DNA of 35,893 bases from the NCBI GenBank assembly GCA_036395115.1, contig DASWDU010000043.1, positions 1-35,893 of the forward strand, in the 5' to 3' direction. A program made the translations under genes and the position numbers. Every line of letters begins with the position of its first letter. Position 1 is the first letter of the stretch. Source of the DNA: Thermoplasmata archaeon (GTDB lineage Archaea; Thermoplasmatota; Thermoplasmata; RBG-16-68-12). The notes beneath the pieces were generated by a model, which did no database searches, was not told the origin of the DNA, and saw nothing but the letters and a program-made list of their open reading frames with translations. This document shows, piece by piece, positions 1-35,893 of the stretch.

Positions 1-432
1 CGCCGACGCGGTCACGAGGTCGCCGTACTGCCCCGCGTCGAGCGCCTTCTTGATCGCCGCGATGGTGGGGTTGTGCCGCTCGATGTGGCCGACGGCGAGG
101 ACGACGTGGGCGTCCCGCGCCGCGTCGACGATCCCCCGCGCCTCCGGCACCGTGCCGGCGAGGGGCTTCTCGACGAGGACGGCCGTGCCCGACGCGATGA
201 CGTCGCGCGCGACCGCTGCGTGCAGGTGGGTCGGGACGCACACGCTCACCGCGTCGAGGTCCTCCTTGAGCAGGGAGCGGTGGTCCGTGAAGTAGCTCAT
301 GTTGAACCGGTTCGAGACCGCGCCGCCCGCCTTGACGTCGGGGTCCGCGATCCCGACGACGTCCGCGATCTCGGAGAGAACGCGCGCGTGGTTCTGGCCC
401 ATCGCCCCGACGCCGATCACGCCAACGCGCAT
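1..432 (-). CDS. Gfo/Idh/MocA-family sugar dehydrogenase (partial, C-terminus off the window)
   Basis: The minus strand reads open from an ATG at 432 to the window edge, giving the first 144 residues of an NAD(P)-dependent oxidoreductase. The N-terminus MRVGVIGVGAMGQNHARVL is a Rossmann dinucleotide-binding loop. Further on come VSVCVPTHLHA, the catalytic-face motif VEKPLAG (E-K-P, about residues 88-94), and GHIERHNPTI. In my memory the last motif is typical of UDP-GlcNAc 3-dehydrogenases of the WbpB/WlbA type. Such enzymes oxidise C3 of a UDP-sugar so that a DegT aminotransferase can install an amine; a DegT and a WbpD-like acetyltransferase lie further right on the same strand. A TATA box on the minus strand ends about 29 bp before the ATG, so the mRNA is probably leaderless. 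The family is certain; the exact substrate is inference. Confidence 0.9.
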   Translation of the reverse strand, partial: MRVGVIGVGAMGQNHARVLSEIADVVGIADPDVKAGGAVSNRFNMSYFTDHRSLLKEDLDAVSVCVPTHLHAAVARDVIASGTAVLVEKPLAGTVPEARGIVDAARDAHVVLAVGHIERHNPTIAAIKKALDAGQYGDLVTASA

Positions 433-460
433 GGACACGCGCTGCGAATGAGGCGTCGGG

Positions 461-468
461 ATATAAAC
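461..468 (-). promoter_or_regulatory. TATA box for the Gfo/Idh gene (possibly shared)
   Basis: On the minus strand the sequence reads GTTTATAT, an archaeal TATA box whose centre lies about 32 bp upstream of the ATG at 432. This fits a leaderless or nearly leaderless transcript. The element is close to symmetrical, so it could also serve the divergent plus-strand gene starting at 505 or 550. Confidence 0.55.
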
Positions 469-549
469 GCGCGGCGCGGGCCGCTCTGCAGGACGCATCT
501 GATAATGGTTCGGGAACCTTTACGCCGTCGCCGCCGAACGGGCCGGACG

Positions 550-1875
550 ATGCGGACGGGCTGGGTCCTCGTCGCGATCGTCTTCCTCGCCCTCGCGCCG
601 GCCGTTACGGCGGATCCCCCGGTGACGCGGCTCGCGGAACGGACGCTCTCGAATCCGGCCGACGACGGCCAGGCGGTCTCTCGGACGAACCTCGATCTCC
701 GCACCGACCCCGGCGCGGTCCGGATCGCAGACCCGTCGATGGAGGGACCCCTCCAGGTCGTCGACATGCCGAATTCACCTTCCGCCGTATCCGACAACAC
801 CCTCCTGGCGAGACCGGCCGACCCCAACTTCGGCGGCGGTTCAACGCTGGACGTCGGGTTCTACGGCGCGAACGTCTGGACCCGTTCGATCGTCCAGTTC
901 CCCCTGTCGTCGCTCCCCTCGAACGCAACGGTCCGATCCGCGACGCTGAGCCTTTATTTGGAGGCCGCCGCGACGAACGACGCGATGACGATCGGCGTCT
1001 ACCGGATCACGAGCCCATGGACGGAATTCGGCTCGTCGTGGGAACTGGAGGACAGCGTGACGCAATGGAACTCCACCGTCAACGGCACCGGCGGAGGGGA
1101 CTTCGATCCCGCCGCCCTGGACGCCGTTTCGGGCGTGACGGACGTCCTGGGCTGGTACGCGTGGAACGTGACGACGACCGTCGAGGGCTGGTGGTCCGGC
1201 ATCGTCCCGAATCACGGTCTACTCCTGCGCCAGGTCGACGACGAAGCGAGGGACGTCCTCGGTCAGAAGATGTTCTCCAGCAGCGATTCGACGAATGCGA
1301 GCGCACGCCCTCGCCTGACGATCACCTTTACGACTCCCATGGCCGTCGGAGGAGCGTTCGGGCTGCCAATCTGGGTGCCTGTGCTCCCCGTGATCGCCGT
1401 CGCGGCCTGGCTCGTGGCCCGTCGGGCCTTCCGCGTGTCGTTTCGACCGACCGAAGCCTTCCTGATCCTGGAGGACGGTCGCCTCGTCGCCCACGCGGCC
1501 CTGGCCGAGGGCGCGCTGCGCGACGAGCTGGCGACATCCGGGATGCTCACCCTCGTCGCGCGGTTCGTGAAGGATTCCTTCACCCCAGGATCCGGACGAC
1601 CGGGGGAGCTCCGGAGCCTCCAGGTCGACGACCGGCACGTGTCGATCGCGAAGGACGCGTCCCTGTATCTCGCCGTCGTCTCGACCGGCGAGGCGCCCCG
1701 GAACCTTCCGGAGTCGATGATGGCCTTCCTGGCAGCCGTCCGGGAGATGCACGGATCCACGTTGACGGCGTGGGACGGGTTCCGGGAGAGCGTGGCGGAC
1801 ATCGAGACTCGCCTGCGCAAATTCCTCGACGGCCTCCCGAGGACGGGCCGCCGAGCGCCCAATTCGCTTGCGTGA
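550..1875 (+). CDS. Membrane-anchored DNRLRE-domain surface protein with cytosolic longin/roadblock-like domain
   Basis: This 441-residue protein has four parts. Residues 1-21 are a signal peptide (hydrophobic WVLVAIVFLALAPA, likely cleavage after AVTA). Residues about 84-261 form a DNRLRE/CBM96-like beta domain (TRSIVQFPLSSLPSNATV, then SATLSLYL, YRITSPWTE and RPRLTITF). About 271-291 is a transmembrane helix, and about 300-428 is a cytosolic domain. The last has AFLILEDGRLVAH, SGMLTLVARFVKDSF, SLYLAVVSTG and LTAWDGF, which I recall from thermoplasmatal proteins of longin/roadblock-like fold linked to small GTPases. A GTPase gene follows directly, suggesting signalling across the membrane. 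The extracellular part has five N-glycosylation sequons. An in-frame ATG at 505 would add 15 mostly basic residues; 550 gives the cleaner signal peptide. The longer in-frame extension back to 73 is an artefact over the Gfo/Idh gene. The domain architecture is seen; the function is inferred. Confidence 0.85.
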   Translation: MRTGWVLVAIVFLALAPAVTADPPVTRLAERTLSNPADDGQAVSRTNLDLRTDPGAVRIADPSMEGPLQVVDMPNSPSAVSDNTLLARPADPNFGGGSTLDVGFYGANVWTRSIVQFPLSSLPSNATVRSATLSLYLEAAATNDAMTIGVYRITSPWTEFGSSWELEDSVTQWNSTVNGTGGGDFDPAALDAVSGVTDVLGWYAWNVTTTVEGWWSGIVPNHGLLLRQVDDEARDVLGQKMFSSSDSTNASARPRLTITFTTPMAVGGAFGLPIWVPVLPVIAVAAWLVARRAFRVSFRPTEAFLILEDGRLVAHAALAEGALRDELATSGMLTLVARFVKDSFTPGSGRPGELRSLQVDDRHVSIAKDASLYLAVVSTGEAPRNLPESMMAFLAAVREMHGSTLTAWDGFRESVADIETRLRKFLDGLPRTGRRAPNSLA

Positions 1876-1890
1876 TAATTGGCCCGAAAG

Positions 1891-1897
1891 GGTATAG
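1891..1897 (+). promoter_or_regulatory. Possible TATA box for the small GTPase
   Basis: GGTATAGG lies about 30 bp upstream of the ATG at 1924, just after the stop codon of the preceding gene at 1875. The spacing fits a leaderless transcript starting at the ATG. The box is a weak match. Confidence 0.35.
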
Positions 1898-1923
1898 GCC
1901 CGACCGACCGACCGCCGCGTGCT

Positions 1924-2544
1924 ATGCACTCTGGTGGCCTCGACCGTCCGGACGTCACGTTCAAGGTCTGCCTCGCGGGCGACCCGGGCGTCGGGAAGAC
2001 GTCCCTCGTCCGGAGGTTCGTCTCGAACACGTTCGACGGACAGTACATCCACACGCTCGGCACGAAGGTATCCTCGAAGATCCTCGCGATCGACGATCCC
2101 GGCCAGCCGGGCGTCCCGCTGACCGTGGGCGCGACGGTCTGGGACATCATGGGGGATCCGGGCTTCCGCGAACTCCTGAAGGAAGCGTTCTTCAGCAACC
2201 TGGGAGCCTTGCTGCTCGTCGCCGACGGGACCCGGCTCGAGACCGTGTATCTGCTCACGGAATGGTACGAGGCGGTCCGGGGCGTTTGCGGCGAGGTCCC
2301 GACGGTCGTCCTGATCAACAAGGCCGACACGGCGGCGTTGCCGCGCCTCGAGGCGGCCGCGACGTACGTGTGCGACCCGATCGGCTGCCGCTGGCTCGTG
2401 ACGAGCGCGAAGACCGGGGAGAACGTCGAGGAGGCCTTCCGGCTCGTGAGCGAGCTCTACGTCACCCGGGCCCGGGCGACGAAAGGGCGGGTCCATCTCT
2501 CCGCGGAACGTCCGCCCGTCTACGTGACGGGGAAAGCCTTCTAG
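1924..2544 (+). CDS. Ras/Rab-like small GTPase
   Basis: The product is 206 residues with all five G-motifs: G1 GDPGVGKTS at 19-27, a switch I threonine around 44-47, G3 WDIMG at 73-77, G4 NKAD at 132-135 and G5 TSAK at 160-163. It is a cytosolic GTP-binding switch, and the longin/roadblock-like domain encoded just upstream is its natural partner or regulator candidate. The position equivalent to the catalytic Gln61 of Ras, right after the G3 glycine, is Asp78 followed by Pro, which may slow intrinsic hydrolysis. I chose the ATG at 1924 because the conserved fold starts ten residues later and a TATA-like box sits at the right distance. A TTG at 1879 would add 15 unconserved residues. The closest archaeal relatives, from memory, carry WDIMGQ at G3. 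Confidence 0.9.
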   Translation: MHSGGLDRPDVTFKVCLAGDPGVGKTSLVRRFVSNTFDGQYIHTLGTKVSSKILAIDDPGQPGVPLTVGATVWDIMGDPGFRELLKEAFFSNLGALLLVADGTRLETVYLLTEWYEAVRGVCGEVPTVVLINKADTAALPRLEAAATYVCDPIGCRWLVTSAKTGENVEEAFRLVSELYVTRARATKGRVHLSAERPPVYVTGKAF

Positions 2545-2610
2545 CCCCGCCCCAAGGGTTCGAAGCGTTCATATCGCCCGGCGCCTTCGGCCGCCTCGGA
2601 ACGTGAGAGT

Positions 2611-2790
2611 CTGCCGCTCGATCCCGTGTGCGGGAAGACGACCAACGCCCACACCGCGTACTGGATGATCTGGTACCGGGGGACGCCGTACTACTTCTGC
2701 TCCGAGGAATGCCAGCTCAAGTTCGATCGGAAGCCGGAACACTTTCGCATCCTGGCGTTGGAGCGGCGCGAGAAGGCCGCCGTCTACTGA
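2611..2790 (+). CDS. Small stand-alone YHS-domain protein with apparent CTG start
   Basis: A 59-residue reading frame ends at the TGA at 2788-2790 and contains a nearly complete YHS/TRASH-type metal domain. It reads LPLDPVCGK, then WYRGTPYYFCSEECQLKF, with cysteines at 7, 30 and 34. No ATG, GTG or TTG lies in frame before the conserved DPVCG motif; the GTG inside it (2626) would remove the Asp-Pro. A CTG at 2611 would give MPLDPVCGK, the usual beginning of such proteins. A TATA-like TTCATATC lies around 2569-2576. The same domain heads the CopA ATPase at the right end of the window. YHS domains are linked to copper or other soft metals; a metallochaperone-like role is inference. The start codon is the uncertain part. 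Confidence 0.7.
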   Translation: MPLDPVCGKTTNAHTAYWMIWYRGTPYYFCSEECQLKFDRKPEHFRILALERREKAAVY

Positions 2791-2816
2791 CCTGCCTCCG
2801 GCGCCGCATGCAGGGC

Positions 2817-5714
2817 TCACTCGAGCGAGCGGAGCGCCTCCGCCGGTGGCATGCGGGCCGCGCGGATTGCCGGGCTCGCGGTCGCGAGGACCGACCCGAG
2901 GAACGCGATGCCCCCGAGGAGGAGCAGCCGTTCCCACGGAATCACGAAAATCGCTTGGTCGGCGAAGAATCGGAGGTACAGGTCGTAGGAGAGGGCGACG
3001 CCCAAGGCAATCCCCATCGCGATCCCCGTCAGCGCGATGAACGAGAGTTCGAACAAGAACGACTTCAGCACCATCGACTTGCGGAAGCCGAGCGCGCGCA
3101 GGGCGCCCGTCTCCTGTCGGCGCTCGACGACGTTCCGCATCGTGATCACGCCGAGCCCCGCGATTCCGACGATCAGTCCGAGCGCCAGATACGCTTCAAG
3201 GAGGTTGAACACCCCCGTTGTCGCCTCGAGGATTTGGTTGATGAAATCCCGGATATTCAGCGTGATGAGCCGATGCTCGATGAAATATCGCTCCAAGTCG
3301 TGGCCGGCCCGCGTCACATCCACGCCCGGGTTGGCCTCGAGATAGAAGATGCTCGCGGCGTCGAATCCCAGCACCGACGCGACGGTCGGCGACGCGACCC
3401 AGAGCCCCTGGGTGAATTGTTCGTACAGGATGCCGATGACCGTCAGGCTCCGAGTGGCCGCGGTCGCGTTCGGACGGAAGTAGAAGACGCTGCCGACCGT
3501 CGCCGCCAAGGTCCCGAAGTTCGGACCGAAGTTCTGCGTAACGACGGAGCCATCGATGATCGCGAGGCTGTGGTTCGCCTGTATGGCCGCCCATGCCGAA
3601 TCGTCGTCCGTGTAATTCGCGTCTCGAGCCTGGAGGGGGAACCGGACAGTCGCTCCCGACGCCACTCCCAGCAGGGAGTAATCATGGAGGGGACCCGCGA
3701 GGGCCGCGTCCGTGGAAATCCGCACGCGCGCTTGGGAAAGGGAGAGGGTTCGATCCGCGGTGAAATTCTGCTGCGTCGCTTGGTCCGAATAGTTCGCGAA
3801 CGCTTGGTCCCAGGTCGGAATCGGGATCAGTGCTGTCGCGAATAGGTCGAATCCACCGCTCTCGCGGGCGCTCGTCGTCGTGATGGACGAACTCACCTCG
3901 GCCTGGATGCCCGACATCGTCGCGATGGTGAACATGACGAGGGCGATGCTCGCGAGCGTCGCGCCGGTCCGGAATTTCTTGTTCATCGGATATGCGATTG
4001 CGGTCCGGACGACGGGCCGCCACGTGCGGCGGCGGACGAGTCGCGTCGCGACCGCGAGGATCGAGTCGCTGTTGAACATGACGATGAGCAGGCCGCCGAG
4101 GACGAGGAGGAGACCTGCGACGATGAAGAGCGTGATATCCGCAGTCGCGACGCTGAAGAATTTCCGCGGGCTCAGGACCCACGCGATGATGAACAAGCCA
4201 GCCGCGGTGAACACGCCCCTCGGCGGCAGGACACGCATCGTGACGACCGCCAGGCCGAATGCCAGTCCGACGGGCCCGACGTCTTGCAGGAGCAGGCTCT
4301 GGCGCGCGAGTGCCAGGAGGAGCCCGGCAGCTCCGAGCACTGCGAGGACCGATCCGATCGCCACCTGGCCGCGCGTCGAGCGGTGCTGGACGGGCTCCGG
4401 AATATCCCGGATCGCCCGGACGATGTTGAGCCTCGAGACCCGCCACGATGCGATGCCGATTGTCGCCATCGTGATCAGGAAACCGATTGCAAATCCGTTG
4501 ATCAGATCGGAATCGGTCCACGTCAGGATGAACCCCGTTCCGCCGAACGCATTTGCGCCGAAGACCTGGGAGAAGCCCCACAGGATGACGCCGGCGACGA
4601 GCAGCCCCGCGAACGTCCCGGCGACCGACGACAAAAGGGCGTACAGGAGGCCCTCCGAGACGAAGCTCTGCACGAGGTTTGTCCGCCGCATTCCGAGGGC
4701 GCGGGCGACGCCCATCTCCCCTTTCCGCTCCTCTGCGAGCATGACGAAGATGTTGATGATGAGCAGGACCCCCGCGATGATCGTGAAGAATCCGAGGAGG
4801 ACGAAGACCTGGCTCAGCTGATCGACGTTCCGGCTCGCGCCGTCGATTGAATCCGCCTTCGCCTTCGCGACAGTGAACGTCGGCACGGCGGGAAGGTGCG
4901 GCGTGATCTCCCGCACCACGTCGCCTGACCGCAGGTAGCCTTGTGTGGGCCCGCCGACATTTGCCACGGTGATCGTGTTGATGTCGCCCATCTCGCCGAG
5001 CGCGAACTGAACATACGAGAGCAGCACGAAGAGGTTCTCCCCGTCGTTCCACGCGCCGCGCCGCGCGTCGCGGACCACCTCGCTCACCGTCACGTTGAAC
5101 GTCACAGGCCCGAGGGGGCCGCGGAGACTGACGTTGAGCGTGTCCCCCGCCTTCGCCTCGATCGACGTCGCGAGCTTGCCGTTGATGATCGCCTCGCCCG
5201 ATGGGAGCCCCGTGCCGTCCCACGAGGTGCCGTCGGCCCGGACGAACGCGCCGAGATCGCGGGCGGGGTCAAAGCCGATGACGGTCACGGTCGGATCGAA
5301 CAGCAGGGTCGTACGGTCGACGACCGCCGCGCCGAGGTGATACCGCGGGGCTACGCTCGCGATGTCCGGCATCGCCCCCGCGGAGAGGTTCGCCCGGAGG
5401 GCATCGTACACCTGGACGGAGAAGGGGAGCCGGGTCCCGTCCGGCGACGCGGCGAAGACGACCTCGTCGACGACGTCGAGGGCCCGGAAGACCGCGCTCC
5501 GGACGGTGTAGTCGAACGTGCTCTGGATGACGTACGACGAGGTGATGATCGCGGTCCCGATCAGGAGGCCCGCAACGACGATCGCGACCTGAGTCTTGCG
5601 GCGGAAGAAGTTTCCCGCGCCGATCCGCAGGGGGAAGCGCTTCCGCCCCGCCCACCCGACGACGGCGAGGCAGACGGCCCCGACCACGAGGAGGTAGGTG
5701 ACGGAGGTGTCCAG
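2817..5714 (-). CDS. FtsX/MacB-type ABC transporter permease
   Basis: The product is about 965 residues with two FtsX-type membrane domains. The first has FTIIAGVLLIINIFVMLAEE followed by KGEMGVARALGMRRTNLV. The second, at the C-terminus, has VVERRQETGALRALGFRKS and ends SPAIRAARMPPAEALRSLE. Large extracytoplasmic regions follow the first helix and lie between the domains, as in MacB or LolE-like mechanotransmitting permeases. It pairs with the ATPase gene just upstream; together they would drive a periplasm-like or surface process, not classical solute transport. Start choice: a near-perfect Shine-Dalgarno sequence, GAGGTGGTCC at 5725-5716, lies directly before a CTG at 5714. That start completes the first transmembrane helix, whereas the GTG at 5687 would cut it. 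If CTG is not used, the gene begins at 5687. Confidence 0.88.
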   Translation of the reverse strand: MDTSVTYLLVVGAVCLAVVGWAGRKRFPLRIGAGNFFRRKTQVAIVVAGLLIGTAIITSSYVIQSTFDYTVRSAVFRALDVVDEVVFAASPDGTRLPFSVQVYDALRANLSAGAMPDIASVAPRYHLGAAVVDRTTLLFDPTVTVIGFDPARDLGAFVRADGTSWDGTGLPSGEAIINGKLATSIEAKAGDTLNVSLRGPLGPVTFNVTVSEVVRDARRGAWNDGENLFVLLSYVQFALGEMGDINTITVANVGGPTQGYLRSGDVVREITPHLPAVPTFTVAKAKADSIDGASRNVDQLSQVFVLLGFFTIIAGVLLIINIFVMLAEERKGEMGVARALGMRRTNLVQSFVSEGLLYALLSSVAGTFAGLLVAGVILWGFSQVFGANAFGGTGFILTWTDSDLINGFAIGFLITMATIGIASWRVSRLNIVRAIRDIPEPVQHRSTRGQVAIGSVLAVLGAAGLLLALARQSLLLQDVGPVGLAFGLAVVTMRVLPPRGVFTAAGLFIIAWVLSPRKFFSVATADITLFIVAGLLLVLGGLLIVMFNSDSILAVATRLVRRRTWRPVVRTAIAYPMNKKFRTGATLASIALVMFTIATMSGIQAEVSSSITTTSARESGGFDLFATALIPIPTWDQAFANYSDQATQQNFTADRTLSLSQARVRISTDAALAGPLHDYSLLGVASGATVRFPLQARDANYTDDDSAWAAIQANHSLAIIDGSVVTQNFGPNFGTLAATVGSVFYFRPNATAATRSLTVIGILYEQFTQGLWVASPTVASVLGFDAASIFYLEANPGVDVTRAGHDLERYFIEHRLITLNIRDFINQILEATTGVFNLLEAYLALGLIVGIAGLGVITMRNVVERRQETGALRALGFRKSMVLKSFLFELSFIALTGIAMGIALGVALSYDLYLRFFADQAIFVIPWERLLLLGGIAFLGSVLATASPAIRAARMPPAEALRSLE

Positions 5715-5723
5715 CGGACCACC

Positions 5724-6464
5724 TCACGTCGGCGTCGGCCGGAAGGATTTCAGGATCAGGCCGTTCCGCATGACGACGACGCGCTGCGTCTGGTTGCCGA
5801 CGGCCGCGTCGTGCGTGACGATGATGAACGTGAGCCCTTTTTCGCGGTGCAGGCGCTTCATCAGATCGACGACCTCCCGCGACGTCTCCGAGTCGAGATT
5901 CCCCGTCGGCTCATCCGCGAAGACGATGTCCGGCTCGTTCACGAGCGCGCGCGCGATCGCGACCCGCTGCTGCTGCCCCCCGCTCAGCTCCGCGGGCTTC
6001 TTCAGAGCGTCCTTGTCGAGGCCGACCGCCGCGAGCGCTTCCCCCGCTCTCCGTCGTGCGGTCCTCGGAGGATCCCCGCGGACGAGGAGCGGTAGCTCGA
6101 CGTTCTCGACGCAACGCAGGACGGGCAGGAGGTTGTAGTTCTGGAAGATGAAGCCCATCTTCATCGCGCGGAAGTCCGTCTTCGCGTTGTCGCTCAAGGT
6201 CGAAAGGCGCTGCGCCGCGATCCACACTTCGCCCGACGTGAAGTCATCGATCCCGGAGAGGCAGTTCAGGAGCGTCGTCTTGCCGCAACCGGACGGCCCC
6301 ATGACCGCCACCATCTCGCCCCTCCGGACGTCGAGATTCAAGCCGCGGAGCGCGTGGACCTCGACCTCCCCGCTGTCGTACGTCTTCACGAGCTTCCGCG
6401 CAATCACGATCCGGTCCTCGGCCCGCGGCGCCGCGGCGGTATCCGCGGTGGCGGCCGGCTGCAT
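5724..6464 (-). CDS. MacB/LolD-type ABC transporter ATPase
   Basis: The 246-residue ATPase has Walker A GPSGCGKTT (56-64), Q-loop FIFQNYNLLP, signature LSGGQQQR (160-167), Walker B IVFADEP (180-186), the GNLDSET sequence typical of the MacB/LolD/FtsE subfamily, and the H-loop VTHD (His218). It energises the FtsX-type permease encoded immediately downstream, whose ribosome site overlaps this gene's stop codon, so the two are translationally coupled. The ATG at 6464 is chosen because the ABC fold begins about 20 residues later. The frame stays open far upstream to 8276, but that stretch is an arginine/proline-rich shadow of the permease gene there. The N-terminal 17 residues are an alanine-rich unconserved leader. 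The substrate is unknown. Confidence 0.93.
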   Translation of the reverse strand: MQPAATADTAAAPRAEDRIVIARKLVKTYDSGEVEVHALRGLNLDVRRGEMVAVMGPSGCGKTTLLNCLSGIDDFTSGEVWIAAQRLSTLSDNAKTDFRAMKMGFIFQNYNLLPVLRCVENVELPLLVRGDPPRTARRRAGEALAAVGLDKDALKKPAELSGGQQQRVAIARALVNEPDIVFADEPTGNLDSETSREVVDLMKRLHREKGLTFIIVTHDAAVGNQTQRVVVMRNGLILKSFRPTPT

Positions 6465-6544
6465 CACGGTCTCGGCGGCCAAGGTCCCTCTCCGGACGGC
6501 CGTCGGAGGGAGCCGGCGTAGATGAAGGTTTTGCCGGAATCCGC

Positions 6545-8086
6545 TCACAGGCGGAACGACGCGGCGAGCCGGGTGACGGCCCACAGGCCGAAGCCGGTGA
6601 GCCCGACGAGGAATGCGCCGAGGACCACGGCTTGCGCGAAGGATGCGACACCGACGAGCGCGCCGGCCCCGATGACCGCCGCTTGGGCCACGAGGCCCCC
6701 GAGGAACCCTCCGATCGAAACGAGGAAGAAGATCCCGAGGGCGGCAAACGAGAACGCGGCCGGCTTCAGCTTGACGCGCGTCATGAGCGCGGTCGCGACG
6801 AACGCCGCCGCGATCGGGGAAGCGACCGGGAGCGCCAGCAACTCGAGGGGCAGGGCGACCGCGCGCGTCACCGCGAGGATCGCCAGGAACGCGGCCGTGG
6901 TCCCCATGCCGATCGCCGCGAAGCCGATCATGAGGCCGCGGAAGTACGCGCCGGATCCTTTCGCGGACGTCAGAACGATCCACAGGTTGTCCCGCTCGTA
7001 GAACGCCCAGTTCATCGCGAGGATCCCGAGCAGGAACGTGAGCGTCTGCGTCACCGTGATCGCGGCGGTGCCGGCCGGGCCGGCGGCGCTGAGCCCCGCG
7101 GGCAAGATCGCGATGAGGGCGAACAGGACGACGAAGAGGACGCTCCCGTCCCGCCAGATCCGGATGAGATGGAGGCGCGCCATGAGTCCCGTCTCGGAGC
7201 CGCGGTCCGTCCGGAGGCGCACGCGCGTCGTGACGAAGCCCAGCCCCGCGGTCATCCGACGCTGCATCTCCAACCGGGTGACGAGGTCCACCTGCCCGAA
7301 CCCCGCCGACAGGGTCGGGCGGATGCCGTGAAAGATGTACGTGTTCGAGAGGCCGGCCCACGCGACGCCGATGCCCGCGACGTACGCGACCGCCGTCGCC
7401 AAGTCGGCCCACCGCAGAGGTTCCGCCCGGAGGATCGAGACGCCGAGCGACGCGAACGCGGTCGGCGGGATCGGGAGGCCCTCGAACCGCAGCGGGAAGC
7501 CGGTCCCCGCGGACTCGATCGCGGCGAGGACCGATAGGACGAGGAATGCGGCCGTCACGACGCGGACCGGGGCGTGCGGGTAGCGCACGCGCAAGACGAC
7601 GAGGACTTGTGACGTCATGAGGATGAAGAATGCGTAGGTCGCGAGGACGGCGAACAGCGGGATGACTGCGACGACCGGAAGGCCCAGCGACACGACCATC
7701 GCGAGCGCCGCGACGCCCGCGGCGAGGCCGCCCGCGGCGAAGAGGGAGACGAATTGGAACACGAGGTCGGCCGCGAGGTATTCGCGGGGCCGCACGCCCG
7801 CCGTCATGAAGAAATCGAACTCGGACGCGTGGGCCGTGACGCCCCGGCCGAGGGAGAACAGGAGGCCGAGCGACAGGAGTCCGGCGAGCGGCGTCGACAG
7901 GATTCGGATCGACTGCGCGGCGTCCGACGTCCGCAAGGTGGCGCCCATCGTGATCCCGATCGCAACGCTCGACGGGATGAAGATCAGGATCAGGGCGACG
8001 TACATGAGCGGACCGAAGCGGCCGCGGAGGGAGGGACCGAGGAAGAACCGCAGCTTGTACGTGAACAGGGCGAGCGAGCGTCCCAC
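6545..8086 (-). CDS. ABC-2-like multi-span membrane permease
   Basis: This 513-residue integral membrane protein has about twelve hydrophobic segments (for example YVALILIFIPSSVAIGI, then VLATYAFFILMTSQVLVVL) and no large soluble domain. The GTG at 8086 begins 3 bases after the stop of the ABC ATPase upstream and is preceded by GGAGGT at 8100-8095. That supports both the start and translational coupling with the ATPase. I do not recognise a named family from motifs. Size, topology and context make it the membrane half of an ABC exporter, and the cytosolic ATPase partner is of the drug or lipid-exporting type. It ends 80 bases before the MacB-type ATPase, so two ABC systems may share one transcript. 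Confidence 0.85.
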   Translation of the reverse strand: MGRSLALFTYKLRFFLGPSLRGRFGPLMYVALILIFIPSSVAIGITMGATLRTSDAAQSIRILSTPLAGLLSLGLLFSLGRGVTAHASEFDFFMTAGVRPREYLAADLVFQFVSLFAAGGLAAGVAALAMVVSLGLPVVAVIPLFAVLATYAFFILMTSQVLVVLRVRYPHAPVRVVTAAFLVLSVLAAIESAGTGFPLRFEGLPIPPTAFASLGVSILRAEPLRWADLATAVAYVAGIGVAWAGLSNTYIFHGIRPTLSAGFGQVDLVTRLEMQRRMTAGLGFVTTRVRLRTDRGSETGLMARLHLIRIWRDGSVLFVVLFALIAILPAGLSAAGPAGTAAITVTQTLTFLLGILAMNWAFYERDNLWIVLTSAKGSGAYFRGLMIGFAAIGMGTTAAFLAILAVTRAVALPLELLALPVASPIAAAFVATALMTRVKLKPAAFSFAALGIFFLVSIGGFLGGLVAQAAVIGAGALVGVASFAQAVVLGAFLVGLTGFGLWAVTRLAASFRL

Positions 8087-8089
8087 GCC

Positions 8090-8878
8090 TCACGACCTCC
8101 GGAACCAGGAGCGGCGCCGCGGCGGCTCGACCGGTGGCATCTGCGCTTCTTCCGTGAGCCGCAGGAAGATCTCCTCGAGGCTCCCCGCCTCCTCGAGGTG
8201 GGTTTGCGCCCGGAGCGCGGCCAGGTCGCCCGTTGCCACGTTCCGCCCGTGGTTCACGATCGCCACGCGCTTGCACAGCCGCTCCGCGGTGTCGAGCTGA
8301 TGCGTCGACACGAGGACCGTGCGGCCCTCCCGCGCCATCGACGCGAGCCGGTCCTTGAGGCGGTGCTGCCCCGCCGGATCGATGCCGATGAGCGGCTCGT
8401 CGAGGATGAGCGTGCGCGGCTCATGCAGGATCGCGGCCGCGAACGCGACTTTCGCCTTCATGCCCTTCGACAGCGAGGCGATCGTCTCGTCCGCCTTCGG
8501 CGCGAGGTCGAAGAACGCCAAGAGCTCGGACGTCCGCGCGGCGACCCGCTCCTTCGGCAGGTCGCGGATCCGCCCGACGTAGCCGAGGAATTCCGCTGGC
8601 GTGAGGTACTCCGGCAGGGTCGGCGCCTCGGGCATGTACCCGATGTCCGCCTTGTAGGCGACCGGGTCCGCGAGGACGTCGTGCCCGTTTACGCGCACCA
8701 TGCCGGAGTCGGGACGCAGCAATCCGACGAGGATCTTCAGCGTCGTCGTCTTCCCGGCCCCGTTCGGGCCGATCAGGCCGACGATCTCGCCTTCGTAGGC
8801 CTGGAGCGAGAGGCCCTGGAGCGCCGCCTGCTTGTCGTACGATTTCCAGAGCTGCTGGACGTCGATCGAGAGCGCCAT
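8090..8878 (-). CDS. ABC transporter ATPase (CcmA/DrrA type)
   Basis: The 262-residue ATPase has Walker A GPNGAGKTT (37-45), a variant signature LSKGM (136-140), Walker B LILDEP (157-162) followed by GIDPAG, and switch histidine His193 in VSTHQ. LSKGM with GLDPxG-like sequence is usual in ATPases of ABC-2 exporters. It stops 3 bases before the permease start and presumably forms its motor. The ATG at 8878 is chosen because the fold begins at LSIDVQQLWKSYD. The frame continues 16 codons further upstream without similarity to the family. Its C-terminal EEIFLRLTEE region ends in a basic PPRRRSWFRRS tail. The substrate is unknown. Confidence 0.92.
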   Translation of the reverse strand: MALSIDVQQLWKSYDKQAALQGLSLQAYEGEIVGLIGPNGAGKTTTLKILVGLLRPDSGMVRVNGHDVLADPVAYKADIGYMPEAPTLPEYLTPAEFLGYVGRIRDLPKERVAARTSELLAFFDLAPKADETIASLSKGMKAKVAFAAAILHEPRTLILDEPLIGIDPAGQHRLKDRLASMAREGRTVLVSTHQLDTAERLCKRVAIVNHGRNVATGDLAALRAQTHLEEAGSLEEIFLRLTEEAQMPPVEPPRRRSWFRRS

Positions 8879-8945
8879 GCCGATATCGTGATAGAGAGCG
8901 CATCCATCCCACTTGAAGGGTCGCACGGGATCCCCGCGCGGCGGA

Positions 8946-9614
8946 TCAGACGAGCTTCTTGCCGAGCATCGCCCGCAGGCGGTCCGCCTTCGCCTTCATC
9001 CCCTCGCGGTCGTAGAACACGACGGCCTCGGCGAGGTCTTCCCGCCAGCGGTCCTCATCGTGGATCGCCCGGCGGAGCTGGGCTTGCGCCTCCCACGCGG
9101 CCGCGACGCCGGCCCAGTCCTCCGCGGCCCCGAGGACGTCTTGCGCCTTCGTGAACGTCACGAACGCGAGGTCGAGCCGGCCTGTCATGCCGTAGACGGA
9201 CGCGAGGTTCAGGAACGCCCATCCACGGCCCTGGAGGGACGCCCGGTCGTCCTCCCGATGAAATCGGTCGAGCGCGTCCAGGAGGAACGCCTCCGCCCGC
9301 TTGGGGTCGTCGCGGTTCGCCGCGAAGACGCCCGCGGCGAGGAGGGCCTGGGCGAGCACCTCGGGTTCTCTTGCGGCCTTCGCGGCATCGAGCGCCGTAT
9401 CCAGCGCGGCCCGGGCCTCGTCCCACCGTCGCAGCTCCATGAGCGCGTTGCCTTGCCGCAGGAGCGCGATCGCCCGCATGCCCCGCGCCTCCCGACCCGA
9501 CCCGCCGAGTTCCGCGACGAGGCTCGCGTACGCGGCGGCGGCCTGCTCCCACCGGAGTGCCCTCTCGAGCTCCGCGCCTTCGTGCAGGATCCGAGCGAGT
9601 TGCGCGGCCTCGAT
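8946..9614 (-). CDS. TPR-repeat protein with non-canonical start
   Basis: The reading frame encodes tandem helix pairs of tetratricopeptide type: RGMRAIALLRQGNALMELRRW, WAFLNLASVYGMTGRLDLAF and WAGVAAAWEAQAQLRRAI are spaced as in TPRs. The first ATG is at 9479, but the frame remains protein-like upstream and supplies an additional TPR helix (ELERALRWEQAAAAYASLVAE) back to a stop at 9621-9623. No ATG, GTG or TTG occurs in that interval. A GAGGTG Shine-Dalgarno at 9627-9622, overlapping the stop of the SHOCT gene, sits 7 bases from an ATC at 9614, which I take as the likely start. A CTG at 9587 is the alternative; with the ATG at 9479 the protein is 177 residues. TPRs are protein-binding scaffolds; a link to the ABC system downstream is only positional. 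Confidence 0.72.
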   Translation of the reverse strand: MEAAQLARILHEGAELERALRWEQAAAAYASLVAELGGSGREARGMRAIALLRQGNALMELRRWDEARAALDTALDAAKAAREPEVLAQALLAAGVFAANRDDPKRAEAFLLDALDRFHREDDRASLQGRGWAFLNLASVYGMTGRLDLAFVTFTKAQDVLGAAEDWAGVAAAWEAQAQLRRAIHDEDRWREDLAEAVVFYDREGMKAKADRLRAMLGKKLV

Positions 9615-9625
9615 GGGGGTTCACC

Positions 9626-9979
9626 TCAGCGCTTCGGGCCCTCGAGGTCCGAGCGCATCCGAAGGTAATCGTCGCGCGTGATTTCCCCCTTTGCGTAGCG
9701 AGCGTCGAGGATCGCCTGCGCAGGCAGCGGGGTCCGAGCGGCGCCCGCGGACGGCGGCGTCATCCAGACCGCCTTGGCCGCGAAGACGAGCGCGACCGCC
9801 GCGAACGCGATGCCCACGACGCCTCGGAGGGTCCATCCGTCCGCCGAGGAGAGGCGCGGCCGCAGGAACTCGAACCACCACCCGTTCCCCGATGCGAGGG
9901 TCGCGAGGATCCCGAGCGCGGCCGCCAAGACGATCCAGAACGCCGGATCCGAACGAAGGTGGGGCGCGGACGTCGCCAT
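9626..9979 (-). CDS. SHOCT-domain small membrane protein
   Basis: The product has 117 residues: two transmembrane helices at about 14-30 and 52-70, then a C-terminal SHOCT motif at 88-113 (AILDARYAKGEITRDDYLRM). SHOCT motifs are short C-terminal helices thought to mediate oligomerisation or recruitment and are common at the ends of small membrane proteins. The ATG at 9979 lies about 26 bp from the centre of a TATA box at 10000-10009, so the message is probably leaderless. Its stop codon overlaps the ribosome site of the TPR gene. The function is unknown; it opens the transcript leading to the ABC transporter genes. Confidence 0.82.
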   Translation of the reverse strand: MATSAPHLRSDPAFWIVLAAALGILATLASGNGWWFEFLRPRLSSADGWTLRGVVGIAFAAVALVFAAKAVWMTPPSAGAARTPLPAQAILDARYAKGEITRDDYLRMRSDLEGPKR

Positions 9980-9999
9980 GGGTCGCTCGACGGCCCCGG

Positions 10000-10009
10000 G
10001 TTATTTGAA
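10000..10009 (-). promoter_or_regulatory. TATA box for the SHOCT/TPR/ABC operon
   Basis: On the minus strand the sequence is TTCAAATAAC, centred about 26 bp upstream of the ATG at 9979. That is the spacing expected for leaderless archaeal transcription. A nearly identical TTCAAATAGC precedes the PRPP synthetase gene. Confidence 0.6.
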
Positions 10010-10036
10010 CCTACGCGGTGCCGATGCCGGTCGGGC

Positions 10037-11137
10037 TCAAGCCTCCCGGGCGAGCCCTTCGACTGCCTCCATGATCCGATCGAGATCCCCCGGGCCCACG
10101 CCGGGATGGACCGGAAGCTCGAAGAGGCGCGGGATGACGTCCTCCGCGACGGGGGTGCGCCCGCGGATCTTGAGGTCCTGCAGCGCTTTCTGCTCGTAGA
10201 GGGGCATGGGATACGACGGCCGGCATCCGATGCCGGCTTCGGTCAGGGTCAGCACGATGTCGTCCCGGGAGATCGGAAACGAGTCCTCTCGCCGGACGAC
10301 GTACTGGTAGTACGCGTGGACCATCCCGCTGCCCTCTACGGGCGCGGTGAGTCCGTCGAGGCCCTCGAGCCCCTTGGTCAGGGCGCGGGCGTTCGCCCGA
10401 CGCTGCTTGACCCAGCCCTCGAGCTTGCGCAACTGAACGAGGCCGATCGCCGCGGCGATCTCCGTCATCCGGTAGTTGAAGCCGACGAGCACGTGTTCGT
10501 ACTTCGACGCCTGCCCTTGGTCCCTCAGGAGGCGGGCCTTCGCCGCGATGGCGTCGTCGTCCGTGACGATCATGCCGCCCTCGCCGGTTGTCATGTTCTT
10601 CGTCGGGTAGAAGGAGAAGCAGGCCGTGTCGCCGAGGTTGCCCGCCTTGCGGCCGTGGTACTCGGCGCCGTGCGCCTGGGCCGCGTCCTCGATCACCGGG
10701 ACGCCTCGGTCCTTCGCCGCCGCGACGATCGGGTCCATCTCCGCCGTCTGGCCGTACAGGTGGACGGGCACGACCGCCGCGGTCCGACGGGTGAAGGCGG
10801 CCGCGACCTTCGAGGGGTCGAGGTTGTACGACGCTCTCTCGACGTCGACGAAGGCGGGCTTCGCGCCGCACAAGACGACGGTCGAGGCGGTCGCGAAGAA
10901 CGTGAGCGGCGGGATCACGACCTCGCGTCCCCGGCCGATGCCGTGGGCGAGGAGGGCGATATGGAGAGCTGCGGTGCCGCTCGCCAGGGCGATCCCGTGC
11001 CTCCGGCCGACGTCCCGGGCGAACGCGTCCTCGAACGCCTTCACCTTCTCGCCCTGGGCGAGCATTCCGGACGCCAGGACATCCTTGACCGCGGCGAGTT
11101 CGTCCTCCCCGAGGATCGGGCGGGCGATCGGGATCAT
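10037..11137 (-). CDS. DegT/DnrJ/EryC1/StrS-family sugar aminotransferase (WbpE-like)
   Basis: The product is a 366-residue PLP-dependent nucleotide-sugar aminotransferase. It has ASGTAALHIALLAHGIGRG, the cofactor aspartate in VIEDAAQAHGAEYHGRKAG (Asp151) and the Schiff-base lysine in FSFYPTKNMTTGEGGMIVT (Lys180). Its length is normal for the family. It lies 40 bases downstream of a WbpD-like sugar N-acetyltransferase on the same strand, and a Gfo/Idh 3-dehydrogenase lies at the left end of the window. That trio is what converts a UDP-2-acetamido-uronic acid into its 2,3-diacetamido form (oxidise C3, transaminate, acetylate). The role is inferred from context; DegT members also act on C4 keto sugars. 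The ATG at 11137 precedes the conserved IPIARPILGEDEL. Confidence 0.92.
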   Translation of the reverse strand: MIPIARPILGEDELAAVKDVLASGMLAQGEKVKAFEDAFARDVGRRHGIALASGTAALHIALLAHGIGRGREVVIPPLTFFATASTVVLCGAKPAFVDVERASYNLDPSKVAAAFTRRTAAVVPVHLYGQTAEMDPIVAAAKDRGVPVIEDAAQAHGAEYHGRKAGNLGDTACFSFYPTKNMTTGEGGMIVTDDDAIAAKARLLRDQGQASKYEHVLVGFNYRMTEIAAAIGLVQLRKLEGWVKQRRANARALTKGLEGLDGLTAPVEGSGMVHAYYQYVVRREDSFPISRDDIVLTLTEAGIGCRPSYPMPLYEQKALQDLKIRGRTPVAEDVIPRLFELPVHPGVGPGDLDRIMEAVEGLAREA

Positions 11138-11177
11138 CGGAGCCGCGAATCGCGTCCGTCGTATGAAGGTTCGCTGC

Positions 11178-11750
11178 TCACTTCCGAGGGCGGGAACGGG
11201 CCTTCCTCGGCCGTGTCTTCAGTTTGGGGAACGACTTGCCGTCGTGGGCGCAGCGCATATTCCGGTCGAGCGGCCGACCGCACTCGCAGACCCAGCCGAC
11301 GATCTTGGCGGGGACGCCCGCGACGAGGGCGTGCGGCGGGACGTCTTTGGTGACGACCGCGCCGGCGGCCACCATCGCGTTCCGGCCGATCGTGATGCCG
11401 CATAGAATCGTCGCATTCGCGCCGATCGAAGCGCCGTCCTCGACGCTGGTCGGCACGACCTGCCAGTCCGGGCTCACGGCCCTTGGGTACGGGTCGTTCG
11501 TGAAGCACGCATGGGGGCCGACGAAGACGCGATTGCCAATTCGGACTCCACGGTAGATTGTGGCGAAGTTCTGGATTTTGCAAGCGGTCCCGATCGAGAC
11601 GTCGACATCGAGATAAACGTCCTTCCCGATGCTGCATCCACGACCGACCGAAGCTCCTTCCCGAACCTGCGCCCAGTGCCAGATAGACGTCCCGTCCCCG
11701 ATTGAAGCGGACGATGCGACCTCTGCGGTCGGATGGATCCGCGTCACCAT
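11178..11750 (-). CDS. wbpD: Left-handed beta-helix sugar N-acetyltransferase (WbpD-like)
   Basis: The 190-residue protein is built of hexapeptide repeats. It begins [24 protein letters not shown], continues [20 protein letters not shown] and [12 protein letters not shown], and closes [20 protein letters not shown]. The [12 protein letters not shown] segment is the hallmark I associate with WbpD/WlbB, which acetylate the C3 amine of UDP-2-acetamido-3-amino-uronic acid. After the helix comes a short cysteine/histidine tail (VCECGRPL and RCAHDGK), possibly a small zinc ribbon, then a lysine/arginine-rich end. The ATG at 11750 lies about 30 bp from a TATA box; the frame's further 19 codons upstream do not match the family. 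The adjacent DegT gene is the expected partner. Base composition becomes AT-richer towards its 5' end, where the island begins. Confidence 0.85.
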
Positions 11751-11774
11751 GGGAGCTGAGCCCTCATCCGCGTG

Positions 11775-11786
11775 CTGATATGAAAA
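11775..11786 (-). promoter_or_regulatory. TATA box for the WbpD-like gene
   Basis: On the minus strand the sequence is TTTTCATATCAG, centred about 30 bp upstream of the ATG at 11750. This fits a leaderless transcript carrying the acetyltransferase and aminotransferase genes. Confidence 0.5.
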
Positions 11787-11851
11787 CTTCCGTCCGCGCG
11801 AGTACACTTCCTGAGCCTGCCAGTATCGCCTCCGAGAACCACGGCTGAGGC

Positions 11852-11860
11852 TTGAAATAG
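11852..11860 (+). promoter_or_regulatory. Possible TATA box for the glycan operon
   Basis: TTGAAATAG is centred about 27 bp upstream of the GTG at 11883 that I take as the start of the operon's first gene. It is the only promoter-like box I see before the long gene series that runs to 26360. Confidence 0.4.
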
Positions 11861-11882
11861 GCTCTTGACACGCTCCCGCTTT

Positions 11883-12956
11883 GTGGGCGCGATAGGGCCT
11901 AGCTCAAGCAGCGGACAGCATGCTCTGGCCCTGCCTTTAACAGACCTCTCTGACGGAATCGGCTCGCTGGTCGCACTCGTCCTCTCGTTTGGACTCGTCG
12001 TCGTCTTGATGCCGCCGCTGATCCGCAAGATGCGCGCGGGTGGGATGGTCGGTCAGGACGTGAACAAGGCGAGCAAGACGAACGTCGCCGAGCTCGGTGG
12101 GATCGCCGCGCTCTTTGCGTTCTCAGTCTCCCTCAGCGTCGTCGTAGGGATGCAGAAACTGATCGGTAACGTGGCCGAACCGCCCTTTCTGGCTGCGATT
12201 AGCGTGTTCTTCATGGCGTCGATGATCGGGCTGATTGACGACATCTCCGGCATCAAGCAAAGGTTGAAAGCCGTCGTCGTCGGGTTCGCCGCGCTTCCAC
12301 TCCTGCTCGTTCACTTGGGTCCGGAGGTAATCGACCTTCCGTTCGGGTACTCGATCGCCTTCGCTCCGGGTCTCTACTTGCTTTACTGGCTCGTCTTCGT
12401 GCCGATTGGCGTGACTGGGGTGGCGAACGCGATGAACATGTCTGCAGGCTACAACGGTCTGGAGAGTGGGCAGATTGCGATTGTGTCCGGCAGCCTGCTC
12501 GCCTTAGGAACTCTCCGGCAGAGCGCGGACTTTGCGACCCTCATCTTCGCGGCCCTGCTCGGCTGCTCCCTCGGGCTATACGTTTTCAACCGATTCCCCG
12601 CACATGTGTTCATCGGGGACATCGGGACACTGGGCCTTGGTGCGGCATTCGCCGCCGGCGCTATCCTAGGCCATTTGGAATTCTACGGCTTGATCGCAAT
12701 CGCGCCTGCGTTCTACGAAGCCGGAGCGACCCTGTACTTTGGACTCGCAGGCCGAAACGATGAAAGGAAGCAGGCATGTCGAAATCCCATCCTCGACCCT
12801 TCTGGCAGATTGTCGCCACCGAGAGGCGCAGGACGCTATACGTTGGCCTACCTCATGCTCTCGCATCATCCCATGACCGAGCGGAATCTCGTCCGAACAC
12901 TCTTGGCTCTCTACCTTATCAGTGGAATCCTTGCGATCGGGCTGGGTGTGAATTGA
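11883..12956 (+). CDS. aglH: DPAGT1/AglH-like UDP-GlcNAc:dolichyl-phosphate GlcNAc-1-phosphate transferase
   Basis: This 357-residue polytopic enzyme of the MraY/WecA/GPT superfamily transfers a sugar-1-phosphate to a polyprenyl or dolichyl phosphate carrier, the first step of lipid-linked glycan assembly. Motifs are [12 protein letters not shown] (Asp pair on the cytosolic loop), [16 protein letters not shown], and [13 protein letters not shown]. The second is close to the eukaryotic DPAGT1 form (NAINILAGINGLEAG, from memory) and unlike the bacterial DGxDGLA form. The C-terminal [12 protein letters not shown] also recalls DPAGT1's HERNLT. No ATG precedes the first helix. The GTG at 11883 fits the TATA box and leaves a short leader before the first helix; a TTG at 11865 is the alternative. 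It heads the glycan operon and overlaps the next gene by one base (TGATG). The nature of the sugar is inferred. Confidence 0.88.
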
Positions 12957-13858
12957 TGCAATCGCAGGAATTTTCCAAGGGGGTTGCCGGGACTATTCGA
13001 CGGGTTGCTTTCGTTCCCGCCCGATATGGGCTTCGTCCTGACCGGATTGTGAGACGGCTTCGACGAATGATTTCGCTTGCAGATCGGTGGGGATTGGATG
13101 CCACCATCCCCGTGACTGCGTCCGCTCTTGACCGGCACCCGGGAATCGTGACCTCCCTCAGCGGAGTGGACTTGGCGATTCACGGCTACAATCACGTGTC
13201 CTACGCCGACTTGACGATCGAAGAGCAGAATGCGGATATTGCAGGAGCGAAGGCGGCCTTCATACGGCACGGAGTCCAGACGACCGGGTTCCGAGCTCCG
13301 TATCTGAGGCTTCATCCAGCGACGTACGCAATTCTGAGATCGAACGGCTTTGTCTATGACTCCAGTCTGCCTGACCTGTTCTTGCCAGAAAGCGACCCCG
13401 CTTATCAGTCCGTGTCCAGCCTTTCGGGGATGCGATATGCGAATTTCCGCTCCCTGACACGTCGAGCCGACGCGGCAACAGCGTCTCTGATCGAGTTCCC
13501 GGTGGCACTCCCCGATGACGAAATCCTTGTTGACGGGCTCGGCATCCGCAGATCTTCTACGCTTTCAAGAATCCTCGGGACGATGGTCGAGCATGCGGCG
13601 AGATCTGGCCGCCATCTGGTCCTTCAGATTCATCCTGAGCGGTTCGACTTTTTCTCGGATGCCCTGAATCTCGTCCTACAAAAAGCGTCCGATGACGGCG
13701 CGTGGAAGGCGTCGCTCGCCCAAGCCTCAGCTTGGGCTATTTCACGAGGAGGCCAACCGGGGAACTGGCCAAATGGCAGTCCGTACGCGCTCTCACTGAC
13801 CGGCGACCTCGATGCAGTATCTCTCGCAGATTTCGTCGCCAGGGTGTGGGTGGACTGA
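12956..13858 (+). CDS. NodB-like polysaccharide deacetylase, first catalytic motif missing
   Basis: The 300-residue protein has the NodB homology fold. The metal-binding H-x3-H is HGYNH (His76, His80) and the RAPY motif is at 113-116 (GFRAPYLRLHP). A late LQIHPERFD may supply the final histidine. The N-terminal TFDD motif that normally carries the catalytic base and a metal-binding Asp is not visible: the strand reads RRVAFVPARYGLRPDR. The enzyme may therefore be divergent or impaired. Deacetylases of this family remove N-acetyl groups from amino sugars and so expose amines. Two FemAB-like transferases that could acylate such amines follow closely. Its ATG overlaps the stop of the preceding gene (TGATG), indicating coupled translation. 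No signal peptide is evident, so it would act in the cytosol. Confidence 0.8.
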   Translation: MQSQEFSKGVAGTIRRVAFVPARYGLRPDRIVRRLRRMISLADRWGLDATIPVTASALDRHPGIVTSLSGVDLAIHGYNHVSYADLTIEEQNADIAGAKAAFIRHGVQTTGFRAPYLRLHPATYAILRSNGFVYDSSLPDLFLPESDPAYQSVSSLSGMRYANFRSLTRRADAATASLIEFPVALPDDEILVDGLGIRRSSTLSRILGTMVEHAARSGRHLVLQIHPERFDFFSDALNLVLQKASDDGAWKASLAQASAWAISRGGQPGNWPNGSPYALSLTGDLDAVSLADFVARVWVD

Positions 13859-13861
13859 TTC

Positions 13862-14842
13862 ATGGAGGTCTTGAGCGATGTTCCAGACCCGGCCTGGAAC
13901 CGATTTCTTGATGCCAATCCAGAGTCGAGCATATTCCAGAGTCCCCGGTTGAGATCGGTCTTTCGGAAAACAACTGGGTATCGCCCGTTCGTGTTCGCCG
14001 TTGAATCGGGAGGTGAGATTGCAGCGCTAGTCTCGGGAGCAATCGTCTCGTTCTCCCGGCAGGTGCTTGCTCGGCTATCCTCAAGAGTTGTAATCGTCGG
14101 TGGGCCTATCGGTCAACACGATCTGTTTCCGGCGGTACTGAATGCCGTCGACGAGCTCGCGAGAAATTCAGCCGTTTTCTCACAGATACGGAACCTCAAG
14201 GCGCCTGAGGACCGCGCTGCCTTCGAATCGGTCGGATATGAGTGGGAGGACCACCTGAATTTTGTTGTTGACTTCGACCAAACACTCGACAAGCTATGGC
14301 GTGGAATGTCGAAGGCACGCCGAAGGGCCATCGAGAGAGCGGACAACCTCGGTCTCGAGATGGTTGAGCTCGGCCCGCAAGATCTCGGCTCTTGTTACGA
14401 GCTCCTCAAAGCGACCTACTCTCGAGCGAAGGTTCCACTGGCTGATCGGAGCCTCTTTTCGAGTGCTTTCGATCTGCTCTTGGATTCCGGACACTTGTGG
14501 GCGTGCGGCGCGCGTTCGTCGGATTCGCTTTGCGCCGTGCGGTTGGTTCTTCGATGGAAGCGATCGTTGTTTGACTGGTATGCGGGGTCTTCCGAGCTTG
14601 GCAGATCGATGCACGCAGATGAATGGCTTATCTGGCAGCTCCTCCAGAAAGGTATCCATTGCGAGTGTGCAACCTTCGACTTCGGAGGAGCCGGCGCACC
14701 AGGCGCCGATTATGGCCCAGGGGAGTTCAAGAGACGGTTCGGGGGTCGAAAGATCGAACCCGGTAGGTTCGTGAAGACCTATCACCCATGGACTCGACGA
14801 GTTGCAACTTCAATCTACGAACTCTGGAGATTCCTGTCTTGA
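13862..14842 (+). CDS. FemAB-like GNAT-fold aminoacyl transferase, copy 1
   Basis: The 326-residue protein resembles FemAB/FemX enzymes and the related BioF2/GNAT family. It has GMSKARRRAIERADNLGLEM in the middle, LFDWYAGSSELGRSMHADEW, and near the C-terminus FDFGGAGAPGADYGPGEFKR followed by RFGG. These are two GNAT-like halves with the F-K-R-x-F-G-G end typical of the family. FemAB enzymes pass an amino acid from aminoacyl-tRNA to an amine on a lipid-linked sugar or peptide. Archaea have no peptidoglycan, so the acceptor here is probably a glycan amine; that is inference. A second related copy lies two genes downstream. The ATG follows the deacetylase stop by 3 bases. Confidence 0.82.
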   Translation: MEVLSDVPDPAWNRFLDANPESSIFQSPRLRSVFRKTTGYRPFVFAVESGGEIAALVSGAIVSFSRQVLARLSSRVVIVGGPIGQHDLFPAVLNAVDELARNSAVFSQIRNLKAPEDRAAFESVGYEWEDHLNFVVDFDQTLDKLWRGMSKARRRAIERADNLGLEMVELGPQDLGSCYELLKATYSRAKVPLADRSLFSSAFDLLLDSGHLWACGARSSDSLCAVRLVLRWKRSLFDWYAGSSELGRSMHADEWLIWQLLQKGIHCECATFDFGGAGAPGADYGPGEFKRRFGGRKIEPGRFVKTYHPWTRRVATSIYELWRFLS

Positions 14843-15570
14843 GCCAACTGAAGCCAATGCAGCCAGGTGCTCGGGTCGTCGAAGTGGGCGACGGCATCGA
14901 CGGGTGCGCGGCCTCGGGTCCGCGTCCGGATGCGTGGACAGAATACATTGACGCGAGGCTGGTATGGGAACCTCTTGCCGAGCTTCTTCTGGAGCGTCCG
15001 AGGTGCGTTCTCGACTTGGGATGCGGGGATGGACACGTCGCACGGGAACTTTCTAGACGGGGATTCTGGGCCATCGGGGTCGATATTCAAAGGGCGGTCG
15101 GTCCCCAGGTGGTTTCGAGGGTGGAGAGCTTGCCATTCCGGAACGAGACCTTCGACCTTGTCCTCCTAGTACTCGTGCTCATGCATGTGCCTCGGGCAGA
15201 ATTTACCATGCGCGAGATCAGGAGAGTAATGAAGCGGGGGGCCACGCTGTTGATTGCGGTCGGAAACCGGCAGAGTTTCACAGGTCTGGCTGTTCGCGAG
15301 GGCAGTCCACGTTTCCTGAACGAGCGCATCCCATACCACTACTACCGCTCCTACAATAGACGCCAATTGAAGGAACTCCTCGTCTGCTCCGGATTCAAGG
15401 TTAAAAGCATTCGCTGCGTCACATTTGTCCCTCGATTCGTTGCCAACTCGCATCCGAAGTTCCTTCGGAGAGTTCTCACAGTTGCCGTCTTTGCGGAGAG
15501 AATGCTTGCGGCCGTTCCGCTGATCCGGTGGTGCGGCGTTCGCCTCCTTGCGCTCGGAGAGGCGGAATAG
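14839..15570 (+). CDS. SAM-dependent class I methyltransferase
   Basis: A Rossmann-like methyltransferase of about 243 residues. Motif I is VLDLGCGDGHVARELSRRG, followed by an acidic strand end in AIGVDIQRA. The motif IV region is FDLVLLVLVLMHVPRAEF, then REIRRVMKRGATLLIAVGNR, as in family-11-like enzymes. It sits between two FemAB-like genes and could methylate a sugar or an attached amino acid; the substrate is unknown. Start choice: a TTG at 14839 overlaps the upstream stop (TTGA), as elsewhere in this operon. An ATG at 14857 inside, or an ATG at 14788 overlapping the FemAB gene by 55 bases, are alternatives. The C-terminal third is unusually hydrophobic and basic (FLRRVLTVAVFAERMLAAVP), perhaps binding a membrane surface. 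Confidence 0.8.
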   Translation: MSQLKPMQPGARVVEVGDGIDGCAASGPRPDAWTEYIDARLVWEPLAELLLERPRCVLDLGCGDGHVARELSRRGFWAIGVDIQRAVGPQVVSRVESLPFRNETFDLVLLVLVLMHVPRAEFTMREIRRVMKRGATLLIAVGNRQSFTGLAVREGSPRFLNERIPYHYYRSYNRRQLKELLVCSGFKVKSIRCVTFVPRFVANSHPKFLRRVLTVAVFAERMLAAVPLIRWCGVRLLALGEAE

Positions 15571-15572
15571 AG

Positions 15573-16583
15573 TTGAGCTTATCCGTGGAACCCATCACTG
15601 ACCAATCGAAGGTCCCTTGGGAACCTTTGGCAGGACGGAGGTTCTTTCAGAATCCAGATTTGGGAGACATCTACAGTAGAGAGACCCGTCACGATGTCCT
15701 TCGGTTCTCAAGAGTGGATGACGGGGAGCTCAAAGGCTACGCGCAAGTTGTGCTGTTCCGCGAAGGGCCCCCGCTCCTCAGAGCATTGGCTTCTCACGGT
15801 ACCATTCGCCACGGTCCGGTAATGAGGCCTGATTCTTCGTCCTCAGACTGGGCATCGTTTCTCATGCAAATTATCAAAGAGACGCGCGACACCATGACAT
15901 ATCTTCGGATTTACCCGGGTAGAATGGCCATTCCAGAGCAGGCGGCTGCCGGGGCGGGTTTCCAACGCACTCCGTGGCTGGATTTCTTCGTCGATATCGA
16001 GAGACCCGAAAGGTCCATTCTTGCTGGAATGAGCAAGGATCGTCGGTACGGGATTCGAAAGGGGACGGAGCGGGGAGTCTCGGTGTGGACTGCGGAGAAC
16101 CGCGAGGACGTTGAACAGGCCTATCAACTCTTGCTCCAGACCCACAAACGAGCACGTTTTCCTCTCGAACCCGTTCGTTTCTTCTCAGAGATATTCCGTA
16201 ATTTCGCACGAGACAGATTTTGCATCCTCACCGCCAAGCACAAAGACAGGCCTCTCGCGACCTGTGTGGTTGCAGTCGACGGTCGTTCTGGTGTGAACTG
16301 GTACGCGGGATCTTCATCGGATCCCTCGGCAAGCCGATTCTACCCCAACGACGTCGTGATTTGGGAAGCGATTCGATGGAGCCGTGCCCACGGGCTCTCT
16401 TTCTTCGAGATGGGAGGCGGAGGGCCCCCAGGAGACGCAAGAGGTTTTGTTTCGTTCAAGAAGCAGTTCGGCGGGGCGACCGTCGATGTGGGCCGTTATA
16501 CTTTCGTCCCGAAGCCGTGGAAGTTCGGGTTGGCTTCTCGAGGTTTCGGCCTATTCCGCATGATCCGGCGGCTGAGTCGATGA
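15573..16583 (+). CDS. FemAB-like GNAT-fold aminoacyl transferase, copy 2
   Basis: This 336-residue paralogue of the FemAB-like protein encoded at 13862 shares its landmark segments. They are GMSKDRRYGIRKGTERGVSV, VNWYAGSSSDPSASRFYPND and FFEMGGGGPPGDARGF followed by SFKKQFGGATVDVGRY. Two non-identical copies suggest sequential addition of two residues, as FemA and FemB do in bacterial cell walls, or two different acceptors. The TTG at 15573 follows the methyltransferase stop by two bases and has a GGAGAGG ribosome site about 10 bases upstream. A GTG at 15528 would add an unconserved 15-residue stretch overlapping the previous gene. Its stop overlaps the next start (ATGA). The substrate is inferred, not shown. 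Confidence 0.82.
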   Translation: MSLSVEPITDQSKVPWEPLAGRRFFQNPDLGDIYSRETRHDVLRFSRVDDGELKGYAQVVLFREGPPLLRALASHGTIRHGPVMRPDSSSSDWASFLMQIIKETRDTMTYLRIYPGRMAIPEQAAAGAGFQRTPWLDFFVDIERPERSILAGMSKDRRYGIRKGTERGVSVWTAENREDVEQAYQLLLQTHKRARFPLEPVRFFSEIFRNFARDRFCILTAKHKDRPLATCVVAVDGRSGVNWYAGSSSDPSASRFYPNDVVIWEAIRWSRAHGLSFFEMGGGGPPGDARGFVSFKKQFGGATVDVGRYTFVPKPWKFGLASRGFGLFRMIRRLSR

Positions 16584-17776
16584 CCCATACCTCAGGACGG
16601 CCTGGCCTGAGGCCAAGGCTTTGGGTTGACTTTTCCACGCGCGATATGCTGGCTTGTTTGCACGGTGACAACCGTGTCCGATCGGAGGACGGCCTACCAA
16701 TCCAACGGGGAGCAGGCCTTCTTCTGAATAGTGGTCGGGCAGGCCTCCACGTTTTGCTCAAGAGCCTTTCTCTTCCCGCGGGCAGCAAAGTCGGGGTCCC
16801 GCTATTTGTGTGCGAGGCTGTCTTTGAGGCAGTCGTTCACGCTGGATGCCAGCCGGTGTTTCTCGATGTCGATCCGGAGACAATGATTCTTCCCGCTTCT
16901 CAACTCGATCGGCAAGACGCCGTCGCCGCTGTGGTCGCAGTGCACTTGTTCGGCAACCCTGTTGATGTCCATACATTGTCCGACGGGCGATCCATTCCTG
17001 TCATTGAGGACTGCGCTCACGCATTGTTCAGCACGATGCATGGGCGACGAGTAGGGACTCAGGGGATTGGGGCGATTTATTCGTTCGGCCTCGGGAAACC
17101 CGTTTCCATCGGCCGCCTCGGAGCTGCTATTGCTGCTGGGAAGAAGGAGGCGGAGTCCCTCGAGCGGGTTGCGGGCGGAATCCCACCTGAGACTTGGGGC
17201 GAACGTGCCTCCCGTGGGATTCAGTCAAGTGCCATCTCGGCGATGTACAGGAAACCATGGTACGGCATGTTTGCCTATGAACTCGGCCGAACGTTCGAAC
17301 GGGCCCTTGACCCGATGGCACACAACGTTCGCGAATACGCGACCGCTGACGTCCAGTTGTTGGCTCTCGTCATCTCCAAGCTCTCGTCCTATAAGTCTCG
17401 AGTTCCGTTCCAACAAGACGCATGGAAGGTCCTCACGGACGCGGCGATTGATGGATCGGGCAATGAAATTAGACCACAGCTGACCGAACCGGGGGGCACA
17501 TCTGATCAGTGGGTCCTCGCATTGAACTGTGGTTCCAGAGCTCGTCGCGACTTTTTGGCGCGGGCGCTGCTCAGATTTGAGATCGACTCAATCGAGATGT
17601 ATGACGGAGTCCCGGAATCTGCGTCGCGTCGTTTCGGATACAGGGGTGGCGCGCCTGTCGCTGAGCACCTATCCAAGACAGTGCTTGCAATACCGGTTCT
17701 TACCGGTAACAACGCCGATTCGGTCGAGCGAGTTGCGGGCCAGTTGTTCGATGCTGTACGGACTGTGGTCCGATGA
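16580..17776 (+). CDS. DegT-family PLP aminotransferase, second copy
   Basis: The 398-residue PLP enzyme is divergent from the copy at 10037. It has LLLNSGRAGLHVLLKSLSLP, the cofactor aspartate in IPVIEDCAHALFSTMHGRRV (Asp144) and the Schiff-base lysine in IYSFGLGKPVSIGRLGAAIA (Lys173). Such enzymes put an amine on a keto sugar, supplying a possible acceptor for the FemAB-like transferases encoded just before it. No dehydratase or epimerase that would make a 4-keto substrate is seen in the island, so the keto sugar must come from elsewhere. The ATG at 16580 overlaps the FemAB stop in ATGA. The open frame back to 16220 is a shadow of the upstream gene. Its stop overlaps the DUF354 start. Confidence 0.87.
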   Translation: MTHTSGRPGLRPRLWVDFSTRDMLACLHGDNRVRSEDGLPIQRGAGLLLNSGRAGLHVLLKSLSLPAGSKVGVPLFVCEAVFEAVVHAGCQPVFLDVDPETMILPASQLDRQDAVAAVVAVHLFGNPVDVHTLSDGRSIPVIEDCAHALFSTMHGRRVGTQGIGAIYSFGLGKPVSIGRLGAAIAAGKKEAESLERVAGGIPPETWGERASRGIQSSAISAMYRKPWYGMFAYELGRTFERALDPMAHNVREYATADVQLLALVISKLSSYKSRVPFQQDAWKVLTDAAIDGSGNEIRPQLTEPGGTSDQWVLALNCGSRARRDFLARALLRFEIDSIEMYDGVPESASRRFGYRGGAPVAEHLSKTVLAIPVLTGNNADSVERVAGQLFDAVRTVVR

Positions 17777-18819
17777 GAGTGTCGATCGAGGTGGGTCATC
17801 CAGCTCATGTGCACTACTGGAGGCCAGTCTACAGGGCGCTACTCGCCGAAGGGCATGACGTTGTCTTGTTCGCCCGCGGGAAAGAAACCACGTTCGCCCT
17901 CTTGCGGGCCTTGCAGATTCCATTCATCCCAGTCGGGCGTAACTTCCCCACGATCGCAGGCAAAGCTGTCGGAATGGCCTACAATACATTGGATGTACTT
18001 CGCGAGTCCAGACGACTACATATACAGCTCATGCTCAGTGGCGGCATGCCATACAGCGCTCAAGCCAGCGCGATTCTCGGCGTTCCGCATCTGGCGATAA
18101 TCGATACTGAGAACGCCACGTTGACCCTTGGTGTCACCATCCCGTTCACGGATGTAGTTTGCACTCCGGCCTGTTTCCGGAAGTCATTCAAGAATGCAAT
18201 CCACGTCAGATTTGATGGTTACGTAGAGTCGATGTATCTGCGGCCGGAATACTTCACCCTTTCAACCGGGATACGGGAGCAGCTGGGCCTGCTACCTGGC
18301 CAGCCATTTTCCGTGGTACGGTTTTCTTCTTGGGATTCAAGCCATGATTTGGTTCGAGTTCGAACAGGCCTCGAATCGAGTGCCGGGAAGGACCTTCTAA
18401 TTCGGAGCTTGGCGAGACACGGCCCAGTTTTTGCGAGCAGTGAAGTCCCCCTTCCGTCGTCGCTTCTCAAACTCGTCCGTCAAGTCCCATTGAATGATGT
18501 TCATTCCCTGCTTCACTACGCATCAGTGTATTGTGGCGAAGGGGCCAAGATGGCTGCAGAAGCCGGCCTACTAGGTACTCCATGGCTCTATGTTTCTCCG
18601 ATCGGCCGAAGCTACCTCGACGAACAAGAGAACAGATTTGCACTCGGCAGGTCCACCTCCACCCTTGAAGACGCAATTAGCCAGGCGGAAGCTTGGCTGA
18701 GCGACCCGAACCTGAAGGAAAAGTGGCTCGGACGCAGAAGGCAGCTTCTTGACGCAACCAGCGACGTGACACAGTTCGTCCTGCAACAAATCCACAGTCT
18801 CATGGGGGTCCTTCACTGA
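17773..18819 (+). CDS. DUF354 family protein (GT-B-like)
   Basis: The 348-residue protein begins MRVSIEVGHPAHVHYWRPVY, the characteristic start of DUF354 proteins. It continues with LMLSGGMPYSAQASAILGVP, VCTPACFRKSF and, in the second half, a nucleotide-sugar-binding-like region with VYCGEGAKMAAEAGLLGTPW. The fold resembles UDP-GlcNAc 2-epimerase and GT-B glycosyltransferases. The family is frequent in archaeal and bacterial glycan clusters, but I know of no firm biochemical function. The ATG overlaps the aminotransferase stop in ATGA, so it is translated in step with it. A role in activating or transferring a glycan sugar is inference. Confidence 0.85.
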   Translation: MRVSIEVGHPAHVHYWRPVYRALLAEGHDVVLFARGKETTFALLRALQIPFIPVGRNFPTIAGKAVGMAYNTLDVLRESRRLHIQLMLSGGMPYSAQASAILGVPHLAIIDTENATLTLGVTIPFTDVVCTPACFRKSFKNAIHVRFDGYVESMYLRPEYFTLSTGIREQLGLLPGQPFSVVRFSSWDSSHDLVRVRTGLESSAGKDLLIRSLARHGPVFASSEVPLPSSLLKLVRQVPLNDVHSLLHYASVYCGEGAKMAAEAGLLGTPWLYVSPIGRSYLDEQENRFALGRSTSTLEDAISQAEAWLSDPNLKEKWLGRRRQLLDATSDVTQFVLQQIHSLMGVLH

Positions 18820-18824
18820 GTGCT

Positions 18825-20003
18825 GTGAAGGCAGGGCTAAGTGAGGCGGAAGGCGACCGGTCCGATTTGAAGATAGCTTATGTCGTATCGATGACCAACG
18901 GGCTACACAGCTTCGTCTACCGAGAAATCCGCGAGCTCCGTTCACACGGAGTGCTAGTTGTGATGTTTCCGACGAGGGTTGGAACGGGGCCCTACATGCC
19001 TGCTAAGGATTGGCCTGTCTATCGGCCAACTTTGGTTCGCGTGATCGGCGCTCATTTGCGATGGGTTACAGCCGATTCTCGTCCTTACTTGAAAGCACTT
19101 TTCGAAGCCACCCGAATGAACTCGGTGATTGACTTCATCTTGGCCGTCTCCTTCGCCGAGACAATATTGAAGTGTGGGCTCAAGCAGATACACAGCCACT
19201 TCGGTGATCACAAGTTATTTATCGCCTACTTTTGCGGCCTTCTAACCGGGCTCCCGGTCTCTGCTACAATTCACGCGTACGAGCTCTACGACAACCCGAA
19301 CCCGCGCATGTTTAAACATGCGCTTTCGAAAATCGACGCCATCGTGACGATTGCAGAGCATAATCGCTCCGTGCTGACCGACACGTGGGGAGCCCCGGCG
19401 GAGAAAATTTCGGTTGTTCCAATGTTCGCCGACATCCCCCCAGACCCGCAACACGAGCCTAACGGTCAAGGGAAAGTGATTATTCTTACTGTTGCTCGGC
19501 TCGTAGAGAAAAAAGGCCACTCGACCCTCCTGCGGGCAATTTCTCGCCTGCCAAAGAACTACGAAGCGTGGCTAGTCGGGTCAGGACCATTGAACATCGA
19601 AGCCTTGGCAATCCGGCTTGGCGTCGCAGACCGCGTGAGAATTCTTGGCCGAGTCAGTAATGCAGAACTGGACCAACTTTACAGACGCGCTGATATCTTC
19701 TGTCTTGCATCCGAGACCGCAGGGACCGGCGATCGTGAGGGGATCCCCGTTGCCCTGATGGAAGCGATGGCGCATGCGCTTCCGGTTGTCGCGACCAAGC
19801 ACGCCGGCATCCCCGAGCTCGTTGAAGAGATACTAGTATCGGAACGCGATCCCGATCAGCTTTCTGAAGCGCTCTGGAGACTCGGCGCGGACGCAGCACT
19901 CCGCAGCAAATCGGGTCAGCGAAACTACCGAATTGTGCAAAACCGATTCTCGCGGGATAACGTTCTTCTACTAAAATCAATCTTCGAGAGTCTCGTGCGA
20001 TGA
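18825..20003 (+). CDS. GT4-family glycosyltransferase
   Basis: A 392-residue retaining GT-B glycosyltransferase. The N-terminal domain starts at LKIAYVVSMTNGLHSFVYRE and has IHSHFGDHKL and SATIHAYELYDNPNP. The C-terminal domain has VARLVEKKGHSTLLRAISRL, VGSGPL, and the E-x7-E donor-binding motif in EGIPVALMEAMAHALPVVAT. The GTG at 18825 follows the DUF354 stop by 5 bases. No signal or membrane helix is present, so it works at the cytosolic membrane face on the growing lipid-linked glycan. Donor and acceptor cannot be told. Its stop overlaps the next start in ATGA. Confidence 0.92.
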   Translation: MKAGLSEAEGDRSDLKIAYVVSMTNGLHSFVYREIRELRSHGVLVVMFPTRVGTGPYMPAKDWPVYRPTLVRVIGAHLRWVTADSRPYLKALFEATRMNSVIDFILAVSFAETILKCGLKQIHSHFGDHKLFIAYFCGLLTGLPVSATIHAYELYDNPNPRMFKHALSKIDAIVTIAEHNRSVLTDTWGAPAEKISVVPMFADIPPDPQHEPNGQGKVIILTVARLVEKKGHSTLLRAISRLPKNYEAWLVGSGPLNIEALAIRLGVADRVRILGRVSNAELDQLYRRADIFCLASETAGTGDREGIPVALMEAMAHALPVVATKHAGIPELVEEILVSERDPDQLSEALWRLGADAALRSKSGQRNYRIVQNRFSRDNVLLLKSIFESLVR

Positions 20004-21646
20004 TCCTAAGAAAACGAACCATCCACTGTTGTCTAATCGTGTTGGCCCTCATCAACATCGTCTTTCGATACCCAGTTGATGTTACGCATGAATTAGGTGC
20101 CGACACCACATTCGTGCACTCCCTCACAGCGAGCATTGTTCAGGAAGGGCGTGCCTCATGGATCCTGCATCCTTTCTCCTATTTCGGGCTCTACGCGCTA
20201 TCCTATCCCAGTGCAGTCCCGTTCATTTTCGCGAGCGGTACGGAAACTAGTGGCGCACCCATAGAATTGATGACACTCCTGTTCGGGTGGCTTGTCGCCG
20301 TTGTCGGGTGCCTGGGCTCGTTCATTTTCGCAAGGACAATTCGGCGAGATGACTCGTTTGCCCTTCTTGTCGCCCTCCTGTTCCCGTTGGCTCCTTTCTT
20401 CATCAAGGACACATTTTGGGTTGCCTCCACTCGTGGATTTGTTGTGGGCTTGCTACCGGCGTTTCTCGCCCTACTCGTCACGTCAATGAGGAAGCAGGTA
20501 TATCGGGAGGCGGCACTCGCCTTCATCCTCTTCATCTTGTTGGCCGCAATTCACAGAATGGGAGTCCTGTCTCTTTTCTTCTTGATCGCGTACATATTCG
20601 CGATCCCATTCCACAAGGTTACCCAGAGGCTTAGGTTCGCGCTTGTCAGATACGAGACGCAAACGCGATACGCAATCGCTGGGTCAGCCGTCGTCATCTT
20701 TCTCGGAATTTTCTACTTACAGTTCTTGTATCCAGGAATCTTAGGCGCGAACATCACTGACCAGTACCGCACAAGTGCATATCTCCAAGGCGACGCGTTT
20801 CCAATCTTGGTCGCAAACATGGGCGTTAGCTTGTCGGGGAAGGTGGGTCCCATGTTCGCCCTCGCACCTCTTGGACTTCTCGCCTATGTCTGGCGGCGCC
20901 CGAAAGAGGCTACGGACAAGTTTGTTCTGACCGCCACCCTCCTTTTTCTCCCTTTGCTTTCCCTCCGCGATTATATCGCGGAATTCCTAATTCCCCTCTT
21001 CATTTTCCTGTCGGTGTTTGGCCTCATGGCGCTGCGATTCAACCGGCGCAAGATCGTCACTGTCGCCCTCACTGTCGTAGTCCTTGGCTCGGCAGCATTC
21101 TCGTGGGGAATGAAGGACTACTGGAGCGGGCACTATGGAACCGACGCGGCGGTTTCTGATTCGTCGTACTCTGCCGCTCTCTTTCTACGATACAAGGCGT
21201 CGGGCACAATAGTTTCGAATGACGGTCTGATTGCCGGCCAGCTCGCGGCCTTCAGCGGAAGGCCCACTTTGCCACTGGGAGGCGCATCTCTTCACTGGAC
21301 TGGTCCGCAAGAACTCCCGTGGCGATTCATTCCTCCCGAAGAGGTCCGTGTTCAGCTCGTCCCAGTCACAACCATCTCGTTCAACACCGACGAGATCTAT
21401 GTTGCGCTTGGGCTTCGCAACGTAGAATCGGATTGGGAAGCAATGTTGTATTATGTTGAACCCGGCGTTGCGGAGCAGCAATTTCTCACATACGATGTGC
21501 ACTACATTGCGGTCGACACGATGAGGCCTCATACCTTTCTCTCGTACGCATACGATAGGTCTTCTCTGTACCTTGCGTCCGTGCTCCCCTCTTCCTCATA
21601 CATCGTGTACGAGAACGGAGCCGTGACAATCTGGTTCAGGGGATAG
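20000..21646 (+). CDS. GT-C-like polytopic membrane protein
   Basis: The 548-residue protein has roughly a dozen hydrophobic helices followed by a soluble C-terminal domain of about 150 residues (from the KDYWSGHYG region onward). The first extracytoplasmic loop holds VTHELGADTTFVHSLTASI, with an acidic residue where GT-C enzymes place their catalytic Asp. Then come YALSYPSAVPF and, later, LFFLIAYIFAIPF. This matches the layout of GT-C glycosyltransferases that use lipid-phosphate sugars, and also of glycan polymerases. The WWDYG motif of AglB oligosaccharyltransferases is absent, so it is not the N-glycan transfer enzyme itself. A lipid-linked sugar transferase or polymerase acting outside the membrane is inferred. 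The ATG overlaps the upstream stop (ATGA). Confidence 0.8.
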   Translation: MILRKRTIHCCLIVLALINIVFRYPVDVTHELGADTTFVHSLTASIVQEGRASWILHPFSYFGLYALSYPSAVPFIFASGTETSGAPIELMTLLFGWLVAVVGCLGSFIFARTIRRDDSFALLVALLFPLAPFFIKDTFWVASTRGFVVGLLPAFLALLVTSMRKQVYREAALAFILFILLAAIHRMGVLSLFFLIAYIFAIPFHKVTQRLRFALVRYETQTRYAIAGSAVVIFLGIFYLQFLYPGILGANITDQYRTSAYLQGDAFPILVANMGVSLSGKVGPMFALAPLGLLAYVWRRPKEATDKFVLTATLLFLPLLSLRDYIAEFLIPLFIFLSVFGLMALRFNRRKIVTVALTVVVLGSAAFSWGMKDYWSGHYGTDAAVSDSSYSAALFLRYKASGTIVSNDGLIAGQLAAFSGRPTLPLGGASLHWTGPQELPWRFIPPEEVRVQLVPVTTISFNTDEIYVALGLRNVESDWEAMLYYVEPGVAEQQFLTYDVHYIAVDTMRPHTFLSYAYDRSSLYLASVLPSSSYIVYENGAVTIWFRG

Positions 21647-21654
21647 GCCGCGAA

Positions 21655-22860
21655 ATTCACAGGCCAAGGGCTAGGGGCAAAGGGTTTCGAGTCCTACTGA
21701 TTACCAATGCATACGCTCCACAGATTGGTGGAATTTCAGAGTATCTCGCGGAGCTCGTCCGAGGACTTAGGAGCCAAGGGATTGAGACGAAAATTTCCGC
21801 GATGCCAGAAAATTTCAATCGGCTTGACGAAACGGCGCGAGGAAGCAAGATTTGGTGGCGAACTGTTCATCTGATCTTCGTTGCAGCGTTCATAATCCAG
21901 TCGATTCGACGTGTTACTAGGCTCCAACGAGTGAGCCGCCCCCTGGTTGTCCACTCGCATAGCGCGAGTTATTGCTTGCTACTCGGCGTCCTTGCGAAGG
22001 CACTCGGTTCGCCAACAGCCCACACATTCCATTCTCCACTCGACAAGCCGTCAGCGTCGCTCGCTCGCCTGCTACCACGCACCGATGCGGTCGTTTTCGT
22101 GTCACAGGCTCTTCGTACACAATTCGGCTCTGTAGGCCTTCAAGCCACGAACGTAGTCGTCATCCCAGGAGCGGTCGATACGTCTCGGTTCCACCCGCCG
22201 AGCGTCGAGGAACGGAGAGCCGCGCGGACAAGGATCGGCGCGTGGCTCAACGATCCAACCCAAAGGCACATCCTACTTTTCGTTGGACGCGTCGTACCCG
22301 AAAAAGGAGTCGACGTCCTCATCGCCGCCTGCAAAGAAATATTCGAAGCAGATCCTCAGTCCAGCCTCCTCATTGTTGGCCCATTTGGTACAGACCCGAG
22401 TGGCAAGTCATTCATCGCCCGATGTCAAGCGGATATCCGAACGTACGCACTCCAAGGAAGGGTCGCAATGCCTGGTGCATTGTCTGCTGAGGACGTACTC
22501 GCCGCATATCAAGCAGCGGACATACTTGTGTGTCCATCCTCCTGGCCAGAGCCCGCCTCGGTCGCAGTTTCCGAGGGCATGGCGTGTGGGTTGCCCGTGA
22601 TCGCGTCTCGGGTCGGCGGCCTCCACGAGCGGATAGACGAAGGCGTAACCGGCCTCTTGGTCCCCCCGAATGATCCCGGGGCGCTCGCGAAGGAGGTCCT
22701 ACGGGTGCTCAAGGACCCGGATTTGGGGAGAACCCTCGCCAGGGAAGCGCGCACGAAGGCGCTCCGCGACTTGGACGGCAGAATGTTGTGCGCCCGTCAT
22801 CTTGAGCTTTACAGCTCTCTCATAGACGCAATGCACCCCGAGTCGAAACAGAGAGGCTGA
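21655..22860 (+). CDS. GT4-family glycosyltransferase lacking a canonical start codon
   Basis: The first canonical start in frame is an ATG at 21802, but the preceding frame encodes the indispensable N-terminal GT4 strand and loop: RVLLITNAYAPQIGGISEYL, then AELVRGLRSQGIETKIS. No ATG, GTG or TTG lies between the in-frame stop at 21556-21558 and 21802. Candidates are an ATT at 21655 or an ATA at 21643 that overlaps the previous stop (ATAG), as other starts do in this operon. The rest is a normal enzyme: VHSHSASYCLLLGVLAKALG, THTFHSPLDKP-like acceptor region, VGRVVPEKGVDVLI, and E-x7-E in EPASVAVSEGMACGLPVIAS. A base error in the sequence is another explanation. Donor and acceptor are unknown. 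Confidence 0.82.
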   Translation: MHRPRARGKGFRVLLITNAYAPQIGGISEYLAELVRGLRSQGIETKISAMPENFNRLDETARGSKIWWRTVHLIFVAAFIIQSIRRVTRLQRVSRPLVVHSHSASYCLLLGVLAKALGSPTAHTFHSPLDKPSASLARLLPRTDAVVFVSQALRTQFGSVGLQATNVVVIPGAVDTSRFHPPSVEERRAARTRIGAWLNDPTQRHILLFVGRVVPEKGVDVLIAACKEIFEADPQSSLLIVGPFGTDPSGKSFIARCQADIRTYALQGRVAMPGALSAEDVLAAYQAADILVCPSSWPEPASVAVSEGMACGLPVIASRVGGLHERIDEGVTGLLVPPNDPGALAKEVLRVLKDPDLGRTLAREARTKALRDLDGRMLCARHLELYSSLIDAMHPESKQRG

Positions 22861-22944
22861 CAGAATGCTGAGACAACCTCACTGCGGTCACACCAGATCT
22901 CTGGGCAGCGACCTGACGATTGTGGAGGGATCCGCTCGCGACTC

Positions 22945-24129
22945 ATGGTGATTTCGGAGTTCATCGATTCACATTCCGCGGCGACCGCGGCAGGGACTAG
23001 GATACATGCCCTTCGAGAGTTCTTCACCGATAGAGGGTGGGACGTCCTCCTTGTGGTCCCAAGAGATGAAGAATCGGCGGAGGAGACGAGCCGAAACGAT
23101 GGGCGCGTTCGACGCCTGACCACATACGAAACCCGACGGCAACAACTTCAGTCTCCCGCGGCGGTGATTGCGTTCCCGCTGAGCATTCGTGAATATGTCA
23201 ACTCCTTTCGAGAATTCCGGCCAGACATTGTGGTCATCTCCGGATACTCTCCGTTCATCCTCATGGAGCCGTTGCTTGTTGCCAAGTTGCTCAGAATCCC
23301 TGTCGTGTTTGATGTGCTCGACTCGTGGATTCTGTTGGGCGAATTCCATCCCGGCCGGATTCGCAACTGGCTGCGGCGGTCCATCGAGAGGTTCGCGCTG
23401 TCTCGCGGCAACCTCGTGGTCGGTGTTACCAAGACCCAACTAGGGCTGCTTGCGGATCGCTACCGACTGAATTCCCAAACGTTGATGTTGGTACCACGAG
23501 GCGCGGATCTCTCCACTCGATCCGACGCGGGAGTTCGCCCGGACTACGACATCATTCATGTCGGGCCGCCACGCGACTATTACGATAATGACGGAATGCT
23601 CCAGTTCCTGGCCCGCCTGTCTTCCTTGCGTCGCAGTCTTCGCGTCCTCTTCCTTGGAATCGAAGAGGGACCCGTGAAAGCGAAGCTGGAGAGAGATCTC
23701 GCCGCTCACGGACTGACTGGAAACGCGGATCTCCGTCCCCCAGTTCCTTGGTCCGAGGTCGCGAGATGGACTTGCAGGGCGAAGTCGGGTCTGGTTGCCC
23801 TGACTAGGAACCCTCTCTATAAGGCCGCTGTGAGCACGAAGGCCTACGACTATCTTGTCGCCGGGATTCCAATCCTCTTCCTCGGTCCGTCGGATTCGGA
23901 GCAGGCGGAGTTCGTCCGGAAGTATGGGATCGGGCGTGTCTGTGAGACTCCCGAAGAGCTCGCCCAAGAGGCAGCTGCCCTCCTGTCGGACGAGAAGGCC
24001 CTGGGTCTACTTCGAAAAAACGCCGAGGCGGCGGCCTCCTCGCTGGCCTGGACGCAGGTCTTGAAACCGTTCTACGAACACGTGGCCGCTCTCCTGAGCC
24101 TTCGCGACGGGGAGCATGCGCGGGGTTGA
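22945..24129 (+). CDS. GT4-like glycosyltransferase, variant donor motif
   Basis: The 394-residue protein has a GT-B layout. It begins with MVISEFIDSHSAATAAGTRI and RPDIVVISGYSPFIL, then LRIPVVFDVLDSW, and the second domain has DYDIIHVGPPRDYYDNDGML and VPWSEVARW. In place of E-x7-E it has VSTKAYDYLVAGIPILFLG, the S-x-K-x-(F/Y)-(E/D)-Y form found in WbuB-like GT4 members. The ATG follows an 84-base gap, the largest in the operon, in which I see a GGAGGGATCC stretch about 16 bases before the start but no clear TATA box. The stop overlaps the next start in TTGA. The substrate is unknown. Confidence 0.87.
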   Translation: MVISEFIDSHSAATAAGTRIHALREFFTDRGWDVLLVVPRDEESAEETSRNDGRVRRLTTYETRRQQLQSPAAVIAFPLSIREYVNSFREFRPDIVVISGYSPFILMEPLLVAKLLRIPVVFDVLDSWILLGEFHPGRIRNWLRRSIERFALSRGNLVVGVTKTQLGLLADRYRLNSQTLMLVPRGADLSTRSDAGVRPDYDIIHVGPPRDYYDNDGMLQFLARLSSLRRSLRVLFLGIEEGPVKAKLERDLAAHGLTGNADLRPPVPWSEVARWTCRAKSGLVALTRNPLYKAAVSTKAYDYLVAGIPILFLGPSDSEQAEFVRKYGIGRVCETPEELAQEAAALLSDEKALGLLRKNAEAAASSLAWTQVLKPFYEHVAALLSLRDGEHARG

Positions 24130-25130
24130 GTTCGATACCCATGGCGTCTCTTGGTGCGCAAAGGGGATATCTCGTTCACCTTGAGCCTGCCGAGATGGCT
24201 TCCTTCGTCAAGAAGGACTACGAAATCCTCCAGTCGCGGTTCGAAATGCGTCGCCGCTTCTTCCGGGGAGCCCTTCACGCTCTTCCGGATCGGGCAGCGA
24301 TCTACCTTGGAACACGTCAGTCGGCCTTTACCTTCAGCTGGTTTGCGTACCTACAGGCGTACTGGGCCGTGCAGTATTCGAAAAGATTGGCGAAGAAGTC
24401 GCTCGTCGTGCTGGGCGGTTTCGACGTCTGCGCGGACGAGGATCCGCACCTCCCAGATCGCTTGGACTCGGTTCGTTTCATTCTTCGAAATGCGGATGGC
24501 CTACTTGCAGTCTCAGAGAGAGTTCGACAGCAAGCCCTCGAAATTGAGCCGAAGGCTCAGATTTCGCTAGTCTACCAAGGGTTCGACTCCGAAAAGTATT
24601 CGGTCGGCAGCAAGGAGCCCATCGTTACTACGATTGGATACGTCCGGCGTGGGAATCTGGAACGCAAGGGATTGAAGGTTTTTGTGGAAGCCGCGGCAAG
24701 GCTTCCGAGGTTCAAGTTCTTCCTCGTGGGCGAGTGGCTCGATGATTCGATTCAGCACTTGAGGTCGATTGCCCCTCCGAACGTTTCATTTACCGGCTTT
24801 CTGCCAGAGCCGGACCTCATCAACTTGCTTCGTCGGACGAGCGTCTACGTACAAGCTTCGGCGCACGAGGGATTCGGGTGCTCGTTGGCCGAGGCGATGT
24901 TATCCGGCTGTGTGCCCGTCGTCAGCGATCGCGGTGCCATCCCTGAAGTTGTCGGGGACACTGGGACGTACATCGACCCTCGAGATCCCGAGAGTGTTGC
25001 GCGCGGCGTGGGCGAAGCGATGGCCCGAGTGGCGACCGGACCCTCGGCGCGGGAGAGAATCGCGACGTTGTTTCCACTGGAGCGCCGACGGAAGCTCCTT
25101 CTCGGGGCTGTTGAGGAAGTGCTAGGGTGA
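24126..25130 (+). CDS. GT4-family glycosyltransferase
   Basis: The 334-residue enzyme is shorter than its neighbours because the N-terminal domain is compact (RGYLVHLEPAEMASFVKKDY, then AIYLGTRQSAFTFSWFAYLQ). The C-terminal domain is typical: TTIGYVRRGNLERKGLKVF, FLVGEWLDDSI, NVSFTGFLPEPDLINLLRRT, and E-x7-E in EGFGCSLAEAMLSGCVPVVS. The TTG at 24126 overlaps the previous stop (TTGA), matching the operon's habit. An in-frame ATG at 24141 would give a protein five residues shorter and is equally compatible with the fold. It is cytosolic, acting on the lipid-linked glycan. Donor and acceptor are unknown. Confidence 0.88.
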   Translation: MSSIPMASLGAQRGYLVHLEPAEMASFVKKDYEILQSRFEMRRRFFRGALHALPDRAAIYLGTRQSAFTFSWFAYLQAYWAVQYSKRLAKKSLVVLGGFDVCADEDPHLPDRLDSVRFILRNADGLLAVSERVRQQALEIEPKAQISLVYQGFDSEKYSVGSKEPIVTTIGYVRRGNLERKGLKVFVEAAARLPRFKFFLVGEWLDDSIQHLRSIAPPNVSFTGFLPEPDLINLLRRTSVYVQASAHEGFGCSLAEAMLSGCVPVVSDRGAIPEVVGDTGTYIDPRDPESVARGVGEAMARVATGPSARERIATLFPLERRRKLLLGAVEEVLG

Positions 25131-25148
25131 CCCCGCCTACTAAACCGA

Positions 25149-26360
25149 GTGCCAGGTGATGACTCGAAGGTCTTCCTTGTATCTCCAAATTTCTACCCAA
25201 GTATCGGCGGCGTGGAAAGCCATCTAATCGAGCTCATTCAAGGTGTCTCCGACGTGGAATTTGCCGTCCTGGCGAATTGGCGTCCGGATGCGAACTGCGC
25301 TGCGGAGTTATTTCCGAACGTGGAATTTCATTACGCTTGGCCTTCCGACAGGTCCCTGAGGAGATGGCTCGCCTCGTCCAGAGTAACGGTGGGTCTTTAT
25401 CGATCGATGAGAGCCACGTTCGAGCTCCTGCGGCTCATGAACCGTCGACAGTGGTTTCGGGAAGTCGCCGCCGACGTCGTTCACTTTCACTTCCTAGACC
25501 TGGATCAGGCGAGCCGACTGGCTCGAAGGCTTGGCGCGGCCTCCGCCATCCACGATTGGTGCGAGAAGTCAGTCGAACCGGTTGGAAGCAGTGCCGGTCT
25601 GCTACTCACGGACCACACAGTGTTTACATCGCCCTCAGAGATCGTGCCTGAGGAGGCTAAGGCCGCCCTTCTCGAGACATTCGGGAACATCGTGTCTGTC
25701 GATTCCAAGAGCTTCGAAGTCGTGAGAGCCTATCAAGCGGATCATCCGGGGAGAAGCTGGTTCATCCCTAATTCTGTTAACACGGACGTGTTCCATCCTT
25801 CGCGGCGGCTGCGCGATGCGTTTCGAGTAGGCTTCGCCGGCCGGGCTGGGAAACCCGGTGAAGGGATATTGGAAGAGGTGATACGCGAGCTCGGATCTTC
25901 TGTTGCCTGGCGGTTCGCTGCGGCGGGCGAGTTGCACGACGTGAGGCGGGGCGTGTCGGCGCGGGTTCGCGCGGAGGTTCGCGCAGATATCGAGCTCTTC
26001 CATAACCTCGACTACCTTCACATGCCGGAATTCTACTCGGCAATTGACGTCCTATTCAATCCGTTCCCCGGAGAGGGAGTTGGACGAACATCCCTGGAGG
26101 CGATGGCGTGTGGCGTTCCGGTTGTGGCGGTGGGGCGCGGCAACAAGTACCCGATTCAAAACGGAGAAACCGGGTACGTGTTGCCCCCAGATCCGAAGAT
26201 TATTGCTGAGACGATTCTCGGCTTGCAGAAGGACCCCGAATTGACCGAAGCAATGGGAAGGAGGGCTCGGGCGACGGTGGAGCGCGAGTTTTCGAATCGG
26301 ACGGTCCTTCCAACTCTGCGAGCCGTATATTCTCAGCTTGCTGATAGCGTCAGGGCCTGA
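25149..26360 (+). CDS. GT4-family glycosyltransferase, last gene of the glycan operon
   Basis: The 403-residue enzyme has the classical N-terminus KVFLVSPNFYPSIGGVESHL, the loop where GT4 enzymes contact the donor and acceptor, then VVHFHFLDLDQASRLARRLG. The second domain has WFIPNSVNTDVFHPS, FRVGFAGRAGKPGEGILEEV, and E-x7-E in EGVGRTSLEAMACGVPVVAV. The GTG at 25149 lies 18 bases after the preceding stop. It converges with the flippase gene across a 37-base gap in which I see no clear terminator. Its role would be adding one of the outer sugars; that is inference. Confidence 0.9.
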   Translation: MPGDDSKVFLVSPNFYPSIGGVESHLIELIQGVSDVEFAVLANWRPDANCAAELFPNVEFHYAWPSDRSLRRWLASSRVTVGLYRSMRATFELLRLMNRRQWFREVAADVVHFHFLDLDQASRLARRLGAASAIHDWCEKSVEPVGSSAGLLLTDHTVFTSPSEIVPEEAKAALLETFGNIVSVDSKSFEVVRAYQADHPGRSWFIPNSVNTDVFHPSRRLRDAFRVGFAGRAGKPGEGILEEVIRELGSSVAWRFAAAGELHDVRRGVSARVRAEVRADIELFHNLDYLHMPEFYSAIDVLFNPFPGEGVGRTSLEAMACGVPVVAVGRGNKYPIQNGETGYVLPPDPKIIAETILGLQKDPELTEAMGRRARATVEREFSNRTVLPTLRAVYSQLADSVRA

Positions 26361-26397
26361 GGAGAGCAGTTCTTGAGGGCCGTCGGGTTACGTGCCG

Positions 26398-27894
26398 TCA
26401 CCCTTGCGACGCGCGTATGAGCAGCCTGAGATGTCGGCCGAGCCCGGCGTATACCTCGGGTTCAATTCGCTTGAGCGACACGAAGTACATGATCGTCCCG
26501 ACGAGCGTGGCGGAACCGAGAACCACCACATCCTGCCCGCCGATCGAGTAGATAATTGACTTGAATGCAAAGGCAAGCCCCCCGGCAATCCCGGCAGCGA
26601 CGACTGGGCCTCGTAGACGAACGGCCAATTCGCTAAACCGGAGCTGGAGAATCCGCGACGCCCAGAGGAGCGAGACTACCAGCGCAAATGGGACCGGGAT
26701 CGTCATTGCAAGGGCGGTGCCGGCGATTCCAAACAGGATTGTGAAAGGTGGAAGGAGGCCGAGAGACCCGACTAAGATCATTGCATTGAGCCGCGGAATC
26801 GCGCCGGGCCGACCCATCGATGCGAACAGAGGCGTCGTGAATTCAACGACAGCTTTAGAAAACCCGTAGAAAGAAAGGATGATCAGGGGGAGTATCGAGG
26901 GTCTCCATATCGGCCCGAGCAGGACAAGGACGATTTCCGGGGCCATGACCGCTAGACCGAAAGATACCGGTGCGACGGTCGCGATCGCGTACCCGACGCT
27001 TTCGAGATAGCCTCGTCTTACCCGCGGCAAGTCCTCCTGAATCTTCGAGAGGGTCGGGAACAAAGCGGTGGCAGCCGAACCAGATACCATTGAAGAAAAG
27101 AGGCAAATGCTGTATGCGACCGCATAATACCCCAGCGTGGCGGTCCCCAAGATAAGGCCGACGGTGAAATTGTCGACGTTGGTCATCAAGAAGACCAAGA
27201 CCGATGCTACGATGATGTGACGCGAGTATGCGAAAAGCGACTTCGCGACCGAACGGTCGAACCTGAATCGTGGGCGCCAGGGATACGCAACCGAGAGGCT
27301 CACCACCCAAACCATCTGCGACGCGATTAGGGCTACGATAAGAGACCAGAAGCCGAAACCTAGGATCGCGAGGCTGATCGCGACAACGGAGTTCGTGAAT
27401 TGGTTGAGTAGGTTGGGGACAATCAACCGTCGATACGCGAGCTTGACAGTGAGTCTCGTAGTCGGAATGAGACTCCAGGGGCCGATGAGATACACGATGG
27501 CGAGCGCTTGAGTGGCGCCCGCAATCACGGGGTTCCCAAAAATCGAGGACCATGGTATCGCAAGCCCGAGTGTGGCCACGAGCAATGCGATGGAAATGAT
27601 CGCCCGGAGCGACATCGCCACCTCGTACTCCTCATCCTTGGCAGAGTCCGCGCGCTCGATGAGGGCATAATCGAGGCCGAAGTTCCCGAGCGCGGACACG
27701 AACCCGATGAGGCCCGCTGCGAGAGCGAAGATGCCGAAATCCGCGGGAAACAGGACTCGAGCGAGGACGATTTTCGTCGCGACCGCGAAGCCTCTGCTCA
27801 CCCATTGCATGGCGATGAGGATTGCAACGTTTTGCGCCGTCCGTGTTCGAACGGAACGGCCGCTCCCTTCTTCCCCGAATCCCGAATCGGCCAT
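26398..27894 (-). CDS. Wzx-like oligosaccharide flippase (MOP superfamily)
   Basis: The 498-residue protein has 12-14 hydrophobic segments and the polysaccharide-exporter signature near its start: QNVAILIAMQWVSRGFAVAT, then VLARVLFPADFGIFALAAGL and LGNFGLDYALIERAD. Proteins of this type flip lipid-linked oligosaccharides across the membrane and fit downstream of the cytosolic glycosyltransferases encoded opposite. The ATG at 27894 is followed by 15 charged residues before the first helix. On the minus strand TCAATTGAAAC lies roughly 20 bases upstream and may be part of a weak promoter. The gene is separated from the archaeosortase gene by 45 bases on the same strand, so co-transcription from the archaeosortase promoter is also possible. 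Confidence 0.92.
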   Translation of the reverse strand: MADSGFGEEGSGRSVRTRTAQNVAILIAMQWVSRGFAVATKIVLARVLFPADFGIFALAAGLIGFVSALGNFGLDYALIERADSAKDEEYEVAMSLRAIISIALLVATLGLAIPWSSIFGNPVIAGATQALAIVYLIGPWSLIPTTRLTVKLAYRRLIVPNLLNQFTNSVVAISLAILGFGFWSLIVALIASQMVWVVSLSVAYPWRPRFRFDRSVAKSLFAYSRHIIVASVLVFLMTNVDNFTVGLILGTATLGYYAVAYSICLFSSMVSGSAATALFPTLSKIQEDLPRVRRGYLESVGYAIATVAPVSFGLAVMAPEIVLVLLGPIWRPSILPLIILSFYGFSKAVVEFTTPLFASMGRPGAIPRLNAMILVGSLGLLPPFTILFGIAGTALAMTIPVPFALVVSLLWASRILQLRFSELAVRLRGPVVAAGIAGGLAFAFKSIIYSIGGQDVVVLGSATLVGTIMYFVSLKRIEPEVYAGLGRHLRLLIRASQG

Positions 27895-27939
27895 GACGTC
27901 CGCCCAGATTGTTTCAATTGAGCCTCTGGTTCCCGCTAC

Positions 27940-29121
27940 CTAGCATCTGTTCGCGCCGGCTCTAAGGACGAGCCCACATCCGACGCAGTTCGAACCCGTC
28001 GGAGCGCACGCGATGTGGTAATACCGACCGCATGAACACCTTCTTCCCGGAATCGATAAGCTCATGCTTCTCTTGCACGTCCAGCAAAGAGTGCTGGGCG
28101 CAGAGCGTCCCACCTTGCGTGGATTCCCTTCGATTCCCGTTTGGGGTAGGAATCGAAAGAGAAGAGACCAGAAGAGGGCAATCCAAGCGAGAAAAATCAG
28201 CCATCCGGCGTATGAGTGGGCGATGAGCATGTGCTGCAGATCCGTCTCGCCAGTGTCCGTGTAGTAGCCGACCAGAATGATGACGACCATCCGCAGCACA
28301 TTCGCGATGTACGATGTGATTAGCCCCAGCCCCAGGAAGACCCAGAGTCGCTTGGACGGTTTCTCATACTCCGTCATGACGAAGGCTGCAAACGCCGACG
28401 CGAAAATTCCGAAGGAGTAGATGCCCGAACAAGCTGTCGTGATTACGATGGTAACTTCAGCGCCTACATGCAACGGCACGAACGTAAGTCCGGGAGCGGT
28501 TGCACCGCTGACGGGATGAACCGTATTGGATACCCCGATCATCGAAAGGACCCCGCTGGTTTCGGGTGCCAGGGCAACCCATGAGTACACGTCCACTGAG
28601 CGCTGGAAGTCCTGGTAGAACGCCCTGGATAATAGGAGTGGCGCAACGAGGATGAGATTCAATAGAACGAAGAATGCCAGTACAAAATCCCGCTCCCGTG
28701 CATACTTGTCGGGGACCAGAGGGTGGACAAGAAGAGTCGCACCGAGTAGGATTGCAATCGTGTCCTCCGTGAGGAGTTGCGGGTTCGCGGATAGAAACAC
28801 ATTGTACGCGATATCGGTGAGGACAATCGCGGCTCCGAGGGCCGGAAAAACAGAGACCCGCCGATTGTCGAGTCGAAATCGGGAAAGGATCTTGTCAAAA
28901 ATGTGATTCCGGCTGGGCTCCTTTTGGGTGGTCTGGGGCCATACTTGCCAGACGAAGATAGCACCCCCGAATGCGACAAGCGGAAGGGCCACCCATTCGA
29001 GGACAGAGCCTTTCGGGCGGTCGACGAGGAGCGCGACGCCTGCAAAAGTGGTAATAAGCGCCATGAGGACCATGGCTTTTCGTTGATTTGTCAGCGCCGC
29101 TGCAACCGATTTGAAAACCAT
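27940..29121 (-). CDS. Archaeosortase with C-terminal C4HC3 zinc-finger-like tail
   Basis: The 393-residue polytopic protein has the exosortase/archaeosortase catalytic signature: Cys231 in TTACSGIYSFGIFASAF, Arg277 in IANVLRMVVIILVGYY and His302 in AHSYAGWLIF. Archaeosortases cut C-terminal sorting signals of surface proteins and join the new end to a lipid. After the last helix the protein continues from about residue 340 with C-x2-C-x12-C-x-C-x4-H-x2-C-x6-C-x2-C (Cys346 to Cys382), a PHD/RING-like zinc ligand pattern not usual for the family. The ATG at 29121 lies about 34 bp from the centre of a TATA box. The open frame upstream to 30054 is a shadow of the PRPP synthetase gene. It lies at the right edge of the glycan island beside a flippase. 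No target protein with a recognisable sorting tail is seen in the window. Confidence 0.9.
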   Translation of the reverse strand: MVFKSVAAALTNQRKAMVLMALITTFAGVALLVDRPKGSVLEWVALPLVAFGGAIFVWQVWPQTTQKEPSRNHIFDKILSRFRLDNRRVSVFPALGAAIVLTDIAYNVFLSANPQLLTEDTIAILLGATLLVHPLVPDKYARERDFVLAFFVLLNLILVAPLLLSRAFYQDFQRSVDVYSWVALAPETSGVLSMIGVSNTVHPVSGATAPGLTFVPLHVGAEVTIVITTACSGIYSFGIFASAFAAFVMTEYEKPSKRLWVFLGLGLITSYIANVLRMVVIILVGYYTDTGETDLQHMLIAHSYAGWLIFLAWIALFWSLLFRFLPQTGIEGNPRKVGRSAPSTLCWTCKRSMSLSIPGRRCSCGRYYHIACAPTGSNCVGCGLVLRAGANRC

Positions 29122-29150
29122 GGCGCCCGTCGATTCCGACGAAGGTCGAG

Positions 29151-29160
29151 GATATAAGAA
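29151..29160 (-). promoter_or_regulatory. TATA box for the archaeosortase gene
   Basis: On the minus strand the sequence is TTCTTATATC, 30-39 bases upstream of the ATG at 29121, fitting a leaderless or very short leader transcript. It sits in the divergent intergenic region shared with the PRPP synthetase gene. Confidence 0.6.
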
Positions 29161-29200
29161 GCCTCGCGACTCGTTATCGAGAGCGCGAGAGGTAGGACGG

Positions 29201-29210
29201 TTCAAATAGC
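29201..29210 (+). promoter_or_regulatory. TATA box for the PRPP synthetase gene
   Basis: TTCAAATAGC is centred about 33 bp upstream of the ATG at 29239, giving a leader of only a few bases. It is nearly identical to the box before the SHOCT gene. Confidence 0.55.
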
Positions 29211-29238
29211 CTCGCCCGATACGACGCTCGGTCGGCCC

Positions 29239-30120
29239 ATGAAGGTCGTCGGCGGCTCCGCGTCGGTCCCCCTCGCCCGAGGCATCGCGCGCGAGCTCTC
29301 CGCCGAGTACGTCGACGTGGCCTTCGAGAGGCACCCGGGCGGCTTCCCCGACGGAGAGCGATACGTCCGCCTCCTCGGCCCCGTCGCGGGCGAACATGTC
29401 GTCCTCGTGCAGACGACTCACCCGGACCCGATGATCGTCGAGATCCTCCTCCTCGCGGACGCGATCCGCGACGCGGGCGCACATCGACTCACGGCCGTCG
29501 TCCCGTATTTCGGCTACGGCCGGCAGGACAAGCGGTTCCTTGACGGCGAGGCGATTTCGGCGAAGACGATCGCGAAGCACCTTGCGGTCGACTGCGACGA
29601 ACTCCTGACGATGGCGATCCCGGCCAACCCGCAGATCCTCCGGGCCTTCCCGCTCCCCACGCGCGAGGTGAGCGGCATGCCGGCGATTGGCCGCTACCTG
29701 AAGTCCGCGAAGGTCGACGTGCTCCTCGCGCCGGACGAGGGCGCGCTTCGGCTCGCGAAGGAGGCCTCGTCGATCGCGGGGGTCCCGTTCGACTTCCTCG
29801 TGAAGGAGCGCATCGACTCGTACACGGTCAAGATCGAGCCGAAAACCTTGGCCGTCCGGGGCAAGTCCGTGGCCATCGTCGACGACGTCATCTCGACGGG
29901 CGGAACGATTGCGATTGCCGCAAAGGAACTTCGCGGCCAAGGCGCCCGCCGGATTGTCGCCGCGTGCGTCCACGGCCTCTTCGTCGGACCTGCGGAGTCG
30001 AACCTGAAGGCGTGCGATGACGTGACCGCGACCGATACGGTCCAGTCCCGCCACACGAAGATCACTGTGGCGCCGGAGTTCGCCGCGGCGATCCGGGCCC
30101 TCGGGACGCCGTCCGGCTAG
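29239..30120 (+). CDS. prs: Ribose-phosphate pyrophosphokinase (PRPP synthetase)
   Basis: The 293-residue enzyme makes PRPP from ribose 5-phosphate and ATP for nucleotide, histidine and tryptophan synthesis. It has FPDGERYVRL, the ATP-binding YFGYGRQDKRF, and the PRPP-binding loop SVAIVDDVISTGGTIAIAAK. Length and sequence fit the shorter archaeal class. It is GC-rich, like the flanking chromosome and unlike the glycan island it borders, so it probably marks the ancestral right edge. It has its own promoter and converges with the GalU-like gene across about 50 bases. Confidence 0.96.
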   Translation: MKVVGGSASVPLARGIARELSAEYVDVAFERHPGGFPDGERYVRLLGPVAGEHVVLVQTTHPDPMIVEILLLADAIRDAGAHRLTAVVPYFGYGRQDKRFLDGEAISAKTIAKHLAVDCDELLTMAIPANPQILRAFPLPTREVSGMPAIGRYLKSAKVDVLLAPDEGALRLAKEASSIAGVPFDFLVKERIDSYTVKIEPKTLAVRGKSVAIVDDVISTGGTIAIAAKELRGQGARRIVAACVHGLFVGPAESNLKACDDVTATDTVQSRHTKITVAPEFAAAIRALGTPSG

Positions 30121-30170
30121 CTTGAGCGCAACGAGATGAAGTCCGGATGCGGGGGCCGCGTCATCGGAAC

Positions 30171-31025
30171 CTAGGGGCTCAGGCTCGGATACTTCCGCCG
30201 GATTTCGGCCGCGAAGTCATCGCGCCCTAGGCCTAACTCCAGATTGGCGAGCAGCCATCCCGCCTTGTCCCCGATGTCGTACCGCTTCCCTCCGAACGGG
30301 AGGGCGAACACGTCCTCGTGGTGGATGAGGTCGTTGATCGCGGGCGTCAGGTCGACTTCCGCCGAATGCGACTTCGCTTCGCGGCGCAGCGAATCCAACA
30401 CTCCCGGCGTGAACTGATATCTCCCCACGATCACGAAGTTCGATTTCGCTGCCGCGGCCGATGGCTTTTCTTGGATCTCCCGGATTCGGAACACGTCCCC
30501 GCGGTCCTCCCCCGCGACGATCACGCCATACTTCGAGACGTTTTCCCGCGGGACTTCCTGGCACGCGATGACGCTCGCCCCGGTCGACCGGAACGATTCC
30601 AGCAGCTGCTGCTGGCACGGGACCGGCGAGGCGCAGAGGTCGTCACCCAGGAGCAGTCCGAACGGCGCGTCGTCGATGTACTCCGCCGCCGTGAGCACGG
30701 CATGGCCGAGCCCGCGAGGTTCTTTCTGGCGGACGAACATGAGATTCGCCAGGCCGGCGATCGCCTTCACCTGCTCGAGCGCCGCGACATCGCCTCGGTC
30801 CGACAGATACTGCTCGAGTTCCGCGGAGCGATCGAAGTGATCCTCGATGCTCCTCTTGTGCCGTCCGGTGACGAGGACGATCCGATCGTACCCCGAATGC
30901 ACGGCCTCTTCGATCACGTACTGGATCGCAGGCTTGTCGAGGACCGGGAGCATCTCTTTCGGACTCGCCTTCGTGTATGGGAGAAAACGAGTGCCGTATC
31001 CGGCCGCCGGGATGACGGCTTTCAT
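30171..31025 (-). CDS. galU: UTP-glucose-1-phosphate uridylyltransferase (GalU-like)
   Basis: The 284-residue nucleotidyltransferase begins MKAVIPAAGYGTRFLPYTKA, the GxGTR signature plus lysine-rich loop, followed by SPKEMLPVLDKPAIQYVIEE. Further motifs are GLGHAVLTA, LLLGDDL and FGGKRYDIGDKAGWLLANLE, all standard for GalU. It makes UDP-glucose (or another UDP-hexose) from sugar 1-phosphate and UTP. Its product is the substrate of the UDP-sugar 6-dehydrogenase encoded divergently, with which it shares a promoter region. The ATG at 31025 lies about 26 bp from the TATA centre, so the mRNA is probably leaderless. Specificity for glucose versus GlcNAc 1-phosphate is not certain. Confidence 0.9.
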   Translation of the reverse strand: MKAVIPAAGYGTRFLPYTKASPKEMLPVLDKPAIQYVIEEAVHSGYDRIVLVTGRHKRSIEDHFDRSAELEQYLSDRGDVAALEQVKAIAGLANLMFVRQKEPRGLGHAVLTAAEYIDDAPFGLLLGDDLCASPVPCQQQLLESFRSTGASVIACQEVPRENVSKYGVIVAGEDRGDVFRIREIQEKPSAAAAKSNFVIVGRYQFTPGVLDSLRREAKSHSAEVDLTPAINDLIHHEDVFALPFGGKRYDIGDKAGWLLANLELGLGRDDFAAEIRRKYPSLSP

Positions 31026-31046
31026 CGTCTGCGCGGAGCGTTATCG

Positions 31047-31056
31047 TTTTTATAAC
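31047..31056. promoter_or_regulatory. Bidirectional TATA element between galU and the UDP-sugar dehydrogenase gene
   Basis: TTTTTATAAC reads as a TATA box on both strands. It is about 26 bp from the galU ATG at 31025 on the minus strand. On the plus strand it predicts a transcription start near 31078, downstream of the ATG at 31067, which argues for the GTG at 31100 as the dehydrogenase start. Confidence 0.55.
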
Positions 31057-31099
31057 GCTTTGCACGATGTCTCCCCGGCGAGCGAGGACAGGCGCACCC

Positions 31100-32395
31100 G
31101 TGTCCCGAATTGCGGTCATCGGCGCCGGCGCCGCCGGCGTCGGCATTGCGGCCGCGCTGGCGAAGTCGGGGCATCGCGTCGCGTGCGTGGACAAGGATTC
31201 CGATCGGGTGCGCCGGATCGCGCGGGGCAAGGCCCCGTTCTTCGAGGCGGGGCTCGACGCCGAACTCCGGCGGCTCGTGGCGCGGGGATTAATCTCCGCC
31301 TCGACGGACGTGACCGAATCCGTCCGTGGATCCGACTTCGCGTTCCTCTGTGTCGGCACTCCGTGCCGCGAAGAGGGGAGCATCGACACGTCCCAACTCG
31401 AGTCCGCGGCGAGTGGCGTGGGCGCCGCCCTCCGAAACGGACGGCGGAAGACCGTCGTGGTCAAGAGCACCGTCGTCCCCGGGACCACGGAATCCGTGGT
31501 CGTGCCGATCCTCGAGCGCGAGTCGGGCCTCTCCTTGGGACAGTTCGGCGTCTGCGTCAACCCGGAGTTCCTCCGTGAAGGGAGGGCGCTCCGGGACAGC
31601 GTGCGGCCCACCCACATCGTGATCGGGGAGTTCGATCGCCCGACCGGCTCGGCGCTCGTCCGCCTGTACGCGCCGTTCCGGTGCCCGAAGTTCCGGACGA
31701 CGGTCCGCACGGCCGAGGCGGTCAAGTACGCGACGAACGCGTTCCTCGCCACGAAGGTGACGTTCGCGAACGAGGTTGCGAACCTCTGCACGCGGCTCGG
31801 GCTCGACGCGGACGAGGTCATGAAAGGGATGAGCCTCGACCCGCGGATCAACCCCCATCACCTGGTCCCCGGCGTCGGCCTCGGAGGCTCGTGCCTTCCG
31901 AAGGATCTGCGGGCGCTCCTCGGCCTCGCCCGCGCGAACGGCTATGAGCCGACCCTGCTCGCGTCGATCCTGGCGTCCGACGCCCGGCAGCCGATGGAGG
32001 TCCTCCGTCTGCTGGAACAGGAGACGGGGCCGGTCGCGGGGAAGCGGATCGCGATCCTCGGGCTCGCCTTCAAGCCCGGCACGGACGACGTCCGCGAGTC
32101 GAAGGCGATCGACCTCGTCCTGTCGCTCGAAAAGCGGGGGGCGCACGTCGTCGGGTACGACCCGCACGCCATGGACCGGTTCTCGGAGGTCGTCCCCCGC
32201 ATCGAGCTCGCCCGGACCGCGGCGGAGGCCCTGGACGGCGCAGACGCGTGCATCATCCAGGCCCCGTGGCCGGAGTTTGTCCGCCTCGGCAAGGAGGCAT
32301 TCGGCCGCATGGCAACCCCCATCGTGATCGACGCGCGCCGGACGTGGTCCAAGTCGAGAGTGCCCCGTGGCATTCGATACCGCCGGATTGGATGA
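31100..32395 (+). CDS. UDP-glucose/UDP-GlcNAc 6-dehydrogenase
   Basis: The 431-residue enzyme oxidises C6 of a UDP-hexose twice to the uronic acid using NAD. It has the Rossmann start RIAVIGAGAAGVGIAAALAK, AFLCVGTPCREEGSID, STVVPGTTES, NPEFLREG, the catalytic cysteine in GVGLGGSCLPKDLRALL (Cys265) and the C-terminal GLAFKPGTDDVRES. The family covers both UDP-glucose and UDP-GlcNAc or ManNAc dehydrogenases and I cannot separate them. WbpA-type activity on UDP-GlcNAc would start the diacetamido-uronic acid pathway suggested by the Gfo/Idh, DegT and WbpD genes. The GTG at 31100 is preferred because the TATA box predicts transcription starting after the ATG at 31067, and the fold begins right at the GTG. 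Confidence 0.93.
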   Translation: MSRIAVIGAGAAGVGIAAALAKSGHRVACVDKDSDRVRRIARGKAPFFEAGLDAELRRLVARGLISASTDVTESVRGSDFAFLCVGTPCREEGSIDTSQLESAASGVGAALRNGRRKTVVVKSTVVPGTTESVVVPILERESGLSLGQFGVCVNPEFLREGRALRDSVRPTHIVIGEFDRPTGSALVRLYAPFRCPKFRTTVRTAEAVKYATNAFLATKVTFANEVANLCTRLGLDADEVMKGMSLDPRINPHHLVPGVGLGGSCLPKDLRALLGLARANGYEPTLLASILASDARQPMEVLRLLEQETGPVAGKRIAILGLAFKPGTDDVRESKAIDLVLSLEKRGAHVVGYDPHAMDRFSEVVPRIELARTAAEALDGADACIIQAPWPEFVRLGKEAFGRMATPIVIDARRTWSKSRVPRGIRYRRIG

Positions 32396-32542
32396 GTCCT
32401 GCGTCCGGCCACCGGGAGGGGATGGGCCCGGCCACGGTCGGGCGCGCCAGACCTATCTTGTCCACGGCGAACCGCATCCTCCGGGCGGACCCGCCGGGCC
32501 CGGCGTCCGGGGCGCCGCGGCGGGGTGCTCAGGGGGACCCGC

Positions 32543-32878
32543 TCAGGTCAGCGCGATCCACGTGAGGATGTTGACGGAGACCGCCAGGACGACGCCGGCC
32601 CAGATGAGCAGGCCGAGGTTCTGCATGTCCGACGTCCGCTTCGAGCCGAGCGCGCCCGCGGTGCTCGCGAGGGCGCCGAGGACGCCTCCCGAGATCACGA
32701 GGAGCCGCGCGAGTCCGCGCGCGTTGATGTCGCCGCTCCCGTTCGCGATCAAGGCGCCGATCCAGATCGCCAAGAGGCCAATCGCGTTCAGCGCGAAGAC
32801 GTTCCGGCGGGTGAGCATGCCTTCCATCGACATCGGGTAGTACGGTCCGGGATACGGCGGTGGCGGTTGCTGGGACAA
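32543..32878 (-). CDS. Small three-helix membrane protein, unknown function
   Basis: The 111-residue protein has a proline/tyrosine-rich cytosolic N-terminus (SQQPPPPYPGPYYPM) and three hydrophobic segments at about 26-46, 55-75 and 88-109. No family is recognised. The start is a TTG at 32878; an ATG 15 codons in is an alternative that would lose the proline-rich leader. A strong TATA box lies about 37 bp upstream. The gene converges with the UDP-sugar dehydrogenase across 147 bases of GC-rich sequence (32396-32542) in which I see no gene, T-tract or clear hairpin terminator. Confidence 0.72.
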   Translation of the reverse strand: MSQQPPPPYPGPYYPMSMEGMLTRRNVFALNAIGLLAIWIGALIANGSGDINARGLARLLVISGGVLGALASTAGALGSKRTSDMQNLGLLIWAGVVLAVSVNILTWIALT

Positions 32879-32910
32879 GGCTCCGACCTCGGCCGCGCGA
32901 TGTGTTTCAA

Positions 32911-32920
32911 CTTATAAAAC
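32911..32920 (-). promoter_or_regulatory. TATA box for the small membrane protein
   Basis: On the minus strand the sequence is GTTTTATAAG, centred about 37 bp upstream of the TTG at 32878, which predicts a leader of about ten bases. Confidence 0.6.
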
Positions 32921-32929
32921 TATGGCGGG

Positions 32930-32942
32930 ATAAATATATATG
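32930..32942 (+). promoter_or_regulatory. Orphan strong TATA element in the 32879-33124 intergenic region
   Basis: ATAAATATATATG is the most AT-rich promoter-like element in the right part of the window and lies about 185 bases before the PAC2 gene. Transcription from it would begin near 32960. It may give the PAC2 gene a long leader or drive a small RNA; nothing else in the gap is gene-like. Confidence 0.4.
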
Positions 32943-32992
32943 AGGGCGAATCGAGCCCGGCCTCCGGCCGCGGCCCGCGCGTTCCCCATGGC

Positions 32993-33011
32993 GCCGTCCG
33001 GTTCGGACGGC
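32993..33011 (+). other. Perfect 8-bp hairpin downstream of the orphan TATA element
   Basis: GCCGTCCG and CGGACGGC form a perfect 8-bp stem with a GTT loop. It lies about 30 bases after the predicted start from the TATA element at 32930. It is not followed by a T-tract, so it is unlikely to be a terminator. It could be part of a structured leader or small RNA, or a chance product of high GC content. Confidence 0.35.
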
Positions 33012-33124
33012 CCCACGGGTCGCGTCCGAGGCGACCGAACTCGTCCGGCGGCCGCATCCGCCGTGCACCGGATAGCCAAACCTACTTAGTCGAGAGGCCG
33101 CTTCGATGCGCGAGGCGGTCGGCG

Positions 33125-33868
33125 ATGGCGCAGGTCGAGTTGCGGACGATCAAGGAGGTCAACCTGAAAGGCGGCACGGTCGTCGCGGCGTTCCCGAGCG
33201 TCGGGCTCGTGAGCACGATCACGGCGACGTACCTGATCACGAGGCTGCCGGTGGACCAAGTAGTCGCACTCGAGTCCGCCGACTTCCCGTCGCTCTCGAT
33301 GATCTACGCGAAGAAGCCGAAGTTCCCCGCCCGCGTCTACGCGTCGGCGGCCCAGAGGCTCGCGATCTTCATCTGCGAGATGCCGCTGCCGATGTCGACG
33401 CACCGGGCCGTCGCGGACGTCCTCCTGAAGTGGTCTCACGACCAGGGTGCGCGCCAGATCGTCCCGCTCGAAGGCTTGCCGGCGGACCCGGAGGCGCCGG
33501 TCTCGGGCGAGCCGCCGGTCTGGGCCGTCGGGAGCACGGACCGCGCCCGCGCGGAGCTCGAGAAGCTCGGGATCGAGCAGCTGGAGACGGGGATGATCAC
33601 CGGCGTCACGGGCGTCCTCCTGAACGAGGGCCGGTGGCGCAACGCGGATGTGATCGCGCTCCTCGCGGAAGCCCGGTCGGATCAGCCGGATGCGCGCGCG
33701 GCGGTGGCCCTCGTGCACATCCTCGACGAACTGCTGCCCGAGATCTCGATCGACCTGAAGCCGCTGCAGGAGCAGGCGACCGCCCTTGAGATGCACCTGA
33801 CCCGGCTCAAACAACAGGCGAAGGCGGTCGTGCCGCCCGAACCGATCCCGAGCGAGATGTACCGCTAG
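33125..33868 (+). CDS. PAC2 family protein (proteasome assembly chaperone-like)
   Basis: The 247-residue protein has the PAC2 pattern: VVAAFPSVGLVSTITATYLI, VALESADFPSLSMIY, ARVYASAAQRLAIFICEMPL, and LETGMITGVTGVLLNEGRWR. It ends with a helical segment (LKPLQEQATALEMHLTRLKQ). PAC2 proteins are related to eukaryotic proteasome assembly chaperones and are widespread in archaea, where their role is not settled. The ATG at 33125 is the first codon of the conserved region. It stands alone between a small membrane protein and the copper regulator, with which it converges. Confidence 0.93.
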   Translation: MAQVELRTIKEVNLKGGTVVAAFPSVGLVSTITATYLITRLPVDQVVALESADFPSLSMIYAKKPKFPARVYASAAQRLAIFICEMPLPMSTHRAVADVLLKWSHDQGARQIVPLEGLPADPEAPVSGEPPVWAVGSTDRARAELEKLGIEQLETGMITGVTGVLLNEGRWRNADVIALLAEARSDQPDARAAVALVHILDELLPEISIDLKPLQEQATALEMHLTRLKQQAKAVVPPEPIPSEMYR

Positions 33869-33888
33869 GGAGATCGCGGCCCGCGGCT

Positions 33889-34497
33889 TCAGCGGCCTCG
33901 GATCGCGGCCTTGATCCGCGCGAACCTCTCGCGGTACAGCCGCTCGCACGAGCCGCAGCACAGGAAGTGGGTGCGGCCCTCCATGCGGATCTTGGTCGGC
34001 TCCCCCTCGATCGGCTTGCCGCACTCGAAGCACGCGACCGCGGCCGACAGCGGCCCGGAGAGGATCGCCCGCGGGATGTCCTTGAATCGCCTCGCCGCCA
34101 CGTGAAGCGTCGTCGAGATGATGCCGTCGATCGACCGGACGCGCCGGAGGAACGCCTCACGGCCCCTCGATGTCGGGAGAACCGCCTCGGCGACGATGCG
34201 CGAGCGGTCGGTGCGGATCGTCCAACGCACTTCGGGCAGTCTCGCGAGCCGCTGGCCCACCTCGTCGGCCGTTCCTCGTCGGCATGCGAGGAGCAGCACG
34301 AGCCGCGTTTGGTGGAGCCTCTCGGGGTCGATCGCCGCGTGGTATCCGGCCAAGATTCCGAGGCGCTCGAGGGTCGCCACTCGGGCGCTCACCGTCGGGA
34401 CACTGACCCCGACCCGGCGCGCGAGTTCGCGGAACGACCGTCGGGCGTCTTCTTGGAGCGCCCGCAGGATTTTCGTGTCCGTTTCGTCCAGTTCCAT
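33889..34497 (-). CDS. Lrp/AsnC-type regulator with TRASH metal-sensing domain (CopR/CopT-like)
   Basis: The 202-residue protein has an N-terminal winged helix-turn-helix (1-50: DETDTKILRALQEDARRSF, then VSVPTVSARVATLERLGILA). An Lrp-type ligand-binding region follows (about 65-135), and then a TRASH domain with Cys156, Cys159, Cys180/181 and Cys184 in CFECGKPIEG and HFLCCGSCERLYRERF. TRASH-domain regulators of this kind control copper efflux genes in archaea such as Sulfolobus. The divergent neighbour is a CopA-type ATPase, and a 16-base palindrome lies between them. The ATG at 34497 begins the HTH domain; the open frame upstream to 34647 is not conserved. Metal identity is inferred from context. 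Confidence 0.92.
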   Translation of the reverse strand: MELDETDTKILRALQEDARRSFRELARRVGVSVPTVSARVATLERLGILAGYHAAIDPERLHQTRLVLLLACRRGTADEVGQRLARLPEVRWTIRTDRSRIVAEAVLPTSRGREAFLRRVRSIDGIISTTLHVAARRFKDIPRAILSGPLSAAVACFECGKPIEGEPTKIRMEGRTHFLCCGSCERLYRERFARIKAAIRGR

Positions 34498-34529
34498 CGC
34501 TCCGGCCAGGACGGCCGCGGGGTATGAAG

Positions 34530-34545
34530 CTTTACAAACGTAAAG
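34530..34545. promoter_or_regulatory. Palindromic operator candidate between the TRASH regulator and copA
   Basis: CTTTAC-AAAC-GTAAAG is a perfect 6-bp inverted repeat with a 4-base spacer in the 97-base divergent region. Lrp-type dimers bind such sites. It lies about 33 bp before the regulator ATG and 49 bp before the copA ATG, overlapping or next to both core promoters, so one bound dimer could control both genes. Confidence 0.5.
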
Positions 34546-34594
34546 GCGAAGCGGGATGACCCACGGGCGGACTGGGCCTGCCGGCCGAGGGCTC

Positions 34595-35893
34595 ATGGCG
34601 ACCGATCCCGTGTGCGGCATGTACGTGGACGAAGGCACGCAGCTCACGGCCCTCGTCCGCGGCCGGCGGTACTACTTCTGCTCCCACACGTGTATGGAGG
34701 CCTTCACCGCGCCGGAGCGGGAAATCCGCAGGCTCATCTGGCTCACGGCCCTCAGCCTCGGAATCGGGATCCCCCTCTTCATCATCGGCTTCGGCCAGAG
34801 CGTCGGATGGTGGCTCATGGGCGCCGAAGAACCCGCGAACCTCGTGTTCTTCGTCTTGGCCACGCCGGTGCAGTTCGTCGCGGGTTGGCGATTCTACCAC
34901 GGCACCTGGGACGCGATCAAGAACCGGAGCGCGAACATGGACGTCCTGATCGCCCTCGGCACGACGGCGGCCTGGGGCTACAGCGCCGTCGTCACGTTCC
35001 TCCCCCTGCTCGGCGCGCCGCTCGCGGACAAGGGGACGTACTACGACACCGCCGAGGTGATCATCGGCTTAATCCTCCTAGGGAAGTTCCTCGAGGAGCT
35101 CGCCCGCGGCAAGGCCGGCGACGCGATCCGGAAGCTGATGGACCTGGCCCCACGGACCGCCCACGTCCTGCGGGATGGCCGTGAGGCGGAGGTGCCCGTG
35201 GAACTCGTCCAGCTCGACGACGTCGTGATCGTGAGACCGGGAGAGCGGATCCCGGTCGACGGCACGATCTTCGAGGGCTTCTCCGCGATCGACGAGTCCA
35301 TGATCACGGGGGAATCGATTCCGATCGACAAGCGCGTCGGCGACACGGTGATCGGCGCGACGATCAACAAGATGGGCCTCCTCAAGGTCCGGGCGACCCG
35401 CGTCGGCGCCGACACGACGTTGAATCAGATCATCAAGCTCGTCGGGGACGCCCAGATCGCGCGCGCCCCGATTCAGCGGCTCGCGGACCGCGTCGCCTCC
35501 GTCTTCGTGCCCGCGGTCATCCTCATCGCGGTCCTCACGTTCCTCGTCTGGAAGGTCGCGTTCCGCGAGACGGTCGCGCAGTCGCTCGGCTTCTTCATCG
35601 CGGTCCTGATCATCGCCTGTCCGTGCGCCCTCGGGATCGCGACGCCCGCGGCGATCATGGTCGGGACCGGCAAGGGAGCGGAGAATGGCCTCCTGATCAA
35701 AGGGGGCGAGTACCTGGAGAGGGCGCACAAGCTTACGACGGTCGTGTTCGACAAAACGGGCACGCTGACCAAAGGCACTCCCGCGTTGACGGACATCATC
35801 CCGTTCGGGCGGTACAAGTCGGATGAGGTGCTACGGATCGCCGCATCCGCCGAAAAGGGGTCCGAGCACCCCTTAGGCGCGGCCATCGTCCGC
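34595..35893 (+). CDS. copA: Copper-translocating P1B-type ATPase with N-terminal YHS domain (partial, C-terminus off the window)
   Basis: The first 433 residues of a heavy-metal pump are present. A YHS domain comes first ([14 protein letters not shown], then [14 protein letters not shown]; Cys7, Cys29, Cys33) instead of the usual HMA domain. Next are membrane helices, the actuator loop with TGES (238-241), the membrane metal site CPC (342-344) in [15 protein letters not shown], the phosphorylation site DKTGT (386-390), and SEHPLG with the P1B His-Pro (425-426). CPC marks Cu(I)/Ag(I) pumps. The ATG at 34595 gives the classic YHS start; an in-frame ATG at 34556 would add 13 residues. It diverges from the TRASH regulator. 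The ATP-binding and last helices lie beyond the window. Confidence 0.95.

Follow-up and report, generated by a model that had tools for sequence, protein, structure and literature searches.

An archaeosortase with a predicted cytosolic RING/PHD-like treble-clef tail in a Thermoplasmata archaeon, and its probable role in docking

The window, a stretch of 35,893 nucleotides from a Thermoplasmata archaeon, encodes an archaeosortase with a cysteine-rich tail behind its membrane core. This raises the question what such a tail does on a membrane enzyme. A preliminary description of the locus proposed either the recruitment of a cytosolic partner or the sensing of metal or redox state. Our preferred reading, held with moderate confidence, is a PEF-CTERM-type archaeosortase whose cytosolic tail, a two-zinc treble clef on a flexible linker, serves for docking. 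The features referred to below are the following.

26398..27894, minus strand: polysaccharide flippase (PF13440), 45 bp downstream of the archaeosortase gene on the same strand; context, outside the fusion
27940..29121, minus strand: archaeosortase gene (PF09721 and TIGR04178), 393 aa, stop codon at 27940-27942, residue 1 being the ATG at 29121
27970..28089, minus strand: RING/PHD-like binuclear treble-clef tail, residues 345-384, predicted from conservation, structure model and Foldseek
28090..28146, minus strand: linker, residues 326-344, variable in length and sequence, pLDDT below 50 at residues 329-342
28216..28218, minus strand: codon of catalytic His302
28291..28293, minus strand: codon of catalytic Arg277
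28429..28431, minus strand: codon of catalytic Cys231
29152..29158, minus strand: TATA-like CTTATAT, about 30 nt 5' of the archaeosortase ATG, recognised from sequence only
29239..30120, plus strand: ribose-phosphate pyrophosphokinase (prs, PF13793), divergent and upstream; context

Gene, reading frame and sortase core

The gene had been described as having an intact reading frame and promoter. The frame is indeed intact, being open on the minus strand over 393 amino acids. A promoter is plausible from the sequence, as CTTATAT precedes the ATG by about 30 nt. An alternative frame of 704 aa from an upstream GTG was rejected; it would overlap prs and is unconserved, and most orthologues begin near the ATG. 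In the intergenic region (29122-29238) a TATA-like box precedes both the archaeosortase gene and the divergent prs, in each case about 30 nt from the ATG; this points to transcripts with little or no leader.

The protein was assigned to the exosortase/archaeosortase family by Pfam (PF09721, 36.5 bits, cut-off 25.7) and NCBIfam (TIGR04178, 53.5 bits, cut-off 23). Cys231, Arg277 and His302, named before as catalytic residues, were found at these positions and are invariant in 28 homologues. The best NCBIfam match is archaeosortase C (TIGR03762, 63.8 bits), but with a score under the cut-off of 100 bits the protein is not filed as a member; it also differs by its additional, predicted cytosolic zinc tail. 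Among named genomes, one scan returned one close relative, the metagenome-derived Euryarchaeota archaeon EA_23 (90% identity), probably from soil.

Hydropathy and the AlphaFold2 model are both compatible with eight predicted membrane helices. Lysine and arginine are more frequent in loops 61-91, 136-145 and 252-257 than in the loops bearing Cys231 and His302. By prediction, the archaeosortase is a multi-pass membrane protein with its active site outside. From the positive-inside loops and the position of the tail behind the eighth helix, the tail is predicted to be cytosolic. A Foldseek search with the full-length model yielded no significant match for the membrane core.

The putative zinc-finger tail and its conservation

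The motif C-x2-C-x12-C-x-C-x4-H-x2-C-x6-C-x2-C, reported for the tail, is present exactly in the window protein, with the ligands C346, C349, C362, C364, H369, C372, C379 and C382. The last 53 residues hold eight cysteines and residues 1-340 only one, the catalytic one; thus the cluster is not due to chance. Residues 325-393 are strongly basic (10 K/R vs 1 D/E).

The full protein was modelled by AlphaFold2 with 28 homologues (mean pLDDT 79.9), which gave a good core, a disordered linker at 329-342 and a folded tail. Modelled alone with 36 relatives, the tail reached a pLDDT of 86. Hence the structure prediction that had been proposed as a check indicates a folded tail, not a disordered one. 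The suggested likeness to PHD or RING treble clefs was borne out by Foldseek, whose top matches in the PDB were PHD, RING, FYVE and LIM fingers. The best PHD fingers superposed at 0.8-1.4 A over about 31-34 residues, with weak E-values (0.08 at best), which is usual for a query of 49 residues. The sequence profile of the tail matched AMFR, other RING proteins and the PHD finger of NSD2. With eight ligands and the modelled treble-clef fold, the tail is by fold group predicted to be a binuclear treble-clef zinc finger.

A closer classification was attempted with known finger families. The window's own tail stays below all Pfam cut-offs. The tails of orthologues are RING-like by Pfam, and one of them passes the gathering score (PF13639, 28.7 vs 27.3 bits). 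In PHD fingers the loop before the last C-x2-C has 12 residues or more. The tail shows exactly the C4HC3 order of these fingers, with C-x-C/C-x2-C, x4-5 and H-x2-C, but only six residues precede its final C-x2-C, and PHD models score below cut-off. Eight ligands and the predicted treble-clef fold are shared with RING and PHD fingers (PF13639; PHD_NSD, PF22908), but C-x-C-x4-H-x2-C together with a last loop of six residues fits neither fully. Prokaryotic RING family 1 (PF14446) gave sub-threshold matches in several proteins carrying the same domain, e.g. 24.6 vs 29.1 bits in the peptidase L084 described below; no tested member reached the curated cut-off. Since its C-x-C-x4-H-x2-C is PHD-like and its last loop is shorter than in PHD fingers, we call the tail a RING/PHD-like binuclear treble clef, an unproven member of either family.

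The conservation of the tail was examined in genomes sampled by kinship at the levels of genus, family, order, class and phylum. The window's own genome (G000) has 2.4 Mb and is 98% complete. The window protein was matched, in whole or in part, in 38 of 61 genomes. A look for the tail in archaeosortase homologues had also been proposed, and the ligands proved conserved throughout the order: all orthologues with a complete C-terminus, about 90 to 36% identical (91 to 38% by BLAST), keep the eight positions. In the comparison with the nearest relative (91% identical), nine of the 40 tail codons differ synonymously and three change the amino acid; among 18 linker codons the numbers are three and five. 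Beyond the order, the domain was detected on archaeosortases of four further families of the class (f7, f17, f21 and f25). In one of these proteins (L020, family f7) the middle ligand pair is displaced by one.

Many of the more distant archaeosortases of the class are tail-less and stop shortly behind the final helix; in some a charged extension is present. In two archaeosortases of other classes in the phylum (L179 and L183), one or two zinc ribbons take the place of the tail. When the RING-like label was mapped on a tree of 42 archaeosortase cores, a minimum of two changes was required, compared with a mean of 13.6 for shuffled labels. The tail-bearing proteins form two blocks, one with the window's order and family f7, the other with families f17, f21 and f25. 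The two placements and the zinc ribbons elsewhere suggest that a cytosolic zinc module may have been gained repeatedly; for the RING-like label, one gain followed by losses is the alternative.

The module on other proteins, candidate substrates and gene neighbourhood

What the preliminary description could not see is that these archaea place the module of the tail on many proteins. Members were found with the tail profile in 22 of the 25 genomes tested, three of them, including the archaeosortase, in the window's genome. At the scale of the phylum, 38 of 147 genomes contain the module at an E-value of 1e-6 or better. One genome of the same phylum (G336) has 17 matches on contigs C136 and C95, some of them in tandem within one frame. 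The carriers are diverse and mostly act in membranes or transport: oligopeptide-ABC ATPases with the module at the C-terminus (L081, L082), DUF835 membrane proteins (L067, L070, L078, L085), a CarboxypepD_reg protein (L076), zinc-ribbon arrays (L071, L072) and proteins of about 1,500 aa (L066, L073). In L084 (genome G028), a peptidase of the clostripain family (C11) is followed by a membrane helix and, at the end, by the module. The ligand spacing is mostly identical between the archaeosortase tail and modules on unrelated proteins. Reuse on proteins as different as ABC ATPases, DUF835 proteins, a membrane peptidase and the proteins of about 1,500 aa would be expected if the module served for docking in general. 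Furthermore, the archaeosortase tail is predicted on the side of the membrane where ABC ATPases work.

For the substrates, the PEF-CTERM model (TIGR03024) gave sub-threshold matches in relatives. These lie at the genuine C-termini of large proteins, where PEF is followed by a hydrophobic stretch, a basic cluster and the stop. TIGR03024 alone was too weak for finding substrates in the window's genome, which was searched with a local profile built from these C-termini. A 1,140-aa open frame (G000:C16:18845) with the PEF-CTERM-like end NAPEFHEVALPAVATVVLVSILARRRRRGA was identified, and further such C-termini were found in the window's family. In two members of the order without archaeosortase (G026 and G030), the best profile matches had no recognisable PEF ending. 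The candidate signals resemble PEF-CTERM sorting by their PEF-hydrophobic-basic C-termini in the same genomes, but differ in scoring below the TIGR03024 cut-off. As judged from sequence, a putative cognate C-terminal sorting signal is present in the window's genome and its relatives. In the candidate substrate of the window's genome (L206, G000:C16:18700-22600), an internal membrane segment is preceded by CxxC pairs like those of zinc ribbons and by a stretch resembling a helix-hairpin; the N-terminal half of this protein is thus probably cytosolic.

The flippase adjoins the archaeosortase also in three relatives (L002, L003, L007), an arrangement kept mainly among close ones. The window further encodes glycosyltransferases, a UDP-sugar dehydrogenase and a nucleotidyl transferase. 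This neighbourhood fits the assembly of surface glycan and surface protein. prs is kept as a neighbour in most relatives with enough flanking sequence, an adjacency that may be functionally meaningless. No partner for the tail was named by the gene neighbourhood in the window and its relatives.

Function of the tail

According to the preferred reading, the archaeosortase core would process PEF-CTERM-like surface proteins, and the binuclear treble-clef domain would be held in the cytosol by a flexible linker that follows the final membrane helix. There the tail, probably with two bound zinc ions, may act as a protein-protein docking module for the outward-facing sortase. Conceivable cytosolic partners are enzymes that supply lipids or glycans, the Sec machinery or a scaffold. 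The tail itself would be non-catalytic and, in this lineage, not a ubiquitin ligase. Since tail-less archaeosortases are common in the class, the tail is dispensable for sortase chemistry.

We know of no zinc tail on archaeosortase A of Haloferax volcanii, a fellow archaeosortase that differs from the window protein in subfamily and signal. Its substrate cleavage is tied to lipid anchoring, and PssA and PssD, two lipid enzymes, are recruited to midcell along with ArtA in Haloferax (PMC7157517). This is a precedent for recruiting such an enzyme. In other prokaryotic systems, treble clefs (B-box, AN1, LIM) were reportedly linked to membrane peptidases by Burroughs and Aravind in 2011 and proposed as protein-interaction modules. 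Those systems share with the archaeosortase a cytosolic treble clef beside a membrane peptidase, but both the treble-clef families and the peptidases are others; to our knowledge, a sortase is not among them. The earlier remark that no described sortase with such a domain was known agrees with our search for sortase, exosortase and archaeosortase, which found none in a literature with few subscription journals. The fusion of a sortase with a zinc finger thus appears undescribed in what was searched.

Partner recruitment fits the evidence better than the sensing of metal or redox state, in which the cysteines would switch the sortase on or off. The clustering of seven cysteine ligands speaks for such a sensor; the eight positions, however, make up a full set of ligands for two structural zinc ions and are conserved even where the rest varies, and the same domain occurs on proteins without common regulation in sight, so that we regard it as very unlikely. 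Equally improbable is a tail that handles the substrate by keeping PEF-CTERM proteins at the sortase through their basic cytosolic end. Candidate substrates do have a terminal basic cluster, located on the tail's side of the membrane, but the C-terminal region of the window protein is itself strongly basic, and archaeosortases manage commonly without the tail. RING-like fingers often form dimers, and the tail could merely stabilise the protein or its assembly, for instance by self-association, with no separate partner. We consider this unlikely, as the long disordered linker and the reuse on unrelated proteins suit docking better.

A role as E3 ligase finger for a ubiquitin-like protein, marking the sortase or its neighbours, was considered because the tail profile matches RING E3 ligases such as AMFR. 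E2 (PF00179) was detected in 97 of 300 genomes of the class, among them some tail-bearing relatives (families f2, f3, f17 and f21). In two genomes of family f2 (G031 and G022; loci L116 and L117), E2 is flanked by a small ubiquitin-like protein and a JAB protease. In contrast, the window's genome, which is 98% complete, and the other sampled genomes of its family f1 yielded no E2. The tail is intact there and thus independent of E2, which makes a ubiquitin-ligase role unlikely in this lineage; moreover, the ligand spacing is PHD-like, not RING. This explanation therefore appears extremely improbable.

Docking being preferred, the wider occurrence of the module allows a more speculative proposal: the treble clef might be a tag by which the sortase, the clostripain-type peptidase, oligopeptide transporters and DUF835 proteins are assembled at a single hub in the cytosol, possibly the protein of about 1,500 aa ending in the module. 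Such a lineage-wide docking system is a tentative and rather doubtful idea. For the question how sortases of the outer face are coupled to cytosolic events in archaea, the conserved docking tail offers a handle; it could be used as bait for finding the partner. Furthermore, RING/PHD-type fingers would be general modules in archaea where no E2 was found, and such fingers bear on the origin of those in the eukaryotic ubiquitin system. The ubiquitin-like protein encoded at L117 gave a weak YukD match, and a JAB-like protein was detected in the window's genome with 26.7 bits.
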